This document shows, piece after piece, positions 1 to 64,000 of a stretch of 64,000 bases of DNA; the stretch's first letter is position 1, and each line of letters begins with the position of its first letter. Source of the stretch: Gemmatimonadetes bacterium 2013_60CM_65_52 (GTDB taxonomy: Bacteria; Gemmatimonadota; Gemmatimonadetes; Gemmatimonadales; Gemmatimonadaceae); the NCBI GenBank assembly GCA_002215645.1, contig NGFI01000005.1, positions 426,678 through 490,677 on the forward strand, in the 5' to 3' direction. The notes under the pieces were generated by a model. The model did no database searches. It worked only from the letters and a program-made list of their open reading frames with translations, and was not told the DNA's origin. The translations under genes and the position numbers were made by a program.

Positions 1-93
1 GGCGCCACGATCTCGGTGCGCTCGGTGAACGCCGGCGTCAAGCGCGTGCTGGCGGAAGTGACTGCACTCTACGGGACAGAGACGCCGCGGTGA
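1..93 (+). CDS. C-terminal end of a FMN-binding-domain protein (partial)
   Basis: The window opens inside a reading frame that ends with TGA at 91-93. Its 30 visible residues begin GATISVRSVNAGVKRVL. This resembles the C-terminal S(T)GAT-x-[ST] motif of FMN_bind (RnfG/NosR-type) domains, in which the threonine carries covalently attached FMN. The call rests on this short motif plus context: the gene overlaps the next one by 4 bp (GTGA), and that gene overlaps apbE, the enzyme that attaches FMN to such threonines. Everything upstream, including any signal peptide or transmembrane anchor, lies outside the window. Confidence 0.6.
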   Translation, partial: GATISVRSVNAGVKRVLAEVTALYGTETPR

Positions 94-623
94 CGCAATA
101 CTTCACGTATCAGCGCTTCAAGCTCTGGCGCGCGCCGTTCCAGACGCGTGTGCTGCTGACGCTGTTCAACGGCATGATCGTGCTCGCCACAGGGGTGGGC
201 ATCCTGATGTATCGCGTCCGCACCGGACTCTCCGCGACGGGCGCACGCGACTACTACCTCGGCAACGAGGGAACGGCGTCCGCCGGAAAGGAGCTGCAGT
301 TCGCGCGCTCCTTCAAGGAGTTGCTGGACGTCACGCACGATCATGCGTTCTCGCAGCCGTTTCTCTTTTTCGTGCTGTGTCACATCTTCGCGCTCACGCG
401 TGTGAGCGACCGCCTGAAGATCACGGTGTACGTCGCGAGCTTCGGCTCGGTGCTGATCGATCTCGCGTCGCCGTTTCTCATCCGGTACGTGTCGCCGGCG
501 TTTGCGCCTCTCCAGGTGGTGAACAGCGTGGTGATGTCGCTGGCGCTGCTGGTGCTGCTCGCGGTGCCAACGTACGAGATGTGGTTCTATCGGGAGACGG
601 CACTTGCCGCAGCCGAGGAGTGA
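90..623 (+). CDS. small multi-pass membrane protein of a flavinylation cassette
   Basis: The 177-residue protein starts with GTG in a 4-bp overlap with the FMN-binding gene. It has about four hydrophobic segments, near residues 22-42, 90-108, 113-132 and 140-160. The segment around 80-100 (DVTHDHAFSQP, then LCH) holds three histidines near a membrane face, which could be ligand positions but do not form a recognised haem-binding pattern. I do not recognise the family. Its place between an FMN-binding protein and ApbE suggests a membrane partner that passes electrons to or from the extracytoplasmic flavin. That role is inferred from context only. Confidence 0.72.
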   Translation: MTQYFTYQRFKLWRAPFQTRVLLTLFNGMIVLATGVGILMYRVRTGLSATGARDYYLGNEGTASAGKELQFARSFKELLDVTHDHAFSQPFLFFVLCHIFALTRVSDRLKITVYVASFGSVLIDLASPFLIRYVSPAFAPLQVVNSVVMSLALLVLLAVPTYEMWFYRETALAAAEE

Positions 624-1746
624 GCTGGTCGCGGCTGTCGCGTTCGCGATCGTGGCCGGACGGGCGACGCACGCGCAGTCAACGCAGAAGGTAGAACGGG
701 CCTGGCCCGTGATGGGCACGATGTTCGTCGCGACCGTTTGGGGCACGGACAGTGTTGCCATGTTGCGCGGCGTGCACGCGGCGCGCGACTCGGTGCGTCT
801 TGTGGACTCGCTCATGAGCACCTATCGGCCCACGAGTGAAATCTCGCGGATCAACGACGGCGCGGGTGGCACCCCGCAGCGCGTGTCGCCCCAAACGATG
901 CACGTGTTGCTGCACGCGAAGCGTCTGTGGATGGCGTCCGGAGGGTTGTTCGATCCCACCGTCGGTCCATTGGTGCGCGCATGGGGCTTTCAGGGGGACA
1001 GCGGTGCTATGCCGTCGCCCGTCCGGTTGAATTCGCTGCGTGCGCTCGTCGGCTATCAACGCGTCGAGCTCGATAGCGCGGAAGGTGTGGTGCGCCTGAC
1101 GCGAGCGGGAGTGCGACTTGATCTCGGCGGCATCGCGAAGGGCTATGCACTGGACCTCGCACGCGCCGCGCTTACCGACCCGAGGATCACCGGTGGAATG
1201 GTCGATCTTGGCGGAAACGTCCTCGTGTTCGGCAGGCCCCCCACGGGAACGCAGTGGGTGATCGGCATTCGGCATCCGCGTTACGCTGACCGCGTGTTAG
1301 GTACGGTCTCACTCGACTCCGGCGCAGTGGCGACCTCGGGCGACTACGAACATTTCATCCGCGTTCGCGGCGTGCGGTATGGGCACCTGATCGACCCGTT
1401 CACGGGGTATCCGCGTCGTGGCGTCATGGCCGCAACGGCAATCGGTCCGCGTGGCGAGTGGAGCGACGGCGTCTCCGGGACGCTGTTCCTCACGGGCGCG
1501 CGGCGCGGTGCGCAAATCGCCGACTCGCTACCTGCCGTCGGCGGTGTGTGGGTGCTCGATCGTGGGCGCGATCAGGTTCGCATTGGCGACATCGTCTCGT
1601 CACGTCGCGCGCGAGAGACGTTCCATTTCACCGTTACCGGCTGTTCCGATACATCATCTCGACCAGCTCGTCGTACATCGCGTCGGCCTGCTGATCGCTG
1701 GCGCGGATCGCGGTCGCTGCGCAGTGACGAAGGTGATTGCGCATGA
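604..1746 (+). CDS. apbE: FAD:protein FMN transferase (ApbE family)
   Basis: ApbE transfers FMN from FAD to a threonine of a target protein, forming a phosphoester bond outside the cytoplasm; it needs Mg2+. The 380-residue protein has a short hydrophobic leader (LVAAVAFAIVAG, cleavage near THAQ), then family landmarks: PVMGTMFVATV, STYRPTSEISRIN, GGLFDPTVGPLVRAWGF, RLDLGGIAKGYALD, GGNVLVFG, and VATSGDYEHF followed by HLIDPFTGYP. The TTG start lies 20 bp inside the membrane-protein gene and is the only start that keeps the leader. The last 35-40 residues are Arg/Ser-rich and unlike the family. They run 113 bp over the 3' end of the opposing csoR gene, suggesting loss of an earlier stop codon. 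The upstream neighbour supplies the likely substrate. Confidence 0.9.
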   Translation: MPQPRSELVAAVAFAIVAGRATHAQSTQKVERAWPVMGTMFVATVWGTDSVAMLRGVHAARDSVRLVDSLMSTYRPTSEISRINDGAGGTPQRVSPQTMHVLLHAKRLWMASGGLFDPTVGPLVRAWGFQGDSGAMPSPVRLNSLRALVGYQRVELDSAEGVVRLTRAGVRLDLGGIAKGYALDLARAALTDPRITGGMVDLGGNVLVFGRPPTGTQWVIGIRHPRYADRVLGTVSLDSGAVATSGDYEHFIRVRGVRYGHLIDPFTGYPRRGVMAATAIGPRGEWSDGVSGTLFLTGARRGAQIADSLPAVGGVWVLDRGRDQVRIGDIVSSRRARETFHFTVTGCSDTSSRPARRTSRRPADRWRGSRSLRSDEGDCA

Positions 1747-2014
1747 GCTCCCGGCCGACGGAGCGGAGCGCCTCGTGCACGGACGCGATCTGCGTGAGGA
1801 TGTCGGCGCAATAGCGGTCCTCGTCCACCATGCGTTGCAGGCCGCGCACCTGACCTTCGATGCGGCGGAGGCGATTGCGGTTCCGTTCTTTCGCATCGGG
1901 ATCGACGGCGAGCGCACGCCGGCCCGATGCTGCATGCTCGGTCGCGCATCCGCACTCGACATGCTGGGGTAGCGCCGAGCGTTTGGAGCTGCGTGTCTTC
2001 TTTACCGTTGTCAT
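1634..2014 (-). CDS. csoR: CsoR-family copper-sensing repressor
   Basis: This 126-residue all-helical protein matches the CsoR/RcnR/FrmR family. The helix RLRRIEGQVRGLQRMV is typical, and the copper-sensing set is in place: Cys69 (DRYCADI), His94 and Cys98 (RNHLRHC). CsoR proteins form tetramers that leave DNA when Cu(I) binds. It lies 23 bp downstream of copA on the same strand, so it is probably co-transcribed and autoregulated through the operator at the copA start. An N-terminal extension carries a further His/Cys cluster (H18, C21, C23, H27) not usual in the family; it might be an extra metal site. Its 3' end overlaps the opposing apbE tail by 113 bp. Confidence 0.9.
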   Translation of the reverse strand: MTTVKKTRSSKRSALPQHVECGCATEHAASGRRALAVDPDAKERNRNRLRRIEGQVRGLQRMVDEDRYCADILTQIASVHEALRSVGRELMRNHLRHCAATAIRASDQQADAMYDELVEMMYRNSR

Positions 2015-2037
2015 GGTGGCGTTCGACTGTAAACGAA

Positions 2038-4269
2038 TCAGACGATGCGTGAACGCCGCAGGCGCAGGCTGTTGCCGACGACGCTGACGGAGCTGAATGC
2101 CATCGCGGCGCTCGCGATGACGGGGGAGAGCAGTAGACCGAACGCGGGATAGAGCGCGCCCGCGGCGACGGGAATGCCGACGACGTTGTAGATGAAGGCC
2201 CAGAACAGGTTCTGCTTCATCGTGCGCATGGTGCGTCGTGCAAGCACGATGGCGTGCACCGCGGCGTGCAGATCGCCGCGCATGAGCACGACGTCGGCTG
2301 CATCGATCGCGACGTCGGTGCCCGTGCCGATGGCCATGCCGACGTCGGCTTGCGCGAGCGCCGGCGCGTCGTTGACACCGTCGCCGATCATGGCCACCAC
2401 TTTGCCGGCCTGCTGTAGCCGAGCGATCTCCGCCACTTTACCGGCTGGAAGAACGCCGGCGACGACACGCTGCACGCCTGCTTCTTGCGCGATGGCGTCA
2501 GCGGTGCGCTGTGTGTCGCCCGTGAGGAGGACGACCTCGAGGCCCAATTGGCGTAGACGAGCGATCGCGTCGCGCGACGTGTCCTTGATGGGGTCCGAGA
2601 CGGCGAGTACGCCCGCGAGTGCATCGTCAATGCTGACGAACAGCAAGGACTTTCCCTGGCCAGATAGTCGGTCGGCCTCGGCGCGCAGCGGAGACGCGTC
2701 GAGTCCTGACTCCCGCATCATTGCTTCGCTGCCCACTGCGACTCGCGTGCCCGCGACCACGCCGACGGCGCCGCGACCCGTGTCCGACATGAACGTCTCG
2801 GGTGACGCGAGCGCGACATTCAACGAGTTCGCATAGCGAACCACTGCGCTCGCAAGCGGGTGCTCGCTCAAGGTCTCCAGCGATGCGGCGGCGGCGACGA
2901 GCTGCTCGCTCGAGCGGCCAGGCACGAGCAGCACATCCGTGACCGTTGGCCTGCCTTCCGTGACGGTTCCGGTCTTGTCGAGCACGACGGTCGTGACATC
3001 GGCGGTGCGTTGCAGCGCCTCACCACCCTTGATGAGCACACCCAGCTCGGCGCCCTTGCCAGACGCCACCATTACCGCTGTCGGCACGGCGAGGCCCATG
3101 GCGCACGGGCACGCGATGATCAGCACTGTGATGGCCGCGGCAAATGCACGCACGGCGGGTGCGTCCCACCCGGCCATCTGTCCGGCGACGAACCAGATCG
3201 TGAACGTCAGAGCCGCGATCGCAACGACCACGGGCACGAAGACACCGCTCACCCGATCCGCGAGTCGTTGAATCGGCGCGCGGGTGCCTTGCGCGTCACG
3301 CATGAGGCGAACGATCTGCGCGAGCGTGCTGTCTGCGCCGAGCGTCGTGGCGCGATAGCGGAGTGCTCCGGCGCCGTTGATGGTGCCGCCAACGACTCGA
3401 TCCCCAGCCGTCTTCGCCACGGGCAGCGACTCCCCAGTGAGCATCGATTCATCCGCGGCACTGGATCCGGACACCACGTCGCCGTCAACCGGAAAGCGCT
3501 CGCCGGGGCGGACGATCACGATGTCACCGGCGGTGACGGACTCGACGGGGACGTCCGCTTCCGTGCCGTCGTCGCGCATCACGCGCGCCTGCTTCGGCTG
3601 CAAGTGGACGAGCGCGCGCAATGCGCCGGCGGTCTTCTGTTTCGCGCGTGCTTCGAGCGCGTTGCCGGTGAGTATCAGCGCGATGATGATGATGACCGGC
3701 TCGAAGTAGACGTCCGGCGCGACACCGCCCGACACGAAGACGCCCGGCGCGAGCGTGGCGATGAGGGAGTAGAGGAACGCAGCGCCGGTGCCCAGTGCAA
3801 TGAGGGTGTTCATGTCGGCCGAGCGATGCCGGAGTGCCGTCCACGCCCGGGTGTAGAAGTGCCGGCCAGCCCACAGCATGACGGCGACTGTCACGACGAG
3901 CTGAAGGAGCAGCGGCAGGGCGAGCAGCATGGTGGCGGCGCCGGCGATGCCGCTAAGGATGGCTTTGCGGCGCAGGTCCGCGAGCTCGAGATCGATGGCG
4001 CGGTCGCGCGCTTCCTGCTCCTCGAACGCCGTCTGCGCGGATGAGGGAAGGTCAGCGCCGTATCCGGTGGCGCGAATGGCGTCGACGAGGGCCGCCGGCG
4101 ACGTGGCCGACGGATCGTACGCCACGGTGGCGCTGTGCATCATCAGGTTGACGCTCGCGTCGCGGACGCCGACGTGCTGCTGGAGCGCGCGCTGGACGCG
4201 TGCCTGGCACGCCGCGCAGCTCATGCCGCTGACGGGAATGCGAATCGTGTCGCCGGTGGATACCCCCAT
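2038..4269 (-). CDS. copA: copper-exporting P1B-type ATPase
   Basis: CopA pumps Cu(I) out of the cytoplasm using ATP. The 743-residue protein has one N-terminal heavy-metal-associated domain (GMSCAAC, residues 15-21), then transmembrane helices, the actuator-domain TGES motif (278-281), the CPC metal site in a membrane helix (387-389), the phosphorylated DKTGT (431-435), the SEHPLA nucleotide-binding motif and a C-terminal [10 protein letters not shown] hinge. I chose the ATG at 4269 because it begins just before the HMA domain. A longer in-frame extension to 4386 adds 39 residues with no family likeness and would put the operator inside the coding region. csoR follows 23 bp downstream. Confidence 0.93.
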
Positions 4270-4276
4270 GGGGTAT
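4260..4276 (-). promoter_or_regulatory. CsoR operator over the copA start codon
   Basis: The sequence ATACCCC-CAT-GGGGTAT is a perfect 7+3+7 inverted repeat. It matches the TACCC...GGGTA pattern of copper-type CsoR operators such as that of Bacillus subtilis copZA. The 3-nt spacer is exactly the copA ATG read on the minus strand. On that strand a TTGACT hexamer lies at 4300-4305 and TATA-containing sequence overlaps the right arm, so a repressor bound here would block both promoter and start codon. The placement suggests a leaderless or very short-leader transcript. Binding itself is inferred. Confidence 0.85.
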
Positions 4277-4516
4277 AGTCTCGCCACCCCGGGCGGGGAA
4301 GTCAAGTCGTTACCGTCGCGTGACAAGAGCGCGCCGCGTCGACGCAGGAGATTGTCCGCGCTTGTGACGAATGCACCACGACACATGCGATCTTTTGTAA
4401 AGAGACGAACAGAAGTCCGTGACGGCCGTTGACCGAGGACAACGTGCCACTAAGCTCCGATGTGTAAGGACACCTGCGTCCTTTCATGTCTCAACATTCG
4501 TGGAGGAAGCACGCCA

Positions 4517-4996
4517 ATGCCCGATCGAAGTAGCAGTGGGGCCTTTGCCCTCGTATTCGCCCTTGCCGGACTGTCTGCCTGTCACACGTCGCCCGCCAGC
4601 CTCGGCATCGCCGCACAGCCTGTCACGCGGCAGGCCGCGTCGCAGCCGTCGCAGCCGCTCATGCTGACGAGCAATGCCACGATGGAAGTGGTGGACGCTC
4701 GCGATCCGAAGCAGGTCGCGCAGGGAGTACAATCCGTCATCTCGAGCCAGGTGAGCGGTGTGGACGTCCAGGTGGATTCCACCGGCGGCCGCCTGCACAT
4801 CACGCCGGCGACGTCGGGTCAGGGCAGGGCCCCGCTGTTCGTGATCGACGGCGTGCCGTTGGCCGATGGCTACGGCCTGACGATTCTCACGCGGGTGATC
4901 GAGCGGATCGATCTGTTCCAGGATTCCGCGTCGACCAAGCCGTATGGCCTGCGGGCGGCCAACGGCGTCGTGCTCATCGCGACGCGCGCACACTAG
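4517..4996 (+). CDS. lipoprotein with a stand-alone TonB-plug-like domain
   Basis: The 159-residue protein has a lipoprotein signal (lipobox LSAC near residue 24). It ends in a segment like the plug domain of SusC/TonB-dependent receptors: PLFVIDGVPLADG, then ILTRVIERIDLFQDS, then YGLRAANGVVLIATR. No beta-barrel follows, so it cannot be a receptor. The ATG at 4517 has a good ribosome site (GGAGG) and places the lipobox correctly; longer versions add residues before the signal peptide. A strong hairpin follows the stop. Function is unknown; it may sit in the periplasm or on the outer membrane as an adaptor or decoy for TonB-system partners. Confidence 0.75.
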   Translation: MPDRSSSGAFALVFALAGLSACHTSPASLGIAAQPVTRQAASQPSQPLMLTSNATMEVVDARDPKQVAQGVQSVISSQVSGVDVQVDSTGGRLHITPATSGQGRAPLFVIDGVPLADGYGLTILTRVIERIDLFQDSASTKPYGLRAANGVVLIATRAH

Positions 4997-5002
4997 CTGG
5001 AC

Positions 5003-5041
5003 GGGTGGCCGGTCGGCCGGAGTTCGGTCGGCCGGTCACCC
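5003..5041 (+). terminator. 17-bp hairpin after the plug-domain gene
   Basis: The arms 5003-5019 and 5025-5041 pair fully as RNA (17 bp, three G-U) around the 5-nt loop GAGTT. It starts 6 nt after the stop codon. There is no U-tract, so it may act with Rho or as an mRNA-stabilising 3' end rather than as a classical intrinsic terminator. Confidence 0.5.
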
Positions 5042-5107
5042 GGAGCCGCGCAACCGCCGCGCGGCCTATCTTTCGCGCATGCCACGTGACGCTGCGCGGA
5101 AAAGGCT

Positions 5108-5692
5108 TTGAGTCCCCTCGAGGGAGTCGCCGCGCTCATTGGCGCGATCAGCGTCTATCTGAGCGTCCGTCAGAACATCTGGAGCTGGCCGACGGCCATC
5201 GTCAACGTGGTCATCTACGCCCTGGTGTTCTTTCAGGCGAAGCTCTACGCCGACATGGGACTTCAGGTGATCTACGCCGCCCTCTCGGTGTACGGCTGGT
5301 ACGAGTGGCTCTATGGCGGTGCGCAGCACACCGAGCTCCACGTCACACGAACAGGACCCTCGCTTGGCGCGCGCCTCGTTGGTATCGCGCTGACCAGCTC
5401 CGTGGTCCTGGGCCTCGTGCTCGAACGGACGACTGACGCCGCGCTGCCGTTCGTGGATTCGTTTCTCTCGAGCACGAGCCTCGTCGCGCAGTGGATGATG
5501 ACGAAGAAGAAACTGGAGAACTGGCTCGTCTGGATCGGCGTCGACGTGCTCTACGTCGCCATGTTCACCTTCAAGCATCTGTATCTCACGGCCGGCCTGT
5601 ATGCGGTGTTCCTCGTGCTGGCCGTGCGCGGCTACGTCGACTGGAAACGATCGATGGCTGAGCGTGCGATGGAGGACGCGGTCGCGGCGTGA
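5108..5692 (+). CDS. pnuC: PnuC-family nicotinamide riboside transporter
   Basis: PnuC proteins move unphosphorylated vitamin nucleosides across the inner membrane by facilitated diffusion; a cytoplasmic kinase traps them. The 194-residue protein has about seven transmembrane segments and the family signatures NIWSWPTAIVNV, LQVIYAALSVYGWYEW and WMMTKKKLENWLVWI. The TTG start follows a GGAAAAGG ribosome site. The stop overlaps the start of the nadR-like kinase by 4 bp, strong evidence for a shared substrate. A homologous subgroup (PnuT) carries thiamine; nicotinamide riboside is preferred here because of the kinase, although a TPP-riboswitch-controlled receptor lies next door. Confidence 0.88.
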   Translation: MSPLEGVAALIGAISVYLSVRQNIWSWPTAIVNVVIYALVFFQAKLYADMGLQVIYAALSVYGWYEWLYGGAQHTELHVTRTGPSLGARLVGIALTSSVVLGLVLERTTDAALPFVDSFLSSTSLVAQWMMTKKKLENWLVWIGVDVLYVAMFTFKHLYLTAGLYAVFLVLAVRGYVDWKRSMAERAMEDAVAA

Positions 5693-6240
5693 CGAGTCGG
5701 GTCGATGCGGGCCTCCTCACGATCTGTGTCACAGGGCCGGAGTCCACGGGCAAGACGACGCTCGCGCGTCGTCTTGGAGAGCAACTGTCCGTGGAATGGG
5801 TGCCCGAAGCGTCGCGGCTCTACGCGGAGCGGATCGGCCGAGACTTGAGTGTGATCGACGTCGAGCCGATTGCGCGGGAGCACATCGCGCTCGCGGACGC
5901 GGCGCGGGCCCGCGCCATCGGGGTGGGCGCCTCGGTACTCGTGCTCGATACGGACCTCGCGAGCACGGTCGTGTATGGGAAGCACTACTATGACGTCGCC
6001 GTGCCGTGGCTCGACGCGGCACTCGTGGAGCGCCGCGCCGATCTCTACCTCTTGTGCGATACGGACGTGCCGTGGGTCGCAGACGGCATCCGCGATGCGC
6101 CGGCGCATCGGGATGAGGTGTTCGCGTCGTTCGGCGAAACACTGCGACGTATGAACGCGCGGGTGGAAGTGATCAGAGGACAGTGGAAGACGAGATGGTC
6201 ACAGGCCTGGGAGATTGTTGGTAGGACGGTAGGACAGTAG
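5689..6240 (+). CDS. nadR: NadR-type nicotinamide riboside kinase
   Basis: The 183-residue protein is a P-loop ATPase of the AAA_28/NadR C-terminal type, with Walker A GPESTGKTTLARRL, the PEASR motif and the nucleoside-site segment LVLDTDLASTVVYGKHYY. It should phosphorylate nicotinamide riboside to NMN and so trap substrate brought in by PnuC. The N-terminal repressor and adenylyltransferase domains of enterobacterial NadR are absent, so this is a kinase only. It begins with GTG inside the pnuC stop (GTGA). Its last codons (R-T-V-G-Q-stop) are made of the TAGGACNN repeat element, suggesting the repeat has replaced the original C-terminus. Confidence 0.82.
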   Translation: MTSRVDAGLLTICVTGPESTGKTTLARRLGEQLSVEWVPEASRLYAERIGRDLSVIDVEPIAREHIALADAARARAIGVGASVLVLDTDLASTVVYGKHYYDVAVPWLDAALVERRADLYLLCDTDVPWVADGIRDAPAHRDEVFASFGETLRRMNARVEVIRGQWKTRWSQAWEIVGRTVGQ

Positions 6241-6250
6241 GACAGCAAAC
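6222..6250 (+). repeat. TAGGACNN octamer repeat, left arm only
   Basis: Three head-to-tail 8-bp units (TAGGACGG, TAGGACAG, TAGGACAG) are followed by CAAAC. This equals the left arm and core of the full palindromes at 9700 and 57646. The repeat overlaps the end of the nadR coding sequence and provides its stop codon. Confidence 0.85.
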
Positions 6251-6257
6251 AAGAGCG

Positions 6258-8345
6258 TCAAAACGACAGGCGCGCATTCACCGAGACATTCCGGGGCGCG
6301 AGGATGTAATAGTACGGCTCCTGCGCGTTCGGATCAGAGCTCCCTGCCAGCGCGCCCGGGTAGCCGCCCGTGTAAACCCGCCGGTCGAAGACATTGCGCA
6401 CCTGCACGAGCAGCGATTGCCCCGCAACGTGAAGCGTTGTGCCCGCATCGGCGTACCAGGCGTCGGGCACGGCGAACCGCGGATCGCCCGTGTTGGTGAG
6501 CATCATGCGCGACACGTAGCGTCCGTCCACGTCGAGCGACAGCCACGGCGCGAGCTCCGCTCGCACACCCTGGTTGCTGACGAGCCTGGGCGTCATCAGC
6601 GGTGTGACGTCGTGATAGGCAGTGCCGGACGCGTCGTCGACGTACTCATGAATCCGCGCCTCGGTGACCGCCGCGTTCGTCACCAGCGCCAACGACGGCG
6701 TCGCCTGCCAGACGAGATCCGCCTCCAGACCGCGGCGCATGGAACGATCGACGTTCTTGCGCAGCTCGTAGCCGATCTCGTTGATCGCCCCAATCGCGGC
6801 GATCTCGTTGTGGAACCGCATGAGAAACAGATTCGCCTGGGCGCTCAGCGTGCCGCGGTGGACGGTCAGCCCGCTCTCGAGATCGTACGCCGTTTCCGGA
6901 TGCACGCGTGTGAGCGGCAACACCGAGCGCGCCTGCACGCTGTCGATGTCGTCGGCGCCGGCAAACATGTCGGAGCGGGTGGGCTCGCGGCCATTCATCC
7001 CCACGCTGGCGTACGCGGTGACGCCACTCATCGCGGCGACGCTCATGCCCACCTTCGGATTGACGAACGACCACGTCACCGAGGGCGATGGAACCGGCGT
7101 GCCCGCGGTTGGTTGATAGCGAAACTGCACGAAACGAAGCTGGAGATCGCCAAAGGTGGTCATGCGTCCCCGCGACACGGCGCCCTTGGCGAACACGCTC
7201 TGCTCACCCTTGTAGCCGGTGTTGTCGTAGAGACGTGCGTCGAGCGCGGGACGCTGCTCGAGCCAATGCTCTCGGCCATATCGTGCGACGTTCAATCCGA
7301 CGGACGCGGAGGCGGCCTCCGATTGCCAGTCGAATGCGCTGCTGATGCCGCCCCAGCGCGAATGCAGATTGTAGTGATATGCGTCGCTCAGGCCGTTCGT
7401 GCCGGGATAGTCGTACCATCCTCCGGCGTCGAAGCCGTACAACGTCGTCGCCACGCGGGCCGCGTCGGACAGTGCGTGAGTCCACGCAACGCTCAGCAGA
7501 TCCTGGTGAAAGCGGTCGGTGACCTCGTCCTCGGGGCGGTTGCCGAAGGGATTGTCGCGCGGCGCAGCTCGCAGCACGGATAGTGGCGCGGCGTAATAGG
7601 CCTGATCGTTCGACGACAGTCCGGCGAGCAGGCTGACCTTGACGATGTCTCGCGACCCGAACCATCCGCCGCTGGCAAATGCGCTTCGAGAACGATTGCC
7701 CGAGTTGAATCGATATCCATCGGTACGCTGCGACGAGCCGCGCACGTAGCCCGCGAAACCGCTCGGCGAGAGACCACTCTGGAGGACGAGGCTCTCACGG
7801 ATCGTGTTGTACGATCCGCTCGTGAGCTGAATCTCGCCGCCGCGGCGTACGCTGCCAACGGGGATGGATTCGAAATTCACCGAGCCCGCGTACGATGCCG
7901 TGCCGTACGCGCTCGACCCCACGCCGCGCTGCACCTGCACCGAGGAGATGCTGTTCGCGAAGTCTGGAAAATTCGAGAAGTAGAGCGCCTCGTCCTCGGG
8001 CTCGTTGAGCGGAATACCGTCGAGCGTGATGTTGATGCGCGTCTGATCGATTCCGCGGAGGCGGATGTACGAGTAGTTGGACGCCGAACCGCTCTCGGAG
8101 TACGCGGTGACGCCGGGCGCTCTCTGGAGGAGGATTGGCGTCTCCTGGCCGGTGTAGCTCCGCTGAAGCTCGGAGCGAGTGATGGTTTGCGCGGAGATTG
8201 GCGCTGCGCGGCCGCGAATGGCGGTGACCTGAACGGCCTCGAGCTGTTGTGCCCGACGGACGTGAGTCGAGTCGCGGGCCGAGTCGCCCGGGATGATGAC
8301 CTGCGGGACTGTCTGCAGGAGGAATGCAACGGTAAGGGTCAGCAC
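6258..8345 (-). CDS. TonB-dependent outer-membrane receptor, probable thiamine uptake
   Basis: The 695-residue protein has a signal peptide (LTLTVAFLLQTV), a plug domain (VQVTAIRGRAAP; APGVTAYSESG; IRLRGIDQTRINITLDGIP; VQVQRGVGSSAYGT), a long beta-barrel and the usual terminal phenylalanine (NARLSF). I start it at the GTG at 8345, which has a GGAG ribosome site 6 nt upstream. Longer in-frame versions would translate through a TPP riboswitch and lack a signal peptide. The riboswitch makes thiamine or a thiamine phosphate the likely ligand, as for the THI-box-controlled receptors of Bacteroidetes. It converges on the pnuC-nadR pair. Confidence 0.88.
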   Translation of the reverse strand: MLTLTVAFLLQTVPQVIIPGDSARDSTHVRRAQQLEAVQVTAIRGRAAPISAQTITRSELQRSYTGQETPILLQRAPGVTAYSESGSASNYSYIRLRGIDQTRINITLDGIPLNEPEDEALYFSNFPDFANSISSVQVQRGVGSSAYGTASYAGSVNFESIPVGSVRRGGEIQLTSGSYNTIRESLVLQSGLSPSGFAGYVRGSSQRTDGYRFNSGNRSRSAFASGGWFGSRDIVKVSLLAGLSSNDQAYYAAPLSVLRAAPRDNPFGNRPEDEVTDRFHQDLLSVAWTHALSDAARVATTLYGFDAGGWYDYPGTNGLSDAYHYNLHSRWGGISSAFDWQSEAASASVGLNVARYGREHWLEQRPALDARLYDNTGYKGEQSVFAKGAVSRGRMTTFGDLQLRFVQFRYQPTAGTPVPSPSVTWSFVNPKVGMSVAAMSGVTAYASVGMNGREPTRSDMFAGADDIDSVQARSVLPLTRVHPETAYDLESGLTVHRGTLSAQANLFLMRFHNEIAAIGAINEIGYELRKNVDRSMRRGLEADLVWQATPSLALVTNAAVTEARIHEYVDDASGTAYHDVTPLMTPRLVSNQGVRAELAPWLSLDVDGRYVSRMMLTNTGDPRFAVPDAWYADAGTTLHVAGQSLLVQVRNVFDRRVYTGGYPGALAGSSDPNAQEPYYYILAPRNVSVNARLSF

Positions 8346-8349
8346 AACG

Positions 8350-8381
8350 CGCTCCGTGTCTCGTTTTGACGCGAGGGAGCG
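8350..8381 (-). promoter_or_regulatory. Shine-Dalgarno-sequestering hairpin of the riboswitch
   Basis: On the minus strand CGCTCC (8381-8376) can pair with the ribosome site GGAGCG (8355-8350), with an inner CTCG/CGAG stem stacked below. The same CGCTCCC (8381-8375) is also complementary to GGGAGCG (8448-8442) at the 3' edge of the TPP aptamer. The two pairings exclude each other, as expected for a translational switch. Confidence 0.65.
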
Positions 8382-8435
8382 GCTGCCCGAGGCAGGATGG
8401 ACGCGGCATGAGGTGCCGGACGTCCCGCAGGAGGC

Positions 8436-8525
8436 CAGTGACGCTCCCTTCGCTGGAATTACCCAGATCAGGTTCGACGGGTGTGATCTCAGCCCGCGAG
8501 CCTCCGCGGGCACCCCGTGCCACTG
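8436..8525 (-). promoter_or_regulatory. TPP (THI-box) riboswitch
   Basis: Read on the minus strand, the segment holds the conserved THI-box cores in order: ACGGGGTGCC, GGCTGAGATCACACCC, GAACCTGATCTGGGTAA, and CCAGCGAAGGGA. The outer P1 stem forms from CAGTGG (8525-8520) and TCACTG (8441-8436). It lies 91 nt upstream of the TonB-dependent receptor GTG. TPP riboswitches lower expression when thiamine pyrophosphate is plentiful. Confidence 0.95.
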
Positions 8526-8651
8526 CACTAATAATAACGGATCGGTACCGGGACACAAACGGCCGTGCACCCCGCCGCGTATGTCATTCAGCCGTCAGGT
8601 TCCCAAGCATACCATTGAGGGCTCTTCAACCCACGCACAATGAGGTTCGGT

Positions 8652-9689
8652 ATGATCCGTCAGACTGCCTTGACCGCCGTGGCGGTTCTCGCTCTCTCGA
8701 TGCCGGCGCAGAACGCGGCCGCGCAGACGTTCAGCGTCAAGAAGTACGACATCGGCGGCGAGGGAGGCACGGACTATCTCACCGCCGAGGCGGGCTCCGG
8801 GCGCGTCTTCGTCGCGCGGCAGACGCACGTGATGGTGGTCGACGCCAACACGGGCGCGGTGATCGGCGACATCCCGAACACGCCGCGGGTGCACGGCATC
8901 GGGCTCGCCCCGAAGTCCAATCACGGCTTCACGACGAACGGTGGAGACTCCTCCGTCACGATGTTCGACCTCAAGACGCTGGCCTTCATCAAGAAGATCC
9001 CGATCAAGGTTGGCGGTCTGGATGGCATCATGTACGACGAAGCTGGTGACAAGATCATCCTCACCAATCACAGCCGGCCGGGAACGGCTGTAGCCCTCGA
9101 TCCGAACAGCGGGGAGATCACGGGCACCGCGGAGCTCGAGGACAACGCGCCCGAGGGCGCGGCGGCGAACGGTAAGGGATGGATCTACGTCAACAACGAA
9201 GGCAAGAATACCATCCAGGTGCTCGACGCGAAGAGCATGAAGGCCATCAAGTCGTGGCCGGTGGCTCCGTGCGACGGCCCGACGGGCATCGCGTATGACG
9301 CGGTGAACGATCGGATCTTTGCCGGGTGCGGCAAGACGTCCGTCGTCGTGAACGGCAGCACGGGCAAGGTGGTCGCCAACCTCACGAATGGCGACGGCGT
9401 GGACGCGCTGGGCTGGGACCCGACGGAAAAGCTGATCTACATCCCCGCGGGCCGTTCCGGCGACGTGACCGTGGTGCACCAGGGGTCGGCGGACGTCTAT
9501 CACCCGAGGGCAACAGTGCCGACGTTCCCGGGCGCCAAGACGATCGCCGTTGATCCCGTAACGCACCGCGCATTCCTGTTCCAGCCGGAGCGTGGTCCGT
9601 CCACGCCGCCGCCGGCTGGCGCACCGGCTGGCACGCGTCCGACGCCCGGACCGGTGCTCCACGCGTGGTTCATCGTGGTGACGCACTGA
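8652..9689 (+). CDS. secreted YncE-like beta-propeller protein
   Basis: The 345-residue protein has a signal peptide (TALTAVAVLALSMP, cleavage near AAAQ). It then has repeated beta-propeller blades with motifs such as VMVVDANTGAVIGDIPNTP, TMFDLKTLAFIKKIPI, VALDPNSGEITG, IQVLDAKSMKAIKSWP and VVVNGSTGKVVANL. Such seven-bladed YVTN/YncE proteins are usually periplasmic and bind ligands or partners; no enzymatic residues are evident. The ATG at 8652 is preferred over the one at 8640 because GAGG sits 6 nt before it. A Pro-rich linker lies near the C-terminus (PPPAGAPAGTRPTPGP). It stands alone between the divergent riboswitch gene and a repeat element. Confidence 0.8.
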   Translation: MIRQTALTAVAVLALSMPAQNAAAQTFSVKKYDIGGEGGTDYLTAEAGSGRVFVARQTHVMVVDANTGAVIGDIPNTPRVHGIGLAPKSNHGFTTNGGDSSVTMFDLKTLAFIKKIPIKVGGLDGIMYDEAGDKIILTNHSRPGTAVALDPNSGEITGTAELEDNAPEGAAANGKGWIYVNNEGKNTIQVLDAKSMKAIKSWPVAPCDGPTGIAYDAVNDRIFAGCGKTSVVVNGSTGKVVANLTNGDGVDALGWDPTEKLIYIPAGRSGDVTVVHQGSADVYHPRATVPTFPGAKTIAVDPVTHRAFLFQPERGPSTPPPAGAPAGTRPTPGPVLHAWFIVVTH

Positions 9690-9699
9690 ACGAACAGAG

Positions 9700-9775
9700 T
9701 AGGTCAGTAGGATTGTAGGACAGTTGGACAGCAAACGCCGTCACTGTCCTACCGTCCTGCTGTCCTACTGCCCTA
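9700..9775 (+). repeat. TAGGACNN palindromic octamer element, complete copy
   Basis: Four 8-bp units (TAGGTCAG, TAGGATTG, TAGGACAG, TTGGACAG) are followed by CAAAC, a 7-nt spacer, and four inverted units (CTGTCCTA, CCGTCCTG, CTGTCCTA, CTGCCCTA). The arms can form a long hairpin. It begins 11 bp after the beta-propeller gene and ends 11 bp before the proposed GTG start of the dipeptidase gene. Confidence 0.9.
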
Positions 9776-9786
9776 CATTGTTCTTC

Positions 9787-11094
9787 GTGCGCCCTTCCAG
9801 CCTCTTCATCGCCGCTGCGCTCGCGTCATCGCCGCTCAGCATGTCTGCGCAGCAGGCGGATCCATATCTCGCGCGAGCGAAAGCCGTGCTGCGCACCACG
9901 CCGCTCGTGGACGGGCACAACGATCTGCCCTGGCGCATTCGCGAAGACACGCTGCACTCGAACGACCTCGAGGCCTATTCCCTCACAGTTCGTGCTCCCG
10001 GCATGACCGACCTGCCGCGAATGAAGCAAGGCATGGTGGGGGCGCAGTTCTGGTCCGTGTATGAACCCGGTGAGCCTGACGCCTCCACGTACAAGCGCAA
10101 TGGAAAGGTGACCGGCACGCCCGGGTACGCGCGCGTGCAACTCGAGCAGATCGAGTTGGCGAAGCGCATGATTGCGAAATATCCGCGCGACCTGGTGCTG
10201 GCCACCACCGAGGCCGACGTCCGCAAGGCATTTCGTGAGGGACGGATCGGCTCTCTGCTCGGAATGGAAGGCGGACACGCGATCGAGAACTCGCTAGAAG
10301 CGCTGCGCGCCTACTACGACCTCGGCGCCCGGTACATGACCCTCACGCACAACGTCACGCTCGATTGGGCGGACGCGGCGCTCGACTCGGCGGTGCATCA
10401 CGGCCTCACGCCGTTCGGGCGCGAAGTGGTGCGGGAGATGAACCGGATGGGCATGCTCGTGGATCTCGCCCATGTGTCGCCGGCAGTCATGAGCAACGCG
10501 CTCGACGTCAGCGAAGCCCCGGTGATCTTCTCACACTCGGCTTCGCGCGAGTTGGTGAATCATCCGCGCAACGTGCCGGATTCCATTCTGCGGCGCGTGC
10601 CGAAGAACGGCGGCGTCGTGATGGTTCCATTCGTTGTGTCGTTCGTCAACCGGGCGGTCAAGGCGTACGAGGACAGCCTCGCTGCCGAAGAGAAAGTGCT
10701 GAAGGCGCGGTTCGCGGGTGACATGCCGGCCGCGGGGCGCGCACTTGCCGACTGGAAGCAACGGCATCCGCGCCCCGACGCAACGCTCTCCGACGTCGCC
10801 GACCACATCGAGCACGTGCGTCGTGTCGCTGGCGTCGATCACGTCGGCATCGGAAGCGATCTCGATGGCATCACCACCACTATCGTCGGACTCGAGGACG
10901 TTTCGAAGTTTCCGATGCTGCTGGCCGAGCTGGCGAGGCGCGGCTGGACCGATCAGGACCTTCGTAAGCTGGCAGGCGAGAACGTGCTGCGTGTGCTGAA
11001 GACGGCGGAGCAGGTGTCCGCACGGCTCAAGAAGCAGCGGCCTGCGTCGATCGCCACCATCGAACAGCTCGATGGCGCGAAGCCGACACCATAA
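9787..11094 (+). CDS. membrane (renal-type) dipeptidase, peptidase family M19
   Basis: M19 enzymes are binuclear zinc hydrolases that cleave dipeptides, often with broad or D-residue tolerance. The 435-residue protein has a signal peptide (SLFIAAALASSPLSMSAQ) and family motifs: LVDGHNDLPWRI (metal HxD), MEGGHAIENS (bridging Glu), LTHN, FSHSASR and HVGIGSDLDG. I choose the GTG at 9787, just after the repeat element. The frame stays open to 9724, but that extension is translated repeat and would precede the signal peptide. With the M14 and M20 enzymes nearby it fits a peptide-scavenging lifestyle. Confidence 0.88.
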   Translation: MRPSSLFIAAALASSPLSMSAQQADPYLARAKAVLRTTPLVDGHNDLPWRIREDTLHSNDLEAYSLTVRAPGMTDLPRMKQGMVGAQFWSVYEPGEPDASTYKRNGKVTGTPGYARVQLEQIELAKRMIAKYPRDLVLATTEADVRKAFREGRIGSLLGMEGGHAIENSLEALRAYYDLGARYMTLTHNVTLDWADAALDSAVHHGLTPFGREVVREMNRMGMLVDLAHVSPAVMSNALDVSEAPVIFSHSASRELVNHPRNVPDSILRRVPKNGGVVMVPFVVSFVNRAVKAYEDSLAAEEKVLKARFAGDMPAAGRALADWKQRHPRPDATLSDVADHIEHVRRVAGVDHVGIGSDLDGITTTIVGLEDVSKFPMLLAELARRGWTDQDLRKLAGENVLRVLKTAEQVSARLKKQRPASIATIEQLDGAKPTP

Positions 11095-11098
11095 CGCT

Positions 11099-12181
11099 TT
11101 AGCGGCCGTGCTCGCGACAGAGCGCGACGGCGTCCTCGAAGGCGGCGATAGTCTCTCGGGCGGTTTCGTCCCAGGTAAATCTCGATGCCTGCGCGATACT
11201 GGCCGCGCTCATGCGGGCACGGCGCGGGAAATCTGTCAGCACGTCGACAATCGCGCGGGCGAAGTCGACGTCGTCGGACGGGACCACCCACGTGGCCGCG
11301 TCGCCGGCCACTTCAGGCAGAGACGACGCTCGTGCGCAGATGACGGGCGTACCGAGTTGCATGGCCTCGAGCACCGGTAGGCCGAACCCCTCGTAGGTGG
11401 ACGGCTGCACCAGCGCCTCCGCACCGCGATACAACGCCGCGAGCTCGCGATCCGACACGAACCCGAGCGTCTTGCGCCACGACTCTTGGTGGCGTGATGA
11501 CCGCCTCCGCGGTCCCGCGAGCACCAACTGCGCGGTCGGCACATGCTCGATCACGCGCGGCATTGCCCGGTCGAGCAGCGCGAGGTTCTTCCGTCGGTCC
11601 GCGGCGCCCACCGCGAGCACGAACGGGGACGTTACGCCGAGTCGCGCGAGGATCTCCGCGTCGCCTTCGGGCGGTGGCACGACGAAGTCGTCGGCGGCGA
11701 GGAGCACGACACGCATTCGCTCGTGCGGAATGTGCAGCGTGCGATGCGCCTCATCGGCAGAGAATTGCGAGTCTGCGATGATGAGCGTCGCCCGTTTTGC
11801 CGTCGCCGTATATCGCCGCCGCCAGCGCAGGTTCTTCAGCGTCCCGCGCAGGCGCGGATCCGGATGCGCGATCGGCACCACGTCGTGCATCGTGGCGACG
11901 ACGCATCCCCGCGCCGGCGCCGGATTCGCCGTGTTCCAGGGATACCAGAACACGTCGGCGGTGGCTCGCGTCAGGGCGCCGATGGGCCGGACGTCGACGC
12001 AGTCACGAAGCTCCGGCGAATCGAACATGGCGCGGACAGTGGCCATGTCGCCCCGTCGGACGAACAACGCGAGACGAAGCCCGTCGCCCTGAAGCACCAG
12101 TCGGGGCAGCAGCGCGCGGACGTAGCGTCCGATGCCGCGCACTTCCTGCGCGAGTCGTTTGGCCTCCACGGCGACGAGCAT
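11099..12181 (-). CDS. GT-B glycosyltransferase, family 4 type
   Basis: The 360-residue protein has the two-Rossmann layout of GT4 enzymes. The N-terminal half has the acceptor-side loop GIGRYVRALLP and TMHDVVPIAHP. The C-terminal half has FVLAVGAADRRKNLALL, GFVSDRELAALYRGAEALVQPSTYEGFGLPVLEAM (the E-x7-E sugar-nucleotide site) and GTPVICARASSLPEVAGDAA. It should transfer a sugar from a nucleotide donor at the inner membrane or in the cytosol; substrate unknown. The ATG at 12181 starts the first beta-strand; TATACT lies 6 nt upstream, suggesting a leaderless transcript. It converges with the M19 gene and diverges from the M20 gene. Confidence 0.83.
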   Translation of the reverse strand: MLVAVEAKRLAQEVRGIGRYVRALLPRLVLQGDGLRLALFVRRGDMATVRAMFDSPELRDCVDVRPIGALTRATADVFWYPWNTANPAPARGCVVATMHDVVPIAHPDPRLRGTLKNLRWRRRYTATAKRATLIIADSQFSADEAHRTLHIPHERMRVVLLAADDFVVPPPEGDAEILARLGVTSPFVLAVGAADRRKNLALLDRAMPRVIEHVPTAQLVLAGPRRRSSRHQESWRKTLGFVSDRELAALYRGAEALVQPSTYEGFGLPVLEAMQLGTPVICARASSLPEVAGDAATWVVPSDDVDFARAIVDVLTDFPRRARMSAASIAQASRFTWDETARETIAAFEDAVALCREHGR

Positions 12182-12187
12182 CGCGGC

Positions 12188-12193
12188 AGTATA
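12188..12193 (-). promoter_or_regulatory. -10 box TATACT for a probably leaderless transcript
   Basis: On the minus strand TATACT ends 6 nt before the glycosyltransferase ATG, so transcription would start at or next to the start codon. No ribosome-binding sequence is present. I see no convincing -35 element. Confidence 0.45.
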
Positions 12194-12317
12194 GCCACGA
12201 GCGCCGCCGACCATAAGCGACGTGTTGCGTCTCGTGCGACGCGGGCCCGAGACGCATATTCCCGCCGCGCGGGCCACTCCCGCGTCCAATGTCCCTCAAT
12301 CGCATATGGAGTGTTCG

Positions 12318-13970
12318 ATGGCCTCGCATCGTCTTCTGCGTTTGTCCACCATGCTCGCCGCGCTGCTCCTCTGTGACTCCGCCATTGCGGCAGCACAGCG
12401 GGGAAATCCCAGCGCCGCGGACTCGATCAAGTACCGTTACGCCTCCACGTCGCAGCTCGATGCCCTCAAGGCTGAAGCCGCCCGCGAGATCGACGGAAAG
12501 GCGAAGATGATCCAGGAGATGGTGGATCAGGTGTTCTCCTACGGCGAGCTGGGCTTCCAGGAGTTCGAGACCTCGAAGTACCTGAGCAACATCCTCGAGC
12601 AGAACGGCTTCAAGGTCGAGCGTGGCGTCGCGGGAATTCCCACGGCGTGGGTCGCGCGCTGGGGCTCGGGAAAGCCCGTGATCTCGCTGGGCAGCGACAT
12701 CGATGACATCCCGCAGGCAGGACAGAAGCCCGGCGTGGGATACAAGGACCCGATCGTCGCCGCCGCGCCCGGTCACGGCGAAGGGCACAATTCGGGAATG
12801 CCGCTCAACGTTGCCGCCGCGCTGGTGGTGAAGAAGATCATGGAGCGCGATCACATCCAGGGCACGCTGGTGCTCTGGCCCGGCGTGGCCGAGGAGCTCA
12901 TGTCGGGCAAGGCGTGGCTGGTGCGCGAGGGGGTGTTCAAGGACGTGGACGTCACGCTCTTCACGCATGTCGGCAACGATCTCAGCGTGTCGTGGGGACA
13001 GTCGAGCAGCAACGCGCTGATCTCCGCCATCTTCAAGTTCAAGGGAGCGAGTGCGCATGCGGCGGGCGCGCCGTGGCGCGGAAAGAGCGCACTGGACGCG
13101 GTCATGCTCATGGGCACCGCGTGGGAGTTCCACCGCGAGCACATGGAGCTGGCGCAGCGCTCGCACTACGTCATCCCCGACGGCGGCGACCAGCCGAACG
13201 TCGTCCCCAGCACCGCGAGCATCTGGTTCTACTTCCGCAATCTCGACTACGAGAAGACGCTCGCGATGTTCGAGGACGGAAAGAAGATCGCGCAGGGCGC
13301 GGCGCTGCAAACGGGTACGCAGGTCGACACCGTCATGATGGTCGGCTCGGGATGGGCCGGACACTTCTCGCGTCCCATCGCCGAGGCGATGTACGAGAAC
13401 ATCAGGAAGGTGGGAATGCCGGTGTGGGACGAGAAGGACCAGACGCTCGCCCATGGCATTCAGCGCGAGATCGGCGCTCCCGACAGCGGGCTGACCAAGA
13501 GCGCGGGGAAATTGCTCGGACCCATTCCACAGGAGCGGCGCACGGGCGGCGGGTCGGATGACATCGGCGACGTGAGCTGGGTCGTGCCCACCATCACGCT
13601 CGTCTATCCGTCCAACATCCCGGGCTTGCCGGGACACAACTGGGCGAACGCCATCTCGATGGCCACGCCGATTGCGCACAAGGGCGTCGTGGCGGGCGCG
13701 AAAGTGCAGGCGATGACGGTGCTCGACATTCTCTTCACTCCGAAGATCGTGGCCGACGCGTGGGATTACTTCAACACCGTCCAGACGAAGACGGTCAAGT
13801 ACAAGCCGTTCTTTGCGCCCACGGACAAGCCGCCCATCTGGCTCAATGCGGCGACGATGGAGAAGTATCGCGCGGAGATGCGGAAGTACTACTACGATCC
13901 GACGAAGTACGGATCGTACCTTCAGCAGCTCGGCATCGAGTATCCAACGGTGCGGAAGATCGTACCCTGA
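12318..13970 (+). CDS. secreted M20-family amidohydrolase (AbgB-like)
   Basis: The 550-residue protein has a signal peptide (LSTMLAALLLCDSAIAAAQ) and the M20 peptidase/amidohydrolase fold with its dimerisation domain. Visible motifs include SYGELGFQEFETSKYL, ISLGSDIDDIPQ, GHGEGHNSGMPLNVAAAL, WPGVAEELMSGKAWLV and FKGASAHAAGAPWRGKSALDA. These resemble AbgB (p-aminobenzoyl-glutamate hydrolase subunit) and related aminoacylases, which use one or two metals to cleave N-acyl amino acids. The ATG at 12318 has GGAG 6 nt upstream; an ATG at 12306 is possible. The C-terminal 70 residues are Lys/Tyr-rich and unusual. Confidence 0.85.
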   Translation: MASHRLLRLSTMLAALLLCDSAIAAAQRGNPSAADSIKYRYASTSQLDALKAEAAREIDGKAKMIQEMVDQVFSYGELGFQEFETSKYLSNILEQNGFKVERGVAGIPTAWVARWGSGKPVISLGSDIDDIPQAGQKPGVGYKDPIVAAAPGHGEGHNSGMPLNVAAALVVKKIMERDHIQGTLVLWPGVAEELMSGKAWLVREGVFKDVDVTLFTHVGNDLSVSWGQSSSNALISAIFKFKGASAHAAGAPWRGKSALDAVMLMGTAWEFHREHMELAQRSHYVIPDGGDQPNVVPSTASIWFYFRNLDYEKTLAMFEDGKKIAQGAALQTGTQVDTVMMVGSGWAGHFSRPIAEAMYENIRKVGMPVWDEKDQTLAHGIQREIGAPDSGLTKSAGKLLGPIPQERRTGGGSDDIGDVSWVVPTITLVYPSNIPGLPGHNWANAISMATPIAHKGVVAGAKVQAMTVLDILFTPKIVADAWDYFNTVQTKTVKYKPFFAPTDKPPIWLNAATMEKYRAEMRKYYYDPTKYGSYLQQLGIEYPTVRKIVP

Positions 13971-13985
13971 CGTCCGCGTCCGAGG

Positions 13986-14360
13986 TCAGGCCGGATCGAA
14001 CCAGAGCTCGCAGTCGTAATCGTACGTGAGCTCCTCGCCGGCCTGCACGGCGCGCGTCGTGACGACGGACATCGTGTATGGCTCGGGGCCGCTCCGGAAC
14101 TCCACGTTCGGATTCGACGAGTGGTTGTAGATCATGAGGAGGCCGCAGCCCATCGCGACCTCCTCGCCGGGCTCGTCGCTCCAGTAGAGCAGGTATTGAT
14201 CGAAGATGGTATCGCGATCGTCGCACTCGAGCATGTCGTCGACAGGCACGACGATGACGGGTGCGCGCTCGACCTCGGTGCCCTCGGCGCACGCCTCGGT
14301 GGCGACCACGCCGCGTCCCTTCCCGGGAATCATCTCCCAGGCCACACGCGAGCGACGCAC
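13986..14360 (-). CDS. small SET-domain protein
   Basis: The 124-residue protein is almost only a SET domain: GKGRGVVATEACAEGTEVE at the start, a NHS core (LMIYNHSSNPNVEFR) and the ELTYDYD motif near the end. SET domains transfer methyl groups from S-adenosylmethionine to lysine side chains. There is no post-SET zinc motif; the C-terminus stops shortly after YDYDCELWFDPA. The gene starts with GTG 3 nt after the Ig-like lipoprotein gene, so it is translationally coupled in a three-gene minus-strand unit. Target unknown. Confidence 0.8.
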   Translation of the reverse strand: MRRSRVAWEMIPGKGRGVVATEACAEGTEVERAPVIVVPVDDMLECDDRDTIFDQYLLYWSDEPGEEVAMGCGLLMIYNHSSNPNVEFRSGPEPYTMSVVTTRAVQAGEELTYDYDCELWFDPA

Positions 14361-14363
14361 TGC

Positions 14364-16013
14364 CTATGGAATCCTGACGGAGCTGCTCGCCACCGTGCCG
14401 TAGCCGCTGGCCGAGAATGTCAGCCCGTAGGTTCCGGGCGGTCCGTTGAGCGTGAGGTTCGTGAACGTGGCGGTGCCGTCGGCCGCGGTAGTGGCCGTGG
14501 TCATTCCGCCGAGAAACACGTTGCCGCTGGTGGAGTTCGCGGTGATGGCGATGCCTCCGCCGGCCGTGGCGTTGTTCGCCAGATCGGCAAGCGACACGAT
14601 CGGGACGATGGAGAGCGCGGTTCCGGACGTGGCGGTCGCGGACGGCTGCTGCACGACCACCAGCTTGACCGGTGCACCCGGCAGGATGGGGAACGTTCCT
14701 GAGGGAAGGTTGGGAATCGTCGGAGAGCTGAGTGCAATGGTCACGCTGCCCGCGGGGCCGATGTACGGCGGAATGGTGAGCGTGAAAATTCCCGCCGTGT
14801 CGGTGCTCACGGAGACCGAGCTGGTTCCACCGCCCGGCTGCACCACCAAGGTGCCGATGATCGTGACGCCCGCCGTGTGCACGTAGTTGCCGTTCGCGTC
14901 CGCGAGCTGGGCACTGAACGCGGAGAGCGGAGCCACGCCGACGGTGAACGACTTCGGCACCGGAGTGAGCGCAATGATCTGTGTGGGCGGGCCGACCGGC
15001 GCGGCCGTGGCCGTCACGCTGATGGAGACACTCGGCAGCGAGGCGAAGCTCGCCGAGAAGGTGTACGTGCCCGCGGATCTGCCGGGCGTGATCGAGGTCC
15101 GTGCGCGTCCCGACGAGTCGGTGGACTGCGTGACGACGCCAACGGTGCCGCCCGACGTGGTGGACGCAAACGTCACAAGGCGGCCGATGATCGGCTTGCC
15201 GTCAGTGCCTTGCAGCTCCACGACGAACGGAACCGGGAGCGTCTTGTTGGACACACCGGTCTGTGCGTCGCCACTGATGACGACGAGCCGTCCTGGCTGA
15301 GCCAGATAGGTGATGTGCGCGATGCCTGTAATGCCGGACGGGGCAGCGGCCGTGATGAGGACGACACCTCGTTTGCCGTGAGGTGTCACGTTGGCCGTCG
15401 TGTTGCCCGACGCGGCCACGACCGCGATGGCGGTGTCGCTCGACGTCCACGTCACGGTGAGGTCGCCGACACTCTTGCCCGCCGCGTCGGTACCCGTGGC
15501 AATGAGCGGCTGCGGTGCGCCCGCCTGTAAAGTAGTGTTCGACGGCGACACGGAGATGAGCGAGACACTGGATCCCGGTCCGACATACTGGAGCGAGATC
15601 GGCAACGGTGTACTGCCCCCGCCCGACGAACGCACCGTGATGCGCTGCCGACTCGCGAACTGCACGGCGCCGGATGCATCCCGGAGCTCGACGAGTGCAT
15701 CGAACTGCTCCTGCTGGCCGGAGATCGGGACCGGAAGGTCGACGCTGACCGTGTCCTGAGTCGCCGGAAATGCGATGGTCGTATCGACGACGGCCCTGCC
15801 GGCCAGATTCGTGAGCACGACGTGAATGCTGACGACAGTCGTTCCCGTCGTGGCCAGCGCCTGATAGGCCCGCGCAGCGGCCGGCTCGAACGTGGGAGCC
15901 AGAGCTACCCGTCCGACGTTGTGGCCGGAGGGCTGCACGGAGGACGTATGCTCCGCGCACGACAGCGAGGCAAACGCCAGTATGAGGAGTAGCGGTCGGT
16001 GCATCAGGCGCAT
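14364..16013 (-). CDS. lipoprotein with repeated bacterial Ig-like domains
   Basis: The 549-residue protein has a lipoprotein signal (lipobox LSCAE, residues 17-21). It then has about four Ig-like/invasin-type repeats with typical phrases such as SVSPSNTTLQAGAPQPLIATGTD, VTWTSSDTAIAVVAAS (Big_2), PIIGRLVTFASTTSGGTVG, TDSSGRARTSITPG and AADGTATFTNLTLNGPPGTY (Big_1-like). It is rich in Ser, Thr, Val and Gly and has almost no Cys. Likely outer-membrane-anchored; binding or adhesive role inferred. It lies between the M14 peptidase (19 bp upstream) and the SET gene (3 bp downstream) on the minus strand. Confidence 0.8.
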   Translation of the reverse strand: MRLMHRPLLLILAFASLSCAEHTSSVQPSGHNVGRVALAPTFEPAAARAYQALATTGTTVVSIHVVLTNLAGRAVVDTTIAFPATQDTVSVDLPVPISGQQEQFDALVELRDASGAVQFASRQRITVRSSGGGSTPLPISLQYVGPGSSVSLISVSPSNTTLQAGAPQPLIATGTDAAGKSVGDLTVTWTSSDTAIAVVAASGNTTANVTPHGKRGVVLITAAAPSGITGIAHITYLAQPGRLVVISGDAQTGVSNKTLPVPFVVELQGTDGKPIIGRLVTFASTTSGGTVGVVTQSTDSSGRARTSITPGRSAGTYTFSASFASLPSVSISVTATAAPVGPPTQIIALTPVPKSFTVGVAPLSAFSAQLADANGNYVHTAGVTIIGTLVVQPGGGTSSVSVSTDTAGIFTLTIPPYIGPAGSVTIALSSPTIPNLPSGTFPILPGAPVKLVVVQQPSATATSGTALSIVPIVSLADLANNATAGGGIAITANSTSGNVFLGGMTTATTAADGTATFTNLTLNGPPGTYGLTFSASGYGTVASSSVRIP

Positions 16014-16032
16014 CGCAGCAGGGGAGCGGGCG

Positions 16033-19000
16033 TCAGCGCGGATCGAGCCGGCGCCCCGTGTTCAGGTTGTCCCAGTTGAGCACGGTGTTGAATACCATGA
16101 AATAGCTCCCGATCGTCTCTCCGCGCCAGATGGGATTGCCGGCAAACAGGACAACATGTCCTCGCTGGAATGGCACATCCACAACGACTGGACGCTGCGC
16201 GATGTCCGTTCCGCCCTCCAGCAGCCCTGAGGCGAGTAGTCCCCGCTGCTCGCCGAAACGGAGCACGACACGCGGACGCTGATCCGGCGGAATGACGTTC
16301 AAGGGCGTGCGAAGCTGCTCCGGCGTCGGAAGAGCGTACTGCCACGGCTGTATCGTCTCCGGCACCGGTGCTGAATGCGCCGAATCGAGCGCGGACCGGC
16401 CTTGGACGACGTCCGGCTCGTCCGCCAGGCCGCGTCCCGTCGCGCGGTCCGTCGGAGTGCCGAAGCGATTTCCGCGTCCTCCGCCGCGGTTGGCGCTGAC
16501 GCCGAAGCTCTGACCGTTCTCGGAATAGATGGAGAGGTTCTCCGGAATGCCGTACATGATCGGACTGGCGGCATCGACGACCTTGGACCGCAGCAGGCTC
16601 CCCACCACGCGCCCGCGGGTCTGATTCATCGCAACGCCACTGGCGAAGCCGTACTGGATGGCGAAGTCCGACGTGTTGTCGGAGGTGATCAGAACGCCAC
16701 CCTTGGCGACGAATTGCTGGAGCTTTGCGAGTCCGTCGAAGCCAAGGCCCGGGCGAACGTCATCGGTCTGCGCCCAGGTGCCGATGTTTGGCGTCTCCGG
16801 CGTGTTCTTCCACGGCATCGGGTTCCGCCAGCGCGGCATGCCCTCGACGATCCCCTGACCTCCGGGTCCGCCGGGCCCAAAGATGATGACGTCGTATTTC
16901 GCATTCAGATCCGGCGTCTTCGCGATGTCCTGCACGGAGATGTAATCGTACGGAATATCGAGCTGATCGAACGCGTACCGCCACCAGCCTTCGGTCTGCG
17001 TGCTCTGCCACGTGTGCATCACGGCCATGCGCGCGGCGCGGAGTGGATGCGTCTTGACCGTCGGCGCGCGATCCACTGCCGCGACCATGAGCCCCAGTTC
17101 CCGTGCCGCCTTGTCGATGTCGCTCCGCGAAATGCCGCTGATGATGAAGGACCCGCGCGGATACGACTGGTTGCCGAGTTGAAATGAGTCCTCCGCGGCC
17201 TTGAAGTCGGCGCTCCGCAGACGATAGCGAAGTGTGGCGAGGGCGTTGTCCGCGTTATGCCGGATGACGAACACGCTGCCGTCGCCGCTCACACCGCCAG
17301 GAGCGCGAATCTCACCCTTTACCAGCTCTACGGGGACGTCGAGCACCTTCGGGTCCACGACTCTCGCCGCCTGAACGGCGAATCCCTCGGGGAACGACCA
17401 CCCGGTGTCGTCGTAGGGCGTCTTCTGTGGATCATTGGGCGCCCAGAACTGCTTGTCGAGCAGTCCGTCAGCCGCGCGCGAATAGGGCTGGTCCATGCGC
17501 ACGATGTAGCTGCCCGCAGGGAACTCCTTGACCTCGGTCTCCGTTGCGCGAGCCGGTGGCGGCGTGGTGTCCTGCCCGGCCCGGGCTCCCGCACGATTGG
17601 CACGCGTGACAGGAACGCTCACAGAAAATGGCGCGGCCGCGCGCGAAATTTCGACGTGCTGTTTTTGGAGAACCCGCAGCAGCTCGGCCTGCGCGCCGGG
17701 CCGTGGATCCGCGGCGCTGAACACGTAAGCGGCCGGCCCTTCGGTGCGGGCCTTCAACACCGAGCGCTTGCTCTTCTCGTAGAAGTTCTGGAGGAAGAGA
17801 CGCCGATTCGTGGCGAAGTAGTTGAGCGAGACGAGGAGCCCGGTCTGCTCGTAATTGTTGTTGTTGCGGAGCGACCACATGACGCGTGGCAGCGCGGGAT
17901 TCTGCCGGTACCACGTCCGCTCCGTATCGTACGGTCCCAGCGTCCGCTCGAGCGTCTCGGCGGTGCCGCCATTGCCGAACGTCTCGTACAGGCGGCTGAT
18001 GCCGTTGTGCATCGCCGCGAGGAACATGAGATACCCGGGCGACCAGGTGTCGAAGTTGCCGTGGGCGAAGACGCCCGGCATGCCGAATCGCGTCATCTCC
18101 TGGACGTTGTGCCAGCCGATCATCTGCCATTCGTTCGTGAGCAGCGGGTCGATCCACGCGTTGAATGGTCCGTCGCCGACGGTGTTGTCGTACAGATAGG
18201 CGACCGACTCATGCAGGTCGTGCAGCACCTGCGCCTGCTGGCTGAGGTAGGTGTCGAGGACGTTCTGCGACAGCTTGAGCGTGAGCGCCATGGCGTCGCG
18301 GTTGTTGTCGTGCGCGACATAGTGGCCCCAGTAGAGCAGGGGCGGCACCGTCTCACCCGGGTGAGCCATGTGCCACCGGAACAAGTCCACCATGCGGTCG
18401 CGTCCGTCCACTTCCACGACGGGCGTAATGAGTGTGACGAGATTGTTCCTGATGTGGCGGACGTAGGGGCTCTCGTCCGCCGCGAGGCGATAGGCGAGCT
18501 CCATGAGTGCGGTGGGCGCGCCGGATTCCGTGGAGTGAATGGTCCCGGTGATGTAGTACACCGGCGCGACTTCAGAGACGATGCGCGCCGCCTCGGCGTC
18601 GTTCATGCCGATGCTGCGCGGGTCCGCCAGTTTCGCGAGCTTCGCACGATTCTCGTCGAGCTTCGCCATCAGGGATTCGGACGCCACGGCGACGGCGATC
18701 ATCTCGCGGCCTTCCTCCGTCCGTCCAATGGAGAAGACCTTCACGCGCGGCGTGGATTTCTCCAGGAGGCGCATGTAGGCGTAGACTTCCTTCGAGTACG
18801 GGAAGTAGTTCTTCGCGCCGGCGATGTCGCCGAGCACGGCTTTCGGCGTCGGCAGTGCGGAGGCGGGCAGGTAGTCCACGAGCGGCGACAGAAAGAATTT
18901 CTCCGTCGTGTACTCGAGGATCTTCTTCGTGTATTCCTCGTCGACAGGCTGGGTGGGAGCGCGCCCTGGCTTGAGCGCTGCGGGGTCCACCGCCTGCGCA

Positions 19001-19056
19001 GAGAGCTCCGGTCCGGAGAGCAGCAGGAGAGCGACGAGGACGAAGAGGAGAGGCAT
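16033..19056 (-). CDS. secreted zinc carboxypeptidase, family M14, large form
   Basis: The 1007-residue protein has a signal peptide (LLFVLVALLLLSGPELSAQ) and an M14 domain in its first half. The zinc motif HxxE is TIHSTESGAP (H174, E177), the substrate-binding arginine lies in AHDNNRDAM, and the third zinc ligand is probably in LHDLHESVAYLYD. The second half (about residues 480-1000) has repeated mixed alpha/beta segments, including a GATase1-like part (YDVIIFGPGGPGGQ; GGVLITSDNTSDFAIQYG), as is usual for this family of large bacterial M14 proteins. It should act in the periplasm or outside. It heads a unit with the Ig-like lipoprotein and SET genes. Confidence 0.87.
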   Translation of the reverse strand: MPLLFVLVALLLLSGPELSAQAVDPAALKPGRAPTQPVDEEYTKKILEYTTEKFFLSPLVDYLPASALPTPKAVLGDIAGAKNYFPYSKEVYAYMRLLEKSTPRVKVFSIGRTEEGREMIAVAVASESLMAKLDENRAKLAKLADPRSIGMNDAEAARIVSEVAPVYYITGTIHSTESGAPTALMELAYRLAADESPYVRHIRNNLVTLITPVVEVDGRDRMVDLFRWHMAHPGETVPPLLYWGHYVAHDNNRDAMALTLKLSQNVLDTYLSQQAQVLHDLHESVAYLYDNTVGDGPFNAWIDPLLTNEWQMIGWHNVQEMTRFGMPGVFAHGNFDTWSPGYLMFLAAMHNGISRLYETFGNGGTAETLERTLGPYDTERTWYRQNPALPRVMWSLRNNNNYEQTGLLVSLNYFATNRRLFLQNFYEKSKRSVLKARTEGPAAYVFSAADPRPGAQAELLRVLQKQHVEISRAAAPFSVSVPVTRANRAGARAGQDTTPPPARATETEVKEFPAGSYIVRMDQPYSRAADGLLDKQFWAPNDPQKTPYDDTGWSFPEGFAVQAARVVDPKVLDVPVELVKGEIRAPGGVSGDGSVFVIRHNADNALATLRYRLRSADFKAAEDSFQLGNQSYPRGSFIISGISRSDIDKAARELGLMVAAVDRAPTVKTHPLRAARMAVMHTWQSTQTEGWWRYAFDQLDIPYDYISVQDIAKTPDLNAKYDVIIFGPGGPGGQGIVEGMPRWRNPMPWKNTPETPNIGTWAQTDDVRPGLGFDGLAKLQQFVAKGGVLITSDNTSDFAIQYGFASGVAMNQTRGRVVGSLLRSKVVDAASPIMYGIPENLSIYSENGQSFGVSANRGGGRGNRFGTPTDRATGRGLADEPDVVQGRSALDSAHSAPVPETIQPWQYALPTPEQLRTPLNVIPPDQRPRVVLRFGEQRGLLASGLLEGGTDIAQRPVVVDVPFQRGHVVLFAGNPIWRGETIGSYFMVFNTVLNWDNLNTGRRLDPR

Positions 19057-19070
19057 GTTGAAAAGTCTGG

Positions 19071-19091
19071 TGAGCGGTGAGCCGTGAACAA
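19071..19091 (+). repeat. short tandem TGAGCGG-type heptamers
   Basis: Three 7-bp units (TGAGCGG, TGAGCCG, TGAACAA) lie 14 bp upstream of the M14 start on the divergent side. They resemble the TGAACGG units at 41552. There is no inverted arm here. Confidence 0.45.
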
Positions 19092-19157
19092 TCTGCGACC
19101 CGTCGCGAGGGCAGTCCAGCAGTGTTCTCCCGAGCGAATTGCCACTAGCGTGCAGAC

Positions 19158-20789
19158 GTGAGCGGATACCTGGTGGTGATCCATCTCGACAACCGTCCCG
19201 CTACGCGCGAAGAGCTCGCGCCATTCGCGCTTCCGCTCGCGGAGCGCGGACCGCACGGAGCTCGGCCACGCCTGTTCGGAAACGTCGGCGTGATGTCATC
19301 GCTGTTGTACACCGGCGATCCGCGGCTCGACGCGACGGTGGCCACGATCGGCGAGCGTCTCGTCGTAGCGGGCCAGGTTCGAATGGACGCGCGGCCTGCG
19401 CTGCTCGTGGCATTCCGGAACGCCGGCCGCGATCTCACCGACGATGAAACCGACGTCTCGCTCTTTGCGCACGCGTGGGATCTCTGGTCTGCCGGCGCGC
19501 TCGATCGTGTGATCGGTGACTTCAGCGTGTGCGTCGTGGATCGACGCGATGGGTCCGTCACACTGGTTCGTGATCGGTTCGGAGTGCGCCCTCTGTTTCA
19601 TGCCACGGTTGGGCGAACGCTGATCGCCTCGAACGTGCTGCGCGCCGTTCTTGCGTCACCGGACGTGTCGCACGTCCTGAACGACGATGCCGTCGCCGAC
19701 TTCATCGCGTCGGGTGCGCCGGAAGAGTCAGGTGCGACGATCTTTCGCGACGTGCGCTGCGTGCCGCCGGCGCATTTCGTCCGCACCGGCGCCGCGGCGC
19801 AACGGTATTGGTCCGTGGCCGATCTCCCGATGCGAGCGGAAGAGGACGTGAACGCACTCCGTCACGCGTTTGTGCAGGCAATCGGAGATCGGCTCCGCGC
19901 TCCGGCGATTTCGGTCCTCACCTCCGGCGGAATCGAATCGACGGCGATCGCGGCCATGACGTGCGCGACGCTGAAGGTTCCGGCGGCCGTTCACGCCGTC
20001 ACCGTCGATCTCCCGAGCATCGCTCCGTCGCCGAGGGTCGCTTACGTGCAGTCCGTCGCCCGAACACTTGGCATCCGTCACACCGTCGTCAACGGTGATC
20101 GCTTCGGATTTCACGAAGGACTGGAATACGTTGCAGCGAGATTGCCTCACACCGCCGCGCCGTCGTGTGATCTCGACGTCGAGCTTCGGCGTGAGGTGAT
20201 GCGTCGCGCAGTCTCCAATTCGCGCGTGGTGCTCTCGGACGGAGATCCGGACGCGCTGCTCGGGCTTCCGACGCCAAGCGGGCACGGCGCACCATCCCCC
20301 GCGTGGCTTCGCGAGGACCTGCGCCGGCGACGTGATGCGCGATTGAGCGCGCGAGCGGCGGATGCGCAGGACTTTCCGTCATGGCCCGGTCTTCCGCATG
20401 GCGCCGCCACGCTGGAGTCGCTCGATCCGGGAGCGCACGCTGTGCCCGCGGACGTCCGGTTCCCGCTGCTCGACGTGCGCATCGTGGCACTGATGCTTTC
20501 GGCGCCGGCGGAGCGGCAGCAACAGTTGCTTGACGACGCAACGCAGGGCGCTCTCCCACGACACCCACCTGACGAACAATCCATCCACATGCCGGAGCTG
20601 CTCTCGGCGCGCTTCGCGCAATGGTGGAGCCGCCGGCCGATGCCGTTTACGCCCTGCGACGCCCTCCGCCGCTATCTGGACGCGGCCGTTGCTCCGCCGA
20701 CAGCCGCCCCCGATGGAAGTTCCGACGACGCGCTCATCGAGCTCCGACTCCGCAGTCTCGACCGATGGCTGCGTGTGGAAACCGCGTAG
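19158..20789 (+). CDS. asparagine-synthetase-like protein with altered active sites
   Basis: The 543-residue protein has the two-domain layout of AsnB-type proteins. The N-terminal Ntn-glutaminase-like half includes GALDRVIGDFSVCVVDRRDG and RDRFGVRPLFHA. The C-terminal half is a PP-loop synthetase-like domain. The catalytic Cys2 of the glutaminase is missing (the protein begins M-S-G-Y). The PP-loop reads TSGGIES (255-261) instead of SGGLDS, and the canonical SGDGADE region reads SDGDPDA. Lasso-peptide cyclases also lack Cys2 but keep the PP-loop Asp. No precursor peptide or protease gene is near. It may be a diverged amide-forming enzyme or a pseudoenzyme. The downstream SDR is 9 bp away. 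Confidence 0.75.
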   Translation: MSGYLVVIHLDNRPATREELAPFALPLAERGPHGARPRLFGNVGVMSSLLYTGDPRLDATVATIGERLVVAGQVRMDARPALLVAFRNAGRDLTDDETDVSLFAHAWDLWSAGALDRVIGDFSVCVVDRRDGSVTLVRDRFGVRPLFHATVGRTLIASNVLRAVLASPDVSHVLNDDAVADFIASGAPEESGATIFRDVRCVPPAHFVRTGAAAQRYWSVADLPMRAEEDVNALRHAFVQAIGDRLRAPAISVLTSGGIESTAIAAMTCATLKVPAAVHAVTVDLPSIAPSPRVAYVQSVARTLGIRHTVVNGDRFGFHEGLEYVAARLPHTAAPSCDLDVELRREVMRRAVSNSRVVLSDGDPDALLGLPTPSGHGAPSPAWLREDLRRRRDARLSARAADAQDFPSWPGLPHGAATLESLDPGAHAVPADVRFPLLDVRIVALMLSAPAERQQQLLDDATQGALPRHPPDEQSIHMPELLSARFAQWWSRRPMPFTPCDALRRYLDAAVAPPTAAPDGSSDDALIELRLRSLDRWLRVETA

Positions 20790-20798
20790 ATTCGTCGC

Positions 20799-21614
20799 AT
20801 GACGAACTCCTCGATGGATCTCACGGGCCGCGTCGCGGTCGTGACCGGCGGTTACGGTGTGCTCGGCGGCACGATTGCATCGGGACTCGCCGCGGCGGGC
20901 GCTCGAGTCGCCATTCTCGGCCGTAACCGGAGTGCCGCCGATGCAAAGGCGCGGGAGATTCAGGCGTCCGGCGCGGACACTACAGTTCTCATTGCCGACG
21001 CGTTGGACGAGGCCGCCGTTCGCGCGGCGCGCGACGAGCTGCTCCAGCAGTGGGGGCGCGTGGACATTCTCATCAACGCAGCGGGTGGACACGTCGCAGG
21101 CGCGCGCAACGACGACCGCAGCATCTTCGACGTCCCCCTCGACGCATTCGACGAAGTGCTGCGACTCAACTTGCACGGGACCGTCATTCCATCCATGGCC
21201 TTCGGCGAGACGATGGCCGCGCGGCGATCGGGATGCATCGTCAACATCTCGTCCATGGCTGCCGTCCGCGCGTTGAGCGGTGTGCTCGGCTACTCCGTCG
21301 CGAAGACCGGCATCGACAGCTTCACGCGGTGGATGGCCGTGGAGCTTGCGCGCAAGCACGGAGATGGCGTCCGCGTGAATGCCGTGGCGCCCGGATTCTT
21401 CGTCACGACGCAAAACGCGAGCGTCCTCATCAAGGAGGACGGCAGCTACACGGAGCGCGCGACGCAGATCGTCGCGCACACGCCCATGGGTCGTTTCGGC
21501 CGTCCGGCGGAGCTCGTGGGTTGCGTGCAGTGGCTCTGCAGCGACGCAGCCTCGTTCGTCACGGGCGCGGTGATCCCGGTTGACGGCGGGTACAGCATCT
21601 ACGGCGGCGTATAA
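20799..21614 (+). CDS. SDR-family oxidoreductase, probable D-mannonate (fructuronate) oxidoreductase
   Basis: The 271-residue protein has the classical SDR pattern: TGGYGVLGGTIA for NAD(P) binding, NAAGG, the catalytic Ser-Tyr-Lys (NISSMAA; GYSVAKTG) and VAPGFF. The long C-terminal section (NASVLIKEDGSYTERA, AHTPMGRFGRPAELVG, VIPVDGGYSIYGGV) is like the SDR-type D-mannonate oxidoreductases that replace UxuB in some bacteria and interconvert fructuronate and mannonate. No uxuA or uxaC is in the window, so the exact substrate is not certain. It is probably co-transcribed with the asparagine-synthetase-like gene. ATG 20814 is an alternative start. Confidence 0.8.
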   Translation: MTNSSMDLTGRVAVVTGGYGVLGGTIASGLAAAGARVAILGRNRSAADAKAREIQASGADTTVLIADALDEAAVRAARDELLQQWGRVDILINAAGGHVAGARNDDRSIFDVPLDAFDEVLRLNLHGTVIPSMAFGETMAARRSGCIVNISSMAAVRALSGVLGYSVAKTGIDSFTRWMAVELARKHGDGVRVNAVAPGFFVTTQNASVLIKEDGSYTERATQIVAHTPMGRFGRPAELVGCVQWLCSDAASFVTGAVIPVDGGYSIYGGV

Positions 21615-21624
21615 CCGAACGGTC

Positions 21625-23064
21625 TTACTGCTGGCGCACGGACATTCCCGCGCGGCCACTCGCCTCCGCGCGTACCACGAGTCCGTCGCGCGTGACGAAC
21701 AACCCGCGCACCGACACCGAATCCACCACGCCGCTGAGCGTTACCGCGTCGCCCAGCTTCCGGTTCAATCCCTCGAGCAGCATTGCGCGCGCTTTCGCAA
21801 GCGCCGGTTCTGTAGAGATTTGCGTTCGCCGGCGCAGCTCGGCGCGAAGGTCGTCTGACCGCAGCCACGCATAGGTCGTGAGCATGCGGCTGTCCGTGCG
21901 CAGATCGAAATCGAGGTCCGGGACGACGATCGAGCCATGGAAGCGATCGATGAGCGGCGTGCCGGCGAGCTGCAGGACGCCATCCGCGCCGCCCGCGAAC
22001 GTGAACGCAATCGCGAGCTGGCCCTTGGGCTGAGGCATCACCGTCACCCGACGCAGCGTGGCAACGTGTCCGGATCCGGTGAAGTGCTTCCCCTCAAGGG
22101 CGGAGCTCAGTTGGCGCGACGCCGTGCCGTAGTCCACGAGACCGTCCAGCACTACGTGAAATCCCTGCACGCGTCCGGTATCACGTGAGAGCGCGGGGAT
22201 TCCTGTGGTTCTGACCGCGGGTTCCGCATTCCCCGTGACGATGCGCGGTCTGGCGTCGAGGCTCACGGGCACGGTGAGCACTCTGCGGCGCCCGCGTGCG
22301 TGCCCAACGCGAAGTCGCTCGGGCCCGAGCACCAACCAGACGCCGTCCGCGAGCTTGATGGGACTCGACAGCATTTCCCACCATTCTTTTACGTGCGTCG
22401 AGAGATCGACTGCGCCGATCTTCCGGTCGATGTCGCCCAATTGAGCCGTCAGGGCGGTTCGGGCGGCATCGACGACACTTGCGGTGACGTCGCGGTGCAG
22501 AATGCTGACGTCGCAGTGGTCTCGCGGAGCCGCTGACGCAGGAGCCACTCGCACGACCCGGGCGTGCGATACGAGGTGCCAGTCCCCGGACAGGGAGAGT
22601 GGCGTTGCAAGCTCGACGGCGAGCCGTGGCCGCTCGTCTCCGGACCCACACCCCGCACTCAGTGTTGGCGCCAGCGGAGGCTTGTAATAGCCACGCGCCG
22701 TGTATGCGACCGTCGCCCGGAGGTGCAGCTCGTCTCCATCGGCGAAGGCAGAGAACGGTCCGCGCGTCGCCTGAAAGGCATAGTGACGACGCGGATCGTC
22801 CGGCACCTCCCGCACACTGTCGATGGACCCAAACGACTTCGGCACATTGCGCTCGACGAGCGCCAATACGTTCGTGAAGTCGTACTCGAGCGGCACGCTG
22901 AAATGCGACAGCTCGGCGGGAGCCGGATCGGGCGCCGACGCGTCGGGTGGCCTTGGCGAGGCCGCGGGTGGCTCGCGCGTGCAGCCCGCAGCCGCGGCCA
23001 TCGCGAGCGCCAGGAGACCGAAAACGACCCCGGATTCCCGAGGCGATGCGACGACGGACCTCAA
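21625..23064 (-). CDS. DUF4403-family lipoprotein (first paralogue)
   Basis: The 479-residue protein has a lipoprotein signal (FGLLALAMAAAAGC) followed by a Pro/Ala linker. The body matches DUF4403: HFSVPLEYDFTNVLALVERNVPKSF at the start, TARGYYKPP, the central ADGVWLVLGPERLRVG with VTGNAEPAV, and near the end GTPLIDRFHGSIVVPDLDFDL and LGDAVTLSGVVDSVSVRGLF. The family is of unknown function, widespread in envelope lipoproteins. TTG at 23064 gives a normal lipoprotein leader; GTG at 23100 is possible and would overlap the divergent PAP2 gene. A second DUF4403 gene lies at 44912-46306. It converges with the SDR gene. Confidence 0.83.
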   Translation of the reverse strand: MRSVVASPRESGVVFGLLALAMAAAAGCTREPPAASPRPPDASAPDPAPAELSHFSVPLEYDFTNVLALVERNVPKSFGSIDSVREVPDDPRRHYAFQATRGPFSAFADGDELHLRATVAYTARGYYKPPLAPTLSAGCGSGDERPRLAVELATPLSLSGDWHLVSHARVVRVAPASAAPRDHCDVSILHRDVTASVVDAARTALTAQLGDIDRKIGAVDLSTHVKEWWEMLSSPIKLADGVWLVLGPERLRVGHARGRRRVLTVPVSLDARPRIVTGNAEPAVRTTGIPALSRDTGRVQGFHVVLDGLVDYGTASRQLSSALEGKHFTGSGHVATLRRVTVMPQPKGQLAIAFTFAGGADGVLQLAGTPLIDRFHGSIVVPDLDFDLRTDSRMLTTYAWLRSDDLRAELRRRTQISTEPALAKARAMLLEGLNRKLGDAVTLSGVVDSVSVRGLFVTRDGLVVRAEASGRAGMSVRQQ

Positions 23065-23094
23065 CCGCGCCCGATTCCTGCAAACGTGGCCTGC

Positions 23095-23796
23095 ATGCAC
23101 ATGAATGATGCGGCGGAACCGGCCGCCGCGCTCGCGGGCCCGTCGGATGAACGGCGGCCGTCCCGTGACGAGCACGCTACGCGCCGCTGGCTGGAGGTCG
23201 TGGGTCTCGGTGTCCTGTCGCTCTTCATTTTTGCGCTGATCGGTGAGGATGTGTTCGAGCACGCCACGCTGCCAATGGACACCGCCGTCCGCGCCTGGGT
23301 GCTCGCACACCAATCCCGTCTCGCATACCGAATCTTTCACGCCATCACGATCGTGGGTGGAGTGAATACGCTCGCGTTTCTCGGAATCGCCGGTGGCCTC
23401 TATCTCTGGAGGCGCGGACACTCCTTCGTGGCGTTCGCGGTGCTTCTCGCGCCGTTGGTGTCCATTCTCACCTATCTGGGCGTGAAACACTTCTATGCCC
23501 GGAAGCGGCCGCCGTCGTTCGGCCGAATATTCGAAGGAACCTACGCTTTTCCGTCGGCGCACAGCACGGCGTCGGCGGCCATCTGCGGAACGCTCGCGTA
23601 CGTGTTCTGGCGGCAGGGCATCGTACCTGGATGGGTCGCGCTGTGCTTTGCGATCCTCGTGCCGCTCGCAATCGGCGCGAGCCGAGTGTACCTGGATGTC
23701 CATTGGGCGAGCGACGTGCTGGGCGGATGGAGCGCCGGCGTCCTCGTCGCCGTCATGTCCGCGGCGCTCTACAACGCGAACGGACGCGGCGCATGA
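23095..23796 (+). CDS. PAP2-superfamily membrane phosphatase (first of a pair)
   Basis: The 233-residue integral membrane protein has the three-part acid phosphatase signature: KHFYARKRP (KX6RP), FPSAHS (PSGH-like) and SRVYLDVHWASD (SRX5HX3D). Several transmembrane helices flank them. Such enzymes dephosphorylate phosphatidic acid, phosphatidylglycerol phosphate or undecaprenyl pyrophosphate on the periplasmic side. The start (ATG 23095 or 23101) lies 30 bp from the divergent DUF4403 start. The stop overlaps the next PAP2 gene by 4 bp (ATGA). Confidence 0.87.
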   Translation: MHMNDAAEPAAALAGPSDERRPSRDEHATRRWLEVVGLGVLSLFIFALIGEDVFEHATLPMDTAVRAWVLAHQSRLAYRIFHAITIVGGVNTLAFLGIAGGLYLWRRGHSFVAFAVLLAPLVSILTYLGVKHFYARKRPPSFGRIFEGTYAFPSAHSTASAAICGTLAYVFWRQGIVPGWVALCFAILVPLAIGASRVYLDVHWASDVLGGWSAGVLVAVMSAALYNANGRGA

Positions 23797-24617
23797 GGCA
23801 ATTCGTCATCGCGCTGTTGTCGCTCACTCGAGCGTTGGCCGCACAGCAGCCCGACGCCCCATCATCGGGCGTTCTCCTCGATCACCGCGATCTCGCGCTC
23901 CTCGCCGGCGCCACGGCGGCCTCGGCGCTGCTCACTAAATGGGACAGGCCGCTCGCGCGCGCGTTCTCCGATTCCGCGCTCCACGCGCGGCATCCCGGTT
24001 TCGGAACGGCGGCGCAGCGCACGAGTCACGTCACCGAGACGGTGCTGATGATCGCTGGCGGGACGACGTACTTCGTCGCGCACCGGACGAACCACGCGTC
24101 GGTCGCGGAGGTCGCGTTTCACACGACCGAGGGCGTCGCCGGAGCGGCGATGTTCATTCAGATCATACGCGGCGCTCTCGGGCGCGGACGCCCCTATGTG
24201 ATCAACGATTCCGGCGAGGTCCGGGACGCCGACCCCTACGAGTTCAACTTTCTGAAGGGCTTCACCAGCTTCAACTACCGATCCTGGCCATCCATGCATG
24301 CGATGGCGACGTACGCCGCGGCGGCGGGACTCGCGACGGAGATGCGATATCGCGACACGCCCAATCGGCACGTCTGGAGTGGCATGCTGTACGTCGTGGC
24401 GGCGAGCCCCTCCTTCGCCCGGATGTACCTGGACGAACATTGGGCCAGCGACATCGCCATGGGGGTTTTCATCGGGATTTTTGCGGGACAGAAGGCCGTG
24501 AGCTACGCCCATGAGCATCCCGACAACCGAATCGACAGGCGTTTTCTGGGTTCTCAGGTGCGCGCCACCATCACGCGGGATGCCTCGGGCTACTCCTTTT
24601 CGCTGAGCCCATTCTAG
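23793..24617 (+). CDS. periplasmic/membrane PAP2-superfamily phosphatase (second of a pair)
   Basis: The 274-residue protein has a signal peptide (FVIALLSLTRALAAQQ) and the PAP2 motifs GALGRGRP, SWPSMHAM and ARMYLDEHWASD. It shares motif order with its upstream neighbour but little sequence outside the motifs, so the pair is not a recent duplication. The C-terminal 40 residues are soluble, ending in a beta-strand-like segment with terminal Phe (GYSFSLSPF). The ATG overlaps the preceding stop (ATGA), so the two are translated together and may act on the same lipid phosphate pool. Confidence 0.84.
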   Translation: MRQFVIALLSLTRALAAQQPDAPSSGVLLDHRDLALLAGATAASALLTKWDRPLARAFSDSALHARHPGFGTAAQRTSHVTETVLMIAGGTTYFVAHRTNHASVAEVAFHTTEGVAGAAMFIQIIRGALGRGRPYVINDSGEVRDADPYEFNFLKGFTSFNYRSWPSMHAMATYAAAAGLATEMRYRDTPNRHVWSGMLYVVAASPSFARMYLDEHWASDIAMGVFIGIFAGQKAVSYAHEHPDNRIDRRFLGSQVRATITRDASGYSFSLSPF

Positions 24618-24693
24618 GGCACATGGGGTGTCTGGAGACTCGTGTGTCTCACCCATGGAAGCCGGGAAGCGCGACTCTACGTGCGAACGGTAA

Positions 24694-24770
24694 CCGCAAA
24701 AACGAAGTCGAGTCGGACGGGCGCATTCCGGTGGGGTGTGCGTCAGCCTGGCTCGATTTCGTTTTTGCAG
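24694..24770. repeat. imperfect inverted repeat, about 19-23 bp arms
   Basis: The left arm 24694-24716 (CCGCAAAAACGAAGTCGAG...) pairs with the right arm 24747-24770 (...CTCGATTTCGTTTTTGCAG). Two mismatches fall in the outer 19 bp. The spacer is 30 nt. It could be a transcript hairpin or the ends of a small decayed insertion. Confidence 0.7.
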
Positions 24771-24902
24771 TGGTATGCACGGGTCCGCAAGCCCTCCGTG
24801 TCTTTCTGTGCCGTCTGCTGCCTGGATGTGGGCGGGCTCTCAGTGTGCGTGGCGCGGCACCCCCATGTTTCCGCGGTTGCCGAGAAATAGAACAGCCTGA
24901 AT

Positions 24903-24930
24903 GAACCACAGCACAGAGAGCAGAGAAGGG
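24903..24930 (+). repeat. degenerate CACAGAG-type repeat, single arm
   Basis: The sequence ACCACAGCACAGAGAGCAGAG holds the same 8-9-bp CACAGAG motif as the long palindrome at 35880-35966, without an inverted partner. Confidence 0.5.
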
Positions 24931-25041
24931 CCCATCTTCTCAAGAAACCCTCGCTCGGCGGAAAAGGTCCTAATAAGAAGGCACCAACATTTGACGCTCC
25001 AGTACCCTGGATCGCGGTCGCTTCAGGAGGGTTACGTAACT

Positions 25042-25494
25042 ATGACTCGCAGCATGCAAGCGTTCCGCATACTAGTCATTCACGCCGTCGCATTAGCTTG
25101 TAGTTCCTCCGAGATAGGTGCGCAAGAGACGCAATCGAGGCTCCTGAGTCCTTCGCCAGTCGGTGTTGTGAATAGGGGTGCTAGAGACTGGAATACCGGC
25201 GGCGTCGGCTATATCCCCCAGAGAGCGCACTTCCCGTCGGATACCATCTACGCCACCATCTCCGATGTGAGGCGGAGCACCGCTCGAAAAAGGCACGCCG
25301 TTATCGGTGCAGTGTCAGGAGGTGTCGTTGGAGGGGGACTTGCGGTGGCTTTCGCGCCAGGATGCTCAGCGCATGAAACCGGCCCAGGCGCATGCGCTTA
25401 TGGCAAGGTTCTGGCAGTCGGTGCATCGACGGTCATTGGCATCTTGGTGGGCGCTGTCGGCGGCTACTTCTGGCCAGTCCAACCGGGACGGTGA
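25042..25494 (+). CDS. small secreted glycine-zipper protein
   Basis: The 150-residue protein has a signal peptide (FRILVIHAVALACSSS, cleavage near IGAQ) and a C-terminal pair of glycine-rich hydrophobic segments (GAVSGGVVGGGLAVAF; VGASTVIGILVGAVGGYFW) separated by two cysteines. This is typical of glycine-zipper membrane-associated proteins; function unknown. ATG 25042 follows a GGAGG site; the frame is open to 24901, but the extra residues lie before the signal peptide. Codon use is less GC-biased than its neighbours, in keeping with recent acquisition. A strong terminator follows 58 bp later. Confidence 0.65.
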   Translation: MTRSMQAFRILVIHAVALACSSSEIGAQETQSRLLSPSPVGVVNRGARDWNTGGVGYIPQRAHFPSDTIYATISDVRRSTARKRHAVIGAVSGGVVGGGLAVAFAPGCSAHETGPGACAYGKVLAVGASTVIGILVGAVGGYFWPVQPGR

Positions 25495-25552
25495 ATTGCG
25501 GAGGAGTCGGCTCTTCAGTGTGCCTAGAGCAAGTTCGACTTCCTCGATATGC

Positions 25553-25586
25553 AAAACCGGCCGGCGATTACTCGCCGGCCGGTTTT
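25553..25586. terminator. bidirectional intrinsic terminator
   Basis: A perfect 15-bp stem (25553-25567 with 25572-25586) around the loop TTAC carries AAAA on one side and TTTT on the other. It serves the plus-strand glycine-zipper gene and the convergent minus-strand lipoprotein gene. Confidence 0.92.
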
Positions 25587-25609
25587 CATTACCACCAATC
25601 AATTCGGCT

Positions 25610-26521
25610 TTACGGACAGTTCGGACGACCTCTCGGCAACGGAATCGTACAGGTCTTCGTGGTGCCGTTGTGGTTGATCGTCTCCGTCGCCGTGGCCGAG
25701 CCGTCGTAGGTGATGACTTCGCGCCGCGTGGATACAACGGGCGTCTTGCCCGTGTACGTCACCGTCACCGTCATCTGGCGGATCACCTTGCCCGCCGTCG
25801 GATACGATTGCTTGCCGGCCGCAACCGGGATGACGACGCCACTGGTCGTGTCGCCGATGGCGCGCACGACTGTAAACGTGCCCGCCGTGTCCTTGCCCGT
25901 CGAAGTCTCGTTTCCCTTGGACGTGCCGTTCACGGTGCGCTGCGTGCTTCCCACGGCGAGCCCCGTCACCAGACGGTCGCTGCTGTTCGCCACGTTGGTC
26001 GTCGCCCCGTTGCGCCGCGTGAGCGTGCCTGTGGCGTCCACATGCGTTGCAATGGAATTGGTGGTGCTGTTCTGCTTGGCCTGCGCGGTGCCGGCAGCCG
26101 TCTTGTAGACGATGGTCCGCGTGACGGTGACGCCGTTATGCGTATCCGCGCAGGTGTTGACGCCGCTCGTGGCGTTGTACGTGCACGATGCGGACGTCGC
26201 GTTCGGTCCGCCGCGCTCGAATGGCGGCGGCCCTCCCAATTCTCCGCCAAGCATCTCGATGCCGAAGCCGCCACCCATGAAATCGTGGCCGCCGCCGAGA
26301 AAATTCGCGCCGTGGTTCTCGGAACGATCACCCGGAAGGAACGGCATGCCCATCGCGCCGCTTCCGGCGAAACTGCTCACCGCTGACTCGAATCCGAGCG
26401 GGGTGGTATTGAAGGCCGCATCCAGCATTTGCGTGCCGAACGAGCTCGTGAGCGCCTCCGCGCACGCACCCGCGAAGATGGCAATGCCTGCAAGCAGAAC
26501 ATGGCGAGTGGTTCGCGTCAT
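25610..26521 (-). CDS. lipoprotein of unknown function
   Basis: The 303-residue protein has a lipoprotein signal (HVLLAGIAIFAGAC). A Gly/Met/Phe-rich segment follows (residues 55-105: GMPFLPGD, FLGGGHDFMGGGFG). Then comes a Thr/Val/Asn-rich, probably beta-stranded, domain with repeated strand patterns (VTRTIVYKTAAGT; LVTGLAVGSTQRTVNGTSKG; KVIRQMTVTVTYTGKTP), ending in CTIPLPRGRPNCP. Two cysteine pairs may form disulfides. I do not recognise a family. ATG 26521 gives the leader. The sigma-factor gene ends 106 bp upstream on the same strand. Confidence 0.68.
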   Translation of the reverse strand: MTRTTRHVLLAGIAIFAGACAEALTSSFGTQMLDAAFNTTPLGFESAVSSFAGSGAMGMPFLPGDRSENHGANFLGGGHDFMGGGFGIEMLGGELGGPPPFERGGPNATSASCTYNATSGVNTCADTHNGVTVTRTIVYKTAAGTAQAKQNSTTNSIATHVDATGTLTRRNGATTNVANSSDRLVTGLAVGSTQRTVNGTSKGNETSTGKDTAGTFTVVRAIGDTTSGVVIPVAAGKQSYPTAGKVIRQMTVTVTYTGKTPVVSTRREVITYDGSATATETINHNGTTKTCTIPLPRGRPNCP

Positions 26522-26627
26522 CTGTCGTCTCCCTGACTCGCGGCGCGAGAGATCGAGACGGTCCCGGCCTCGGCGCCGCACGTCCGTTTGACACCACGTC
26601 GCGTGCGGACCCTATGCGCCGCTACGT

Positions 26628-27170
26628 TCAGCCGGCGTCGGGCAGCCAGGGTGCGAGCTGGTCACGCAACAGCTTGAGCGCCCGTCCCATCCGTGCTTCC
26701 ACGCTCTTTACGGAGATGCCGAGCTGCTCGGCAATTTCATTGTAGGTCATGCCGCGCTGCCGGTTCATCTCGAACACCTCGCGCTGCGGCGCGGAGAGCG
26801 ACGCAATGGCTTTCTCGGCCGCCAGCCGCAGCTCGACGGAGACGACACGCGCATCGGCCGGCGGCGACTCTGTCGGCCCGCGCACATACACCTCGCCACG
26901 CTGCGCGGTGCGCGCCTGACGCAGGCGATTGAGCGCGCGATTCCGCGTGGCCTGCTGGAGATAGGCTCGGAGGGGGCCCGCAAGTACCAGCGAGTCGCGC
27001 CGCCGCCACAGCTCGAGCATCACGTCCTGGACGATCTCCTCGGCGAGTGCGCGCTCGGCCAGGAGACGGGTCGCGCTGACGACGAGCACCGGATAGTGCT
27101 CGCGAAAAATTGCCGCGAAGGCGTCGTCGTCGCCGGTGCGAAGACGGGCGAGGAGTTCCGATTCGTCCAC
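26628..27170 (-). CDS. ECF-type RNA polymerase sigma factor (Fec-type system)
   Basis: The 180-residue protein has sigma region 2 (FAAIFREHYPVLVVSATRLL, then EEIVQDVMLELWRRRDSL) and region 4 (LSAPQREVFEMNRQRGMTYNEIAEQLGISVKSVEARMGRAL). This is the ECF sigma-70 layout without regions 1 and 3. I use GTG 27170 because it starts right before region 2; upstream residues are not family-like. It is divergent from a FecR-type anti-sigma gene 97 bp away, which is followed by a TonB receptor with a STN domain. The set resembles FecI-FecR-FecA. Confidence 0.87.
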   Translation of the reverse strand: MDESELLARLRTGDDDAFAAIFREHYPVLVVSATRLLAERALAEEIVQDVMLELWRRRDSLVLAGPLRAYLQQATRNRALNRLRQARTAQRGEVYVRGPTESPPADARVVSVELRLAAEKAIASLSAPQREVFEMNRQRGMTYNEIAEQLGISVKSVEARMGRALKLLRDQLAPWLPDAG

Positions 27171-27267
27171 GTGGCCTATATCGTTGGCGGTAGAACGTAA
27201 AACAAGTGGCCCACGCCGCCGTGCCGACACGACACAGGGTGTGTGCCGCGTCACGTGTCTCGATTGC

Positions 27268-28341
27268 ATGTCCGACCATCCGCACTCCGACCTGCCCGGT
27301 ATCCCTGATTGGGACGCCATTGCGCGCCATGTGGCGGGCGAGGGCACGGATGCCGAGCGCGCGGAGATGCGGCGAGTGCTCGATTCCAACGCGGCGCTCC
27401 GCCGGTTTGTTGAGGTGCTGGAGGGCGTCACCGCGTCGGCTGATCCCGTAGCGCCAACGTCCGCCGAGGTCGAACTGGCGCTTCAGTCCGTGTTGGCGCG
27501 TCGTGATCTGGCGCCGGCAGCGGACCATTCGTCTCCACGGCGCGACATCCTCCCGCTGATGCGCCCTCAGCGTTCAGCACGGGTGGTGATGCTGCGCGTG
27601 GCCGCGGCCATCGTGGTCGTTGCCGGCGCAGGACTCCTGCTTCGCTCGAGCTTTGGTGGCGACGGTGGCGGCGTGGCGCCGGCGCGTGCACATCTGGCGA
27701 CTGCGGTGGGCGCCATCGACTCGATGACGCTCGCCGACGGCACACGCATTCTGCTGGGGCCCGGGAGCAGGATCGACCTCGACTCCGGCTTCAATGCGAG
27801 CAACCGAACGCTGTCGTTGACCGGCGACGCACGGTTCGACGTCCGTCACAACAGCGCGCGTCCGTTCACCGTGCGCACGTCGAGCGCCACGTTCCGCGAC
27901 GTCGGCACCGTCTTCGCCGTCCACAGCGATTCCTCGCAGGGATCCCGTGTCGTCGTCAGCGAAGGCGCCGTATCGGTAAGCGGCTCGGGCGGAGCGGGTC
28001 CGGTGATTCTTCGCAAGGGCGATCGTGCTACCGTTGCGGCAAGCGGCTCGATGAGTGTGGAGCGCTCCGCGATGGTTGCCGAGGATACCGCCTGGGCGAC
28101 TGGACGACTCGTGTTCCGCGATGCGACGGTCGCCGACGTGGCTGCGGACGTCTTGCGCTGGTATGGACTGTCGCTGCACGTCGACTCCACACTGGCGTCC
28201 CGTCGTCTGACGGCCACGTTCGACCGCAATGCCGGTGCCGACGTCGGCCGAGTCATCGCCGCCATGCTCGGCGGCGGATGGCGGCAGCGCGGCAATGAGC
28301 TCGACATCGTCCCGGCACCGGCTGCGCCGCTATCGAGGTGA
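27268..28341 (+). CDS. FecR-type anti-sigma/signal-transfer membrane protein
   Basis: The 357-residue protein has a cytoplasmic N-terminal domain with DWDAIARHVAGEGTDAE, one transmembrane segment (VVMLRVAAAIVVVAGAGLLL, about residues 108-127) and a periplasmic FecR domain: MTLADGTRILLGPGSRIDL, ALTGDARFDV-like LTGDARFDVRHN, PFTVRTSSATFRDVGTVFAV, and VVVSEGAVSVS. The C-terminal STN-contacting half ends with a DUF4974-like part (VLRWYGLSLHVD; RRLTATFD). It should hold the divergent ECF sigma factor and release it upon a signal from the TonB receptor encoded 42 bp downstream. Confidence 0.87.
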   Translation: MSDHPHSDLPGIPDWDAIARHVAGEGTDAERAEMRRVLDSNAALRRFVEVLEGVTASADPVAPTSAEVELALQSVLARRDLAPAADHSSPRRDILPLMRPQRSARVVMLRVAAAIVVVAGAGLLLRSSFGGDGGGVAPARAHLATAVGAIDSMTLADGTRILLGPGSRIDLDSGFNASNRTLSLTGDARFDVRHNSARPFTVRTSSATFRDVGTVFAVHSDSSQGSRVVVSEGAVSVSGSGGAGPVILRKGDRATVAASGSMSVERSAMVAEDTAWATGRLVFRDATVADVAADVLRWYGLSLHVDSTLASRRLTATFDRNAGADVGRVIAAMLGGGWRQRGNELDIVPAPAAPLSR

Positions 28342-28383
28342 TGGCGTCGCCGCGGCGCCGGCGATATCGTTGAAGGTGAGCTC

Positions 28384-30915
28384 ATGCGCCCCATTTCGAG
28401 ATTCTGCCGCTCGCCGCTGACCCTCGTGGTCGCCGGCGCGTTTGCTGTGCCCGCCGCAGCACAGCACCCCTGTAACGACTACATGCCCGTGGCCACTCCG
28501 GCCGCGGGATGGAGCGCGCCACTCGATGCGCGTGTGAGCCTGCGAGTGCGGGACGTCTCGCTCCGCGACGCGCTCGACCGCCTCACTGCCGCCTCCGGCG
28601 TTCAGCTCGCGTACTCGGCGGATTTTCTCCCGGTCGACCGCCGAGTGTGCGTTGCGGTGGACAGCGCGCCCCTTGGCGCCATTCTCGGCGGTTTGCTGAG
28701 GAACACGCGGGTGCAGGCCCTCCTCATCGCGGGTCGCGTGGTGCTCGCGCCAGCAGGGTCTTCGCCCGACGAGACGCCGGTCTCCGCGCGCGGGGTCAGT
28801 GTGCTCGACCGAGTGGTCGTCACCGGAAATGCGGTGGCCTCGCCCCGTCGTCCGCTCACCGTCGGTCTCGAGATCATCGACGGCGAACAGATGCGTCGTC
28901 AGGCCCTGGGCTCGCTGGCGGAGCTGCTCGATGCGTCCGTCCCGGGCGTGTGGGCGTGGCAGCAGTCTCCGTCCGGACTCGTCTCCCAGTACGGTGGCAT
29001 CCGCGGATCGAGCTCCTTTGGCGCGACCGCGCCCAAGATTTACGTGGACGGAGTCGAGGTCGCGAATCCATTGCTCGTCACGCAACTCAATCCGGACGTC
29101 ATCGATCACGTCGAGGTCATCAGGGGACCGCAGGGGTCGGCCCTGTACGGCTCGGACGCGATCAGCGGCGTCGTGAACATTCTCACCCGGCACGACGGTG
29201 GTGCCATCGGTGGCACGTCGGTGTCGCTCCGCAGTGTGGCCGGTGCCGCGGGCAGCGCCTACTCACCGGGTCTGGTTCCGCAACACGAACAGCGGCTCAC
29301 CATTCGGACGGGATCGAACGCGGAATCCGCCGGCCTCGCCGTCACCTTCGGTCAGATGGGAGACCTCTACCCGGCGTCGTCTACACGACAGGTTGCCGCG
29401 ATGGCTGACGCGCGACTCGTCGCCTCGAACGCCACATACACCGGGTCGGCGCGGTACTTCGACAAGAGCGCCGGGATTGGCCGCAATCCGCTGCTCGTCT
29501 CGCTGCTTCCGCCCGCGACCGCGCCGGCTGGCAGCACGTCGCGCCCGGCGATTACGTCGCCGGACACGAGGGAGTACGTACGGCAGTACACGCTTTCGAC
29601 GAACGCCACCATTGCGCCGGGCGGCACCTGGACGCACACGCTGCTCGCGGGAATGGACGGCTATTCGCTGAATAACATCGGCGATGCCGCCGGGCCGCTC
29701 CCGTCGCAGCTCGATTCGGCCCTTCGCGCCGCGCGCGGCAACGGCGACCGCGTGACGCTGCGCGCGAGCAGTGTGGCGCATCTCGGCACCGAGGGCGAAT
29801 CCGACGGGACGATCACCTTCGGCCTCGAGGAGTCCGTCCTTCGGCTGGCCACGACGCAGACCACGCGCATTCCGCCGACGAACGGGCAGCTCTATCCAAC
29901 CGCGATCGACGCGCTCGTGGAGAACTGGCAGCACGACACGGGGCTCCTGTCACAGCTCACGATGGCGTGGCACGACGCCATGTACGTGAGCGGCGGGCTG
30001 CGCCTCGAGCGCAACGACGCGTTTTCGGGACGGAACCGCTATCCGCTGCTTCCGATGATCGGCGTGGCCGCCGTGCGCGGCTACGGCGAAGCGGAGCTCA
30101 AGTGGCGGGCCGCGTACGGGAAGGGCATACGGCCGCCGCAGACTCCGGCGCGCACCACCTCCGCCGGATACGCGGGCACGCTCGCGACGTCGAGCCTCGG
30201 CGCCGTCATCCCCGCACTCGATCCGGAGGAACAATCGGGATACGAAGGCGGTTTGGAGCTCTATGTGGGCCGCACGCTTTCCGTGCAGCTGACGCGGTTC
30301 GATCAGCACGTCACCGGCCTCATTCAGAACGTGGCGGTCGGCGTGGACACCGTCATTCGCGGCAAGTCCATCGAGCGGCGGGTGCGGTACGAGCTCCAGA
30401 ACATCGGCGAGATCACGAATACGGGGTGGGAGCTTCAGGGCAATTACACGGTCGGGGCCTTCTCGCTGGCGAGCGCTCTGAGCTCCGTAGACAGCCGCGT
30501 GCGCAAGCTGGCGCATGGTTACAATGGCGATCTCCAGGAGGGAGACCGGATACTGGCCGTGCCTGCCAAGACCAGCAGCTTCACCGTCTCCTACCTCGAC
30601 GGGCCGTGGTTTGCCGCGCTCGGCGCGACGCGCGCGCTCGACTGGATCAACTACGACCGCTTCAACATCGCGGTGGCTTACACCAAGGCGACGTACCCGG
30701 CCTCGCGCGAGATCACCGGTCCCCGTTTGCGCTCGTACTGGATCAAGTACGACGGGGACACGCATCTCCGTCTCACGCTGTCTCGCGAGCTCATCCGCGG
30801 CGTGTCGTTGCTCATGGTCGGTGACAACCTGCTCGGCGGACAGCTTGGCGAACCGGACAACGTGACCATTCGTGCAGGACGTTCCATCACGGGCGGTCTA
30901 CGCGCATCGTTCTGA
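28384..30915 (+). CDS. TonB-dependent receptor with N-terminal STN signalling domain
   Basis: The 843-residue protein has a signal peptide (LTLVVAGAFAVPAAAQ) and a STN domain (about residues 50-120: LRVRDVSLRDALDRLTAASGVQLAYS, then LGAILGGLLRNTRV). A plug follows (VVVTGNAV; LLDASVPGV; IRGSSSFGATAPKIYVDGV; VEVIRGPQGSALYGSDAISGVVNILT), then a 22-strand-type barrel ending in terminal Phe (GGLRASF). STN domains bind FecR in the periplasm. Together with the divergent sigma gene this gives a complete cell-surface signalling unit, probably for iron-siderophore or another scarce ligand; the ligand cannot be read from sequence. Confidence 0.9.
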   Translation: MRPISRFCRSPLTLVVAGAFAVPAAAQHPCNDYMPVATPAAGWSAPLDARVSLRVRDVSLRDALDRLTAASGVQLAYSADFLPVDRRVCVAVDSAPLGAILGGLLRNTRVQALLIAGRVVLAPAGSSPDETPVSARGVSVLDRVVVTGNAVASPRRPLTVGLEIIDGEQMRRQALGSLAELLDASVPGVWAWQQSPSGLVSQYGGIRGSSSFGATAPKIYVDGVEVANPLLVTQLNPDVIDHVEVIRGPQGSALYGSDAISGVVNILTRHDGGAIGGTSVSLRSVAGAAGSAYSPGLVPQHEQRLTIRTGSNAESAGLAVTFGQMGDLYPASSTRQVAAMADARLVASNATYTGSARYFDKSAGIGRNPLLVSLLPPATAPAGSTSRPAITSPDTREYVRQYTLSTNATIAPGGTWTHTLLAGMDGYSLNNIGDAAGPLPSQLDSALRAARGNGDRVTLRASSVAHLGTEGESDGTITFGLEESVLRLATTQTTRIPPTNGQLYPTAIDALVENWQHDTGLLSQLTMAWHDAMYVSGGLRLERNDAFSGRNRYPLLPMIGVAAVRGYGEAELKWRAAYGKGIRPPQTPARTTSAGYAGTLATSSLGAVIPALDPEEQSGYEGGLELYVGRTLSVQLTRFDQHVTGLIQNVAVGVDTVIRGKSIERRVRYELQNIGEITNTGWELQGNYTVGAFSLASALSSVDSRVRKLAHGYNGDLQEGDRILAVPAKTSSFTVSYLDGPWFAALGATRALDWINYDRFNIAVAYTKATYPASREITGPRLRSYWIKYDGDTHLRLTLSRELIRGVSLLMVGDNLLGGQLGEPDNVTIRAGRSITGGLRASF

Positions 30916-31000
30916 GTGCGTCTCGCGGCGGTGAAACTGCCGGGCGCGCGGAACGTATGGCGACAGAGCGCCGCCTCGATCATTCCACAGACACTGCCCG

Positions 31001-31666
31001 ATGCAAGCACCAGCCGGTGGAATTCCCACGTCGCCGACCATCGTCACGGGTTCGCAGGTCGCACAGAGTCCGACTGCGGTGTGGCGTGCGTTCCAGGCGC
31101 AGCGCAATGAGCTGACGGGGCAACTCCGGGAGCTGGAGGACAAGCGCCGCTGGCTGTCGCAGCAGGTGACGCAAACCCCGAGCGGTGCGAGCAAGAGCGG
31201 ACTCGAGGCGCGCATCGCGGAGCTCGACAAGCGGATCGCCAGCGTGGACAAGCAGGTGGCCGACGCTGAAGCCAACATCTCAAAATCCGCCGCTGTGCCG
31301 GGCGCTGTGGTCGAACGTCCGCCACCGATCTATCACGGGCCTCCCGAGGAAGCGTGGGTGCTCGGCGGCATCTTCCTCGTCGTGTGCATCTTGCCGCTTT
31401 CCTTCGCCATGGCGCGCCGCATCTGGCGGCGTGGAGCGGCGGTCGTCACGTCCTTTCCCAGGGAATTGTCAGAGCGGCTCGACCGGCTCGATCAGGCGGT
31501 CGATGCCATCGCACTCGAGGTCGAGCGCATCGGCGAGGGGCAGCGATTCGTCACGCGCGTGATGTCGGAAGGCGGAAAGGCGATCGGCTCGGGTGCCGCG
31601 CAGCCCGTCGAAGTCCCGGCGCGCGCGCCCGCGGGCGCGCGTTTGGGAGAGCGCGGCTCCATCTAG
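31001..31666 (+). CDS. coiled-coil single-pass membrane protein, unknown function
   Basis: The 221-residue protein has a Pro/Thr-rich N-terminus and a long coiled-coil (about residues 30-95: QRNELTGQLRELEDKRRWLS; LEARIAELDKRIASVDKQV). A short Pro linker (VVERPPPIYHGPP), one transmembrane helix (AWVLGGIFLVVCILPLSFAM, about residues 121-140) and a second short coiled-coil in the cytoplasmic part (LSERLDRLDQAVDAIALEVERI) follow. No known domain is evident. It sits between the Fec-type unit and the osmoprotectant transporter with an 85-bp gap to the former. Confidence 0.7.
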   Translation: MQAPAGGIPTSPTIVTGSQVAQSPTAVWRAFQAQRNELTGQLRELEDKRRWLSQQVTQTPSGASKSGLEARIAELDKRIASVDKQVADAEANISKSAAVPGAVVERPPPIYHGPPEEAWVLGGIFLVVCILPLSFAMARRIWRRGAAVVTSFPRELSERLDRLDQAVDAIALEVERIGEGQRFVTRVMSEGGKAIGSGAAQPVEVPARAPAGARLGERGSI

Positions 31667-31720
31667 CAGCTTCGCGGGCGGGGCATTGCCGTTCATGCCC
31701 CCGCCCGTACGTTGTCGCGC

Positions 31721-32503
31721 ATGACGGGTCACACGTCTCGCGCGTCCAACGAGCCCATCGCGTTGTCGGCGTCGGGCATTCACTGCCGCTTCGGCGACGT
31801 CACGGCGCTGGATGGCGTCTCCCTCGATATCGCCGCTGGGTCAGCGGTGGCGCTCGTGGGCGAGAGCGGCTCCGGCAAGACCACGCTGCTCCGCTGCTTC
31901 AACCGAATGGTTCTCCCGCAGTCGGGCGACATTCTGGTGGGCGGCCTGGACGTGCAGCAGTTACGCGTGGAAGTGTTGCGTCGGTCGCTCGGATACGTGC
32001 CGCAGCATGGCGGGCTCCTTCCGCATTGGACCGTGCTGCGCAACGTCGCTCTCGTGCCGTCTCTCCTTGGATCGCCCGCCCCACTCGATGCGGGGCGGGA
32101 GGCGCTCGAGCTCGTCGGACTGTCGCCCGACAAGTACTCGGCGCGTTTTCCTCATCAGCTGTCCGGCGGCCAACGCCAGCGCGTCGCGTTTGCCCGAGCG
32201 GTGGCCGCGAGGCCCGGTGCGCTGTTGCTCGACGAGCCGTTCGGCGCGCTGGACGCAATAACCCGAAGCGACGTGCAAAGTGGCTTCTCGTCGCTGCGCT
32301 CGGCTCTCGGCGTGACGACGCTGCTCGTGACGCACGATCTGGCGGAGGCCGCGCGTCTCGCAACAGAGCTCGTGGTGCTGCGTGCCGGCCGCATCGAGCA
32401 ACGGGGAACGCTCCACGATCTTCGTCACGCCCCGGCAACGCCATACGTCGAGACGCTGGTTGCGACCGCGATGGCTGCATTCGAGGGGCTACGCGCTTCG
32501 TGA
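31721..32503 (+). CDS. ABC transporter ATP-binding protein, osmoprotectant (OpuA/ProV-like) type
   Basis: The 260-residue protein has Walker A GESGSGKTT, Q-loop, signature LSGGQRQRVAFARA, Walker B LLLDEPFGALD and the switch His (TLLVTHD). The segments CFNRMVLPQSGDILVGG and RSLGYVPQHGGLLPHWTV are typical of quaternary-amine-uptake ATPases. It lacks the C-terminal CBS domains of ProV/OpuAA, so it has no built-in ionic-strength sensor of that kind. The stop overlaps the start of the fused binding-protein/permease gene (GTGA). ATG 31721 is used; TTG 31712 is an alternative. Confidence 0.87.
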   Translation: MTGHTSRASNEPIALSASGIHCRFGDVTALDGVSLDIAAGSAVALVGESGSGKTTLLRCFNRMVLPQSGDILVGGLDVQQLRVEVLRRSLGYVPQHGGLLPHWTVLRNVALVPSLLGSPAPLDAGREALELVGLSPDKYSARFPHQLSGGQRQRVAFARAVAARPGALLLDEPFGALDAITRSDVQSGFSSLRSALGVTTLLVTHDLAEAARLATELVVLRAGRIEQRGTLHDLRHAPATPYVETLVATAMAAFEGLRAS

Positions 32504-34068
32504 TCCGCCGGCTGTTCGCGTCCCTCGCGCTCGCAGGCTCCGTCGCTGGAGCACAATCCGCGCGGCCACCGGTCGTCGTCGCGTCGAAACCGTTCGGCGA
32601 GTCATACCTCCTTTGCGAGATGTTTGCGCAGCTTCTCGAGTCGCGCGGCATGACTGTGGACCGACGCCCGGGACTGGGAGCGACGGAACTGGCATTTGCC
32701 GCACTCCGGACCAACGCGATCGACGTCTATCCCGAGTACACGGGCACGGGGCTGCTCGCCGTTCTGCACGACTCGCTGACGGATTCGCTCGCTGCCGATC
32801 CGCGACGCGTGTTCGCGCACGTCGCCCGCCGGTTCAGCGACGTGTACGGCGTCCGCTGGCTCCCGCCGCTCGGGTTTCAGAACACCTATGCGATCGCGGT
32901 CACGGAACGTGTTGCCGCCGAGCATCGCCTGCGCACGCTGTCCGACCTGGCGCGTGAGAGTGCTTCGCTCACCGCAGGATTCACCGCCGACTTCATCGGC
33001 CGCCCCGACGGCCTCGCGGGACTGCGCGGCGCTTATGGTCTCGCGCCAAAGGCCGTGCGTCCCCTGGCTCCCGCCGTGAAGTACCAGGCGCTCGCGACGG
33101 GCGCGGTAGACGTCGTGGACGGATACTCCACCGACGGTCTCCTCGCGAAGTACCGCCTCGTCACGTTGAGCGACGACCGGCATTTTTTCCCGCCCTACGA
33201 AGCTGCCGCGCTCGTCTCGCCTCGCGTGGCCACCGGCCGCGCGGACGCCATTGCCGCGCTGTCACTGCTCAGCGGACGTCTGAACGAAACGATGATGCGC
33301 GACCTGAATCGCCGAGTCGAAGTTGATGGCGAGAGTGTCCACGCGGTTGCGGCGAGTGCGTTGACCACGCTCGGTCTCGTCGGTGGATCCCATATGGGCG
33401 CACGGCAGATGCGGGGGGCGACGCGAGAATCGTTTGCGCGCTATTTGTGGGCGCAGCGTGCCACACTGGGGAAGTTGACGCTCCGCCACCTCGCGCTGGT
33501 ATCGGTGGCGCTGTTCGCGGCAATGTGTGTTGCGATTCCACTCGGACTCGCGCTCGAGCGCTCGCGGCCGCTCGCGGAAACGACGATCCGCGCGCTGGGT
33601 GTAATTCAGACTGTCCCGAACATTGCGTTGCTTGCGTTCATGATCCCATTGCTCGGCGTCGGCGTCCTACCCGCCGTGGTAGCGTTGTGGCTGTATGCCC
33701 TGTTTCCCATTGTGCGTGGCACGTTCAACGGCGTCCGCGATGCAGATCCCGAGGCAGTGGAAGCGGCGGAAGCGCTCGGCATGACACCTCGGCAGCGGCT
33801 GGTGCAGGTGCGGCTGCCGCTCGCCGCGCCGGCAATCATGGCTGGCGTCCGCACAGCCGCCGTCATCACCGTCGGGACCGCAACCCTCGCGGCGTTCATC
33901 GGTGCGGGGGGACTTGGCGAGCCGATCGTTGCCGGCCTCTCGCTTGCTGATTCGCGCATGGTGCTCTCCGGCGCATTGCCGGCGGCATTGCTCGCGGTCA
34001 TCGCGGACGCCGCGCTGGCGCTTGCCGAGCGGTTCGTCGCGCCGGCGCATCGCCGCGCGCGCGTGTAG
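32500..34068 (+). CDS. fused osmoprotectant-binding protein and permease
   Basis: The 522-residue protein starts with a signal peptide (LFASLALAGSVAGAQ). A substrate-binding domain of the OpuAC/ProX type follows (about residues 25-300: VVVASKPFGESYLLCEMFAQLL; LGATELAFAALRTNAIDVYPEYTGTGLL; GFQNTYAIAVTE; DVVDGYSTDGLLAKYRL). The C-terminal part is a permease with about five helices and the EAA loop (EAVEAAEALGMTPRQRLVQVRLPLAAPAIMAG). The substrate is probably glycine betaine, choline or carnitine. Known fusions such as BusAB usually have the permease first; here the order is reversed, so the binding domain must be exported before the first helix. Confidence 0.87.
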   Translation: MIRRLFASLALAGSVAGAQSARPPVVVASKPFGESYLLCEMFAQLLESRGMTVDRRPGLGATELAFAALRTNAIDVYPEYTGTGLLAVLHDSLTDSLAADPRRVFAHVARRFSDVYGVRWLPPLGFQNTYAIAVTERVAAEHRLRTLSDLARESASLTAGFTADFIGRPDGLAGLRGAYGLAPKAVRPLAPAVKYQALATGAVDVVDGYSTDGLLAKYRLVTLSDDRHFFPPYEAAALVSPRVATGRADAIAALSLLSGRLNETMMRDLNRRVEVDGESVHAVAASALTTLGLVGGSHMGARQMRGATRESFARYLWAQRATLGKLTLRHLALVSVALFAAMCVAIPLGLALERSRPLAETTIRALGVIQTVPNIALLAFMIPLLGVGVLPAVVALWLYALFPIVRGTFNGVRDADPEAVEAAEALGMTPRQRLVQVRLPLAAPAIMAGVRTAAVITVGTATLAAFIGAGGLGEPIVAGLSLADSRMVLSGALPAALLAVIADAALALAERFVAPAHRRARV

Positions 34069-34116
34069 CCCGCAGCTTGCAATGACTTCCTTTTCCAGCG
34101 CCCGCTCACTCCGCCC

Positions 34117-35805
34117 ATGAACGTTCATCCTCGCGCTGGCCAGCTCCCCGAACCGTCCGCACTGGCCAACATCCCACGACTGGTGTCGGCGTATTTCACC
34201 GAGGTGCCGGACCCGGACGTCGCCGCGCAGCGCGTGAGCTTTGGCACCTCCGGACATCGCGGAACGTCGGTCGCCGCGTCGTTCAACGAGCGGCACATCC
34301 TGGCAACCACGCAGGCGATCTGTCTCTACCGCACTCAGCAGAGAATCGACGGACCGCTCTTCCTCGGCATCGATACGCACGCGCTCTCCGAGTGTGCCGT
34401 GGCCAGCGCCCTCGAGGTCCTTGCGGCAAACGACGTGGAAGTCATGATCGACGCGCGCGGCGGATACGTGCCCACGCCCGCGGTGTCCCTGGCCATTCTC
34501 ACCTACAACCGCGGGCGTACGCAGGGATTCGCGGACGGCATCGTCGTCACACCCTCCCACAATCCGCCGGAGGATGGCGGCTTCAAGTACAATCCGCCAA
34601 ACGGAGGACCCGCAGACTCGGGCGCCACCCAATGGATCCAGGATCAGGCGAACGCGCTGCTCGCCCACGACCTGCGAGGCGTAAAGCGCGTGACGTTCGC
34701 GCGCGCGCGCGCGGCCGCGACGACGCATCAGTACGACTATCTCGACGCCTACGTCAAGGAGCTGGAACGCGTGATCGACCTCGGCGCCATTCGCGGCGCA
34801 TCGGTGAAGCTCGGCGTGGACCCGCTCGGCGGCGCCGGCGTCGCGTACTGGAGCGCCATCGCCGACCGGTACAAGCTGCCGCTCACCGTCATCAGCGAAG
34901 AGGTCGACCCGACGTTTCGCTTCATGAGCCTGGACTGGGACGGACGAATCCGGATGGACTGCTCGTCGCCCTACGCAATGCAGCGGCTCATCGCCCTGCG
35001 GGAGCGCTTCGACGTCGCGTGGGCATGCGACACGGATCACGATCGGCACGGCATCGTCGCGCAGAGCGTAGGACTCCTGAATCCCAACCACTATCTCTCG
35101 GTGGCAAGCGCGTATCTCTTTGCGCACCGCCCCGAGTGGCTTGCCTCGGCCGGCATTGGCAAGACGGTCGTGAGCAGCAGCATGATCGATCGTGTCGCCT
35201 CGCACATCGGCCGGCCGCTCATGGAGGTGCCCGTCGGCTTCAAGTGGTTCGTGGACGGACTGTCTGCCGGCACACTTGGCTTCGTGGGCGAGGAAAGCGC
35301 GGGCGCGACGTTCCTCCGGCGCGACGGACACGTGTGGACCACTGACAAGGACGGCCTGGTGCTCGGTCTTCTCGCCGCGGAGATGACGGCTGTCACCGGA
35401 AAGGATCCTGGCGAGCACTATCGCGAGCTCACTCGGGAGCTCGGCGCACCGTGCTACGAGCGCATCGATGCGCCCGCGACGCCGGAGCAGAAGGCGGTGC
35501 TCGCCAAGCTCTCGCCACGCGACGTGTCCGCCGCGGAGCTTGCCGGCGAGCGCATCGCGAACCTCACCACCACGGCCCTCGGCAACGGGGCGCCGATCGG
35601 CGGCCTGAAGGTCGAAACGCACTCGGGATGGTTCGCCGCCCGCCCGTCGGGCACGGAAAACGTCTACAAGCTGTATGCTGAAAGCTTCGTCGACGAAGCG
35701 CACCTGCACCTCATTCAGACGGAGGCGCAGGCCCTCATTCAGCGCGCATTCGATGCAGCTGGAGCGGCTGGAGAAACAACGGCAAAACAAGCCTCGGCTA
35801 AATAA
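34117..35805 (+). CDS. pgm: phosphoglucomutase (alpha-D-glucose phosphate-specific)
   Basis: Interconverts glucose 1-phosphate and glucose 6-phosphate, linking glycogen/cell-surface sugar synthesis to glycolysis. The 562-residue protein has all four domain signatures: FGTSGHRGTS, the phosphoserine loop TPSHNPPEDGGFKYNPP (Ser147), the Mg2+ loop DTDHDRHG, the sugar-binding GEESAGATFL and the phosphate-binding RPSGTENVYK. Length is normal for the bacterial Pgm class. It appears monocistronic, 48 bp after the transporter, and is followed by a 250-bp region with a long repeat palindrome. Confidence 0.95.
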   Translation: MNVHPRAGQLPEPSALANIPRLVSAYFTEVPDPDVAAQRVSFGTSGHRGTSVAASFNERHILATTQAICLYRTQQRIDGPLFLGIDTHALSECAVASALEVLAANDVEVMIDARGGYVPTPAVSLAILTYNRGRTQGFADGIVVTPSHNPPEDGGFKYNPPNGGPADSGATQWIQDQANALLAHDLRGVKRVTFARARAAATTHQYDYLDAYVKELERVIDLGAIRGASVKLGVDPLGGAGVAYWSAIADRYKLPLTVISEEVDPTFRFMSLDWDGRIRMDCSSPYAMQRLIALRERFDVAWACDTDHDRHGIVAQSVGLLNPNHYLSVASAYLFAHRPEWLASAGIGKTVVSSSMIDRVASHIGRPLMEVPVGFKWFVDGLSAGTLGFVGEESAGATFLRRDGHVWTTDKDGLVLGLLAAEMTAVTGKDPGEHYRELTRELGAPCYERIDAPATPEQKAVLAKLSPRDVSAAELAGERIANLTTTALGNGAPIGGLKVETHSGWFAARPSGTENVYKLYAESFVDEAHLHLIQTEAQALIQRAFDAAGAAGETTAKQASAK

Positions 35806-35879
35806 GAGGCAGCGATAAAGCAACCTAAGAAAGAATACAACTGGCCAAAAGTACAGCGAAACGAAAGGAACGGCTAACA

Positions 35880-35966
35880 GCAAATATGCCACAGAGAACA
35901 CAGAGTCACAGAGAACAGCGTTGCCGCAGTTCCTCTGTGACTCTGTGTTCTCTGTGGCAAATTTGC
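35880..35966. repeat. long palindrome of CACAGAG-type units
   Basis: The left arm starts at 35880 (GCAAATATGCCACAGAGAAC...) and the right arm ends at 35966 (...CTCTGTGGCAAATTTGC). They pair over about 35 bp with very few mismatches, around a loop of about 15 nt. Each arm holds three CACAGAG units spaced 8-9 bp apart. It lies in the pgm-DUF2911 intergenic region. Confidence 0.9.
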
Positions 35967-35997
35967 AGTGCCGAAGTTGTTTGCAGTGCCGAAGTTC
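35962..35997 (+). repeat. 18-bp tandem duplication
   Basis: TTTGCAGTGCCGAAGTTG (35962-35979) is repeated directly at 35980-35997 with only the last base changed. It begins inside the end of the palindrome's right arm. Confidence 0.85.
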
Positions 35998-36054
35998 TTT
36001 AACTAACAGCGGCCGTGTGAGTCTCTTGTAGCGCTCTTCTCGTTCAGCTCACCC

Positions 36055-36663
36055 CTACTTCGCCACCATCCAGCCCGTTCGGAGATCCGTGTTTCCCCAG
36101 ACGATGCGCAGCGTCCCTCGCAGCTCCGCGTAGCCCGACGTCGGCCGAGGGGATTCCGGCACGAGATAGATCGTCAGCGACTCTTCCTTGTCAGTGCGCT
36201 GTGTGGCGGCGAGCGGGATGCGACCCACGTCGCGCGACGCGTCGTAGTCCGTGCCCCAGCCGGCCGTTTCGCGGTTGACGATGAGCTGCCAGCCCGTCTT
36301 GCCGGAGAGCAGGAACAGCGAATAGTCCCCGTGCGGAACGGCGAGCGAGCCCAACGTGATGTCGAGGTCGGTATGCAATTGCGTCGCCGTATTTGCGCCG
36401 AATCGCCACACCGTGTCGAGAGGAATCAGGCCACCTTCGATCTTTCGTCCGCGCGCGTGCGGCTGTCCGTAGGCGATGGCAATGCGGGACGGTCCCGTGA
36501 GGCTTCCGTCCTCCGGGTACCACTGGCCGCCGATCCGGCGCTGGTCCACGTGTACTTCCGTGGACGCAAAGCTGCTCGCGGCCACGCGGGGCGGTGGGGC
36601 GGGAGGCTGCTGGGCTGCCAATGTCGGCGTAGCGAGCACGGCGAAAAGAAGGGGCAGGCGCAT
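36055..36663 (-). CDS. secreted DUF2911 protein
   Basis: The 202-residue protein has a signal peptide (LPLLFAVLATPTLAAQ) and the DUF2911 core: IAIAYGQPHARGRKIEGGLIP, DTVWRFGANTATQLHTDLDI, LAVPHGDYSLFLLSGKTGWQLIVNRETAGWGTDY. The C-terminal strand set LTIYLVPESPRPTSGYAEL... follows. The family is widespread in Bacteroidetes-type and Gemmatimonadota-type envelopes with no assigned activity. ATG 36663 fits the leader; GTG 36675 is possible. It converges on the repeat region after pgm. Confidence 0.85.
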   Translation of the reverse strand: MRLPLLFAVLATPTLAAQQPPAPPPRVAASSFASTEVHVDQRRIGGQWYPEDGSLTGPSRIAIAYGQPHARGRKIEGGLIPLDTVWRFGANTATQLHTDLDITLGSLAVPHGDYSLFLLSGKTGWQLIVNRETAGWGTDYDASRDVGRIPLAATQRTDKEESLTIYLVPESPRPTSGYAELRGTLRIVWGNTDLRTGWMVAK

Positions 36664-36748
36664 GGGGTGATTCACCGGTGGCGTGTTACCTCAATGATGC
36701 CATTCGGCGCACCGGCCGGATAGCGCTATTGCCAGCACCCACCCGGCG

Positions 36749-37882
36749 ATGGATTTTGTGAGCGTGGAACAATCACTCGACACGCTCGAGACACCGGCGC
36801 TACTCGTCGACCTCGACGTCATGAAGCGCAATCTCGGGCGAGCCGCGGACTATGCGGAACGCCACGGACTGGCGCTGCGCCCGCACGTGAAGACGCACAA
36901 GGCGTCTCGCATCGCCGCGCGACAGGTGGCACTTGGCGCCGTGGGCGTCACGTGTGCCACGCCGCACGAGGCCGAGGTCATGGCCCGTGTCACGGACGAC
37001 ATTCTGGTGGCATTCCCTCCGGTGGGCGCGCCGAGGGCTGAACGCCTCGCGGCGCTTCCCTCGGATGTCCGCCTGATGGTGGCGCTCGATTCGGAGCAGG
37101 CGGTGAAGGACATCGCGCGCGCCGCATCCGACGCCGGCCGCAATGTGCGTGTTCTCGTGGAGCTCGATCTCGGCATGCGACGCGTCGGCGTGCCAACGGT
37201 GGACGCGGTCATCGCGCTCGCCGGTCGCGTGCGATTGGAGGCGTCGCTCGAGTTCGCGGGGCTGATGTTCTATCCCGGCCACGTGCGCCAACCTGTTCAG
37301 GAGCAGGACCAGGCGCTCGCAGAAGTCCGTACCGCGCTTGCCGCCGCGCTGGCGCAGATGACGCGAGCGGGAGTGGCCCCCGGGATCGTCAGTGGAGGCT
37401 CTACGCCCACACTGTGGCGCACACACGAGATGGAGGGCGTGACGGAGTTTCGGCCCGGCACGTACGTGTTCAACGACCGGACGACGGCCGCCATCGGCGC
37501 GTGCGCGTGGGAGGACTGTGCGGCGACCGTGCTGGCGACCGTGGTCTCCACCGCGGTACCTGGTCAGGCCGTGATCGACGCGGGCACCAAGGCGCTCGGC
37601 CGCGAGCCAGTGCGCGGGGTGGAGGGGGAGGGGTTCGGGCAACTGCTCGAGCATCCGGAGGTCGTCGTCTCCCGAACGTCGGAGGAGCACGGGGTGCTGG
37701 ATCTCTCGGCATCGAGCTGGCGGCCGCTGGTGGGCGAGCGGGTGCGCGTCGTGCCCAATCACGTGTGCATCGTCGTGCACCTCAACGATACGGCCTATGG
37801 CGCGCGTGGTGGCATGATCGAGACGAGCTGGCCGATCGAGGCGCGGGGCCGCGGAGCGCAGGTCGCAGGAATGAGCATCTGA
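36749..37882 (+). CDS. D-threonine-aldolase-like PLP enzyme (alanine racemase fold)
   Basis: The 377-residue protein matches the DSD1/low-specificity D-threonine aldolase family: TPALLVDLDVMKRN, the PLP lysine in LRPHVKTHKASRIA, VTCATPHEAEVMA, FYPGHVRQP, GIVSGGSTPT, FRPGTYVFND and the C-terminal metal-site motif VPNHVCIVV (His and Cys ligands). These enzymes cleave D-threonine or D-beta-hydroxy amino acids to glycine and an aldehyde, or dehydrate D-serine, using PLP and a divalent metal. Substrate specificity cannot be decided from sequence. It starts its own unit after the divergent DUF2911 gene. Confidence 0.86.
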   Translation: MDFVSVEQSLDTLETPALLVDLDVMKRNLGRAADYAERHGLALRPHVKTHKASRIAARQVALGAVGVTCATPHEAEVMARVTDDILVAFPPVGAPRAERLAALPSDVRLMVALDSEQAVKDIARAASDAGRNVRVLVELDLGMRRVGVPTVDAVIALAGRVRLEASLEFAGLMFYPGHVRQPVQEQDQALAEVRTALAAALAQMTRAGVAPGIVSGGSTPTLWRTHEMEGVTEFRPGTYVFNDRTTAAIGACAWEDCAATVLATVVSTAVPGQAVIDAGTKALGREPVRGVEGEGFGQLLEHPEVVVSRTSEEHGVLDLSASSWRPLVGERVRVVPNHVCIVVHLNDTAYGARGGMIETSWPIEARGRGAQVAGMSI

Positions 37883-37967
37883 TGGAGGAATCGGCGCATC
37901 CGTGGCGTGTGATTCGCATCACGGGCGGCGAGCGTGCGAAACAGGATCGTTAACGGGACGCGGTCTG

Positions 37968-37993
37968 AAGCGTCCTCAGAGCAGACGCTTTTT
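37968..37993 (+). terminator. possible intrinsic terminator
   Basis: AAGCGTC (37968-37974) pairs with GACGCTT (37984-37990) around a 9-nt loop, followed by TTT. It lies between the aldolase-like gene and the DUF1800 gene, 18 bp before the latter's ATG, so it might also be an attenuator. Confidence 0.5.
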
Positions 37994-38010
37994 CACGTGG
38001 GAGCGAGCGC

Positions 38011-39558
38011 ATGAGCGACACTGAAGTGCCGAGCGATACCGGGGTGTCATCTACCGTGCGCGCGCCGGCCTCGCGGCGGGCCGCCTTGGCCGCGGGGGTG
38101 GCTGCGCTTGCGATGGCCGTTCTGCCAAAGCGCGCCCGAGCGCAGGCGACGCGCCGTCCGCGACCCGGCCCGATCACGGGCACGCCGAACATCCCGAACG
38201 AGATCCCCGTCGCCCCGCAGGAATGGGCCAGTGATTCGAACCGTCTGCTGCGCCGCATCACCTACGGCATCACCGACGCCGACGTGACCGCCGCGAAGCA
38301 GTATGGATTTCGCGGGTTCCTCGAGCGGCAGCTCGACTACACGCACATCGACGACTCCGCCGTCGACGCATTCATCGCGGCAAAATATCCCTACATCTCG
38401 CAGGGCACGTCGCAGCTCTACAACGCGAATTCCGGGACGGTGCAGAATCAGCTCCAGCAGTCGACGGTCTATCGCGCGGCGTTCTCCAAGCGCCAGCTCT
38501 ACGAGCGCATGGTGGAGTTCTGGAGCGATCACTTCAACATCTCGTACTCGAAGGTCACGTACCTCAAGGTCGTGGATGATGCCGACGTCATCCGCAAGTA
38601 CGCGCTGACGACGTTCCCGAAGCTGCTGTACGCCAGCGCCAAGAGCGGCGCGATGATGGTGTACCTGGACCAGAATCAGAGTCGCTCGGGGTCGCCGAAC
38701 CAGAACTACGCGCGCGAGATCATGGAGCTGCACACGCTCGGCGTGGACGGCGGCTACACGCAGAATGACGTTGCGGAGCTGTCGCGGGTGCTCACGGGCT
38801 GGAGCATCGTGGGACGCGGCGATTTTGCGTTCTATTCGTCCATCCACGACTTCGGCAAGAAGACCGTGCTCGGCGTGACCATTCCGGCGAGCAGCTCATC
38901 CGTCGGCGCCGGCGCCATCGTGGAGGGCGAGCAGATGCTCGACATGCTGCTCGCGCACCCGAGCACGGCCTCCTTCATCGCGACCAAGATGCTGCGGTGG
39001 TTCGTGACGCCCCAGCCAACCGCGCAGCAGGTCGCGGCGGTGGCGGCGGAGTACACGCGCACGGGCGGCGACATCAAGGCCATGATCCGCGTCGTTCTCG
39101 ATCCCGCGTGGGTCGCGGCTGCCCCGATGAAGCTCAAGCGGCCGTTCCACCTGATTGCCTCGTCGATGCGCACCACCACGCCGACGGTGAGCGGCGTCGC
39201 CGGGCCGACGGCGCAGCTCAACAACACCGGGCAGCAGCTGTTCATGTGGGACACGCCGGACGGCTACCCGGACCGGGTCGATTACTGGGCTGGAAACGTG
39301 TTGCCGCGCTGGAATTACGCATCGTACTACTCGGCGCTTGCCGGCGGCGAGGTCAATCTGGACGTCGCGCAGTTCATGCGCGGCAACGCCGCCGACCCCA
39401 CGGTCGCTGCCATCGACACCCGGCTGTTTGGGGGCGAGATCGATCCCGCCCTCAGGGCGTCGCTCACCACGTACCTCAAGGGCGGGACGTACAACGCCGT
39501 CCGCGTGCGCGAGACGCTCGCGCTTGCCATGAGTTCCAACACCTTCCAGTGGTACTGA
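38011..39558 (+). CDS. DUF1800 family protein
   Basis: The 515-residue protein has a Tat-like leader (ASRRAALAAGVAALAMAVLPKRARAQ). The DUF1800 landmarks are LLRRITYGITDADV, ERMVEFWSDHFNIS, NQNYAREIMELHTLGVDGGYTQNDVAELSRVLTGW, and STASFIATKMLRWFV. The family is of unknown function and nearly always paired with a DUF1501 protein, as here 8 bp downstream. Both seem to be exported folded, so they may carry a cofactor or form a complex in the periplasm. Confidence 0.88.
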   Translation: MSDTEVPSDTGVSSTVRAPASRRAALAAGVAALAMAVLPKRARAQATRRPRPGPITGTPNIPNEIPVAPQEWASDSNRLLRRITYGITDADVTAAKQYGFRGFLERQLDYTHIDDSAVDAFIAAKYPYISQGTSQLYNANSGTVQNQLQQSTVYRAAFSKRQLYERMVEFWSDHFNISYSKVTYLKVVDDADVIRKYALTTFPKLLYASAKSGAMMVYLDQNQSRSGSPNQNYAREIMELHTLGVDGGYTQNDVAELSRVLTGWSIVGRGDFAFYSSIHDFGKKTVLGVTIPASSSSVGAGAIVEGEQMLDMLLAHPSTASFIATKMLRWFVTPQPTAQQVAAVAAEYTRTGGDIKAMIRVVLDPAWVAAAPMKLKRPFHLIASSMRTTTPTVSGVAGPTAQLNNTGQQLFMWDTPDGYPDRVDYWAGNVLPRWNYASYYSALAGGEVNLDVAQFMRGNAADPTVAAIDTRLFGGEIDPALRASLTTYLKGGTYNAVRVRETLALAMSSNTFQWY

Positions 39559-39566
39559 GGCGCCCA

Positions 39567-40883
39567 ATGACGATGGACACGCACGACGAAGACTGCGGGT
39601 GCTCCGAATACAAGGCCCTCTCGCGTCGCCAATTTCTCGGCGCCACCGCCGGCGGCGCGTTCGGCGCCATGGCAGTCGGGGTATTCCCCGATTGGTTGCC
39701 GAGGGTCGTGCTGGCGGAGAGTTATGCGTCTTCGCGGGACGTCATCCTGTCGGTGTTCATGCGCGGCGGCGCGGATGGACTGAGTCTGTGCGTCCCCTTC
39801 GGTGATTCCTCGTACTACACAGGCCGCCCGACCATCGCCGTTCCGCGTCCGGACGCGGCCAACAGCACGGCCACGAAGGGCATCGCGCTCGACAATTTCT
39901 TCGCGTTCCCGCAGGCCATGTCGGCGTTGATGACGCCGTACACGGCGAACGACCTGCTGGTGGTGCATGCGACGGGACAGTTCAACAACTCGCGCTCGCA
40001 CTTCGACGCACAGCGGTTCATGGAAGTGGGCAAGCCGAACGATACGTCAATCGTCACGGGCTGGCTTGGGCGGCATCTCGCCACCATTCCGCCTCTGCGC
40101 ACCACGGCTCCCCTGCGCGCGCTCGGCCTTGCGAGCGGTCTTCAGAAGACGCTCGTCGGCGCGCCGAAGACGCTGCCCATCGCCAATCCCGCCACGTTCG
40201 CGCTGGGCGGTAACACGGCGACGATCAATCAGCGGTTGTCGTTCCTTCAGAATGACTATTCCGGTGCCTCGGATCCCATTCACGCCGCGGCACTCGACGC
40301 GGGCAACACCGTCGCGATCCTTCAGTCGATCGGATTTGCGACGTACCGCCCCGCCAACGGCGCCGTGTATCCGAACAGCTCGTTCGGCAACGCGCTGAAG
40401 TCCGTGGCGGCGCTCATCAAGGCCGACATCGGCATCGAGGCGGCGCAGGTGGACATCGGCGGGTGGGACACGCACTCCGCGGAGGATCCGCTGAACGGCT
40501 CGATGGCCAACACGATGCGCGACTTCTCCAACTCACTTGCCGCGTTCTATCTCGACTGCATCACCACGGCGACGAGCAACGGTGTCACCGCGGTGGCGTT
40601 CTCGGAGTTCGGGCGCAATGCGCGTGAGAACGGCAGCCAGGGCACCGATCACGGCCGCGGCACATGCCTGTTTGCGATCGGCAAGAACATCGCGGGCGGA
40701 CGCGTGATGGTGAACAACTGGCCGGGGCTCGCCCAGGCCAATCTGGATTCGGGTCAGGACCTCAAGGTCACCATCGACTACCGCGACCTGCTGGCGGAAA
40801 TCGTCCAGAACCGGCTCGGCAACACGCAGTTGGACGTCATCTTTCCGTCGTGGAAGCCCACCATGTGGGGCATCACGAAGTAG
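39567..40883 (+). CDS. DUF1501 family protein, probable Tat substrate
   Basis: The 438-residue protein has a twin-arginine leader (SRRQFLGATAGGAFGAMAVGVFP). The family core follows: ILSVFMRGGADGLSL, FFAFPQAMSALM, LLVVHATGQFNNSRSHFDAQRFME, VDIGGWDTHS, AVAFSEFGRNARENGSQGTDHGRGT and IDYRDLLAEIVQNRLG. The fold is like alkaline phosphatase/sulfatase, with conserved Asp/His residues, but no activity is established. It is translated with the DUF1800 gene, 8 bp upstream, and ends 3 bp from the convergent cupredoxin gene. Confidence 0.88.
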   Translation: MTMDTHDEDCGCSEYKALSRRQFLGATAGGAFGAMAVGVFPDWLPRVVLAESYASSRDVILSVFMRGGADGLSLCVPFGDSSYYTGRPTIAVPRPDAANSTATKGIALDNFFAFPQAMSALMTPYTANDLLVVHATGQFNNSRSHFDAQRFMEVGKPNDTSIVTGWLGRHLATIPPLRTTAPLRALGLASGLQKTLVGAPKTLPIANPATFALGGNTATINQRLSFLQNDYSGASDPIHAAALDAGNTVAILQSIGFATYRPANGAVYPNSSFGNALKSVAALIKADIGIEAAQVDIGGWDTHSAEDPLNGSMANTMRDFSNSLAAFYLDCITTATSNGVTAVAFSEFGRNARENGSQGTDHGRGTCLFAIGKNIAGGRVMVNNWPGLAQANLDSGQDLKVTIDYRDLLAEIVQNRLGNTQLDVIFPSWKPTMWGITK

Positions 40884-40886
40884 CCG

Positions 40887-41501
40887 CTACTTCACCGTGA
40901 TCGTCCCGCTCATGCCGGGGTGCACGGTGCAATCGAAGTCGAACGCGCCGGTGGCGGCAAAGGTCAGCACGACCACGCCACTGGTGCGATTCTGAATGTT
41001 CGGCGGCCCTCCGGGCGGATTGGTTGCCCGGAAGATCACGTTGTGCTCGACGTTGCCACCGAACGAGAAGGACACCGAGATGTTCTTCGCGATGGTCAGA
41101 ACGGGCGGCGAGAACGTATTGGCGAGCAGGAAGACGGTGTCCTTCGTGGCCGCCGTCGCGGGCGTCACCAGAACGGCCAACGTGCCCGCCACTCCGCTCA
41201 CCGATGCAGAAATGATTGCCTGACCGGGCGTGACTCCGGTAACGCGACCGCCCTGATCGACAGACGCAATTGACGACGAGCTCGACGACCAGGTAAAGAT
41301 GCCCGGCGACGCGATCTGGGCACCCGACGCAGTGAGCGCGGCGGCCTGGAGCTGCACCGACTGGCCAGTCGTTACACTCGTGCTCGCGCTCGTCACCGTG
41401 ACGCGGGCAACACTGTTGTTGGTGCCCGTGCTGCTGCTGTCGGAGCCCCCGCACGCCGCGAGCACACACAGCAGCGCGGCCAGATCGATTCGCACTCGCA
41501 T
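40887..41501 (-). CDS. lipoprotein with Ig-like (Big_2) and cupredoxin domains
   Basis: The 204-residue protein has a lipoprotein signal (AALLCVLAAC) and a Big_2 domain (about residues 30-115: VARVTVTSASTSVTTGQSVQLQA; FTWSSSSSSIASVDQGGRVTGVTPGQAII). The C-terminal cupredoxin domain has an evident type-1 copper site: His in NVEHNVIF, then Cys, His and Met in DFDCTVHPGM. It likely binds one copper ion and shuttles electrons, tethered at the outer membrane. The Ig-like part probably acts as a spacer. Convergent with DUF1501. Confidence 0.88.
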   Translation of the reverse strand: MRVRIDLAALLCVLAACGGSDSSSTGTNNSVARVTVTSASTSVTTGQSVQLQAAALTASGAQIASPGIFTWSSSSSSIASVDQGGRVTGVTPGQAIISASVSGVAGTLAVLVTPATAATKDTVFLLANTFSPPVLTIAKNISVSFSFGGNVEHNVIFRATNPPGGPPNIQNRTSGVVVLTFAATGAFDFDCTVHPGMSGTITVK

Positions 41502-41551
41502 GGCTCAAAATTAACTCCGTGTGCAAAGCCGGGCCATGAGACGTAGACCCC

Positions 41552-41577
41552 TGAACGGTGAACGGAGAACCGTTCAC
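41552..41577 (+). repeat. TGAACGG tandem heptamers with inverted arm
   Basis: Two 7-bp units (TGAACGG at 41552 and 41559) are followed by AGAA and the inverted arm CCGTTCAC (41570-41577). They form an 8-bp hairpin upstream of the 41655 gene. Confidence 0.65.
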
Positions 41578-41654
41578 GGGCCTTGGAGTTGGCGTGACCG
41601 GTGGGCATCTTTCACGTCTGCCGCGAAGCGTGCGGCTGCCCACAGATGGAACGC

Positions 41655-42131
41655 ATGCCCAACGCATCCCGCTTGCCCGCTGCGCCCGCCAAGGATCCCG
41701 TCGCCGTCGTCCGCGCCTCGGCGGACTCACTCGCCCGCGTGGCGCTCGAGTGCTGCCGCCAACACGACCGCGCCTCCCGTCATCCTGTGCCCGACGAACC
41801 GGACCTCGAGCAGAAGCATCACGATGCGCTCTGCGCCACGTGTGACGGCTCGCTGGCGGAGCTCACCACCGCGTACGAACGGGCGGCCGCGGACGTACGG
41901 ATGACATCGGATGAGCCGTGGTGGCACCGCGCGAACAACCTCTGGCACGCCAGTCGCGAGTATGCGCGCCGCCACGCCGGCTGTGACGCGATGTCGAAGG
42001 GCGTGTCGGGCAAGCACAGCGCGGAGAAGCTGGCGGGGATGCAGATGGAATACGAGCTCGAAGCGTCGGCGCTGCTCGCGCTGCGGCACGCCGCGGATGC
42101 GTACCTGAAGACACGCCCCGGATTGAGTTGA
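41655..42131 (+). CDS. conserved-looking helical protein of unknown function
   Basis: The 158-residue protein is mostly helical and soluble, with several cysteine/histidine-rich spots (LECCRQHDRASRHP; KHHDALCATCDG; ARRHAGCD) that could bind metal. I recognise no family. The ATG at 41655 follows a possible AAC-rich leader; ATG 41646 is equally likely. The stop overlaps the ATG of the SET gene by 1 nt (TGATG), so the two are coupled. Confidence 0.6.
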   Translation: MPNASRLPAAPAKDPVAVVRASADSLARVALECCRQHDRASRHPVPDEPDLEQKHHDALCATCDGSLAELTTAYERAAADVRMTSDEPWWHRANNLWHASREYARRHAGCDAMSKGVSGKHSAEKLAGMQMEYELEASALLALRHAADAYLKTRPGLS

Positions 42132-42715
42132 TGGCCTCCACGAACGGAAGCACCCGCAGCAGAACATCGCAGAGCCGCATTGCCGCACCGAAGCAGACAC
42201 TGACCGCACAATCCGCCAGCCGCGGAGGCATCAACGCCCGCTATCCCTGGAAGGAGGAGCCGAATCCGTACTTCGAGCTGCGGCGTTCCCCCATTCAGGG
42301 CGTCGGCGCGTTCGCGGTCCGGACCATCCCCAAGGGCACGCGCATCATCGAGTACCTCGGCCAGCGCATTTCGTGGCGAACGGCAGACCGGCGCTACGAG
42401 GACGAGAGCATGGGCCGCCACCACACGTTCCTCTTCACGGTCGACGAGCGCATCTGCATCGACGGCGCGGTGAAGGGCAACGAGGCCCGGTTCATCAATC
42501 ACTCCTGCGACGGAAACTGCGAGGCCATCAACGACCGCAAGCGGATCTTCATCGAAGCGCGCCGCACCATCCGTCCCGGCGCGGAGCTGCTGTACGATTA
42601 CCAGTACGAGCGCACGAAGGATCATACGAAAGAGGACGAACGCTTCTATGCGTGCCGCTGCGGTGCCGCCACCTGCCGAGGATCCATCCTCGCCGCCGAC
42701 GTCTCAGGGACGTGA
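42131..42715 (+). CDS. SET-domain lysine methyltransferase with post-SET zinc motif
   Basis: The 194-residue protein has a basic, disordered N-terminus (about 35 residues) and then a full SET domain: ELRRSPIQGVGAFAVRTIPKGTRIIEYLG, FTVDERICIDGAVKGNEARFINHSCDGNCEA, and ELLYDYQYE. A post-SET CxCxxxxC motif (FYACRCGAATCRGS) follows. With Cys of NHSC it can form the zinc site seen in eukaryotic histone methyltransferases. S-adenosylmethionine is the donor. The basic tail could contact nucleic acid. The target is unknown. A second, post-SET-lacking SET protein is at 13986-14360. Confidence 0.88.
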   Translation: MASTNGSTRSRTSQSRIAAPKQTLTAQSASRGGINARYPWKEEPNPYFELRRSPIQGVGAFAVRTIPKGTRIIEYLGQRISWRTADRRYEDESMGRHHTFLFTVDERICIDGAVKGNEARFINHSCDGNCEAINDRKRIFIEARRTIRPGAELLYDYQYERTKDHTKEDERFYACRCGAATCRGSILAADVSGT

Positions 42716-42725
42716 GCAGACGCCG

Positions 42726-43595
42726 GTGGTGTTGCGCGCGCTGCTCGCCGGCCTGATCGACTACGCGGGACTGTTTCCTCCGGCATCGCTCGACATGCTG
42801 GAGGTCGCGAATCGGTATGGGGACTATACGTCCTCCGATGAGTCATGGCTGTTGGGACGCCTCGTCGTGCCGGTGGCGCGTTTGGCGGAGCTCGGTGACG
42901 TCCTCCGGAGTCACGACCACCCGCCGTTCCTCATCAGCGCACTGATCGGCGGCGACGTGGACGCGGATGCGCGCACCATTGCCGGCTGCAACGAGCAGTG
43001 GGCGCAGTGCCTGAAAGTTGATACCTGCGAGCTGCGGGGAACGTCCCCCGCGCAAATCGCGCACGCCGCGCGCGCGCTGGCGGGCGAATACACCGTGTAC
43101 GTCGAAGTGGCATCGTCGGTGGATCAAGCCATCCTCCTCGACGTCGTCGCGGCCGAGCACGTGCGCGCTAAGATTCGCACCGGCGGGGTCACCGCCGACG
43201 CGTTTCCGTCCCCGCTCGAGGTCGCCCGCTTCCTTCAACGCTGCGCGGAGCGTACGCTCGCGTTCAAGGCGACGGCCGGCCTCCATCATCCCATTCGAGG
43301 CACCTACCGCCTGACATACGATTCCGACGCACCCCGCGGCGTGATGTTCGGCTTTCTCAACCTGTTTCTTGCGGCGACATTGGTGCGGCAACGCGTGGAA
43401 CAGGACGAGCTCGTCGCAATTCTCGAGGAGACCGATCCCGCGTCGTTCGGAATTGCGGACCACGCAATCTCGTGGCGTGAACGTGCCCTGACGGAAACGG
43501 CGATCGCCAGCGCGCGGCGTGAATTCGCCGTTGCGTTCGGCTCATGCTCGTTCCGCGAGCCGGTCGACGACCTTTTTCAACTCCGGCTCCTGTAG
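42726..43595 (+). CDS. unknown protein linked to fumarylacetoacetase
   Basis: The 289-residue protein has an alternating alpha/beta pattern that may be a TIM-barrel: LIDYAGLFPPASLDM, PPFLISALIGGDV, YTVYVEVASSVDQ, VRAKIRTGGVTADAFPSPLEVARFL, TLAFKATAGLHHPIRG, GVMFGFLNLFLAA. There are conserved-looking Asp, Lys and His residues, but I cannot name the family. The GTG at 42726 (or 42729) follows the SET stop by 10 nt; an ATG at 42648 is open but overlaps the SET domain end. It is immediately followed by fahA with no gap, so it may be tied to tyrosine/homogentisate breakdown. Confidence 0.65.
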   Translation: MVLRALLAGLIDYAGLFPPASLDMLEVANRYGDYTSSDESWLLGRLVVPVARLAELGDVLRSHDHPPFLISALIGGDVDADARTIAGCNEQWAQCLKVDTCELRGTSPAQIAHAARALAGEYTVYVEVASSVDQAILLDVVAAEHVRAKIRTGGVTADAFPSPLEVARFLQRCAERTLAFKATAGLHHPIRGTYRLTYDSDAPRGVMFGFLNLFLAATLVRQRVEQDELVAILEETDPASFGIADHAISWRERALTETAIASARREFAVAFGSCSFREPVDDLFQLRLL

Positions 43596-44915
43596 ATGGT
43601 GCCCGGTCCGGAATCAATCGCTACGGCGCGATCATGGGTCGCCTCGGCCGAACAGCACGACACTGATTTTCCGCTCCAGAATCTGCCGTTCGGAGTCTTC
43701 CGCGCGACGGCGCGTGCGCCACGGCCCGGAATCGCCATTGGCGACCGTATTCTCGATCTCGCGGCGGTGGCAGAGCAGGGACTTCTGAGTGATCAGGCCG
43801 CTGCGCTGGTGCACGAGTGCACTCTCGACGGAGCGCTCAATCCGCTCCTGGCCGCAGGTCGTGACGCCATCGGCCACCTGCGTCGCCAGGCGGCGCTGCT
43901 GCTTGCGGCGGATTCATCCGAGAGCCGCGCCGCGCGCGATCGCGGGGAGGCGCTGCTCGTAAAGATGGCGGATGCGGAGCTGCTCCTGCCGGCGCGCATC
44001 GCGGATTACACGGACTTCTATGCATCCATTCACCACGCCACGAACGTCGGCAGCATGTTTCGCCCCGACAATCCACTGCTTCCGAATTATCGGTGGGTGC
44101 CCATCGGATACCATGGGCGCGCGTCGTCGTTGGTGCCGAGTGGTGCGGCGGTGCGGCGTCCACTTGGGCAGAGCAAGGATGATGCGGCGCCCGCACCAAC
44201 GTTCGGCCCCACACGGCGACTCGACTACGAGCTCGAAGTCGGCGCATTCATCTGTGGCGGCAACCCGCTCGGCACGCCGATCGCGCTCGATGACGCGGAG
44301 TCGCACATCGCAGGGCTGTGTCTCGTGAACGACTGGTCCGCGCGCGACATCCAGTCGTGGGAGTATCAGCCGCTCGGCCCGTTCCTCGCGAAGAATTTTG
44401 CCACCAGCGTGTCGCCGTGGGTCGTGACCCTCGATGCGCTGGAGCCCTTTCGTGTGCAAGCCTACAAGCGCCCCGCAGGCGATCCGCAGCCACTCGCGTA
44501 CCTCCACGGTGTGCGGAACGAGACGCGCGGCGGCTTTGCCATCACACTCGAGGTGCTCATCACGTCGTCCCGCATGCGTGCCGCCGGCATACCCCCGATG
44601 CAGGTGAGCGTCGGGAGCTTCGAGTCGATGTATTGGACTCTCGCGCAGCTGGTAACCCACCACACGAGCAACGGCTGCAACCTGCAACCCGGCGATCTCA
44701 TCGCGAGCGGCACCGTGAGCGGCGCGACGCCCGAGTCGCGCGGATGTCTGCTCGAGCGCACGTGGCGCGGTACGGAGCCGCTAAGGCTCCCGAACGGCGA
44801 GTCCCGTTCGTTCCTCGAGGACGGCGACGAAGTGATTCTGCGCGCCTGGTGCGAGCGCGCCGGCGCAAAGCGCATCGGATTCGGTGAGTGCCGGGGACTC
44901 GTCGCACCGGCATGA
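43596..44915 (+). CDS. fahA: fumarylacetoacetase
   Basis: Hydrolyses fumarylacetoacetate to fumarate and acetoacetate, the last step of tyrosine breakdown by the homogentisate route. The 439-residue length is that of the full eukaryotic-type FAH. Seen are the N-terminal SH3-like part (LQNLPFGVFRA) and the catalytic core with YTDFYASIHHATNVGSMFRP, PIGYHGRASS, LDYELEVGAFI (metal ligands), LVNDWSARDIQSWEYQPLGPFLAKNFATSVSPW, and GTVSGATPESRGCLLE. It starts directly after the stop of the unknown gene and its stop overlaps the next gene's ATG (ATGA). No hmgA or hpd is in the window. Confidence 0.93.
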   Translation: MVPGPESIATARSWVASAEQHDTDFPLQNLPFGVFRATARAPRPGIAIGDRILDLAAVAEQGLLSDQAAALVHECTLDGALNPLLAAGRDAIGHLRRQAALLLAADSSESRAARDRGEALLVKMADAELLLPARIADYTDFYASIHHATNVGSMFRPDNPLLPNYRWVPIGYHGRASSLVPSGAAVRRPLGQSKDDAAPAPTFGPTRRLDYELEVGAFICGGNPLGTPIALDDAESHIAGLCLVNDWSARDIQSWEYQPLGPFLAKNFATSVSPWVVTLDALEPFRVQAYKRPAGDPQPLAYLHGVRNETRGGFAITLEVLITSSRMRAAGIPPMQVSVGSFESMYWTLAQLVTHHTSNGCNLQPGDLIASGTVSGATPESRGCLLERTWRGTEPLRLPNGESRSFLEDGDEVILRAWCERAGAKRIGFGECRGLVAPA

Positions 44916-46306
44916 CGTCGCGGCCGAGCGCTGTCGTTCGCTTCTCTCTATTCACCCTGCCGATGCTGCTGGCACAGGGATGTGGAGGGGGCCTTCAGGT
45001 ACCCGAGCCGGATCTCACCCCTCGCGCCGGCGGATATCCGGCCGCGGAGCCGGCGGTCATCGCCCTGCCCATCAGTCTCTCACTCGGAAAGATTCGCGCC
45101 GCGCTGTCCACCTCGTTGCCACCGTCGGACTCCCTGACGCGCGCACAATGCGTCGCGCTCGGCGGCGCCGTCTGTCATCAGTACGTCTACTCGCGGGATT
45201 CACTCGAGCTGCGCATGAACGGCGATCGCGTCGACCTCCTCACGCGTCTGCGCTACCGCGGCCGTGTGGCGCTCGGCGGCGTCGGCGGCCTTGCGAGCTG
45301 TGGCTATGCACCCGAGCCGATGAAGCGTGCGGAGCTCCATGCCGCCACGTCGCTCTATTGGCGCAATGACTGGCATCTCGCATCGCGCAACACGTCCATC
45401 AACGTTGCGCTGCCCGATCCGTGCGAGGTCACGCTGCTTCGCGTGGACGTCACGCCGATGATGCGGCGCATCATCGATGCCCAGGGCGAGCGACTGCGTC
45501 AGCAGCTCGACAGCGCCATTCCGGCTCTCGCCGATCTCCGTCCGGCCGCGGATTCGCTGTGGCACACCATGCTGCGCCCGTTCGCACTCGACTCGGCGAG
45601 CACTACCTGGCTCTCGATGACGCCCGACGCCGTGCTGCTCGCACGCCCCATTGGCCGGGGCGACGCGTTGGCCACGGCCATCGTGATCACCGCCTATCCG
45701 CGTGCCACACTTGGCGCACGTCCCGCCACGGTGCATAAGCCGCTGCCGCCGCTCGGTCTCGCCACGACGCAGTCGGGCATTCACGTGCCCGTCGACATCC
45801 TGTTGCCATTCGCCGACCTGAGCGTGCGTGTCACGCAGCTCCTGCGCGGCGACGTTCCCGAGGCGGGCATCACCATCGACAGCGTGAAGGTGTGGGCTGT
45901 AGGCGACACGATGGTGGTGCGAACCAGCGTGCGCGGCTCGGTCACTGGCGATCTCTTTGCACTCGGCCGCGTTCAATACGACCCTGCGGCGCGTCACCTG
46001 CTGGTGAGCGATCTCCAGTACACGCTGTCGAGCGAGAGCCGGATGAGTCGACTCAAGGCGACGCTCGGTTCCTACCGCATCAAGCGCGCGCTCGATCTGG
46101 CTACCGGACATGGACGGCTGGACGTCGGCACGCAGCTCGATTCATTGCGACGACAGCTTTCGTCCCAGTTGAACCGGCCGCTCGCGCCGGGAGTCGAAGT
46201 CTCCGGCACGCTCACGGACATTCGCATTGCCGCGCTCTCCACGTCGGCCAGCGCCTTCGTGCTTCGCGTCGTCATCGACGGCACGGCGCGTCTCGTCATC
46301 CGCTAG
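44912..46306 (+). CDS. DUF4403-family lipoprotein (second paralogue)
   Basis: The 464-residue protein has a lipoprotein signal (LFTLPMLLAQGC). The DUF4403 body begins AVIALPISLSLGKIRAALSTSL, continues with DRVDLLTRLRYRGRVAL and SLYWRNDWHLASRN, has the central TWLSMTPDAVLLARPIG with ARPATVHKPLPPL, and ends GVEVSGTLTDIRIAALSTSASAFVLRVVIDGTARL. It shares overall layout with the gene at 21625-23064 but little direct identity, so this is an old split. It is the last of a run with SET, unknown and fahA genes, sharing ATGA with fahA. Confidence 0.83.
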   Translation: MTSRPSAVVRFSLFTLPMLLAQGCGGGLQVPEPDLTPRAGGYPAAEPAVIALPISLSLGKIRAALSTSLPPSDSLTRAQCVALGGAVCHQYVYSRDSLELRMNGDRVDLLTRLRYRGRVALGGVGGLASCGYAPEPMKRAELHAATSLYWRNDWHLASRNTSINVALPDPCEVTLLRVDVTPMMRRIIDAQGERLRQQLDSAIPALADLRPAADSLWHTMLRPFALDSASTTWLSMTPDAVLLARPIGRGDALATAIVITAYPRATLGARPATVHKPLPPLGLATTQSGIHVPVDILLPFADLSVRVTQLLRGDVPEAGITIDSVKVWAVGDTMVVRTSVRGSVTGDLFALGRVQYDPAARHLLVSDLQYTLSSESRMSRLKATLGSYRIKRALDLATGHGRLDVGTQLDSLRRQLSSQLNRPLAPGVEVSGTLTDIRIAALSTSASAFVLRVVIDGTARLVIR

Positions 46307-46318
46307 TCGCGCGGCCGC

Positions 46319-47239
46319 CTAAGGTGGCTCGGGCGTTACACTTTGCGGAAACGGCACCGACTGTTTCGTGCGCCCCTTCACCTTCAGCTTCTCACCGATG
46401 CGAATCTTGTCGCCGGCGAGCCCGTTGAGCGCCCGAATCTCTTCCGGCGTCGTGTTGAACATCCGCGCGACCGACGCCAATGCCTCGCCACGCCGCACCG
46501 TGTGGAACCATTCGCCGCGTCCCTGGGTGGCTAACGTCGAACGCGCACGGTCCTGGGCGCGCCGCTCCTCGCGCCGCTGCCACCCGACCGCGCGAAGTTG
46601 CGCGTACTTGCGGCCAAGCGCCGCGAGCAGCGAGTCCGCGCTCTCCGATTCCGGGGACGGCACGCCAACGGTGACGCGCCCTGCGGGCGTGCGAATCCGG
46701 AGTCCCCTGGCGAGAAAGAACAGCGTCCTCGTCGGGCTTACCGTGGCGAGGGTGTCGATCGGCCACGATCGGTCCTCGAATGTGGGAGGCGCATCCGGGG
46801 GGCTGAGCGGATCTCTTGGCTGGAGTCCAAGGAAGATCAGTCGTCCCCCGATCGGATGTGCCGAGTCGCCAGCGGCGTCCGTGAGCACCAACAGGCCGCG
46901 CGTGGCGCGGAAGTAGTCGATCGCCGGCCGCTGCCACACGCTCACCTTGGCCAGGACGCGCTCGCCGGGGCGAAGCGTACTGAGTCGCAGCTCTCGCTCC
47001 GCGAACGCCTTCGCGTCGCGTGGATCCGACCGCACCGCCTGAACGGCGATCTGCGCGATGCTCACCGCGAGCGCGAGTCCGACACACCACGCCAGGTACT
47101 TGATCCAGATCGGATACCCCGCGCGGCGGCGTCGACGCCGATTTCGGCGAGGCATCGCATCCCAATTGGGGAGGTCGCGCGGGTCGCCGCTCCAAATACC
47201 TTCGGCTGGAATCGGTGGCGGCGCGTCCTGAGGCAACAT
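46319..47239 (-). CDS. LysM-domain single-pass membrane protein
   Basis: The 306-residue protein has a cytoplasmic N-terminal part with an Arg-rich stretch (RRNRRRRRRAGYP) and one transmembrane helix (YLAWCVGLALAVSIAQIAVQ). A periplasmic region of mixed beta structure follows, then a C-terminal LysM domain (FHTVRRGEALASVARMFNTTPEEIRALNGL, then IRIGEKLKVKG). LysM binds N-acetylglucosamine polymers such as peptidoglycan. The ATG at 47239 is used; GTG/ATG starts upstream add unlike residues. It is divergent from a lytic transglycosylase across a perfect 16-bp palindrome. Confidence 0.8.
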   Translation of the reverse strand: MLPQDAPPPIPAEGIWSGDPRDLPNWDAMPRRNRRRRRRAGYPIWIKYLAWCVGLALAVSIAQIAVQAVRSDPRDAKAFAERELRLSTLRPGERVLAKVSVWQRPAIDYFRATRGLLVLTDAAGDSAHPIGGRLIFLGLQPRDPLSPPDAPPTFEDRSWPIDTLATVSPTRTLFFLARGLRIRTPAGRVTVGVPSPESESADSLLAALGRKYAQLRAVGWQRREERRAQDRARSTLATQGRGEWFHTVRRGEALASVARMFNTTPEEIRALNGLAGDKIRIGEKLKVKGRTKQSVPFPQSVTPEPP

Positions 47240-47314
47240 CGAGGGGTTCGGGAATGGGCTGCAACGTCCGACACTCCAAGGAAGAAGGATGCCGCGCCCT
47301 CGCCAACGCACGTA

Positions 47315-47330
47315 TGTAACAATTGTTACA
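47315..47330. promoter_or_regulatory. 16-bp perfect palindrome, likely operator
   Basis: TGTAACAATTGTTACA is a perfect palindrome, AT-rich in a GC-rich setting. It lies between the divergent LysM and transglycosylase genes (75 bp and 106 bp from their starts). It looks like a binding site for a dimeric repressor or activator; the factor is not identifiable. Confidence 0.6.
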
Positions 47331-47436
47331 GATGAGCTTGTCCGACCTGGGAGTCGAGGCTACCCTTCAAGCTCGCGTTGTACGACGGGCTTCTCCCCGG
47401 AGTCCGGTCGCCTCGGCCGCTATTCCCTCCTGACCG

Positions 47437-48312
47437 GTGGCATCCATTCGCGTCGTCCCGATAGCCCGTCAGCTCGCCGTTGCCGTCGTCGCGGCCGGAA
47501 CCGTGATCTTCACCGCCACCCAGGTGAAGCCCGTGTTTCTTGGTCAGACACCGGTGGCTGGAAGGGTACTGGCGGCAGACTATCTGGATTCGGCTACCGT
47601 ACGCGCGCCGTGGCTCAGCCTGCCTGAGCCACTTGCCATGCGGCATCCGCAATTCCGTCGGGACGTCAACGCTTTCGCCGCGGATCTGCGCGGCACTGGA
47701 AGCATCGCCGGGGAGCGCGCCGACTCCATTGCTGCCGTCGCGGTGCGCGAGGCCTATCATCGCCGAGTGCCGCCGGCACTCGTCCTGGGCGTGATGCTGA
47801 CGGAGAACGACCGGTTCAAGTCAGGCGTGCGGTCCAAGGTCGGTGCGCTTGGACTCATGCAGATCATGCCGCGACTGTGGGCGCCGAACCTCGGCATCTA
47901 CCTGGGGAAAAATCTCAAGGATGACGAAACCAACGTTCGATACGGGGTCTACATCCTGAGACACTTCGCCCGCCGTACGGCGGACAGCTTGGACGCCGGC
48001 GACGTTACACGTGTTGCGCTGCTCAATTACAATGGTTGCGTGCGGGGCGCGAACACGCCCGATTGCCGCGCTTACCCGGACAAGGTGCAACGGCACGTGG
48101 AGCGGAGTGCCCAGTCCATCTGCAATGGCCGTGGGTTCAAGGAGTGCGTGGCGCTGCCGCTGTGGGCAGCTATCCGGGACACCTCGCCGCCGCCAATCCC
48201 CAGCTCCTCTCTGGCGAACTCGGTTCCACTGGTTGCTACAGACCGCGGCCGCGATGGTCCGCGCTTCGCGGCTCTGAACTCACGCCTCGGCCATTGGCTG
48301 ACGGGTAACTAG
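47437..48312 (+). CDS. lytic transglycosylase, SLT (Slt70-type) domain
   Basis: The 291-residue protein has an N-terminal signal/anchor (RQLAVAVVAAGTVIFTATQV). The SLT catalytic domain follows, with the glutamate in VMLTENDRFKSG, the motif SKVGALGLMQIMPRLW and the C-terminal VALLNYNGCVRG, where the usual AYN appears as NYN. It should cleave the MurNAc-GlcNAc bond of peptidoglycan, forming 1,6-anhydro ends. GTG 47437 is the only start that retains the anchor. It is divergent from the LysM protein and probably works on the same wall. The C-terminal 50 residues are Pro/Ser-rich. Confidence 0.85.
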   Translation: MASIRVVPIARQLAVAVVAAGTVIFTATQVKPVFLGQTPVAGRVLAADYLDSATVRAPWLSLPEPLAMRHPQFRRDVNAFAADLRGTGSIAGERADSIAAVAVREAYHRRVPPALVLGVMLTENDRFKSGVRSKVGALGLMQIMPRLWAPNLGIYLGKNLKDDETNVRYGVYILRHFARRTADSLDAGDVTRVALLNYNGCVRGANTPDCRAYPDKVQRHVERSAQSICNGRGFKECVALPLWAAIRDTSPPPIPSSSLANSVPLVATDRGRDGPRFAALNSRLGHWLTGN

Positions 48313-48318
48313 GACACT

Positions 48319-48486
48319 GACGGTCGCCACTCCAGGACTCTCCGCCGCCGATGCCCCTGCGGCGATGGGACGGCGGACGGCGGAGTGCGACTCTCGGATA
48401 TCCGACTCTGACTCTGAACCGTCGTTTCCTACCGGATACGTCGTTCTTACCGAGTGCCGGATACAGAGTACTGGTCTTCACTACTG
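48319..48486. repeat. MITE-like element, copy A (one end missing)
   Basis: The segment carries one copy of the 20-bp terminal repeat GCCCCTGCGGCGATGGGACG, within a longer end beginning GACGGTCGCCAC. Its inner part matches copy B (50781-51010) in inverse orientation: rc of 48486-48400 has CAGTAGTGAAGACCAGTAC, GTATCCGGCACTC and CGACGTATCCGGTA in the same order. The second terminal repeat is absent, so this copy is truncated near 48486. Confidence 0.8.
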
Positions 48487-48548
48487 ATCTTCAACACGCG
48501 ACGCAGCTGCCCGCTTGGGCGGCCGAGTCCGAGCGTGGCAGCGCCCGA

Positions 48549-49337
48549 CTACCTGATGGCTTCTACCTTCGTGAGCCCGTTCTGCTTGATGCTGATCTCC
48601 ATGTTCTGTGCGAGCACGACGATCTTCACGTTGAGCTGATCGTTGGAGTTGCTGCCGAGGTAGACGCCCTTTTCCGTCAGGTAGAAAGCGCCCGTGCTGG
48701 TGCCGTCCGACTCCATGGTCACCGGCGTTCCCTGCAGGCTGCCGGCGCCGGCCGCCTTGATGGACGTCTCGCGCTGGATGCGGAGCGCCTTCACGCCGTC
48801 GATGGTCGTGTCGCCGGCCACCGTATAGCGCGAGATGGCCGTGCGATCCACGTCCAGCCCCGACTGCGAGACCTTGCCGGCGGTCGTATCCGTCCACGTG
48901 GATCCCGGGATGAGCGTCGCGCGATAGACCGGGAGGAACTTCGCGATGCCGTCCGTGATCTGCGCCAGGGCGGGATCGAGTCCCTCGGGCCCCTTCGTCG
49001 AATAGAGCCGGCCGGTTGGAGACAGCAGCGAGGTGAACGATGCGCCCTTCAGCTTGCTGAGGTCGGGCAGCGGGCCGGCTGACTTGAGCGCGATGGAATC
49101 GAGCGTCACGGTCGCCGTCATCGTGTCCTTCGACGTTCTGGCGATGTTGACGGTCAGATGCTCCTGGACGCCCACCTCGAGATTCATCGAGCCGGCGGGG
49201 GTGGTCTGGTTGAGCTTGTTTGTGGTGGAAAGCCGGTACTTCGTGATTCCGGCGGCGTACTCGACCTTCTGGGCGGAAAGCGCGAGCGGCGCGGCGACGA
49301 GGACCGCGGCGGCGAAACGCGCGAAATGCAGCGTCAT
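48549..49337 (-). CDS. secreted beta-rich protein of unknown function
   Basis: The 262-residue protein has a signal peptide (FARFAAAVLVAAPLALSAQ) and a body rich in Thr, Ser and Val, with alternating strands (YAAGITKYRLSTTNKLNQ; MTATVTLDSIALKSAG; GRLYSTKGPEGLDP; GAFYLTEKGVYLGSNSND; LNVKIVVLAQNMEISIKQ). No cysteine is seen outside the leader. I cannot name a family. ATG 49337 is used. The gene lies between MITE-like copy A and the divergent dut gene. Confidence 0.68.
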   Translation of the reverse strand: MTLHFARFAAAVLVAAPLALSAQKVEYAAGITKYRLSTTNKLNQTTPAGSMNLEVGVQEHLTVNIARTSKDTMTATVTLDSIALKSAGPLPDLSKLKGASFTSLLSPTGRLYSTKGPEGLDPALAQITDGIAKFLPVYRATLIPGSTWTDTTAGKVSQSGLDVDRTAISRYTVAGDTTIDGVKALRIQRETSIKAAGAGSLQGTPVTMESDGTSTGAFYLTEKGVYLGSNSNDQLNVKIVVLAQNMEISIKQNGLTKVEAIR

Positions 49338-49489
49338 TCATGACTCCTGGGAGGACGGAAAGCGCCGGCGATTCGCGCCCGCGTTTGTTAGGTATACGCG
49401 CATAAGGGCGAAAGGTTACCCAGGACCAGAGGTGCCAAAGTCGCGGCCGCTTGGCTACGTTGCGCGGCGCACATCCAGAGGGAGAATCA

Positions 49490-49999
49490 ATGAGCGAGCA
49501 CATCGTTCTCGAGCGTCTGTTCGAGGACGCGCAGCTTCCGCAGCCGGCGACACCCGGATCCGCCGGCCATGACTTGAGGGCATATCTTCGCGCGCGCACC
49601 GTGCGTGTATCCGACGGAGCGCGACAAGATGAGCGAGACGCCGAGGATCGCGGCGGTGAGTGGTTCCTGGAACTGGCTGCCGGCCAGATGGCATTGATTC
49701 CGCTCGGCTTTCGGTCTCGCCTTCCGGTGGGCGTCGAGGCGCAGATCAGACCGCGAAGCGGACAGGTCTTCAAGACGGCGCTGACGGTGCCGAACGCACC
49801 TGGCACGGTGGACGCAGACTACGCCGAGGAATGGATGGTGATCGTGCGAAACGATTCGGCGGCTCCCAGGCGGATCGTGCACGGTGAGCGAATTGCGCAG
49901 GCGGTGTTTGCGCGCTACGCCGAACTGCGGGTGGAGGAGGGAACCGTCACACGCTCGACGGAGCGCGCCGGAGGCTTCGGCAGCACGGGCGCGCACTGA
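49490..49999 (+). CDS. dut: dUTP diphosphatase
   Basis: Hydrolyses dUTP to dUMP and pyrophosphate, keeping uracil out of DNA and feeding dTMP synthesis. The 169-residue protein has the five Dut motifs: AGHDLRA (1), RPRSG (2), GTVDADYAEEW (3), RIAQAVFARY (4) and ERAGGFGSTG (5). Motif 3 has Ala-Glu-Glu-Trp where most have the YRGE form. An insertion of about 20 residues (DGARQDERDAEDRGGEW) between motifs 1 and 2 lengthens it. ATG 49490 follows GAGGGAGA, a good ribosome site. Confidence 0.92.
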   Translation: MSEHIVLERLFEDAQLPQPATPGSAGHDLRAYLRARTVRVSDGARQDERDAEDRGGEWFLELAAGQMALIPLGFRSRLPVGVEAQIRPRSGQVFKTALTVPNAPGTVDADYAEEWMVIVRNDSAAPRRIVHGERIAQAVFARYAELRVEEGTVTRSTERAGGFGSTGAH

Positions 50000-50028
50000 C
50001 CTGGCGCCGACAACCCGGAGCATCGACG

Positions 50029-50769
50029 ATGACGACACCAGGCCTTCGCAGCGAAGCGCGATCGTATTGGGTATTGAGCCGATCGCATCGGTACAGCCTC
50101 CTCTTTGCATTGCCGCTGCTCGTGACGTACGAGCTGCTCGAAGTCATCGCGCCGATTCGCTCGTCCGGTGGCGTGATCCGCAACGGCGCCGACGTCATCA
50201 TCACGGCGCTGTTCTCGTGGCTGTTGGGACCGCGTGGGCCGCTGGTGTTCATGGCGCTCGTCATCGGCGTCTCGCTCTGGCTCATTCGTCGCGACCGGTC
50301 GTCCGGCCGGATCAAGCTGCCGATGTTCGGTGCGATGCTTGGCGAGTCGGTGGTGCTGGCGCTGCTGTTCGGCGTGGTCATCGGCACGGCGACGATCCAC
50401 CTCGTGGGACCTCTGCGCTCGCTCGCCGCGCCGGCCATTGCGGAGAGTTCGCTGGCACGGCTGACGCTCTCACTCGGCGCGGGACTCTACGAGGAGCTCC
50501 TGTTCCGCGTCATCATCGTGGCCGCGCTTGCAAACGGATTCCGGCTGCTGGGATTCAGCCGGCTGTTCTCGGGCGGGATGGCGACGCTGTTCGGCGCATT
50601 GCTGTTCTCGGCGTTCCATTACATGGGGCCGCTGGGTGAGCCGCTTCGGCTCGAGTCGTTCGTGTTTCGCGCGCTGGCGGGGCTTGGGTTCAGCGCGCTC
50701 TATCTCACGCGTGGCTTTGGCATCACGGCGTGGACGCACGCGCTCTATGACATTGCGGTGCTGATGTAG
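50029..50769 (+). CDS. CPBP-family intramembrane metalloprotease
   Basis: The 246-residue membrane protein has about six helices and the CPBP (CAAX protease/bacteriocin-processing) motifs: EELLFR (residues about 165-170), FSAFHY and HALYD, where Glu, Glu and His residues hold the metal in the membrane. These enzymes cut prenylated or membrane proteins; the bacterial substrates are mostly unknown. ATG 50029 lies 29 bp after dut, probably the same operon. It is followed by MITE-like copy B. Confidence 0.86.
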   Translation: MTTPGLRSEARSYWVLSRSHRYSLLFALPLLVTYELLEVIAPIRSSGGVIRNGADVIITALFSWLLGPRGPLVFMALVIGVSLWLIRRDRSSGRIKLPMFGAMLGESVVLALLFGVVIGTATIHLVGPLRSLAAPAIAESSLARLTLSLGAGLYEELLFRVIIVAALANGFRLLGFSRLFSGGMATLFGALLFSAFHYMGPLGEPLRLESFVFRALAGLGFSALYLTRGFGITAWTHALYDIAVLM

Positions 50770-50780
50770 CCTCCTGAAAC

Positions 50781-51010
50781 GACGGTCACCACTTTGAGAC
50801 TCGGGCGGATAGGCATGCCCCTGCGGCGATGGGACGACTGACGGCGCAAACCAGTAGTGAAGACCAGTACCCGGTATCCGGCACTCCGTAAGACGACGTA
50901 TCCGGTACACTAACGACGGCTCAGAGTCTGATTTCTGAAAACCGACCTCCCCATCCGACGTCCCATCGCCGCAGGGGCCTTGGCAGCAGAGAGAGTCTCG
51001 GCGTGGCATC
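50781..51010. repeat. MITE-like element, copy B, with 20-bp terminal inverted repeats
   Basis: GCCCCTGCGGCGATGGGACG at 50817-50836 is matched by its perfect reverse complement at 50959-50978. The similarity extends outward imperfectly (GACGGTCACCAC on the left, GAGTCTC...GTGG on the right). The 122-bp inner part matches copy A in inverse orientation. No transposase is encoded, so it would have to be mobilised in trans. Confidence 0.85.
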
Positions 51011-51029
51011 TCCGAAGTCTGAATCCTGT

Positions 51030-51827
51030 CTACCGTCCGCGCAGCATCGACGTGAACAGTTCGACAGCGCGCGCATCGGTCGTCTGGCCAAGCTGGTATA
51101 GCGCGGCGACGCGGACGTCGCGATGCGGATTCGAGCGCGCGATCGCGAGCAGCGCCGGTACGACGTCGTCCGATTCGGTGCGCTGGCGCGCGTAGGCATA
51201 GACCGCTTCGCGGCGCGCAGCCTGCGTGTCGCCGTCCACGTTCGGTTCGGCCGGGATCGTATTGGCGGCGGCGCGCGCAAGGAGATCGCTGGCGCGGCGG
51301 CGATAGCGTGAGGGCCTGGTGGAGTCGCGCGCTGCGCGCGCGAGAATGTCCCACCGGGGCAGTGAATCCAGTAACACGACCGGCATGATCGCTTCGACCG
51401 CCGTGCGTCCTTCTCCTGTGCGTACGAGCGACTCGAGAAATGCTCCCGCCTCCACGTCGGATACGACGCCGAGGTCCTGTACCGTGTCGCCGAGAGTGGG
51501 CAGTGGACCGGCCGCGACGCGCAGCCAGCTTGGCGTGCCATCAACGACGCGGACCGAGACGCGCACCGCACCAGGCTCGCACGGCGCGATGCGCGTGTCC
51601 CATGGCTCATGCGTCACGAGCATTCCGTTGAAGTACCGCGTTCGATTGCCCGATATTCCGTCGTTGTACGAGCGAACGCCGTCGCCGCAGACCTCCGGGC
51701 GCGACCGCGCCGAGAACGCCACCGTGCGCGTTCCGGCGAGGCGAATGCGGTCAGTGAGTGTGCGCTGCGATTGAAGTGCGAGGGGGTACAGGCTCAGAAA
51801 AGCAAATAGTCCGGCTGGCGCGCGCAT
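51030..51827 (-). CDS. secreted HEAT-repeat-like protein
   Basis: The 265-residue protein has a signal peptide (LFAFLSLYPLALQSQ) and a beta-rich first half with two cysteines (EVCGDG; IAPCEPG). The C-terminal part has helical HEAT-like repeats (AARREAVYAYARQRTESDDVVPALLAIARSNPHRDVRVAALYQLGQTTDARAVE; the last is the clearest). It starts 7 bp after the larger HEAT-repeat gene and is the last gene of the sigma/anti-sigma unit. It is probably a periplasmic partner in sensing or assembly; no enzymatic motif. Confidence 0.75.
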   Translation of the reverse strand: MRAPAGLFAFLSLYPLALQSQRTLTDRIRLAGTRTVAFSARSRPEVCGDGVRSYNDGISGNRTRYFNGMLVTHEPWDTRIAPCEPGAVRVSVRVVDGTPSWLRVAAGPLPTLGDTVQDLGVVSDVEAGAFLESLVRTGEGRTAVEAIMPVVLLDSLPRWDILARAARDSTRPSRYRRRASDLLARAAANTIPAEPNVDGDTQAARREAVYAYARQRTESDDVVPALLAIARSNPHRDVRVAALYQLGQTTDARAVELFTSMLRGR

Positions 51828-51834
51828 CGCCTCC

Positions 51835-53217
51835 TCACTGGTTGATGAGGTCGAGCAGGAACTGCTTGACGCGCGGATCCTTCTTGTCGCTCAGATAGAA
51901 GATCGCCTTCTTGCGCAGGTCGGTGTTCTTCTCCGACCTCGCGATCTGCATCAGCTTGTCCGTGGCCTCGGGCTCCTTGCGTTGCCGGTACACGTACAGC
52001 ATCTGGTCCTGCATCTCGGGCTGGCCGCTCATCTCGTCGTAGAGCGCGAGCAGATCCTTGATCTCGACGCCACTTTGGCCGGCGTAGTGCAGCGCCTTCT
52101 TGCGGACCTCGATTTCCTGGCGCTTGTCTCGTGCCACCCCGAGCAGCCACGTCGTCCGGTCGGGCGTCTTCTGTTGCGAGAGGCTTTCGATGATCGCCTC
52201 CCGAATCTCGGGGCTCGCCGTCTTGGCGAAGAGCGCTCGCAGGTAGTCGCTCTCGTCGCCCGTGCGCCGGCCATTGCCGACGTAGTACACGGCGCGCACA
52301 CGCTGATCGGTCGGGACGTTCGTCTGCTCCGCGAACCGCCGCAGGGATGCGCGCGCGGATGGACTCTTGTGCCGCGACAGCGCGGAGAGGGCGCGGTCGC
52401 GCATCTCCGCTTCCGTCGTGCCGAACAGGATCGAATCGAGCGCCTTCGCCGCGCGTTCGGTGTTCACATCCGCGAGCCACTGCACGGCCTCGCGCCGGAC
52501 GTCGCTGTTCGGATCGCTGCTCGCCACTTTGAGCAGGATGTCAGAGCGCTCTTCTTCCTTCGTCTGCGCGACCATCCAGACGGCTCGCTTGCGGAGACGC
52601 ACGGAGCAGTCGTCGGTACGTGAGAGCAGCTTCTGAAGCACCGGGATCACCTGATCCGGATCCATCTGTGCGATGCCATTCAGCGCCGTGAGACGCATGT
52701 CGTCGTCCTCGGTGGGACAGCGATTCTCTGCCTTGAGCGTATTGGCGCCCTCCGCGATCTCGCCGAACGCATTCGCATTGCCGCGCTTGGCCTGCTCGGC
52801 GCGGAGGCTGGCGCGGAGCTGCTTGGCGTCGCCCAGCGTCGCGGCGCGGGGATAGCGCTGTTCCTGGCGATCCAGGGAGATGATGGCGAGCGCGAGGTCG
52901 TGCGAGGTACCGCTCCGGGAGAGCGCGTACGCCCGGTAGTACAGGGCGTCGGGCGCGAACTCCGAGTCGGGATACCGATCCGCGACGGTCGCAAAGAGAG
53001 TTGCGGCCTTCTTGAAGTCGCCGTCGTTGAGCGCGGCGCGCGCAAGACGATAGAGCGAATCGGCCGGGTCGACTGGCCGTTCGGAGCGCGGCGCGGGAAG
53101 CACGGGCGCGTGCACCGATTGACTCGCAAGCTCCTGACCCGTAGAGGCAGCGGGCTGCGCGCCCAGTGCCGCGGGCGCGATCAGAAGCAGGACACAAAGG
53201 AGAAGTGGCGGTTTCAT
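51835..53217 (-). CDS. secreted TPR/HEAT-repeat protein
   Basis: The 460-residue protein has a signal peptide (LLLCVLLLIAPAALGAQ), a TPR-like pair (residues 50-110: DSLYRLARAALNDGDFKKAATLFATVADRYPDSEFAPDALYYRAYAL) and a long series of HEAT repeats up to the C-terminus. Typical units are VRLRKRAVWMVAQTKEEERSDILLKVA, VRREAVQWLADVNTERAAKALDSIL, MRDRALSALSRHKSPSARASL and LRKKAIFYLSDKKDPRVKQFLLDLI. It forms a scaffold for protein contacts in the periplasm. It follows the anti-sigma gene by 11 bp, so it is likely part of the stress response that gene controls. Confidence 0.85.
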   Translation of the reverse strand: MKPPLLLCVLLLIAPAALGAQPAASTGQELASQSVHAPVLPAPRSERPVDPADSLYRLARAALNDGDFKKAATLFATVADRYPDSEFAPDALYYRAYALSRSGTSHDLALAIISLDRQEQRYPRAATLGDAKQLRASLRAEQAKRGNANAFGEIAEGANTLKAENRCPTEDDDMRLTALNGIAQMDPDQVIPVLQKLLSRTDDCSVRLRKRAVWMVAQTKEEERSDILLKVASSDPNSDVRREAVQWLADVNTERAAKALDSILFGTTEAEMRDRALSALSRHKSPSARASLRRFAEQTNVPTDQRVRAVYYVGNGRRTGDESDYLRALFAKTASPEIREAIIESLSQQKTPDRTTWLLGVARDKRQEIEVRKKALHYAGQSGVEIKDLLALYDEMSGQPEMQDQMLYVYRQRKEPEATDKLMQIARSEKNTDLRKKAIFYLSDKKDPRVKQFLLDLINQ

Positions 53218-53228
53218 GACGATTCGGC

Positions 53229-54023
53229 TCAGGTGCCCGCTCCGGACATGCCGGCGGGAATGGTGGAGCGAAGCTTCGGAATGACGTTGCGCTTTTCGAT
53301 GGACTGCGTGGCCGCATCGAGATCCACCCGGCGGCCACCGGCTGCGTACTGCGAGAGTTGCATCAGCACGAGCTCCAGATCCTGGAGCAAGCGAGTGAGG
53401 GCGGGATCGTCGCCACGATGGGACGCCAGCATCATGCGAGTGGTGCCGAGCAGCTCTTTGGAGAGCGAGGCGAACTGCGTGTCGAGCCGCGCGTCGGTGC
53501 CGGCACGAGCCTGCGCGCGGAATCCGGTAAGGAGCAGCTCCGTCCGAGCGAGATGCTCCACGAGGGAGAGGCGATAGGCGTCCTCGTCGCCGGTGGCGTC
53601 GGCGAGAGAGGGTGTGCCGCGCGGACCACGGTGGAGAACGGCGGGCGCACGCCTCGCGGATGCGAGGCGGCCCGGGACGGCGTCAGCAGGTCCGGGCACT
53701 GGGGCCGGCTCAGTCGCGGCGGCTGAATCTGCGGGCGCTGCGCCAGGCAACGCTGTCGACGCACTCGATTGCTGCGAGGCGACCATGCTCGAGGGCGCCG
53801 ACGGACGACTGATGCGTCCAATCGCGATTCCGACCAACAGCACTGCGGCGACGCCGGCCGCATAGGCAGCCAGCCGCCGGGGTCCCCATATGGAGGTGGG
53901 CTGCGGGTTCGCTTCGGCGCGGGCTCGGGAGATCGCGTCCCACATCACGTCCCGAGGCGTGGACGGCGGCTCGTTATAGCTCCGGGCCGCGTCTTTCAGC
54001 AGGTCATCGAAGTCGCCGTTCAT
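53229..54023 (-). CDS. anti-sigma-factor-like single-pass membrane protein
   Basis: The 264-residue protein has a short cytoplasmic part (FDDLLKDAARSYNEPPSTPRDVMWDAISRA), a transmembrane helix (LAAYAAGVAAVLLVGIAIG, about residues 51-69) and a Pro/Ala/Ser-rich linker. A helical periplasmic part follows (YRLSLVEHLARTELLLTGF; FASLSKELLGTTRMMLASH; LTRLLQDLELVLMQLSQY). No zinc-binding ZAS motif (HxxxCxxC) is seen. Position, topology and a 4-bp overlap with the sigma gene support an anti-sigma role; sequence alone does not. Confidence 0.75.
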   Translation of the reverse strand: MNGDFDDLLKDAARSYNEPPSTPRDVMWDAISRARAEANPQPTSIWGPRRLAAYAAGVAAVLLVGIAIGRISRPSAPSSMVASQQSSASTALPGAAPADSAAATEPAPVPGPADAVPGRLASARRAPAVLHRGPRGTPSLADATGDEDAYRLSLVEHLARTELLLTGFRAQARAGTDARLDTQFASLSKELLGTTRMMLASHRGDDPALTRLLQDLELVLMQLSQYAAGGRRVDLDAATQSIEKRNVIPKLRSTIPAGMSGAGT

Positions 54024-54565
54024 GCGGTCGTCTCTCCAGCAAAGAGGGCCAGTGCCGCGCGCAGCTTGGCGCGGGCGTCGAACAGCCTAGCTTTCGAGGT
54101 GCCCACAGGAATGCCCAGCACGGCGCCGATTTCCTCATGGGTGTAGCCCTCGACGTCGTGCATCACGAACACGGGTCGGAGCTTGACGGACAGGGCATCG
54201 ATGGCCGCGTGCAGACGGTCCCGAAGGTCGTGAGGCGCCTGGCGGGTGCCGGCGGCCGGCACGTCGCGCGCCTCGTCGATGGGCAGGGTACGCGTCCGGT
54301 GCCGGCCCGCCGAGCGGATGCCGTTGAGGGAGACGCTGGTCGCGATGGTGTGCAGCCAGGTTGCCAGCGAGGCATCCCCGCGAAATTGTGAGAGTCGTCC
54401 GAAGGCACGAATGAAGGTCTCCTGCGTGAAGTCCTGGGCGAGATCGCTGTCGCCGGCCAGCCGGCAGGTGAGGCGAAAGACGCGGTCCACATGCGCGTCA
54501 TACAGCGCACGTTCGGCCACCTGATCGCCGGCCAGACACCGGGCGACGAGCTCACGGTCGTTCAC
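54020..54565 (-). CDS. ECF-type RNA polymerase sigma factor (RpoE-like)
   Basis: The 181-residue protein has region 2 (ERALYDAHVDRVFRLTCRLAGDSDLAQDFTQETFIRAFGRLSQF, then ASLATWLHTIATSVSLNGIR) and region 4 (LRPVFVMHDVEGYTHEEIGAVLGIPVGTSKARLFDARAKLR), like RpoE-group ECF factors. GTG 54565 begins right before region 2; ATG 54619 would add an 18-residue Pro-rich extension. The start of the downstream anti-sigma gene overlaps its stop by 4 bp. The unit sigma/anti-sigma/HEAT/HEAT is probably self-activated, but I see no clear ECF promoter pattern upstream. Confidence 0.88.
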   Translation of the reverse strand: MNDRELVARCLAGDQVAERALYDAHVDRVFRLTCRLAGDSDLAQDFTQETFIRAFGRLSQFRGDASLATWLHTIATSVSLNGIRSAGRHRTRTLPIDEARDVPAAGTRQAPHDLRDRLHAAIDALSVKLRPVFVMHDVEGYTHEEIGAVLGIPVGTSKARLFDARAKLRAALALFAGETTA

Positions 54566-54636
54566 GACGTCGACTGGTGGGTTTCGGGCATTACCAGGAT
54601 GTAGACACAGGTCCGGCAAAGAGGGTTGGGTCTGGA

Positions 54637-54660
54637 GGTAGGACAGGAGGACGTCCTACC
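54637..54660 (+). repeat. TAGGAC-type mini palindrome
   Basis: GGTAGGAC (54637-54644) is followed by AGGAGGAC and the inverted arm GTCCTACC (54653-54660). It looks like a short, single-unit version of the TAGGACNN palindromes. Confidence 0.6.
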
Positions 54661-54783
54661 AATCGAGTGTTGAATCATGCATGATAATGGGCATCATGAG
54701 ACGCCAATCAAATCATCTATTGGCATGGCTTTAGTCGTACATCACAATTCTGCGCACTATCTGTTCAGGCTGGCATCCGCCCA

Positions 54784-54818
54784 AGAAAAAAGGGGCGACA
54801 TCGCGTCGCCCCTCTTCT
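54784..54818 (-). terminator. intrinsic terminator of the GDSL/FadL unit
   Basis: Read on the minus strand, GGGGCGAC (54812-54805), loop GCGAT and GTCGCCCC (54799-54792) are followed by TTTTTTCTT. It lies 24 bp past the stop of the GDSL gene. Confidence 0.92.
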
Positions 54819-54841
54819 CAACCACGACGCCCTTGCCGTGG

Positions 54842-56074
54842 CTACGGCACGGCAGGAAGCTTCGTCCCGAACTTCGCGTTGATGGCCACGATCATGTCGT
54901 TGGCGAGCGACAGGTGCGCAGCCGCGGAGGGGTGGACGCCGTCCAGTGACAGGAAGGGTCCGAAGGTCGCCGTGGGGCTTGCCAGGTTCGGGAACGGCGG
55001 GATGTCCCCGCTCGCCCGCTTGGCCGCCAGGAGGACGTTCGGGTCGTAGTACGCCCAACCCAGCGCCTGCGCCTTGCCCTTGATGTAGTCGTTGTAGCTC
55101 TGGATTGTGGCACCCAGGGTCTGCTGCTCCGCAGCATCGAGGACGAACACGTCCCCGACCGGAGTACCGGGGATGGTGCCCTTGTCGCACCCGATGAGCG
55201 CTGGGTGAGTCTTCGCCTTGATAGCAGGAATGAGCAGCACGACGTTCACGAGCGAAGCCGACGCCGTGCAGTTCGGATGAACGATGACTGGCGTGCCGGC
55301 AGCCTGCGAGATGCCCGCCTGGATGGTCGGTGACGCGGCAATCAGCGCGCCCGAGCTGAGCTGCGGAACACCCGACACCTGCACGACGCCGATCAGCAGG
55401 CCTTTGACGCTCGGCATGCTATCCGTGAGCTGCTTGATCATGGCGTCGTAGCTCGCCGTGAACTGCGCCAGCGTGCTGACGATGCCCGGAGACACGTTGG
55501 GCGTCGGGACGAGCACGCCCGAAAGGCCCGCTTCCAGCACGTCATTGTTGCCGATCCAGGCCGATACGAAAGTCGGCTTGGCGTCGAGGGCGCGCTGCAC
55601 CTGCGACTTGCCGCCAAGAACGAACGTCGTGAGGGCGTTCGACGCGACGGTGGAGCTGCTGACCGGATCGAGCACGCGCGCGCCAGGGACGGCGACGTTG
55701 TTCAGAATGTCGGTCACCGAGGCGGATGCCCTGAAGGCGCATGTGGTGCTTGCTCCGCCAGCCACGCGTGCTCCCGTCTGGGTATTGGCAATCGGAGGTG
55801 GACAGCCCGGCATGTTCAGCGACGCGTAGTGGTACTGCGTCCCCATGGCCTGCGCGAGCCAGCGGGCGTAGCTCTGCCGCTGGGTGGAGTCATTGATGCC
55901 GCCGCTCTGATAGCCGGCCGTGATGCTGTTGCCGAGGGCGACGTAGCTCTGGAACATGTCGCCACCGGCCGGCGTGGACGGCCCAAGCACGTCGCGCTTG
56001 GTCGTCTCGCAGGAGGCCAGCAGTGCGAGGCTCGAGACCGCGACCACGCGGCTGGAAAGATTCAGTCGAAACAT
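54842..56074 (-). CDS. SGNH/GDSL-type hydrolase lipoprotein
   Basis: The 410-residue protein has a lipoprotein signal (VVAVSSLALLASCE). The SGNH blocks are the nucleophile block VALGNSITAGYQSG (Ser in GNSIT), the Asn block WIGNNDVLEAG and the catalytic Asp/His in FLSLDGVHPSAAAHLSLAN. Such enzymes are esterases or lipases with broad substrates. It is on the outer membrane or in the periplasm, encoded 21 bp downstream of a FadL-type porin gene. Together the two would release and take up fatty acids. The unusual GNSIT, instead of GDSL, is common in this subgroup. Confidence 0.87.
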   Translation of the reverse strand: MFRLNLSSRVVAVSSLALLASCETTKRDVLGPSTPAGGDMFQSYVALGNSITAGYQSGGINDSTQRQSYARWLAQAMGTQYHYASLNMPGCPPPIANTQTGARVAGGASTTCAFRASASVTDILNNVAVPGARVLDPVSSSTVASNALTTFVLGGKSQVQRALDAKPTFVSAWIGNNDVLEAGLSGVLVPTPNVSPGIVSTLAQFTASYDAMIKQLTDSMPSVKGLLIGVVQVSGVPQLSSGALIAASPTIQAGISQAAGTPVIVHPNCTASASLVNVVLLIPAIKAKTHPALIGCDKGTIPGTPVGDVFVLDAAEQQTLGATIQSYNDYIKGKAQALGWAYYDPNVLLAAKRASGDIPPFPNLASPTATFGPFLSLDGVHPSAAAHLSLANDMIVAINAKFGTKLPAVP

Positions 56075-56095
56075 CCTGATGTCTCCGGGCGTGGG

Positions 56096-57490
56096 TTAGT
56101 AGGAGTACTTGAGGCTGAACGACACGATGTTGGCGTTCAGCGTGTATGCGCCACTGCTCAGCGCGAGGGCCTGCGTCGCCGTGATGTTCGCCGGGCGCTC
56201 GTCGACGCGTCCACGCGACCCGCCGGTGAAGATGTGCGCATAGGTGGCATCGACGCCGAGGCCGCCGCCGAGCGGCAGGTAACCGCCGATCATGCCGAGC
56301 TGGCGGTCCATTTCCGGGAGGAGCGGCGTAACGGTCTCCGCGGGCGCGGCTGACGCGGCGGCCGCGAATCCACCTCGCAACGCGGCGCCGTTCGTCATGC
56401 GCCGCTCGATGCCCAGGCGCAGGGAGGACGTGTTGTTGTAGTCCTCCTGGAGCACGCGGGACGGAGCGGTTCCCTTGAAGTTGACCGGCAATTGCTTGAA
56501 CGACTTCCATCCGACGTACGCGAAGTCCGCACTCAGCGTGGTGTTGGCAAATCCGGTGTAGGCCAGTCCGGCCTGCACTTGTGCGGGATGCTGGATCTCC
56601 GTCGCGACCTTCTGCGTCGTGAGCGCGCCGCTGCCCGTGAACTGCGAGGCGACGATCGCATCGACTGACGTGTTAGCCGGCGCACCCAATGGATTGCCGG
56701 CGGCGAGCGTGAGCCCCGTCGGCATCTGCACGAACGTGGCGTCCGCGTCGTCGTACGAGAAGGTGACCTGCGAGAGGAAGCGCAGCCCCACCTGCCACTC
56801 GGGCGAGAGACGCCCGTGTACACCGAGATTCACGCCGTACGCCATCGCGCTGCCCTTGAGAGTGGCGCGCGCGAACTCGGTGTATTTCGGGATCCCGAGG
56901 TTGCCGAACGTTAGGCCCGCCGCCGGCACCGCCAACTGGCCGGAGAGATCGATCGCCTGAACGAGCTCGATGGAGGAATGGCCGATGACGGGCCCGCCGC
57001 CGATGGACCAGTCGGGGTTGATCTGGTACGAGATGTTCGGTTGGACGTAGATGGTCTGAAGCGAGGCCTTCTTGGCGGCGAAGCGGCCGGGGAAGTCGTC
57101 GCCCCACTGCGAGGTCAGCCCGTAGGGAACGTAGAGTCCGATGCCGTAGGCGAGATTTCCCGCGCGGTAATTGAGAAACACGTGCGGAACGAACGCCGTG
57201 GGCACGTCGGACTTGTACACGCGAAAGGAGGTGTCGCGCGTGAAGTCGCCGTCGATCTTGATGACGGCGCCGCCGCCGAGGAAGCTCAGCCCTTGTGCGC
57301 CAGGCATCGCACCGGGATTCCAGTAGATGCTCGACGGGTCCGCGCACGGCGCGCTGGTGACCGCGAAGCCGCGAGCGAGCGCGCACGACCCGATCTCATT
57401 GAGACCGAAGGCCTGACCATGAGCGGCGTACGGCGCGCCGAGCAGCGCCGCGAGAGTGAGGGCGTACCGTGAGGCACGGTGAAGCGTCAT
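56096..57490 (-). CDS. FadL/OmpP1-family outer-membrane transporter
   Basis: The 464-residue protein has a signal peptide (ALTLAALLGAPYAAHGQ) and the FadL/OmpP1/TodX layout. The N-terminal hatch region is FGLNEIGSCALARGFAV, then ADPSSIYWNPGAMPG (the conserved NPA-like NPGAM box). A beta-barrel follows, ending in aromatic Tyr (SFSLKYSY). The family takes up long-chain fatty acids and aromatic hydrocarbons. ATG 57490 has an ideal AGGAGG site 6 nt before it. It lies first in a two-gene unit with the GDSL hydrolase. Confidence 0.9.
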   Translation of the reverse strand: MTLHRASRYALTLAALLGAPYAAHGQAFGLNEIGSCALARGFAVTSAPCADPSSIYWNPGAMPGAQGLSFLGGGAVIKIDGDFTRDTSFRVYKSDVPTAFVPHVFLNYRAGNLAYGIGLYVPYGLTSQWGDDFPGRFAAKKASLQTIYVQPNISYQINPDWSIGGGPVIGHSSIELVQAIDLSGQLAVPAAGLTFGNLGIPKYTEFARATLKGSAMAYGVNLGVHGRLSPEWQVGLRFLSQVTFSYDDADATFVQMPTGLTLAAGNPLGAPANTSVDAIVASQFTGSGALTTQKVATEIQHPAQVQAGLAYTGFANTTLSADFAYVGWKSFKQLPVNFKGTAPSRVLQEDYNNTSSLRLGIERRMTNGAALRGGFAAAASAAPAETVTPLLPEMDRQLGMIGGYLPLGGGLGVDATYAHIFTGGSRGRVDERPANITATQALALSSGAYTLNANIVSFSLKYSY

Positions 57491-57645
57491 CTGCATCCTC
57501 CTGAATGGCGCGCGGGAAAGTGTCGCGCGATCGTGTGCCGGAAGAACCACACGGCAGGGGCGGAAAGGGGAAAGCGGACAGAGGCGAACAGGGCGGCAAT
57601 ATAAGGTGACCTACGGGCCTTTGTCGCTAGCCGGGACAAATAAAG

Positions 57646-57732
57646 TAGGACGATAGGACACTAGGACGGTAGGACAGCAAACGTCGCGGTTCCGCCGTTA
57701 CTGTCCTACTGTCCCACCGTCCTACTGTCTAC
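57646..57732 (+). repeat. TAGGACNN palindromic octamer element, complete copy
   Basis: Four units (TAGGACGA, TAGGACAC, TAGGACGG, TAGGACAG) are followed by CAAAC, an 18-nt spacer and four inverted units (CTGTCCTA, CTGTCCCA, CCGTCCTA, CTGTCTAC). It is the most regular copy. It ends 4 bp before the malate synthase ATG, so it must form part of that gene's leader or promoter. Confidence 0.92.
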
Positions 57733-57736
57733 GCAA

Positions 57737-59326
57737 ATGACCGACATCACTAAGGGCGTGCGTCTCCTGGCCGGCATGCCACCTGACGTGCACCACGTGC
57801 TCACCCCCGAGGCGCTGGCCTTCGTCGCCGCGCTGCACCGCCAGTTCAATGGGCAGCGTGTGTCTCTGCTCGAGGATCGGCCGCGCCGGCGCGCGGAGCT
57901 CGCTGCCGTCGAGCCGGGTGTGTCATTCGACTTTCCCGCCCACACGGCGGCCGTGCGGGCCGCGGCATGGCGCGTGGCGCCCGCGCCGGCCGATCTGAAC
58001 GATCGCCGCGTGGAGATCACGGGACCGGTGGATCGGAAGATGATGATCAACGCGCTGAACTCCGGCGCGCGCGTCTTCATGGCGGATCTCGAAGACTCCT
58101 GCTCGCCCACCTGGGCGAACGTGGTCGAGGGGCAGCGCAACCTCATGGATGCGGTGCGGCGAACGCTGTCGCTCGACCAGCAGGGCAAGGCGTACCGCCT
58201 CGGAGAATCGCTCGCGACGCTGCTGGTGCGCCCCCGTGGCTGGCACCTCGTCGAACGCCACGTGGAGATCGATGGCGCGCCGGCCTCCGCGTCGCTCTTC
58301 GACTTCGGCCTCTACTTCCATCACAATGCCCGCGAGCTGCTCGCGCGTGGGAGTGGGCCGTATTTCTACCTGCCGAAGCTCGAGAGCCATCGTGAAGCGC
58401 GGCTCTGGAACGAGGTGTTCGTCGTCGCACAGGAAATGCTCGGCGTCCCCCGCGGCTCGATCCGCGCGACGGTACTCATCGAGACGCTGCCGGCGGCGTT
58501 CGAGATGGAGGAGATCCTGTACGAGCTGCGCGAGCACGCCGCCGGCCTCAATGCCGGCCGCTGGGACTATCTCTTCAGCTTCATCAAGACGTTCCGCGAG
58601 CGGCCGGACAAAGTGTTGCCGGATCGGGCGCAGTTGACGATGACGGTTCCGTTCATGCGCGCGTACTCGGAGCGACTCGTGCAGGTGTGCCACAAGCGCG
58701 GCGCGCACGCGATCGGCGGTATGGCGGCTTTCATTCCAAGCCGGCGCGACGCGGAGGTGAACGCGCGCGCGTTGGCGAAGGTGCGCGAGGACAAGGAGCG
58801 TGAAAGCGCCGCCGGATTCGATGGTACATGGGTGGCGCATCCTGACCTCGTGCCGGTGGCGCAGGCGGTGTTCGACGGGGTGCTTGGCAGCCATCCGCAT
58901 CAGAAGGATCGTCTCCGCGACGATGTCGCGACGACCGCACCGCAGCTCATCGACGCCGACGTCCCGGGCGGCGCGATCACCGACGCGGGCATTCGCACGA
59001 ACGTCGAGGTGGCGATTCTCTACATCGAGGCGTGGCTGCGCGGGTTCGGCGCGGTGGCCATTCACAATCTCATGGAAGACGCCGCCACCGCGGAGATCAG
59101 CCGCACGCAGCTCTGGCAGTGGATTCGCCACGAGGCGCCAATCGACGCCGGGGGGCGTATGTCGCGCGACTTCTATTTGCGCATTCGCAAGGAAGTCCTG
59201 GAGCAGCTCTTAGCCCAGCCGAATGCGGGCACCGAGCTCTCCGCGGCAGCGGCACTTCTCGATACGCTCGTGGAAGGAGAGTTCGAGGACTTCCTCACCG
59301 TCCCTGGCGGGAAGCTGCTGGACTAA
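57737..59326 (+). CDS. aceB: malate synthase A
   Basis: Condenses glyoxylate and acetyl-CoA to malate in the glyoxylate cycle, allowing growth on acetate and fatty acids. The 529-residue length is that of the A form. Family blocks are [93 protein letters not shown] (Mg2+ ligand Glu) and [16 protein letters not shown]. No isocitrate lyase is in the window. The ATG at 57737 is only 4 bp from the repeat element. A FadL/GDSL pair nearby would supply fatty acids. Confidence 0.94.
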
Positions 59327-59329
59327 CGG

Positions 59330-62233
59330 CTAGGGCCTGATCGCCGCCGCCACGTAGTAGCGCCACTCTCTCGCCACCGGCGCATCCACGGCGCGCGCGA
59401 AGCCGGCGGTGACGTCGACGTCGGGAGTGCCAAGGGCAGCGATACCCGGGACGCGCTCACGCAGCTCGATGCCGAAGCTGCGGAGCGCCGTCTTGAAGAG
59501 ATCGGGGCTCGCTGCGGCGTAGAAGACCTCGACGGGCGGGACGGGCAGGCCGACGCGGTATGCCGCGAACGAGTTGCCGACGACGCTGGCGAAGGGGTAT
59601 GCAGGCGCGTCCACCCGCCGTGCGTCGAGTGCCGGATCGATGAGCGACGACGTGAGACCGCCGATGACGAACCGCTCACGCATCGAGCCGCCACCGCCGC
59701 CGACCGTGCCGTAGGAAATGCGCGCCGTGGTCAGGCCGCCAGTGTTGCCGCCGAAGGCGAGAGCGATGGTGCTCCGCTGCCGCAGGTAGCTACCGCCTTG
59801 CGTGCTTCCAAGCTCCGCGAGCGTAAGGAGCTGCTCCTGATAGCGCGAGTCCAGGTCGCGCTGGCGGCGCACGACGGTGAGGCCGGCCAGTACCGCCGAA
59901 CGATTGGCAGACGGCAGGACCTCGGAGTCCTGATGCTCGAACAATCCGCCCAGAGACGCGGCGAAGTCGCCGCCGTCGCTCGCGATGGTGCGGCGCAGGC
60001 GCGCGGCACCGCCATAGCGCGTCATGTCGAGGAGGACGTCAGGCGCGGGACTGAACACACGGGACGGCGCTTCGTGCGTGCCCCAGGCATTCACGAGCAA
60101 TTCGTTCCTGCTACCTCGAGCCGCAATGGCCAGTGAAACGCCTTCTTGCAGGGAGGAGGACCCCGCCGCACCCAGAAGCACGGCGTGGAATCGTCCCACG
60201 GGGTCGGTGCGAACGAGCGCGAGCAGCACAGACGACCCGCCGTAGCTCGTCACTGCGGCCGGCACATATCGCATCCGGTCGGGACCGGCGCCATACGCGG
60301 TCTCCTCGCTCACCGCGCCCACGTTGGTGCGTAGCGTGCTGTCCGCGCCGCGGCGAACGGGCGGCAGCACGGGCGAGAGAGAATCCGCGAGTGCGAGAAG
60401 CAGGGGCGCCCCCGCACGCACGGCGCGCGCGAGCGATCCGCTGTCCGGCTTGATCCGCCTGAGATCGTAGCCGTCCGCGTGCAGAGAGAGAAACCAGAGC
60501 GTTCCGTCGGGCGCTACGTCCGCGCCGACCGCCGCGCCCGTAACCGCCGTGAGCCGCGCTGCGCGCGACTCGACACTCAGGCGCTCGAGGTTGGCGATGC
60601 CGCCTGCCTCCGAGGTCGCGACGATCGCACGGCCATCCGTGTCGAACGTCGCGTCGAACCGTATGACACCGTCGTCGGGATCCGCATAGCGGAGCGACCC
60701 GTCTGCCGAGTTCACGCGCGCGATCCGCCAGCGGTCGCCGCGCTGTTCGGCAACGACGATCTCACCCGTCTTCCGCGAGACACGGGGGCGATCGAAGTTC
60801 CGCGTGACGCTCCCGGGAAGAATCGTTCGCACCGCTCCGCTGGCGAGTTCCACCCGCACGAGATCACACCAGCCGTGCTCGCAGCGCACGGCAGCTGCCC
60901 ATGTGCCGTCGGGCGACGGATCGGGATCTCGAATGGCGGCGCCATGCGTCAGACGCGTCAGCGTGCCGTCCTCCGCACTCCACAGGAAGAGATCGGGGCG
61001 GAGGCTGCCGTCGCTCATCGGCATGCGGCGCGTGATCAGCAGATGACGATTGTCCGGGAGCCACCGCGGCGATTCGTACGGCGCGCCATCGGCGGCCATG
61101 AGCGAAATGACGACGCGGCGCGGCGGCGGGTAGAACGTCCGATCGGGCACGTCATCCGGATCGCGACGCAGCTGCAGCTCGCGGCGCCGTGTGGCGGCGG
61201 TGTCCGGCTCGTCGGCCGTGCGCCAGACGACGAGCTCACTCGGCGCGTCGCGGTGCCGGACGACGATCGCGACGAAATTTCCGTCGGGCGAAATTGCCGG
61301 ATCTCCCGTGTTGTAGAGCAGGCGCTGCACGAGCGTTCCCGGCACGGAGGCATCGACGTCCAGCGCGCGCTCGAAGGCCAGCGCGTCGGCCGTCACCTCG
61401 GCGACGAATCGCCCGTAGAGTTGCGCCGGCGTCCCACCATACACGCCGACAAAGGCATCGTCGAAGGACCGAACCGTCTTGGCGGTCAGGCGCCGCCACA
61501 GCGCGGTGATGCTCGCGTCTCCCTCTCGCCGGCCGAGCCACTCGAGATACGCGGACCCCGCGAGATACGCGAAGCTGCCCGTTTCCCAACCGCTCGTCGC
61601 GCTGAGGGCACCGTATGAGGGCAGTCGGCCCTCGATTGCGAACTGCCGCAGAATGGCGGCACGCCACGCGTGATTGGGACGTCCCGAGCCCGAGGCGCGG
61701 CCTTCGACGTAGGTCGCATATCCCTCCAGCATCCAGCGCGGCGCCTCGACGGCAATCGGCCCAAGGGGAACCGGCGAAAGGCTCCAGAGCAGATTCTTCC
61801 AATGGTTGCGCGACGGCCGCGTGAGGTGCGCGATGTGCGCGAACTCGTGTGTGGCCACCAGCTCGTTCCACACGCGGAAATTGCCGACCTCGTTGCGCGG
61901 GCCCGGCGGCGTCGGCCAGAGGACGATGGTCGGCGCATCGAGCGAGGTGTACGCGGTTCCGTTGCCGTCGTTGACGGGATCGTCGACGACGACGTCCACC
62001 CGGTCGTCAGGAAGAAAACCGACGATCGCGCCGACCTTCGTCCGGACGTCCTCCATGCGTGCGGCCAGCGCGAGCGTCCACGCACGGTACTCGTCGGGGT
62101 AGTGAAAGACGAAGTGCTCCGTTTCCACGGTCCGCCACGAGAGCCAGGGGCGCGGCTGCTGCCCGTTGGCTGCCGACGACAGCATCGCGAGCAACGCCAG
62201 GCCCGCGACTGCGGACCGCGCGGGATGCGCCAC
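59330..62233 (-). CDS. secreted MA-clan peptidase fused to a beta-propeller
   Basis: The 967-residue protein has a signal peptide (SAVAGLALLAMLSSAANGQ) and a gluzincin domain with zinc motif HEFAH (residues 129-133), followed by EAPRWMLEGYATYVEG holding the third ligand. A long propeller of PD40/WD40-like blades (LLYNTGDPAISPDGNFVAIVV; PYESPRWLPDNRHLLITRR; AIRDPDPSPDGTWAAAV; DAGTFDTDGRAIVATSE-type repeats) follows, and a C-terminal region of about 200 residues ends in beta-barrel-like strands (WRYYVAAAIRP). GTG 62233 gives a normal leader; GTG 62314, overlapping the small upstream gene, is possible. Probably acts at the outer surface. Confidence 0.78.
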   Translation of the reverse strand: MAHPARSAVAGLALLAMLSSAANGQQPRPWLSWRTVETEHFVFHYPDEYRAWTLALAARMEDVRTKVGAIVGFLPDDRVDVVVDDPVNDGNGTAYTSLDAPTIVLWPTPPGPRNEVGNFRVWNELVATHEFAHIAHLTRPSRNHWKNLLWSLSPVPLGPIAVEAPRWMLEGYATYVEGRASGSGRPNHAWRAAILRQFAIEGRLPSYGALSATSGWETGSFAYLAGSAYLEWLGRREGDASITALWRRLTAKTVRSFDDAFVGVYGGTPAQLYGRFVAEVTADALAFERALDVDASVPGTLVQRLLYNTGDPAISPDGNFVAIVVRHRDAPSELVVWRTADEPDTAATRRRELQLRRDPDDVPDRTFYPPPRRVVISLMAADGAPYESPRWLPDNRHLLITRRMPMSDGSLRPDLFLWSAEDGTLTRLTHGAAIRDPDPSPDGTWAAAVRCEHGWCDLVRVELASGAVRTILPGSVTRNFDRPRVSRKTGEIVVAEQRGDRWRIARVNSADGSLRYADPDDGVIRFDATFDTDGRAIVATSEAGGIANLERLSVESRAARLTAVTGAAVGADVAPDGTLWFLSLHADGYDLRRIKPDSGSLARAVRAGAPLLLALADSLSPVLPPVRRGADSTLRTNVGAVSEETAYGAGPDRMRYVPAAVTSYGGSSVLLALVRTDPVGRFHAVLLGAAGSSSLQEGVSLAIAARGSRNELLVNAWGTHEAPSRVFSPAPDVLLDMTRYGGAARLRRTIASDGGDFAASLGGLFEHQDSEVLPSANRSAVLAGLTVVRRQRDLDSRYQEQLLTLAELGSTQGGSYLRQRSTIALAFGGNTGGLTTARISYGTVGGGGGSMRERFVIGGLTSSLIDPALDARRVDAPAYPFASVVGNSFAAYRVGLPVPPVEVFYAAASPDLFKTALRSFGIELRERVPGIAALGTPDVDVTAGFARAVDAPVAREWRYYVAAAIRP

Positions 62234-62306
62234 CAAACGGGAAAGGGACGCGGGCAACGTGCGCGCGTCCCTCAGGCTGCAACCACCATTTTCTCGCCGA
62301 CCTCGA

Positions 62307-62480
62307 TCACCCACGCACTGCAGTCTTTCCGCGCAACCTGTCCTGCAGCCAGGTGAGCGGCACGATGAACAGCGGCGTCAGCACGACGCCGAGGAGCGTG
62401 TTGATCCAGATGAGCGCGATGTAGAACGCGCAGAGGCCGAGACCAACCCAGAGGGTCGCGAGGGGGCCGTGAGTTTCCAA
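62307..62480 (-). CDS. small two-helix membrane protein
   Basis: A 57-residue reading frame starts with TTG 10 nt after an AGGAG site. It encodes two hydrophobic segments (LWVGLGLCAFYIALIWI and LLGVVLTPLFIVPLTWL) and a basic tail (QDRLRGKTAVRG). Its stop lies next to the peptidase gene on the same strand. Third-position GC and the hydrophobic pattern support a real gene; it was too short for the usual ORF length limit. Function unknown. Confidence 0.6.
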   Translation of the reverse strand: METHGPLATLWVGLGLCAFYIALIWINTLLGVVLTPLFIVPLTWLQDRLRGKTAVRG

Positions 62481-62589
62481 GAGAAAGTCGCTCCTGTCGC
62501 CGAAGAACGGGTGTACACCCGGAACATACCGAGGCGCGCGAGCGCGAGCCAGAGGCGGAGCGAGCGTGCGCCCCGAGCCTGTCGGGGAC

Positions 62590-62595
62590 TATATT
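62590..62595 (+). promoter_or_regulatory. -10 box TATATT for a probably leaderless tilS transcript
   Basis: TATATT ends 7 nt before the tilS ATG at 62603, so the transcript would begin at or beside the start codon. There is no ribosome-binding sequence between. No good -35 is visible. Confidence 0.45.
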
Positions 62596-62602
62596 GCGAT
62601 AC

Positions 62603-63910
62603 ATGACAGTCGATCCTGCGCGGGTGGTGGAGCAGGCGGCGGAGGCCACGCGAAACGGCGCCCCGCTTGTGCTCGCCGTCTCCGGCGGCATCGACTCGAT
62701 GGTTCTGCTGCATGCCATGGCGCGAGTGGCCCGTACGCGCATCGCCTGCGTCGCGACGTTCGATCACGGCACGGGTGTCGCGGCCACGCGCGCGGCGGAA
62801 CACGTGCGGAGCGAGAGCGAGCGGCTCGGCATCCCCGTGGCGGTGGCGCGGGCCGACGAAGCGCTGGACGTGCGCGAGGGCCATGAGGCCGCATGGCGTA
62901 CCGCGCGGTACGCGTTCCTGCGACGGACCGCCGCGCAGCACGACGCCGTGTTGGTCACCGCGCACACCCGCGACGATCAGCTCGAAACGGTGCTCATGCG
63001 TATTCTGCGCGGTTCCGGCGCGCGCGGGCTCGCCGGGTTGTATGCGCAGAGCGACGTGTTGCGTCCATTCGTGTCCGTACGGCGAGCGGACATCGAGGCC
63101 TTCGCGACGCTGCACGCGGTCGATTGGCTGGAGGATCCCAGCAACGCGTCCGTGTTGCACTTCCGAAATCGCGTGCGTCGCGACTTGTTGCCGGCGCTGC
63201 GCAGAGCTCGACCCGGGCTCGAGGACGAGCTGCTCGCACTGGCGCGGCGCGCCGCCGATTGGCGGCTCGAGCTCGACACGTTCGCGCAGGATCACGTCGC
63301 CGCGCAACGCATCCAGGGAGGGCGTCTCGTCGTGCGCCGCCGGGAACTGGCCGGATACGATGAGGATTCGCTGGCCGTGCTCTGGGCATCCATCGCAAGT
63401 CGGGCGGGGCTGGCACTGGACCGGCGCGGAACGCGGCGCATTGCTGCGTTCACGAGCACGGGACCCACGAGCGGCGGCGTGCCGCTGGCGGGCGGATGGT
63501 GTCTCGACGCCACGCCGGACAGCTACATTCTCGGGCGCCTCGACGCGACTCCAGCGTGCACGAAGCTTCCCACGCACGGCTCGCTGGAATGGGGCGCTTT
63601 TCGGTTTCGCGTAACGTCCGGGGAGGATGTGCCATCCCCATGGGCGGCGGCGATTCCGGTGGCGGCTGGTGGCGTGGTGCGCGGCTGGAGCGCGGGAGAC
63701 CGGCTCGCGCCGGCGGGCGCTCAACCGTGGCGGCGTGTTACCCGTTATCTCTCAGACGTGGGTGTGCGCGGCAGGGAGCGGGCGGGCTGGCCCGTGGTCG
63801 TGTCGGGCGACGACGTCGTCTGGATTCCGGGAATTCGCCGCAGCGACGCGGCAACCGATCGGTCCGGCAGGCCGGTTCGACACTACGTGTGTGAGCGCAT
63901 CGACAGCTGA
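62603..63910 (+). CDS. tilS: tRNA(Ile)-lysidine synthase
   Basis: Attaches lysine to C34 of the tRNA-Ile with anticodon CAU, so that it reads AUA and is charged with isoleucine. The 435-residue protein has the PP-loop VSGGIDSMVLLHA (SGGIDS 27-32), then FDHGTG, HEAAWRTARYAFL, AHTRDDQLETVLMRILRGSGARGLAGL, and the linker VDWLEDPSN with RNRVRRDLLPAL. The C-terminal tRNA-binding part holds VRGWSAGDRLAPAG and WRRVTRYLSD. ATG 62603 begins right before the first strand. Its stop overlaps the hpt start by 20 bp. Confidence 0.93.
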   Translation: MTVDPARVVEQAAEATRNGAPLVLAVSGGIDSMVLLHAMARVARTRIACVATFDHGTGVAATRAAEHVRSESERLGIPVAVARADEALDVREGHEAAWRTARYAFLRRTAAQHDAVLVTAHTRDDQLETVLMRILRGSGARGLAGLYAQSDVLRPFVSVRRADIEAFATLHAVDWLEDPSNASVLHFRNRVRRDLLPALRRARPGLEDELLALARRAADWRLELDTFAQDHVAAQRIQGGRLVVRRRELAGYDEDSLAVLWASIASRAGLALDRRGTRRIAAFTSTGPTSGGVPLAGGWCLDATPDSYILGRLDATPACTKLPTHGSLEWGAFRFRVTSGEDVPSPWAAAIPVAAGGVVRGWSAGDRLAPAGAQPWRRVTRYLSDVGVRGRERAGWPVVVSGDDVVWIPGIRRSDAATDRSGRPVRHYVCERIDS

Positions 63911-64000
63911 TCCGAGGCTCGAGGGACGCGCGCTCAAGCGCGTCGTGTTCGACGCGGTGGACATCGCGGCGCGCGTGCGCGAGCTCGGCGCGGAGATCAC
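63891..64000 (+). CDS. hpt: hypoxanthine phosphoribosyltransferase, N-terminal end (partial)
   Basis: The frame begins with GTG at 63891 inside the tilS end and runs off the window. The visible residues include LKRVVFDAVDIAARVRELGAEI, like the first helix-strand of bacterial Hpt (the site of the ...I..RV.ELG.EI pattern). The tilS-hpt order, often followed by ftsH, is common in bacteria and supports the call. The PRPP loop lies outside the window. Confidence 0.7.
   Translation, partial: MSASTADPRLEGRALKRVVFDAVDIAARVRELGAEI

Follow-up and report, generated by a model that had tools for sequence, protein, structure and literature searches.

What is a palindrome built from tandem 8-bp units, and how did it come to lie between two genes? 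The question is raised by positions 57646-57732 of the window (the whole 64,000-nucleotide stretch of DNA that was analysed), where two inverted arms of such units enclose a short core. The initial annotation had reported this palindrome together with a second complete copy, a half copy and a mini palindrome, and had considered three roles for them, namely mRNA ends, protein-binding arrays and REP-like mobile units. Upon re-reading, the sequences and coordinates of all four sites proved correct; the copies and the neighbours of the main one are as follows.

6222..6250 (+): one-armed copy, three units, then AG and CAAAC
9700..9731 (+): left arm of the second complete copy, units TAGGTCAG TAGGATTG TAGGACAG TTGGACAG
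9732..9745 (+): core of the second complete copy, opening with CAAACGCCGTCAC, which is the family core CAAACGCCGTTAC with one change
9746..9775 (-): right arm of the second complete copy, four units
54637..54660 (no strand assigned): mini palindrome, TAGGACAG GAGGAC / GTCCTA, without the CAAAC core
56096..57550 (-): gene of an OMPP1/FadL/TodX outer-membrane transport protein, neighbour of the main copy, divergent from malate synthase
57646..57677 (+): left arm of the main copy, units TAGGACGA TAGGACAC TAGGACGG TAGGACAG
57678..57700 (+): core of the main copy, opening with CAAAC, with GCCGTTA at its end, ahead of the right arm
57701..57731 (-): right arm of the main copy, three TAGGAC-type units on the - strand and a truncated fourth (CTGTCTA)
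57737..59326 (+): malate synthase gene, neighbour of the main copy, its start codon shortly downstream of that copy

Altogether, the window contains 15 matches to TAGGACNNTAGGAC (up to 2 mismatches) versus 1.4 expected, about ten-fold over chance. An AAA_28 gene (5689-6240) ends within the one-armed copy, using its third TAG (6238-6240) as stop codon. Elsewhere in the window, a TPP riboswitch at 8427-8527 (-) scores above its curated threshold; it sits within the listed open reading frame 6258-8570 (-), a TonB-receptor gene whose true start is probably near 8400 and which may encode a thiamine-related transporter.

The initial annotation had described one plan shared by the four sites, and further copies occur throughout the 4.2-Mb genome that contains the window (G000). 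In particular, the two-unit pattern TAGGACRGTAGGACRG has 68 matches there with up to one mismatch, compared to 1 for the reversed control, and 119 with up to two mismatches, compared to 5. Among the matches listed, there are at least 43 separate array loci; the genomes studied here are mostly MAGs, and all copy numbers are lower bounds. The anatomy of the element was examined in 849 kb of this genome, a sample partly picked because matches were there, which contains 31 arrays and for which a codon-usage script called 711 genes (91% coding). The consensus is (TAGGWCRG)2-5, often followed by CAAAC and the rest of the core, and then by the inverted arm. The 8-bp phase is strict, as had been noted, and the composition of 155 units (in %) is T88 A92 G97 G96 A69/T20 C97 G46/A45 G92, so that positions 3, 4, 6 and 8 are conserved, and positions 5 and 7 vary; the detector introduces some bias at positions 1-6, but this does not explain why position 7 contrasts with position 8, or position 5 with its neighbours. 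Hence, the last two letters of the unit, initially taken to be free, are constrained, position 7 being A or G in 92% of the units.

The remainder of the proposed plan turned out to be looser than described. The supposedly constant CAAAC core is common only: GGACNGCAAAC follows an arm exactly in 8 of the 31 loci and with at most one mismatch in 18, and CAAACGCCGTTAC or a near match to it is present in several two-armed copies. Arms range from 2 to 5 units rather than having a fixed number of four; loci with a single arm and loci with both each make up about half of the total, and the element is about 50-90 bp long. Most outermost units have a G in front of them and so begin with GTAG. In an unbiased scan of the same genome, 8 inverted array pairs were found versus 0 direct ones. 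The order of the unit variants is scrambled in this genome, where whole-element copying is therefore invisible. A second family of inverted tandem arrays, with CACAGAG-type units of 8-9 bp, was also encountered in G000 (C13:194332-194445, C13:285962-286030 and C9:127456-127507).

All 31 arrays in the sample are intergenic. The flanking genes are co-directional at 18, convergent at 6 and divergent at 5 of 29 loci, which matches the background of all gene pairs (0.71/0.15/0.15); the elements are thus best described as gene-junction, not gene-end, elements. Accordingly, the proposed gene-end placement is too narrow, all three gap orientations being used as expected; the main copy itself lies not at a gene end but in a divergent gap, between gene starts at 57550 (-) and 57737 (+). 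The orientation of the core is not tied to the gene strand, and the genes beside the arrays, such as sufB/sufC, dnaX/ybaB and malate synthase, share no theme. The initial description largely holds as to the sites, the family and the 8-bp phase, whereas the core is not constant, the unit number is not fixed and the gene-end placement is too narrow.

Arrays are faced by 31 gene 3' ends, and in 14 of these the stop codon coincides exactly with the TAG of the first, second or third unit (5, 5 and 4 cases, respectively). Since 8 equals 2 modulo 3, three TAG-bearing octamers supply stops in all frames. Such stops follow from the unit itself carrying TAG, once an element sits at the end of a reading frame; selection might also have favored this stop ladder.

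Comparison of orthologous junctions shows that entire elements are gained (or lost) between species. In G002, a member of the window's genus, the L087 junction measures about 178 bp and contains an element, versus 1 bp in G000; the L071 junction, where a conserved block (TTTCGGTNTATCTTCAGGGG) lies downstream of the inserted DNA, measures about 300 bp versus 77, and the L069 junction 297 bp versus 139. Similarly, three junctions of G010, a representative of another genus (g2), measure 161 bp versus 29 (L094), 101 bp versus 42 (L090) and 115 bp versus 38 (L095); conversely, the dnaX-ybaB junction is occupied in G000, whereas that of G010 lacks an element. The direction of change can be judged, from several relatives with short gaps, for the sufB-sufC junction only. 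A conserved non-coding block, GGCATGGTAGGGCGGACGCAGCCGCCTGAGAGTAGCACCGGCATCG, was observed upstream of a gene both at L069, downstream of the element, and in G000 (C13:226500-226660); an Rfam search of L069 gave no match.

Once gained, the elements appear to be inherited. In G010 and G139, two members of genus g2 with DNA 77-83% identical at these loci, about five junctions are filled in both, compared to a chance expectation of about 0.2, as estimated from the loci fetched and some 3000 junctions per genome; therefore, these elements are old residents. Between such orthologous elements, the number of units varies and the arms diverge, and one arm may consist of identical units that are absent from its partner arm, changes of the kind that slippage would produce. 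Counting outwards from the core, 28 of 43 arms in G010 have TAGGGG or TAGGAG as their second unit, whereas the other units are mostly TAGGAC; the best explanation for such an order, which loci have in common, is that elements were copied whole. Between G010 and G000, the cores AACGCCGTTTACC and AACGCCGTTAC are alike, as are AACGCCGTT in G010 and the shared core CAAACGCCGTTAC of G000, so that the families of these two genera are probably related.

How far does this kind of element extend? Across 179 genomes of the family, abundance of the unit is confined to G000, G002 and three members of genus g2 (G010, G139 and G137); the fourth, G138, has 3 matches. The named genomes with the same arrays belong mostly to Gemmatimonadota and Bacteroidales, and a search of named genomes for the exact pattern of arm plus core found none. 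Long arrays of TAGGAC octamers were seen in the Bacteroidales KA21, Md513_bin82 and CSMAG_1948 (L106-L132), several of them at contig ends, and the gamma proteobacterium HdN1 (L130) has one such array. Three-unit matches were also obtained in 39 viral contigs (L135-L173); the five contigs that were checked encode a conserved protein segment (TGLVLPSYRPNLL or close to it) through the three-unit stretch, within open frames of 102-121 aa in three and 35-39 aa in two of them. Because the stretch reads as protein there, these matches were not counted as arrays and are probably a false lead.

As for the plan, rather than the unit, the same arrangement was found in related genomes with other 7-9-bp units. 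When 771 kb from 20 relatives were scanned without bias, 10 inverted pairs of tandem arrays were found versus 0 direct pairs, with 0 for the reversed and 2 for the complement control; all units in the inverted pairs are 7-9 bp long and they differ from one another. In G023, a fixed palindrome of 88-89 bp with two GACAGGAT units per arm is dispersed (81 two-unit matches in all) and shows a few compensatory changes. This palindrome can also be seen nested inside longer repeats (L214-L247, in G023 and G024), and G024 contains related 8/9-bp units and GGGCAGGA. At one and the same junction, sufB-sufC, TAGGAC units are found in G000 and G010, CCGTGAA-type units in G003 and G008, ATCAGCC in G019 and TGCAGAG in G014 (both arrays direct) and a 9-bp unit in G006, while the gap is short and free of any array in G018, G004 and G020, with some sufC starts being uncertain in this comparison. 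Tentatively, one could imagine that Gemmatimonadota share a class of gene-junction palindromes with a constant plan and species-specific tandem units of 7-9 bp, in which some trans-acting process other than RAYT spreads the current unit. If true, a process that recognises and spreads the current unit of each species would explain the different units at the sufB-sufC junction.

Taken together, these data make it reasonably likely that the family consists of non-autonomous dispersed palindromic repeats, REP- or MITE-like, of about 50-90 bp. In this scenario, the element, two inverted arms of tandem 8-bp units around a short core, would be gained between genes as a whole, by a transposition-like dispersal, and inherited afterwards. 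Replication slippage would be the simplest way for the arms to gain and lose 8-bp units, and their decay would yield the half copies. The restriction to gaps would reflect selection against insertions elsewhere, and insertion at a gene end might be tolerable inasmuch as a TAG per unit on an 8-bp phase provides stops in all frames within three units. Two-armed copies, if transcribed, would form strong hairpins in both directions, with no sign of retention for that. Of the three roles originally considered, the REP-like mobile unit thus fits best as regards the dispersed, extragenic copies, the filled and empty junctions and the shared cores; the RAYT connection and the build of a REP are the parts of that proposal that do not fit.

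Several observations sit uneasily with dispersed palindromic repeats. Elements with the same arms can have unrelated cores, some of them apparent intrinsic terminators (L072 in G002 and L094 in G010), which is unusual for a single mobile family. At L072 (585-748) and L094 (4279-4408), octamer arms surround an apparent intrinsic terminator with a T-run as the core. The conservation of positions 3, 4, 6 and 8 and the variability of 5 and 7, positions 1-6 being partly detector-biased, could mean recognition by a protein. As to the hallmarks of a MITE, inverted arms are present, and the borders are repetitive, masking any target-site duplication; no mobilising transposase was identified for the family.

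It appears unlikely that we deal instead with an RNA element, a palindrome that is transcribed at gene ends and whose hairpin terminates or protects mRNA. Complete copies do fold at -46.8 to -53.6 kcal/mol (z about -6 to -8 versus shuffles), which, following as it does from the palindrome, is by itself no evidence for an RNA role; many copies directly follow a stop codon. The few compensatory changes in the G023 family and the somewhat greater likeness of mirrored units in G010 (p 0.018) point in the same direction, albeit weakly. In G000, however, likeness is not greater between mirrored units than between non-mirrored units (0.792 versus 0.795, p 0.79); the arms are not maintained as complementary, and a hairpin kept by compensatory change was rejected for this genome. 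Furthermore, the gene contexts are those expected from all pairs and the core ignores the gene strand, about half of the loci are one-armed, and the half copy that was tested, at 6222-6250, forms no strong hairpin. A test for intrinsic terminators (a stem followed by a T-run) revealed none at the main copy; across the sample, the detector found one site at the 31 loci and zero in 60 control gaps and is too strict to decide. An Rfam search over the element returned only miRNA models far below thresholds, so that no family covers it. The proposed dedicated role at mRNA ends is therefore not upheld.

Quite unlikely, too, is an array of DNA-binding sites, in which a protein, e.g. a nucleoid or regulatory one, would recognise the phased GTAGGWCR unit. 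Strict phase, position-specific conservation of the unit and the lack of local homogenisation in G000 would all be understandable on these grounds. Scattered recognition sites were looked for and rejected, single units outside arrays not being enriched in gaps (15 versus 12 for the reversed control); the neighbouring genes have no common theme, and one and the same junction can hold quite different units in different relatives.

A purely local origin, with arrays growing in place by slippage and template switching and no dispersal at all, would agree with the recurrence of 7-9-bp unit sizes across many genomes with unrelated units, as well as with the single TAGGAC at the stop codon of a G000 gene whose G002 orthologue has an array. 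Such an origin is nevertheless improbable, considering that a single genome has one unit, often together with one core, at tens of loci, that unit variants are ordered in G010 and that the arms in G000 are not mirrored. Finally, a classical REP moved by a RAYT transposase, for which the dispersed extragenic palindromes and the GTAG that mostly begins the outermost unit might speak, is hardly credible: none of the carriers G000, G002 and G010 has the RAYT-type (Y1_Tnp) gene that the initial annotation suggested looking for, PF01797 having no match there although control genomes do match, the PF01797 gene of G023 is not close to a copy of the G023 element, and tandem-octamer arms differ from the build of a REP.

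Inverted arrays of short units are found in several phyla. The filled and empty junctions, the sharing of sites between sister species, the ordered variants and the differing units at one junction provide handles for telling slippage and mobility apart, and the stops that the units supply in all three frames would be a simple explanation for the tolerance of these elements at gene ends.

Which of the known repeats resemble this family? The STRR heptamers of cyanobacteria are tandem 7-bp units in intergenic DNA; to our knowledge, they have not been described as inverted pairs around a core. The present arrays share with them the short tandem units and the intergenic location, and differ by arms that are inverted around a core. 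Text searches of the literature for the letters of the unit gave chance matches, none of those listed concerning a bacterial repeat. REPs measure 20-40 bp and have an unpaired tag, either GTAG or CGTC, on one side, and the CGTC class also occurs without a dedicated transposase (Di Nocera et al. 2013, PMC3733652). Like REPs and BIMEs, the elements described here are multi-copy, dispersed extragenic palindromes; unlike the single tagged hairpin of a REP, they comprise 2-5 tandem octamers with a paired GTAG in every unit, and their carriers lack a RAYT gene. The TAACTGA heptamer repeats (MacGregor 2015, PMC4679880) are likewise short tandem units that occupy many gene gaps, are patchy in distant lineages and have no known mechanism, but they are almost only direct repeats and lie mostly just 5' of start codons, whereas the present arms are inverted and show no such preference.

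The nearest described case is that of the inverted GGGAATC heptamer arrays of Xanthomonas (Rehm et al. 2015, PMC4692102). According to that paper, which also cites the cyanobacterial heptanucleotides of Calothrix, one genome contains 186 arrays with 70 inverted pairs, there are 70-75 inverted pairs per genome, and 89-93% of the arrays are intergenic; they have mostly four units, lie at a mean distance of 28 nt from the upstream gene and are unlinked to gene function or mobile elements. Dispersed intergenic arrays of tandem 7-9-bp units and frequent inverted pairing are features of both families. The Xanthomonas unit is G-rich, 7 bp long and studied as a G-quadruplex former, whereas the present unit has 8 bp; and, while the parts of the paper that were read describe no conserved core, the family reported here has a common core and both filled and empty orthologous sites.
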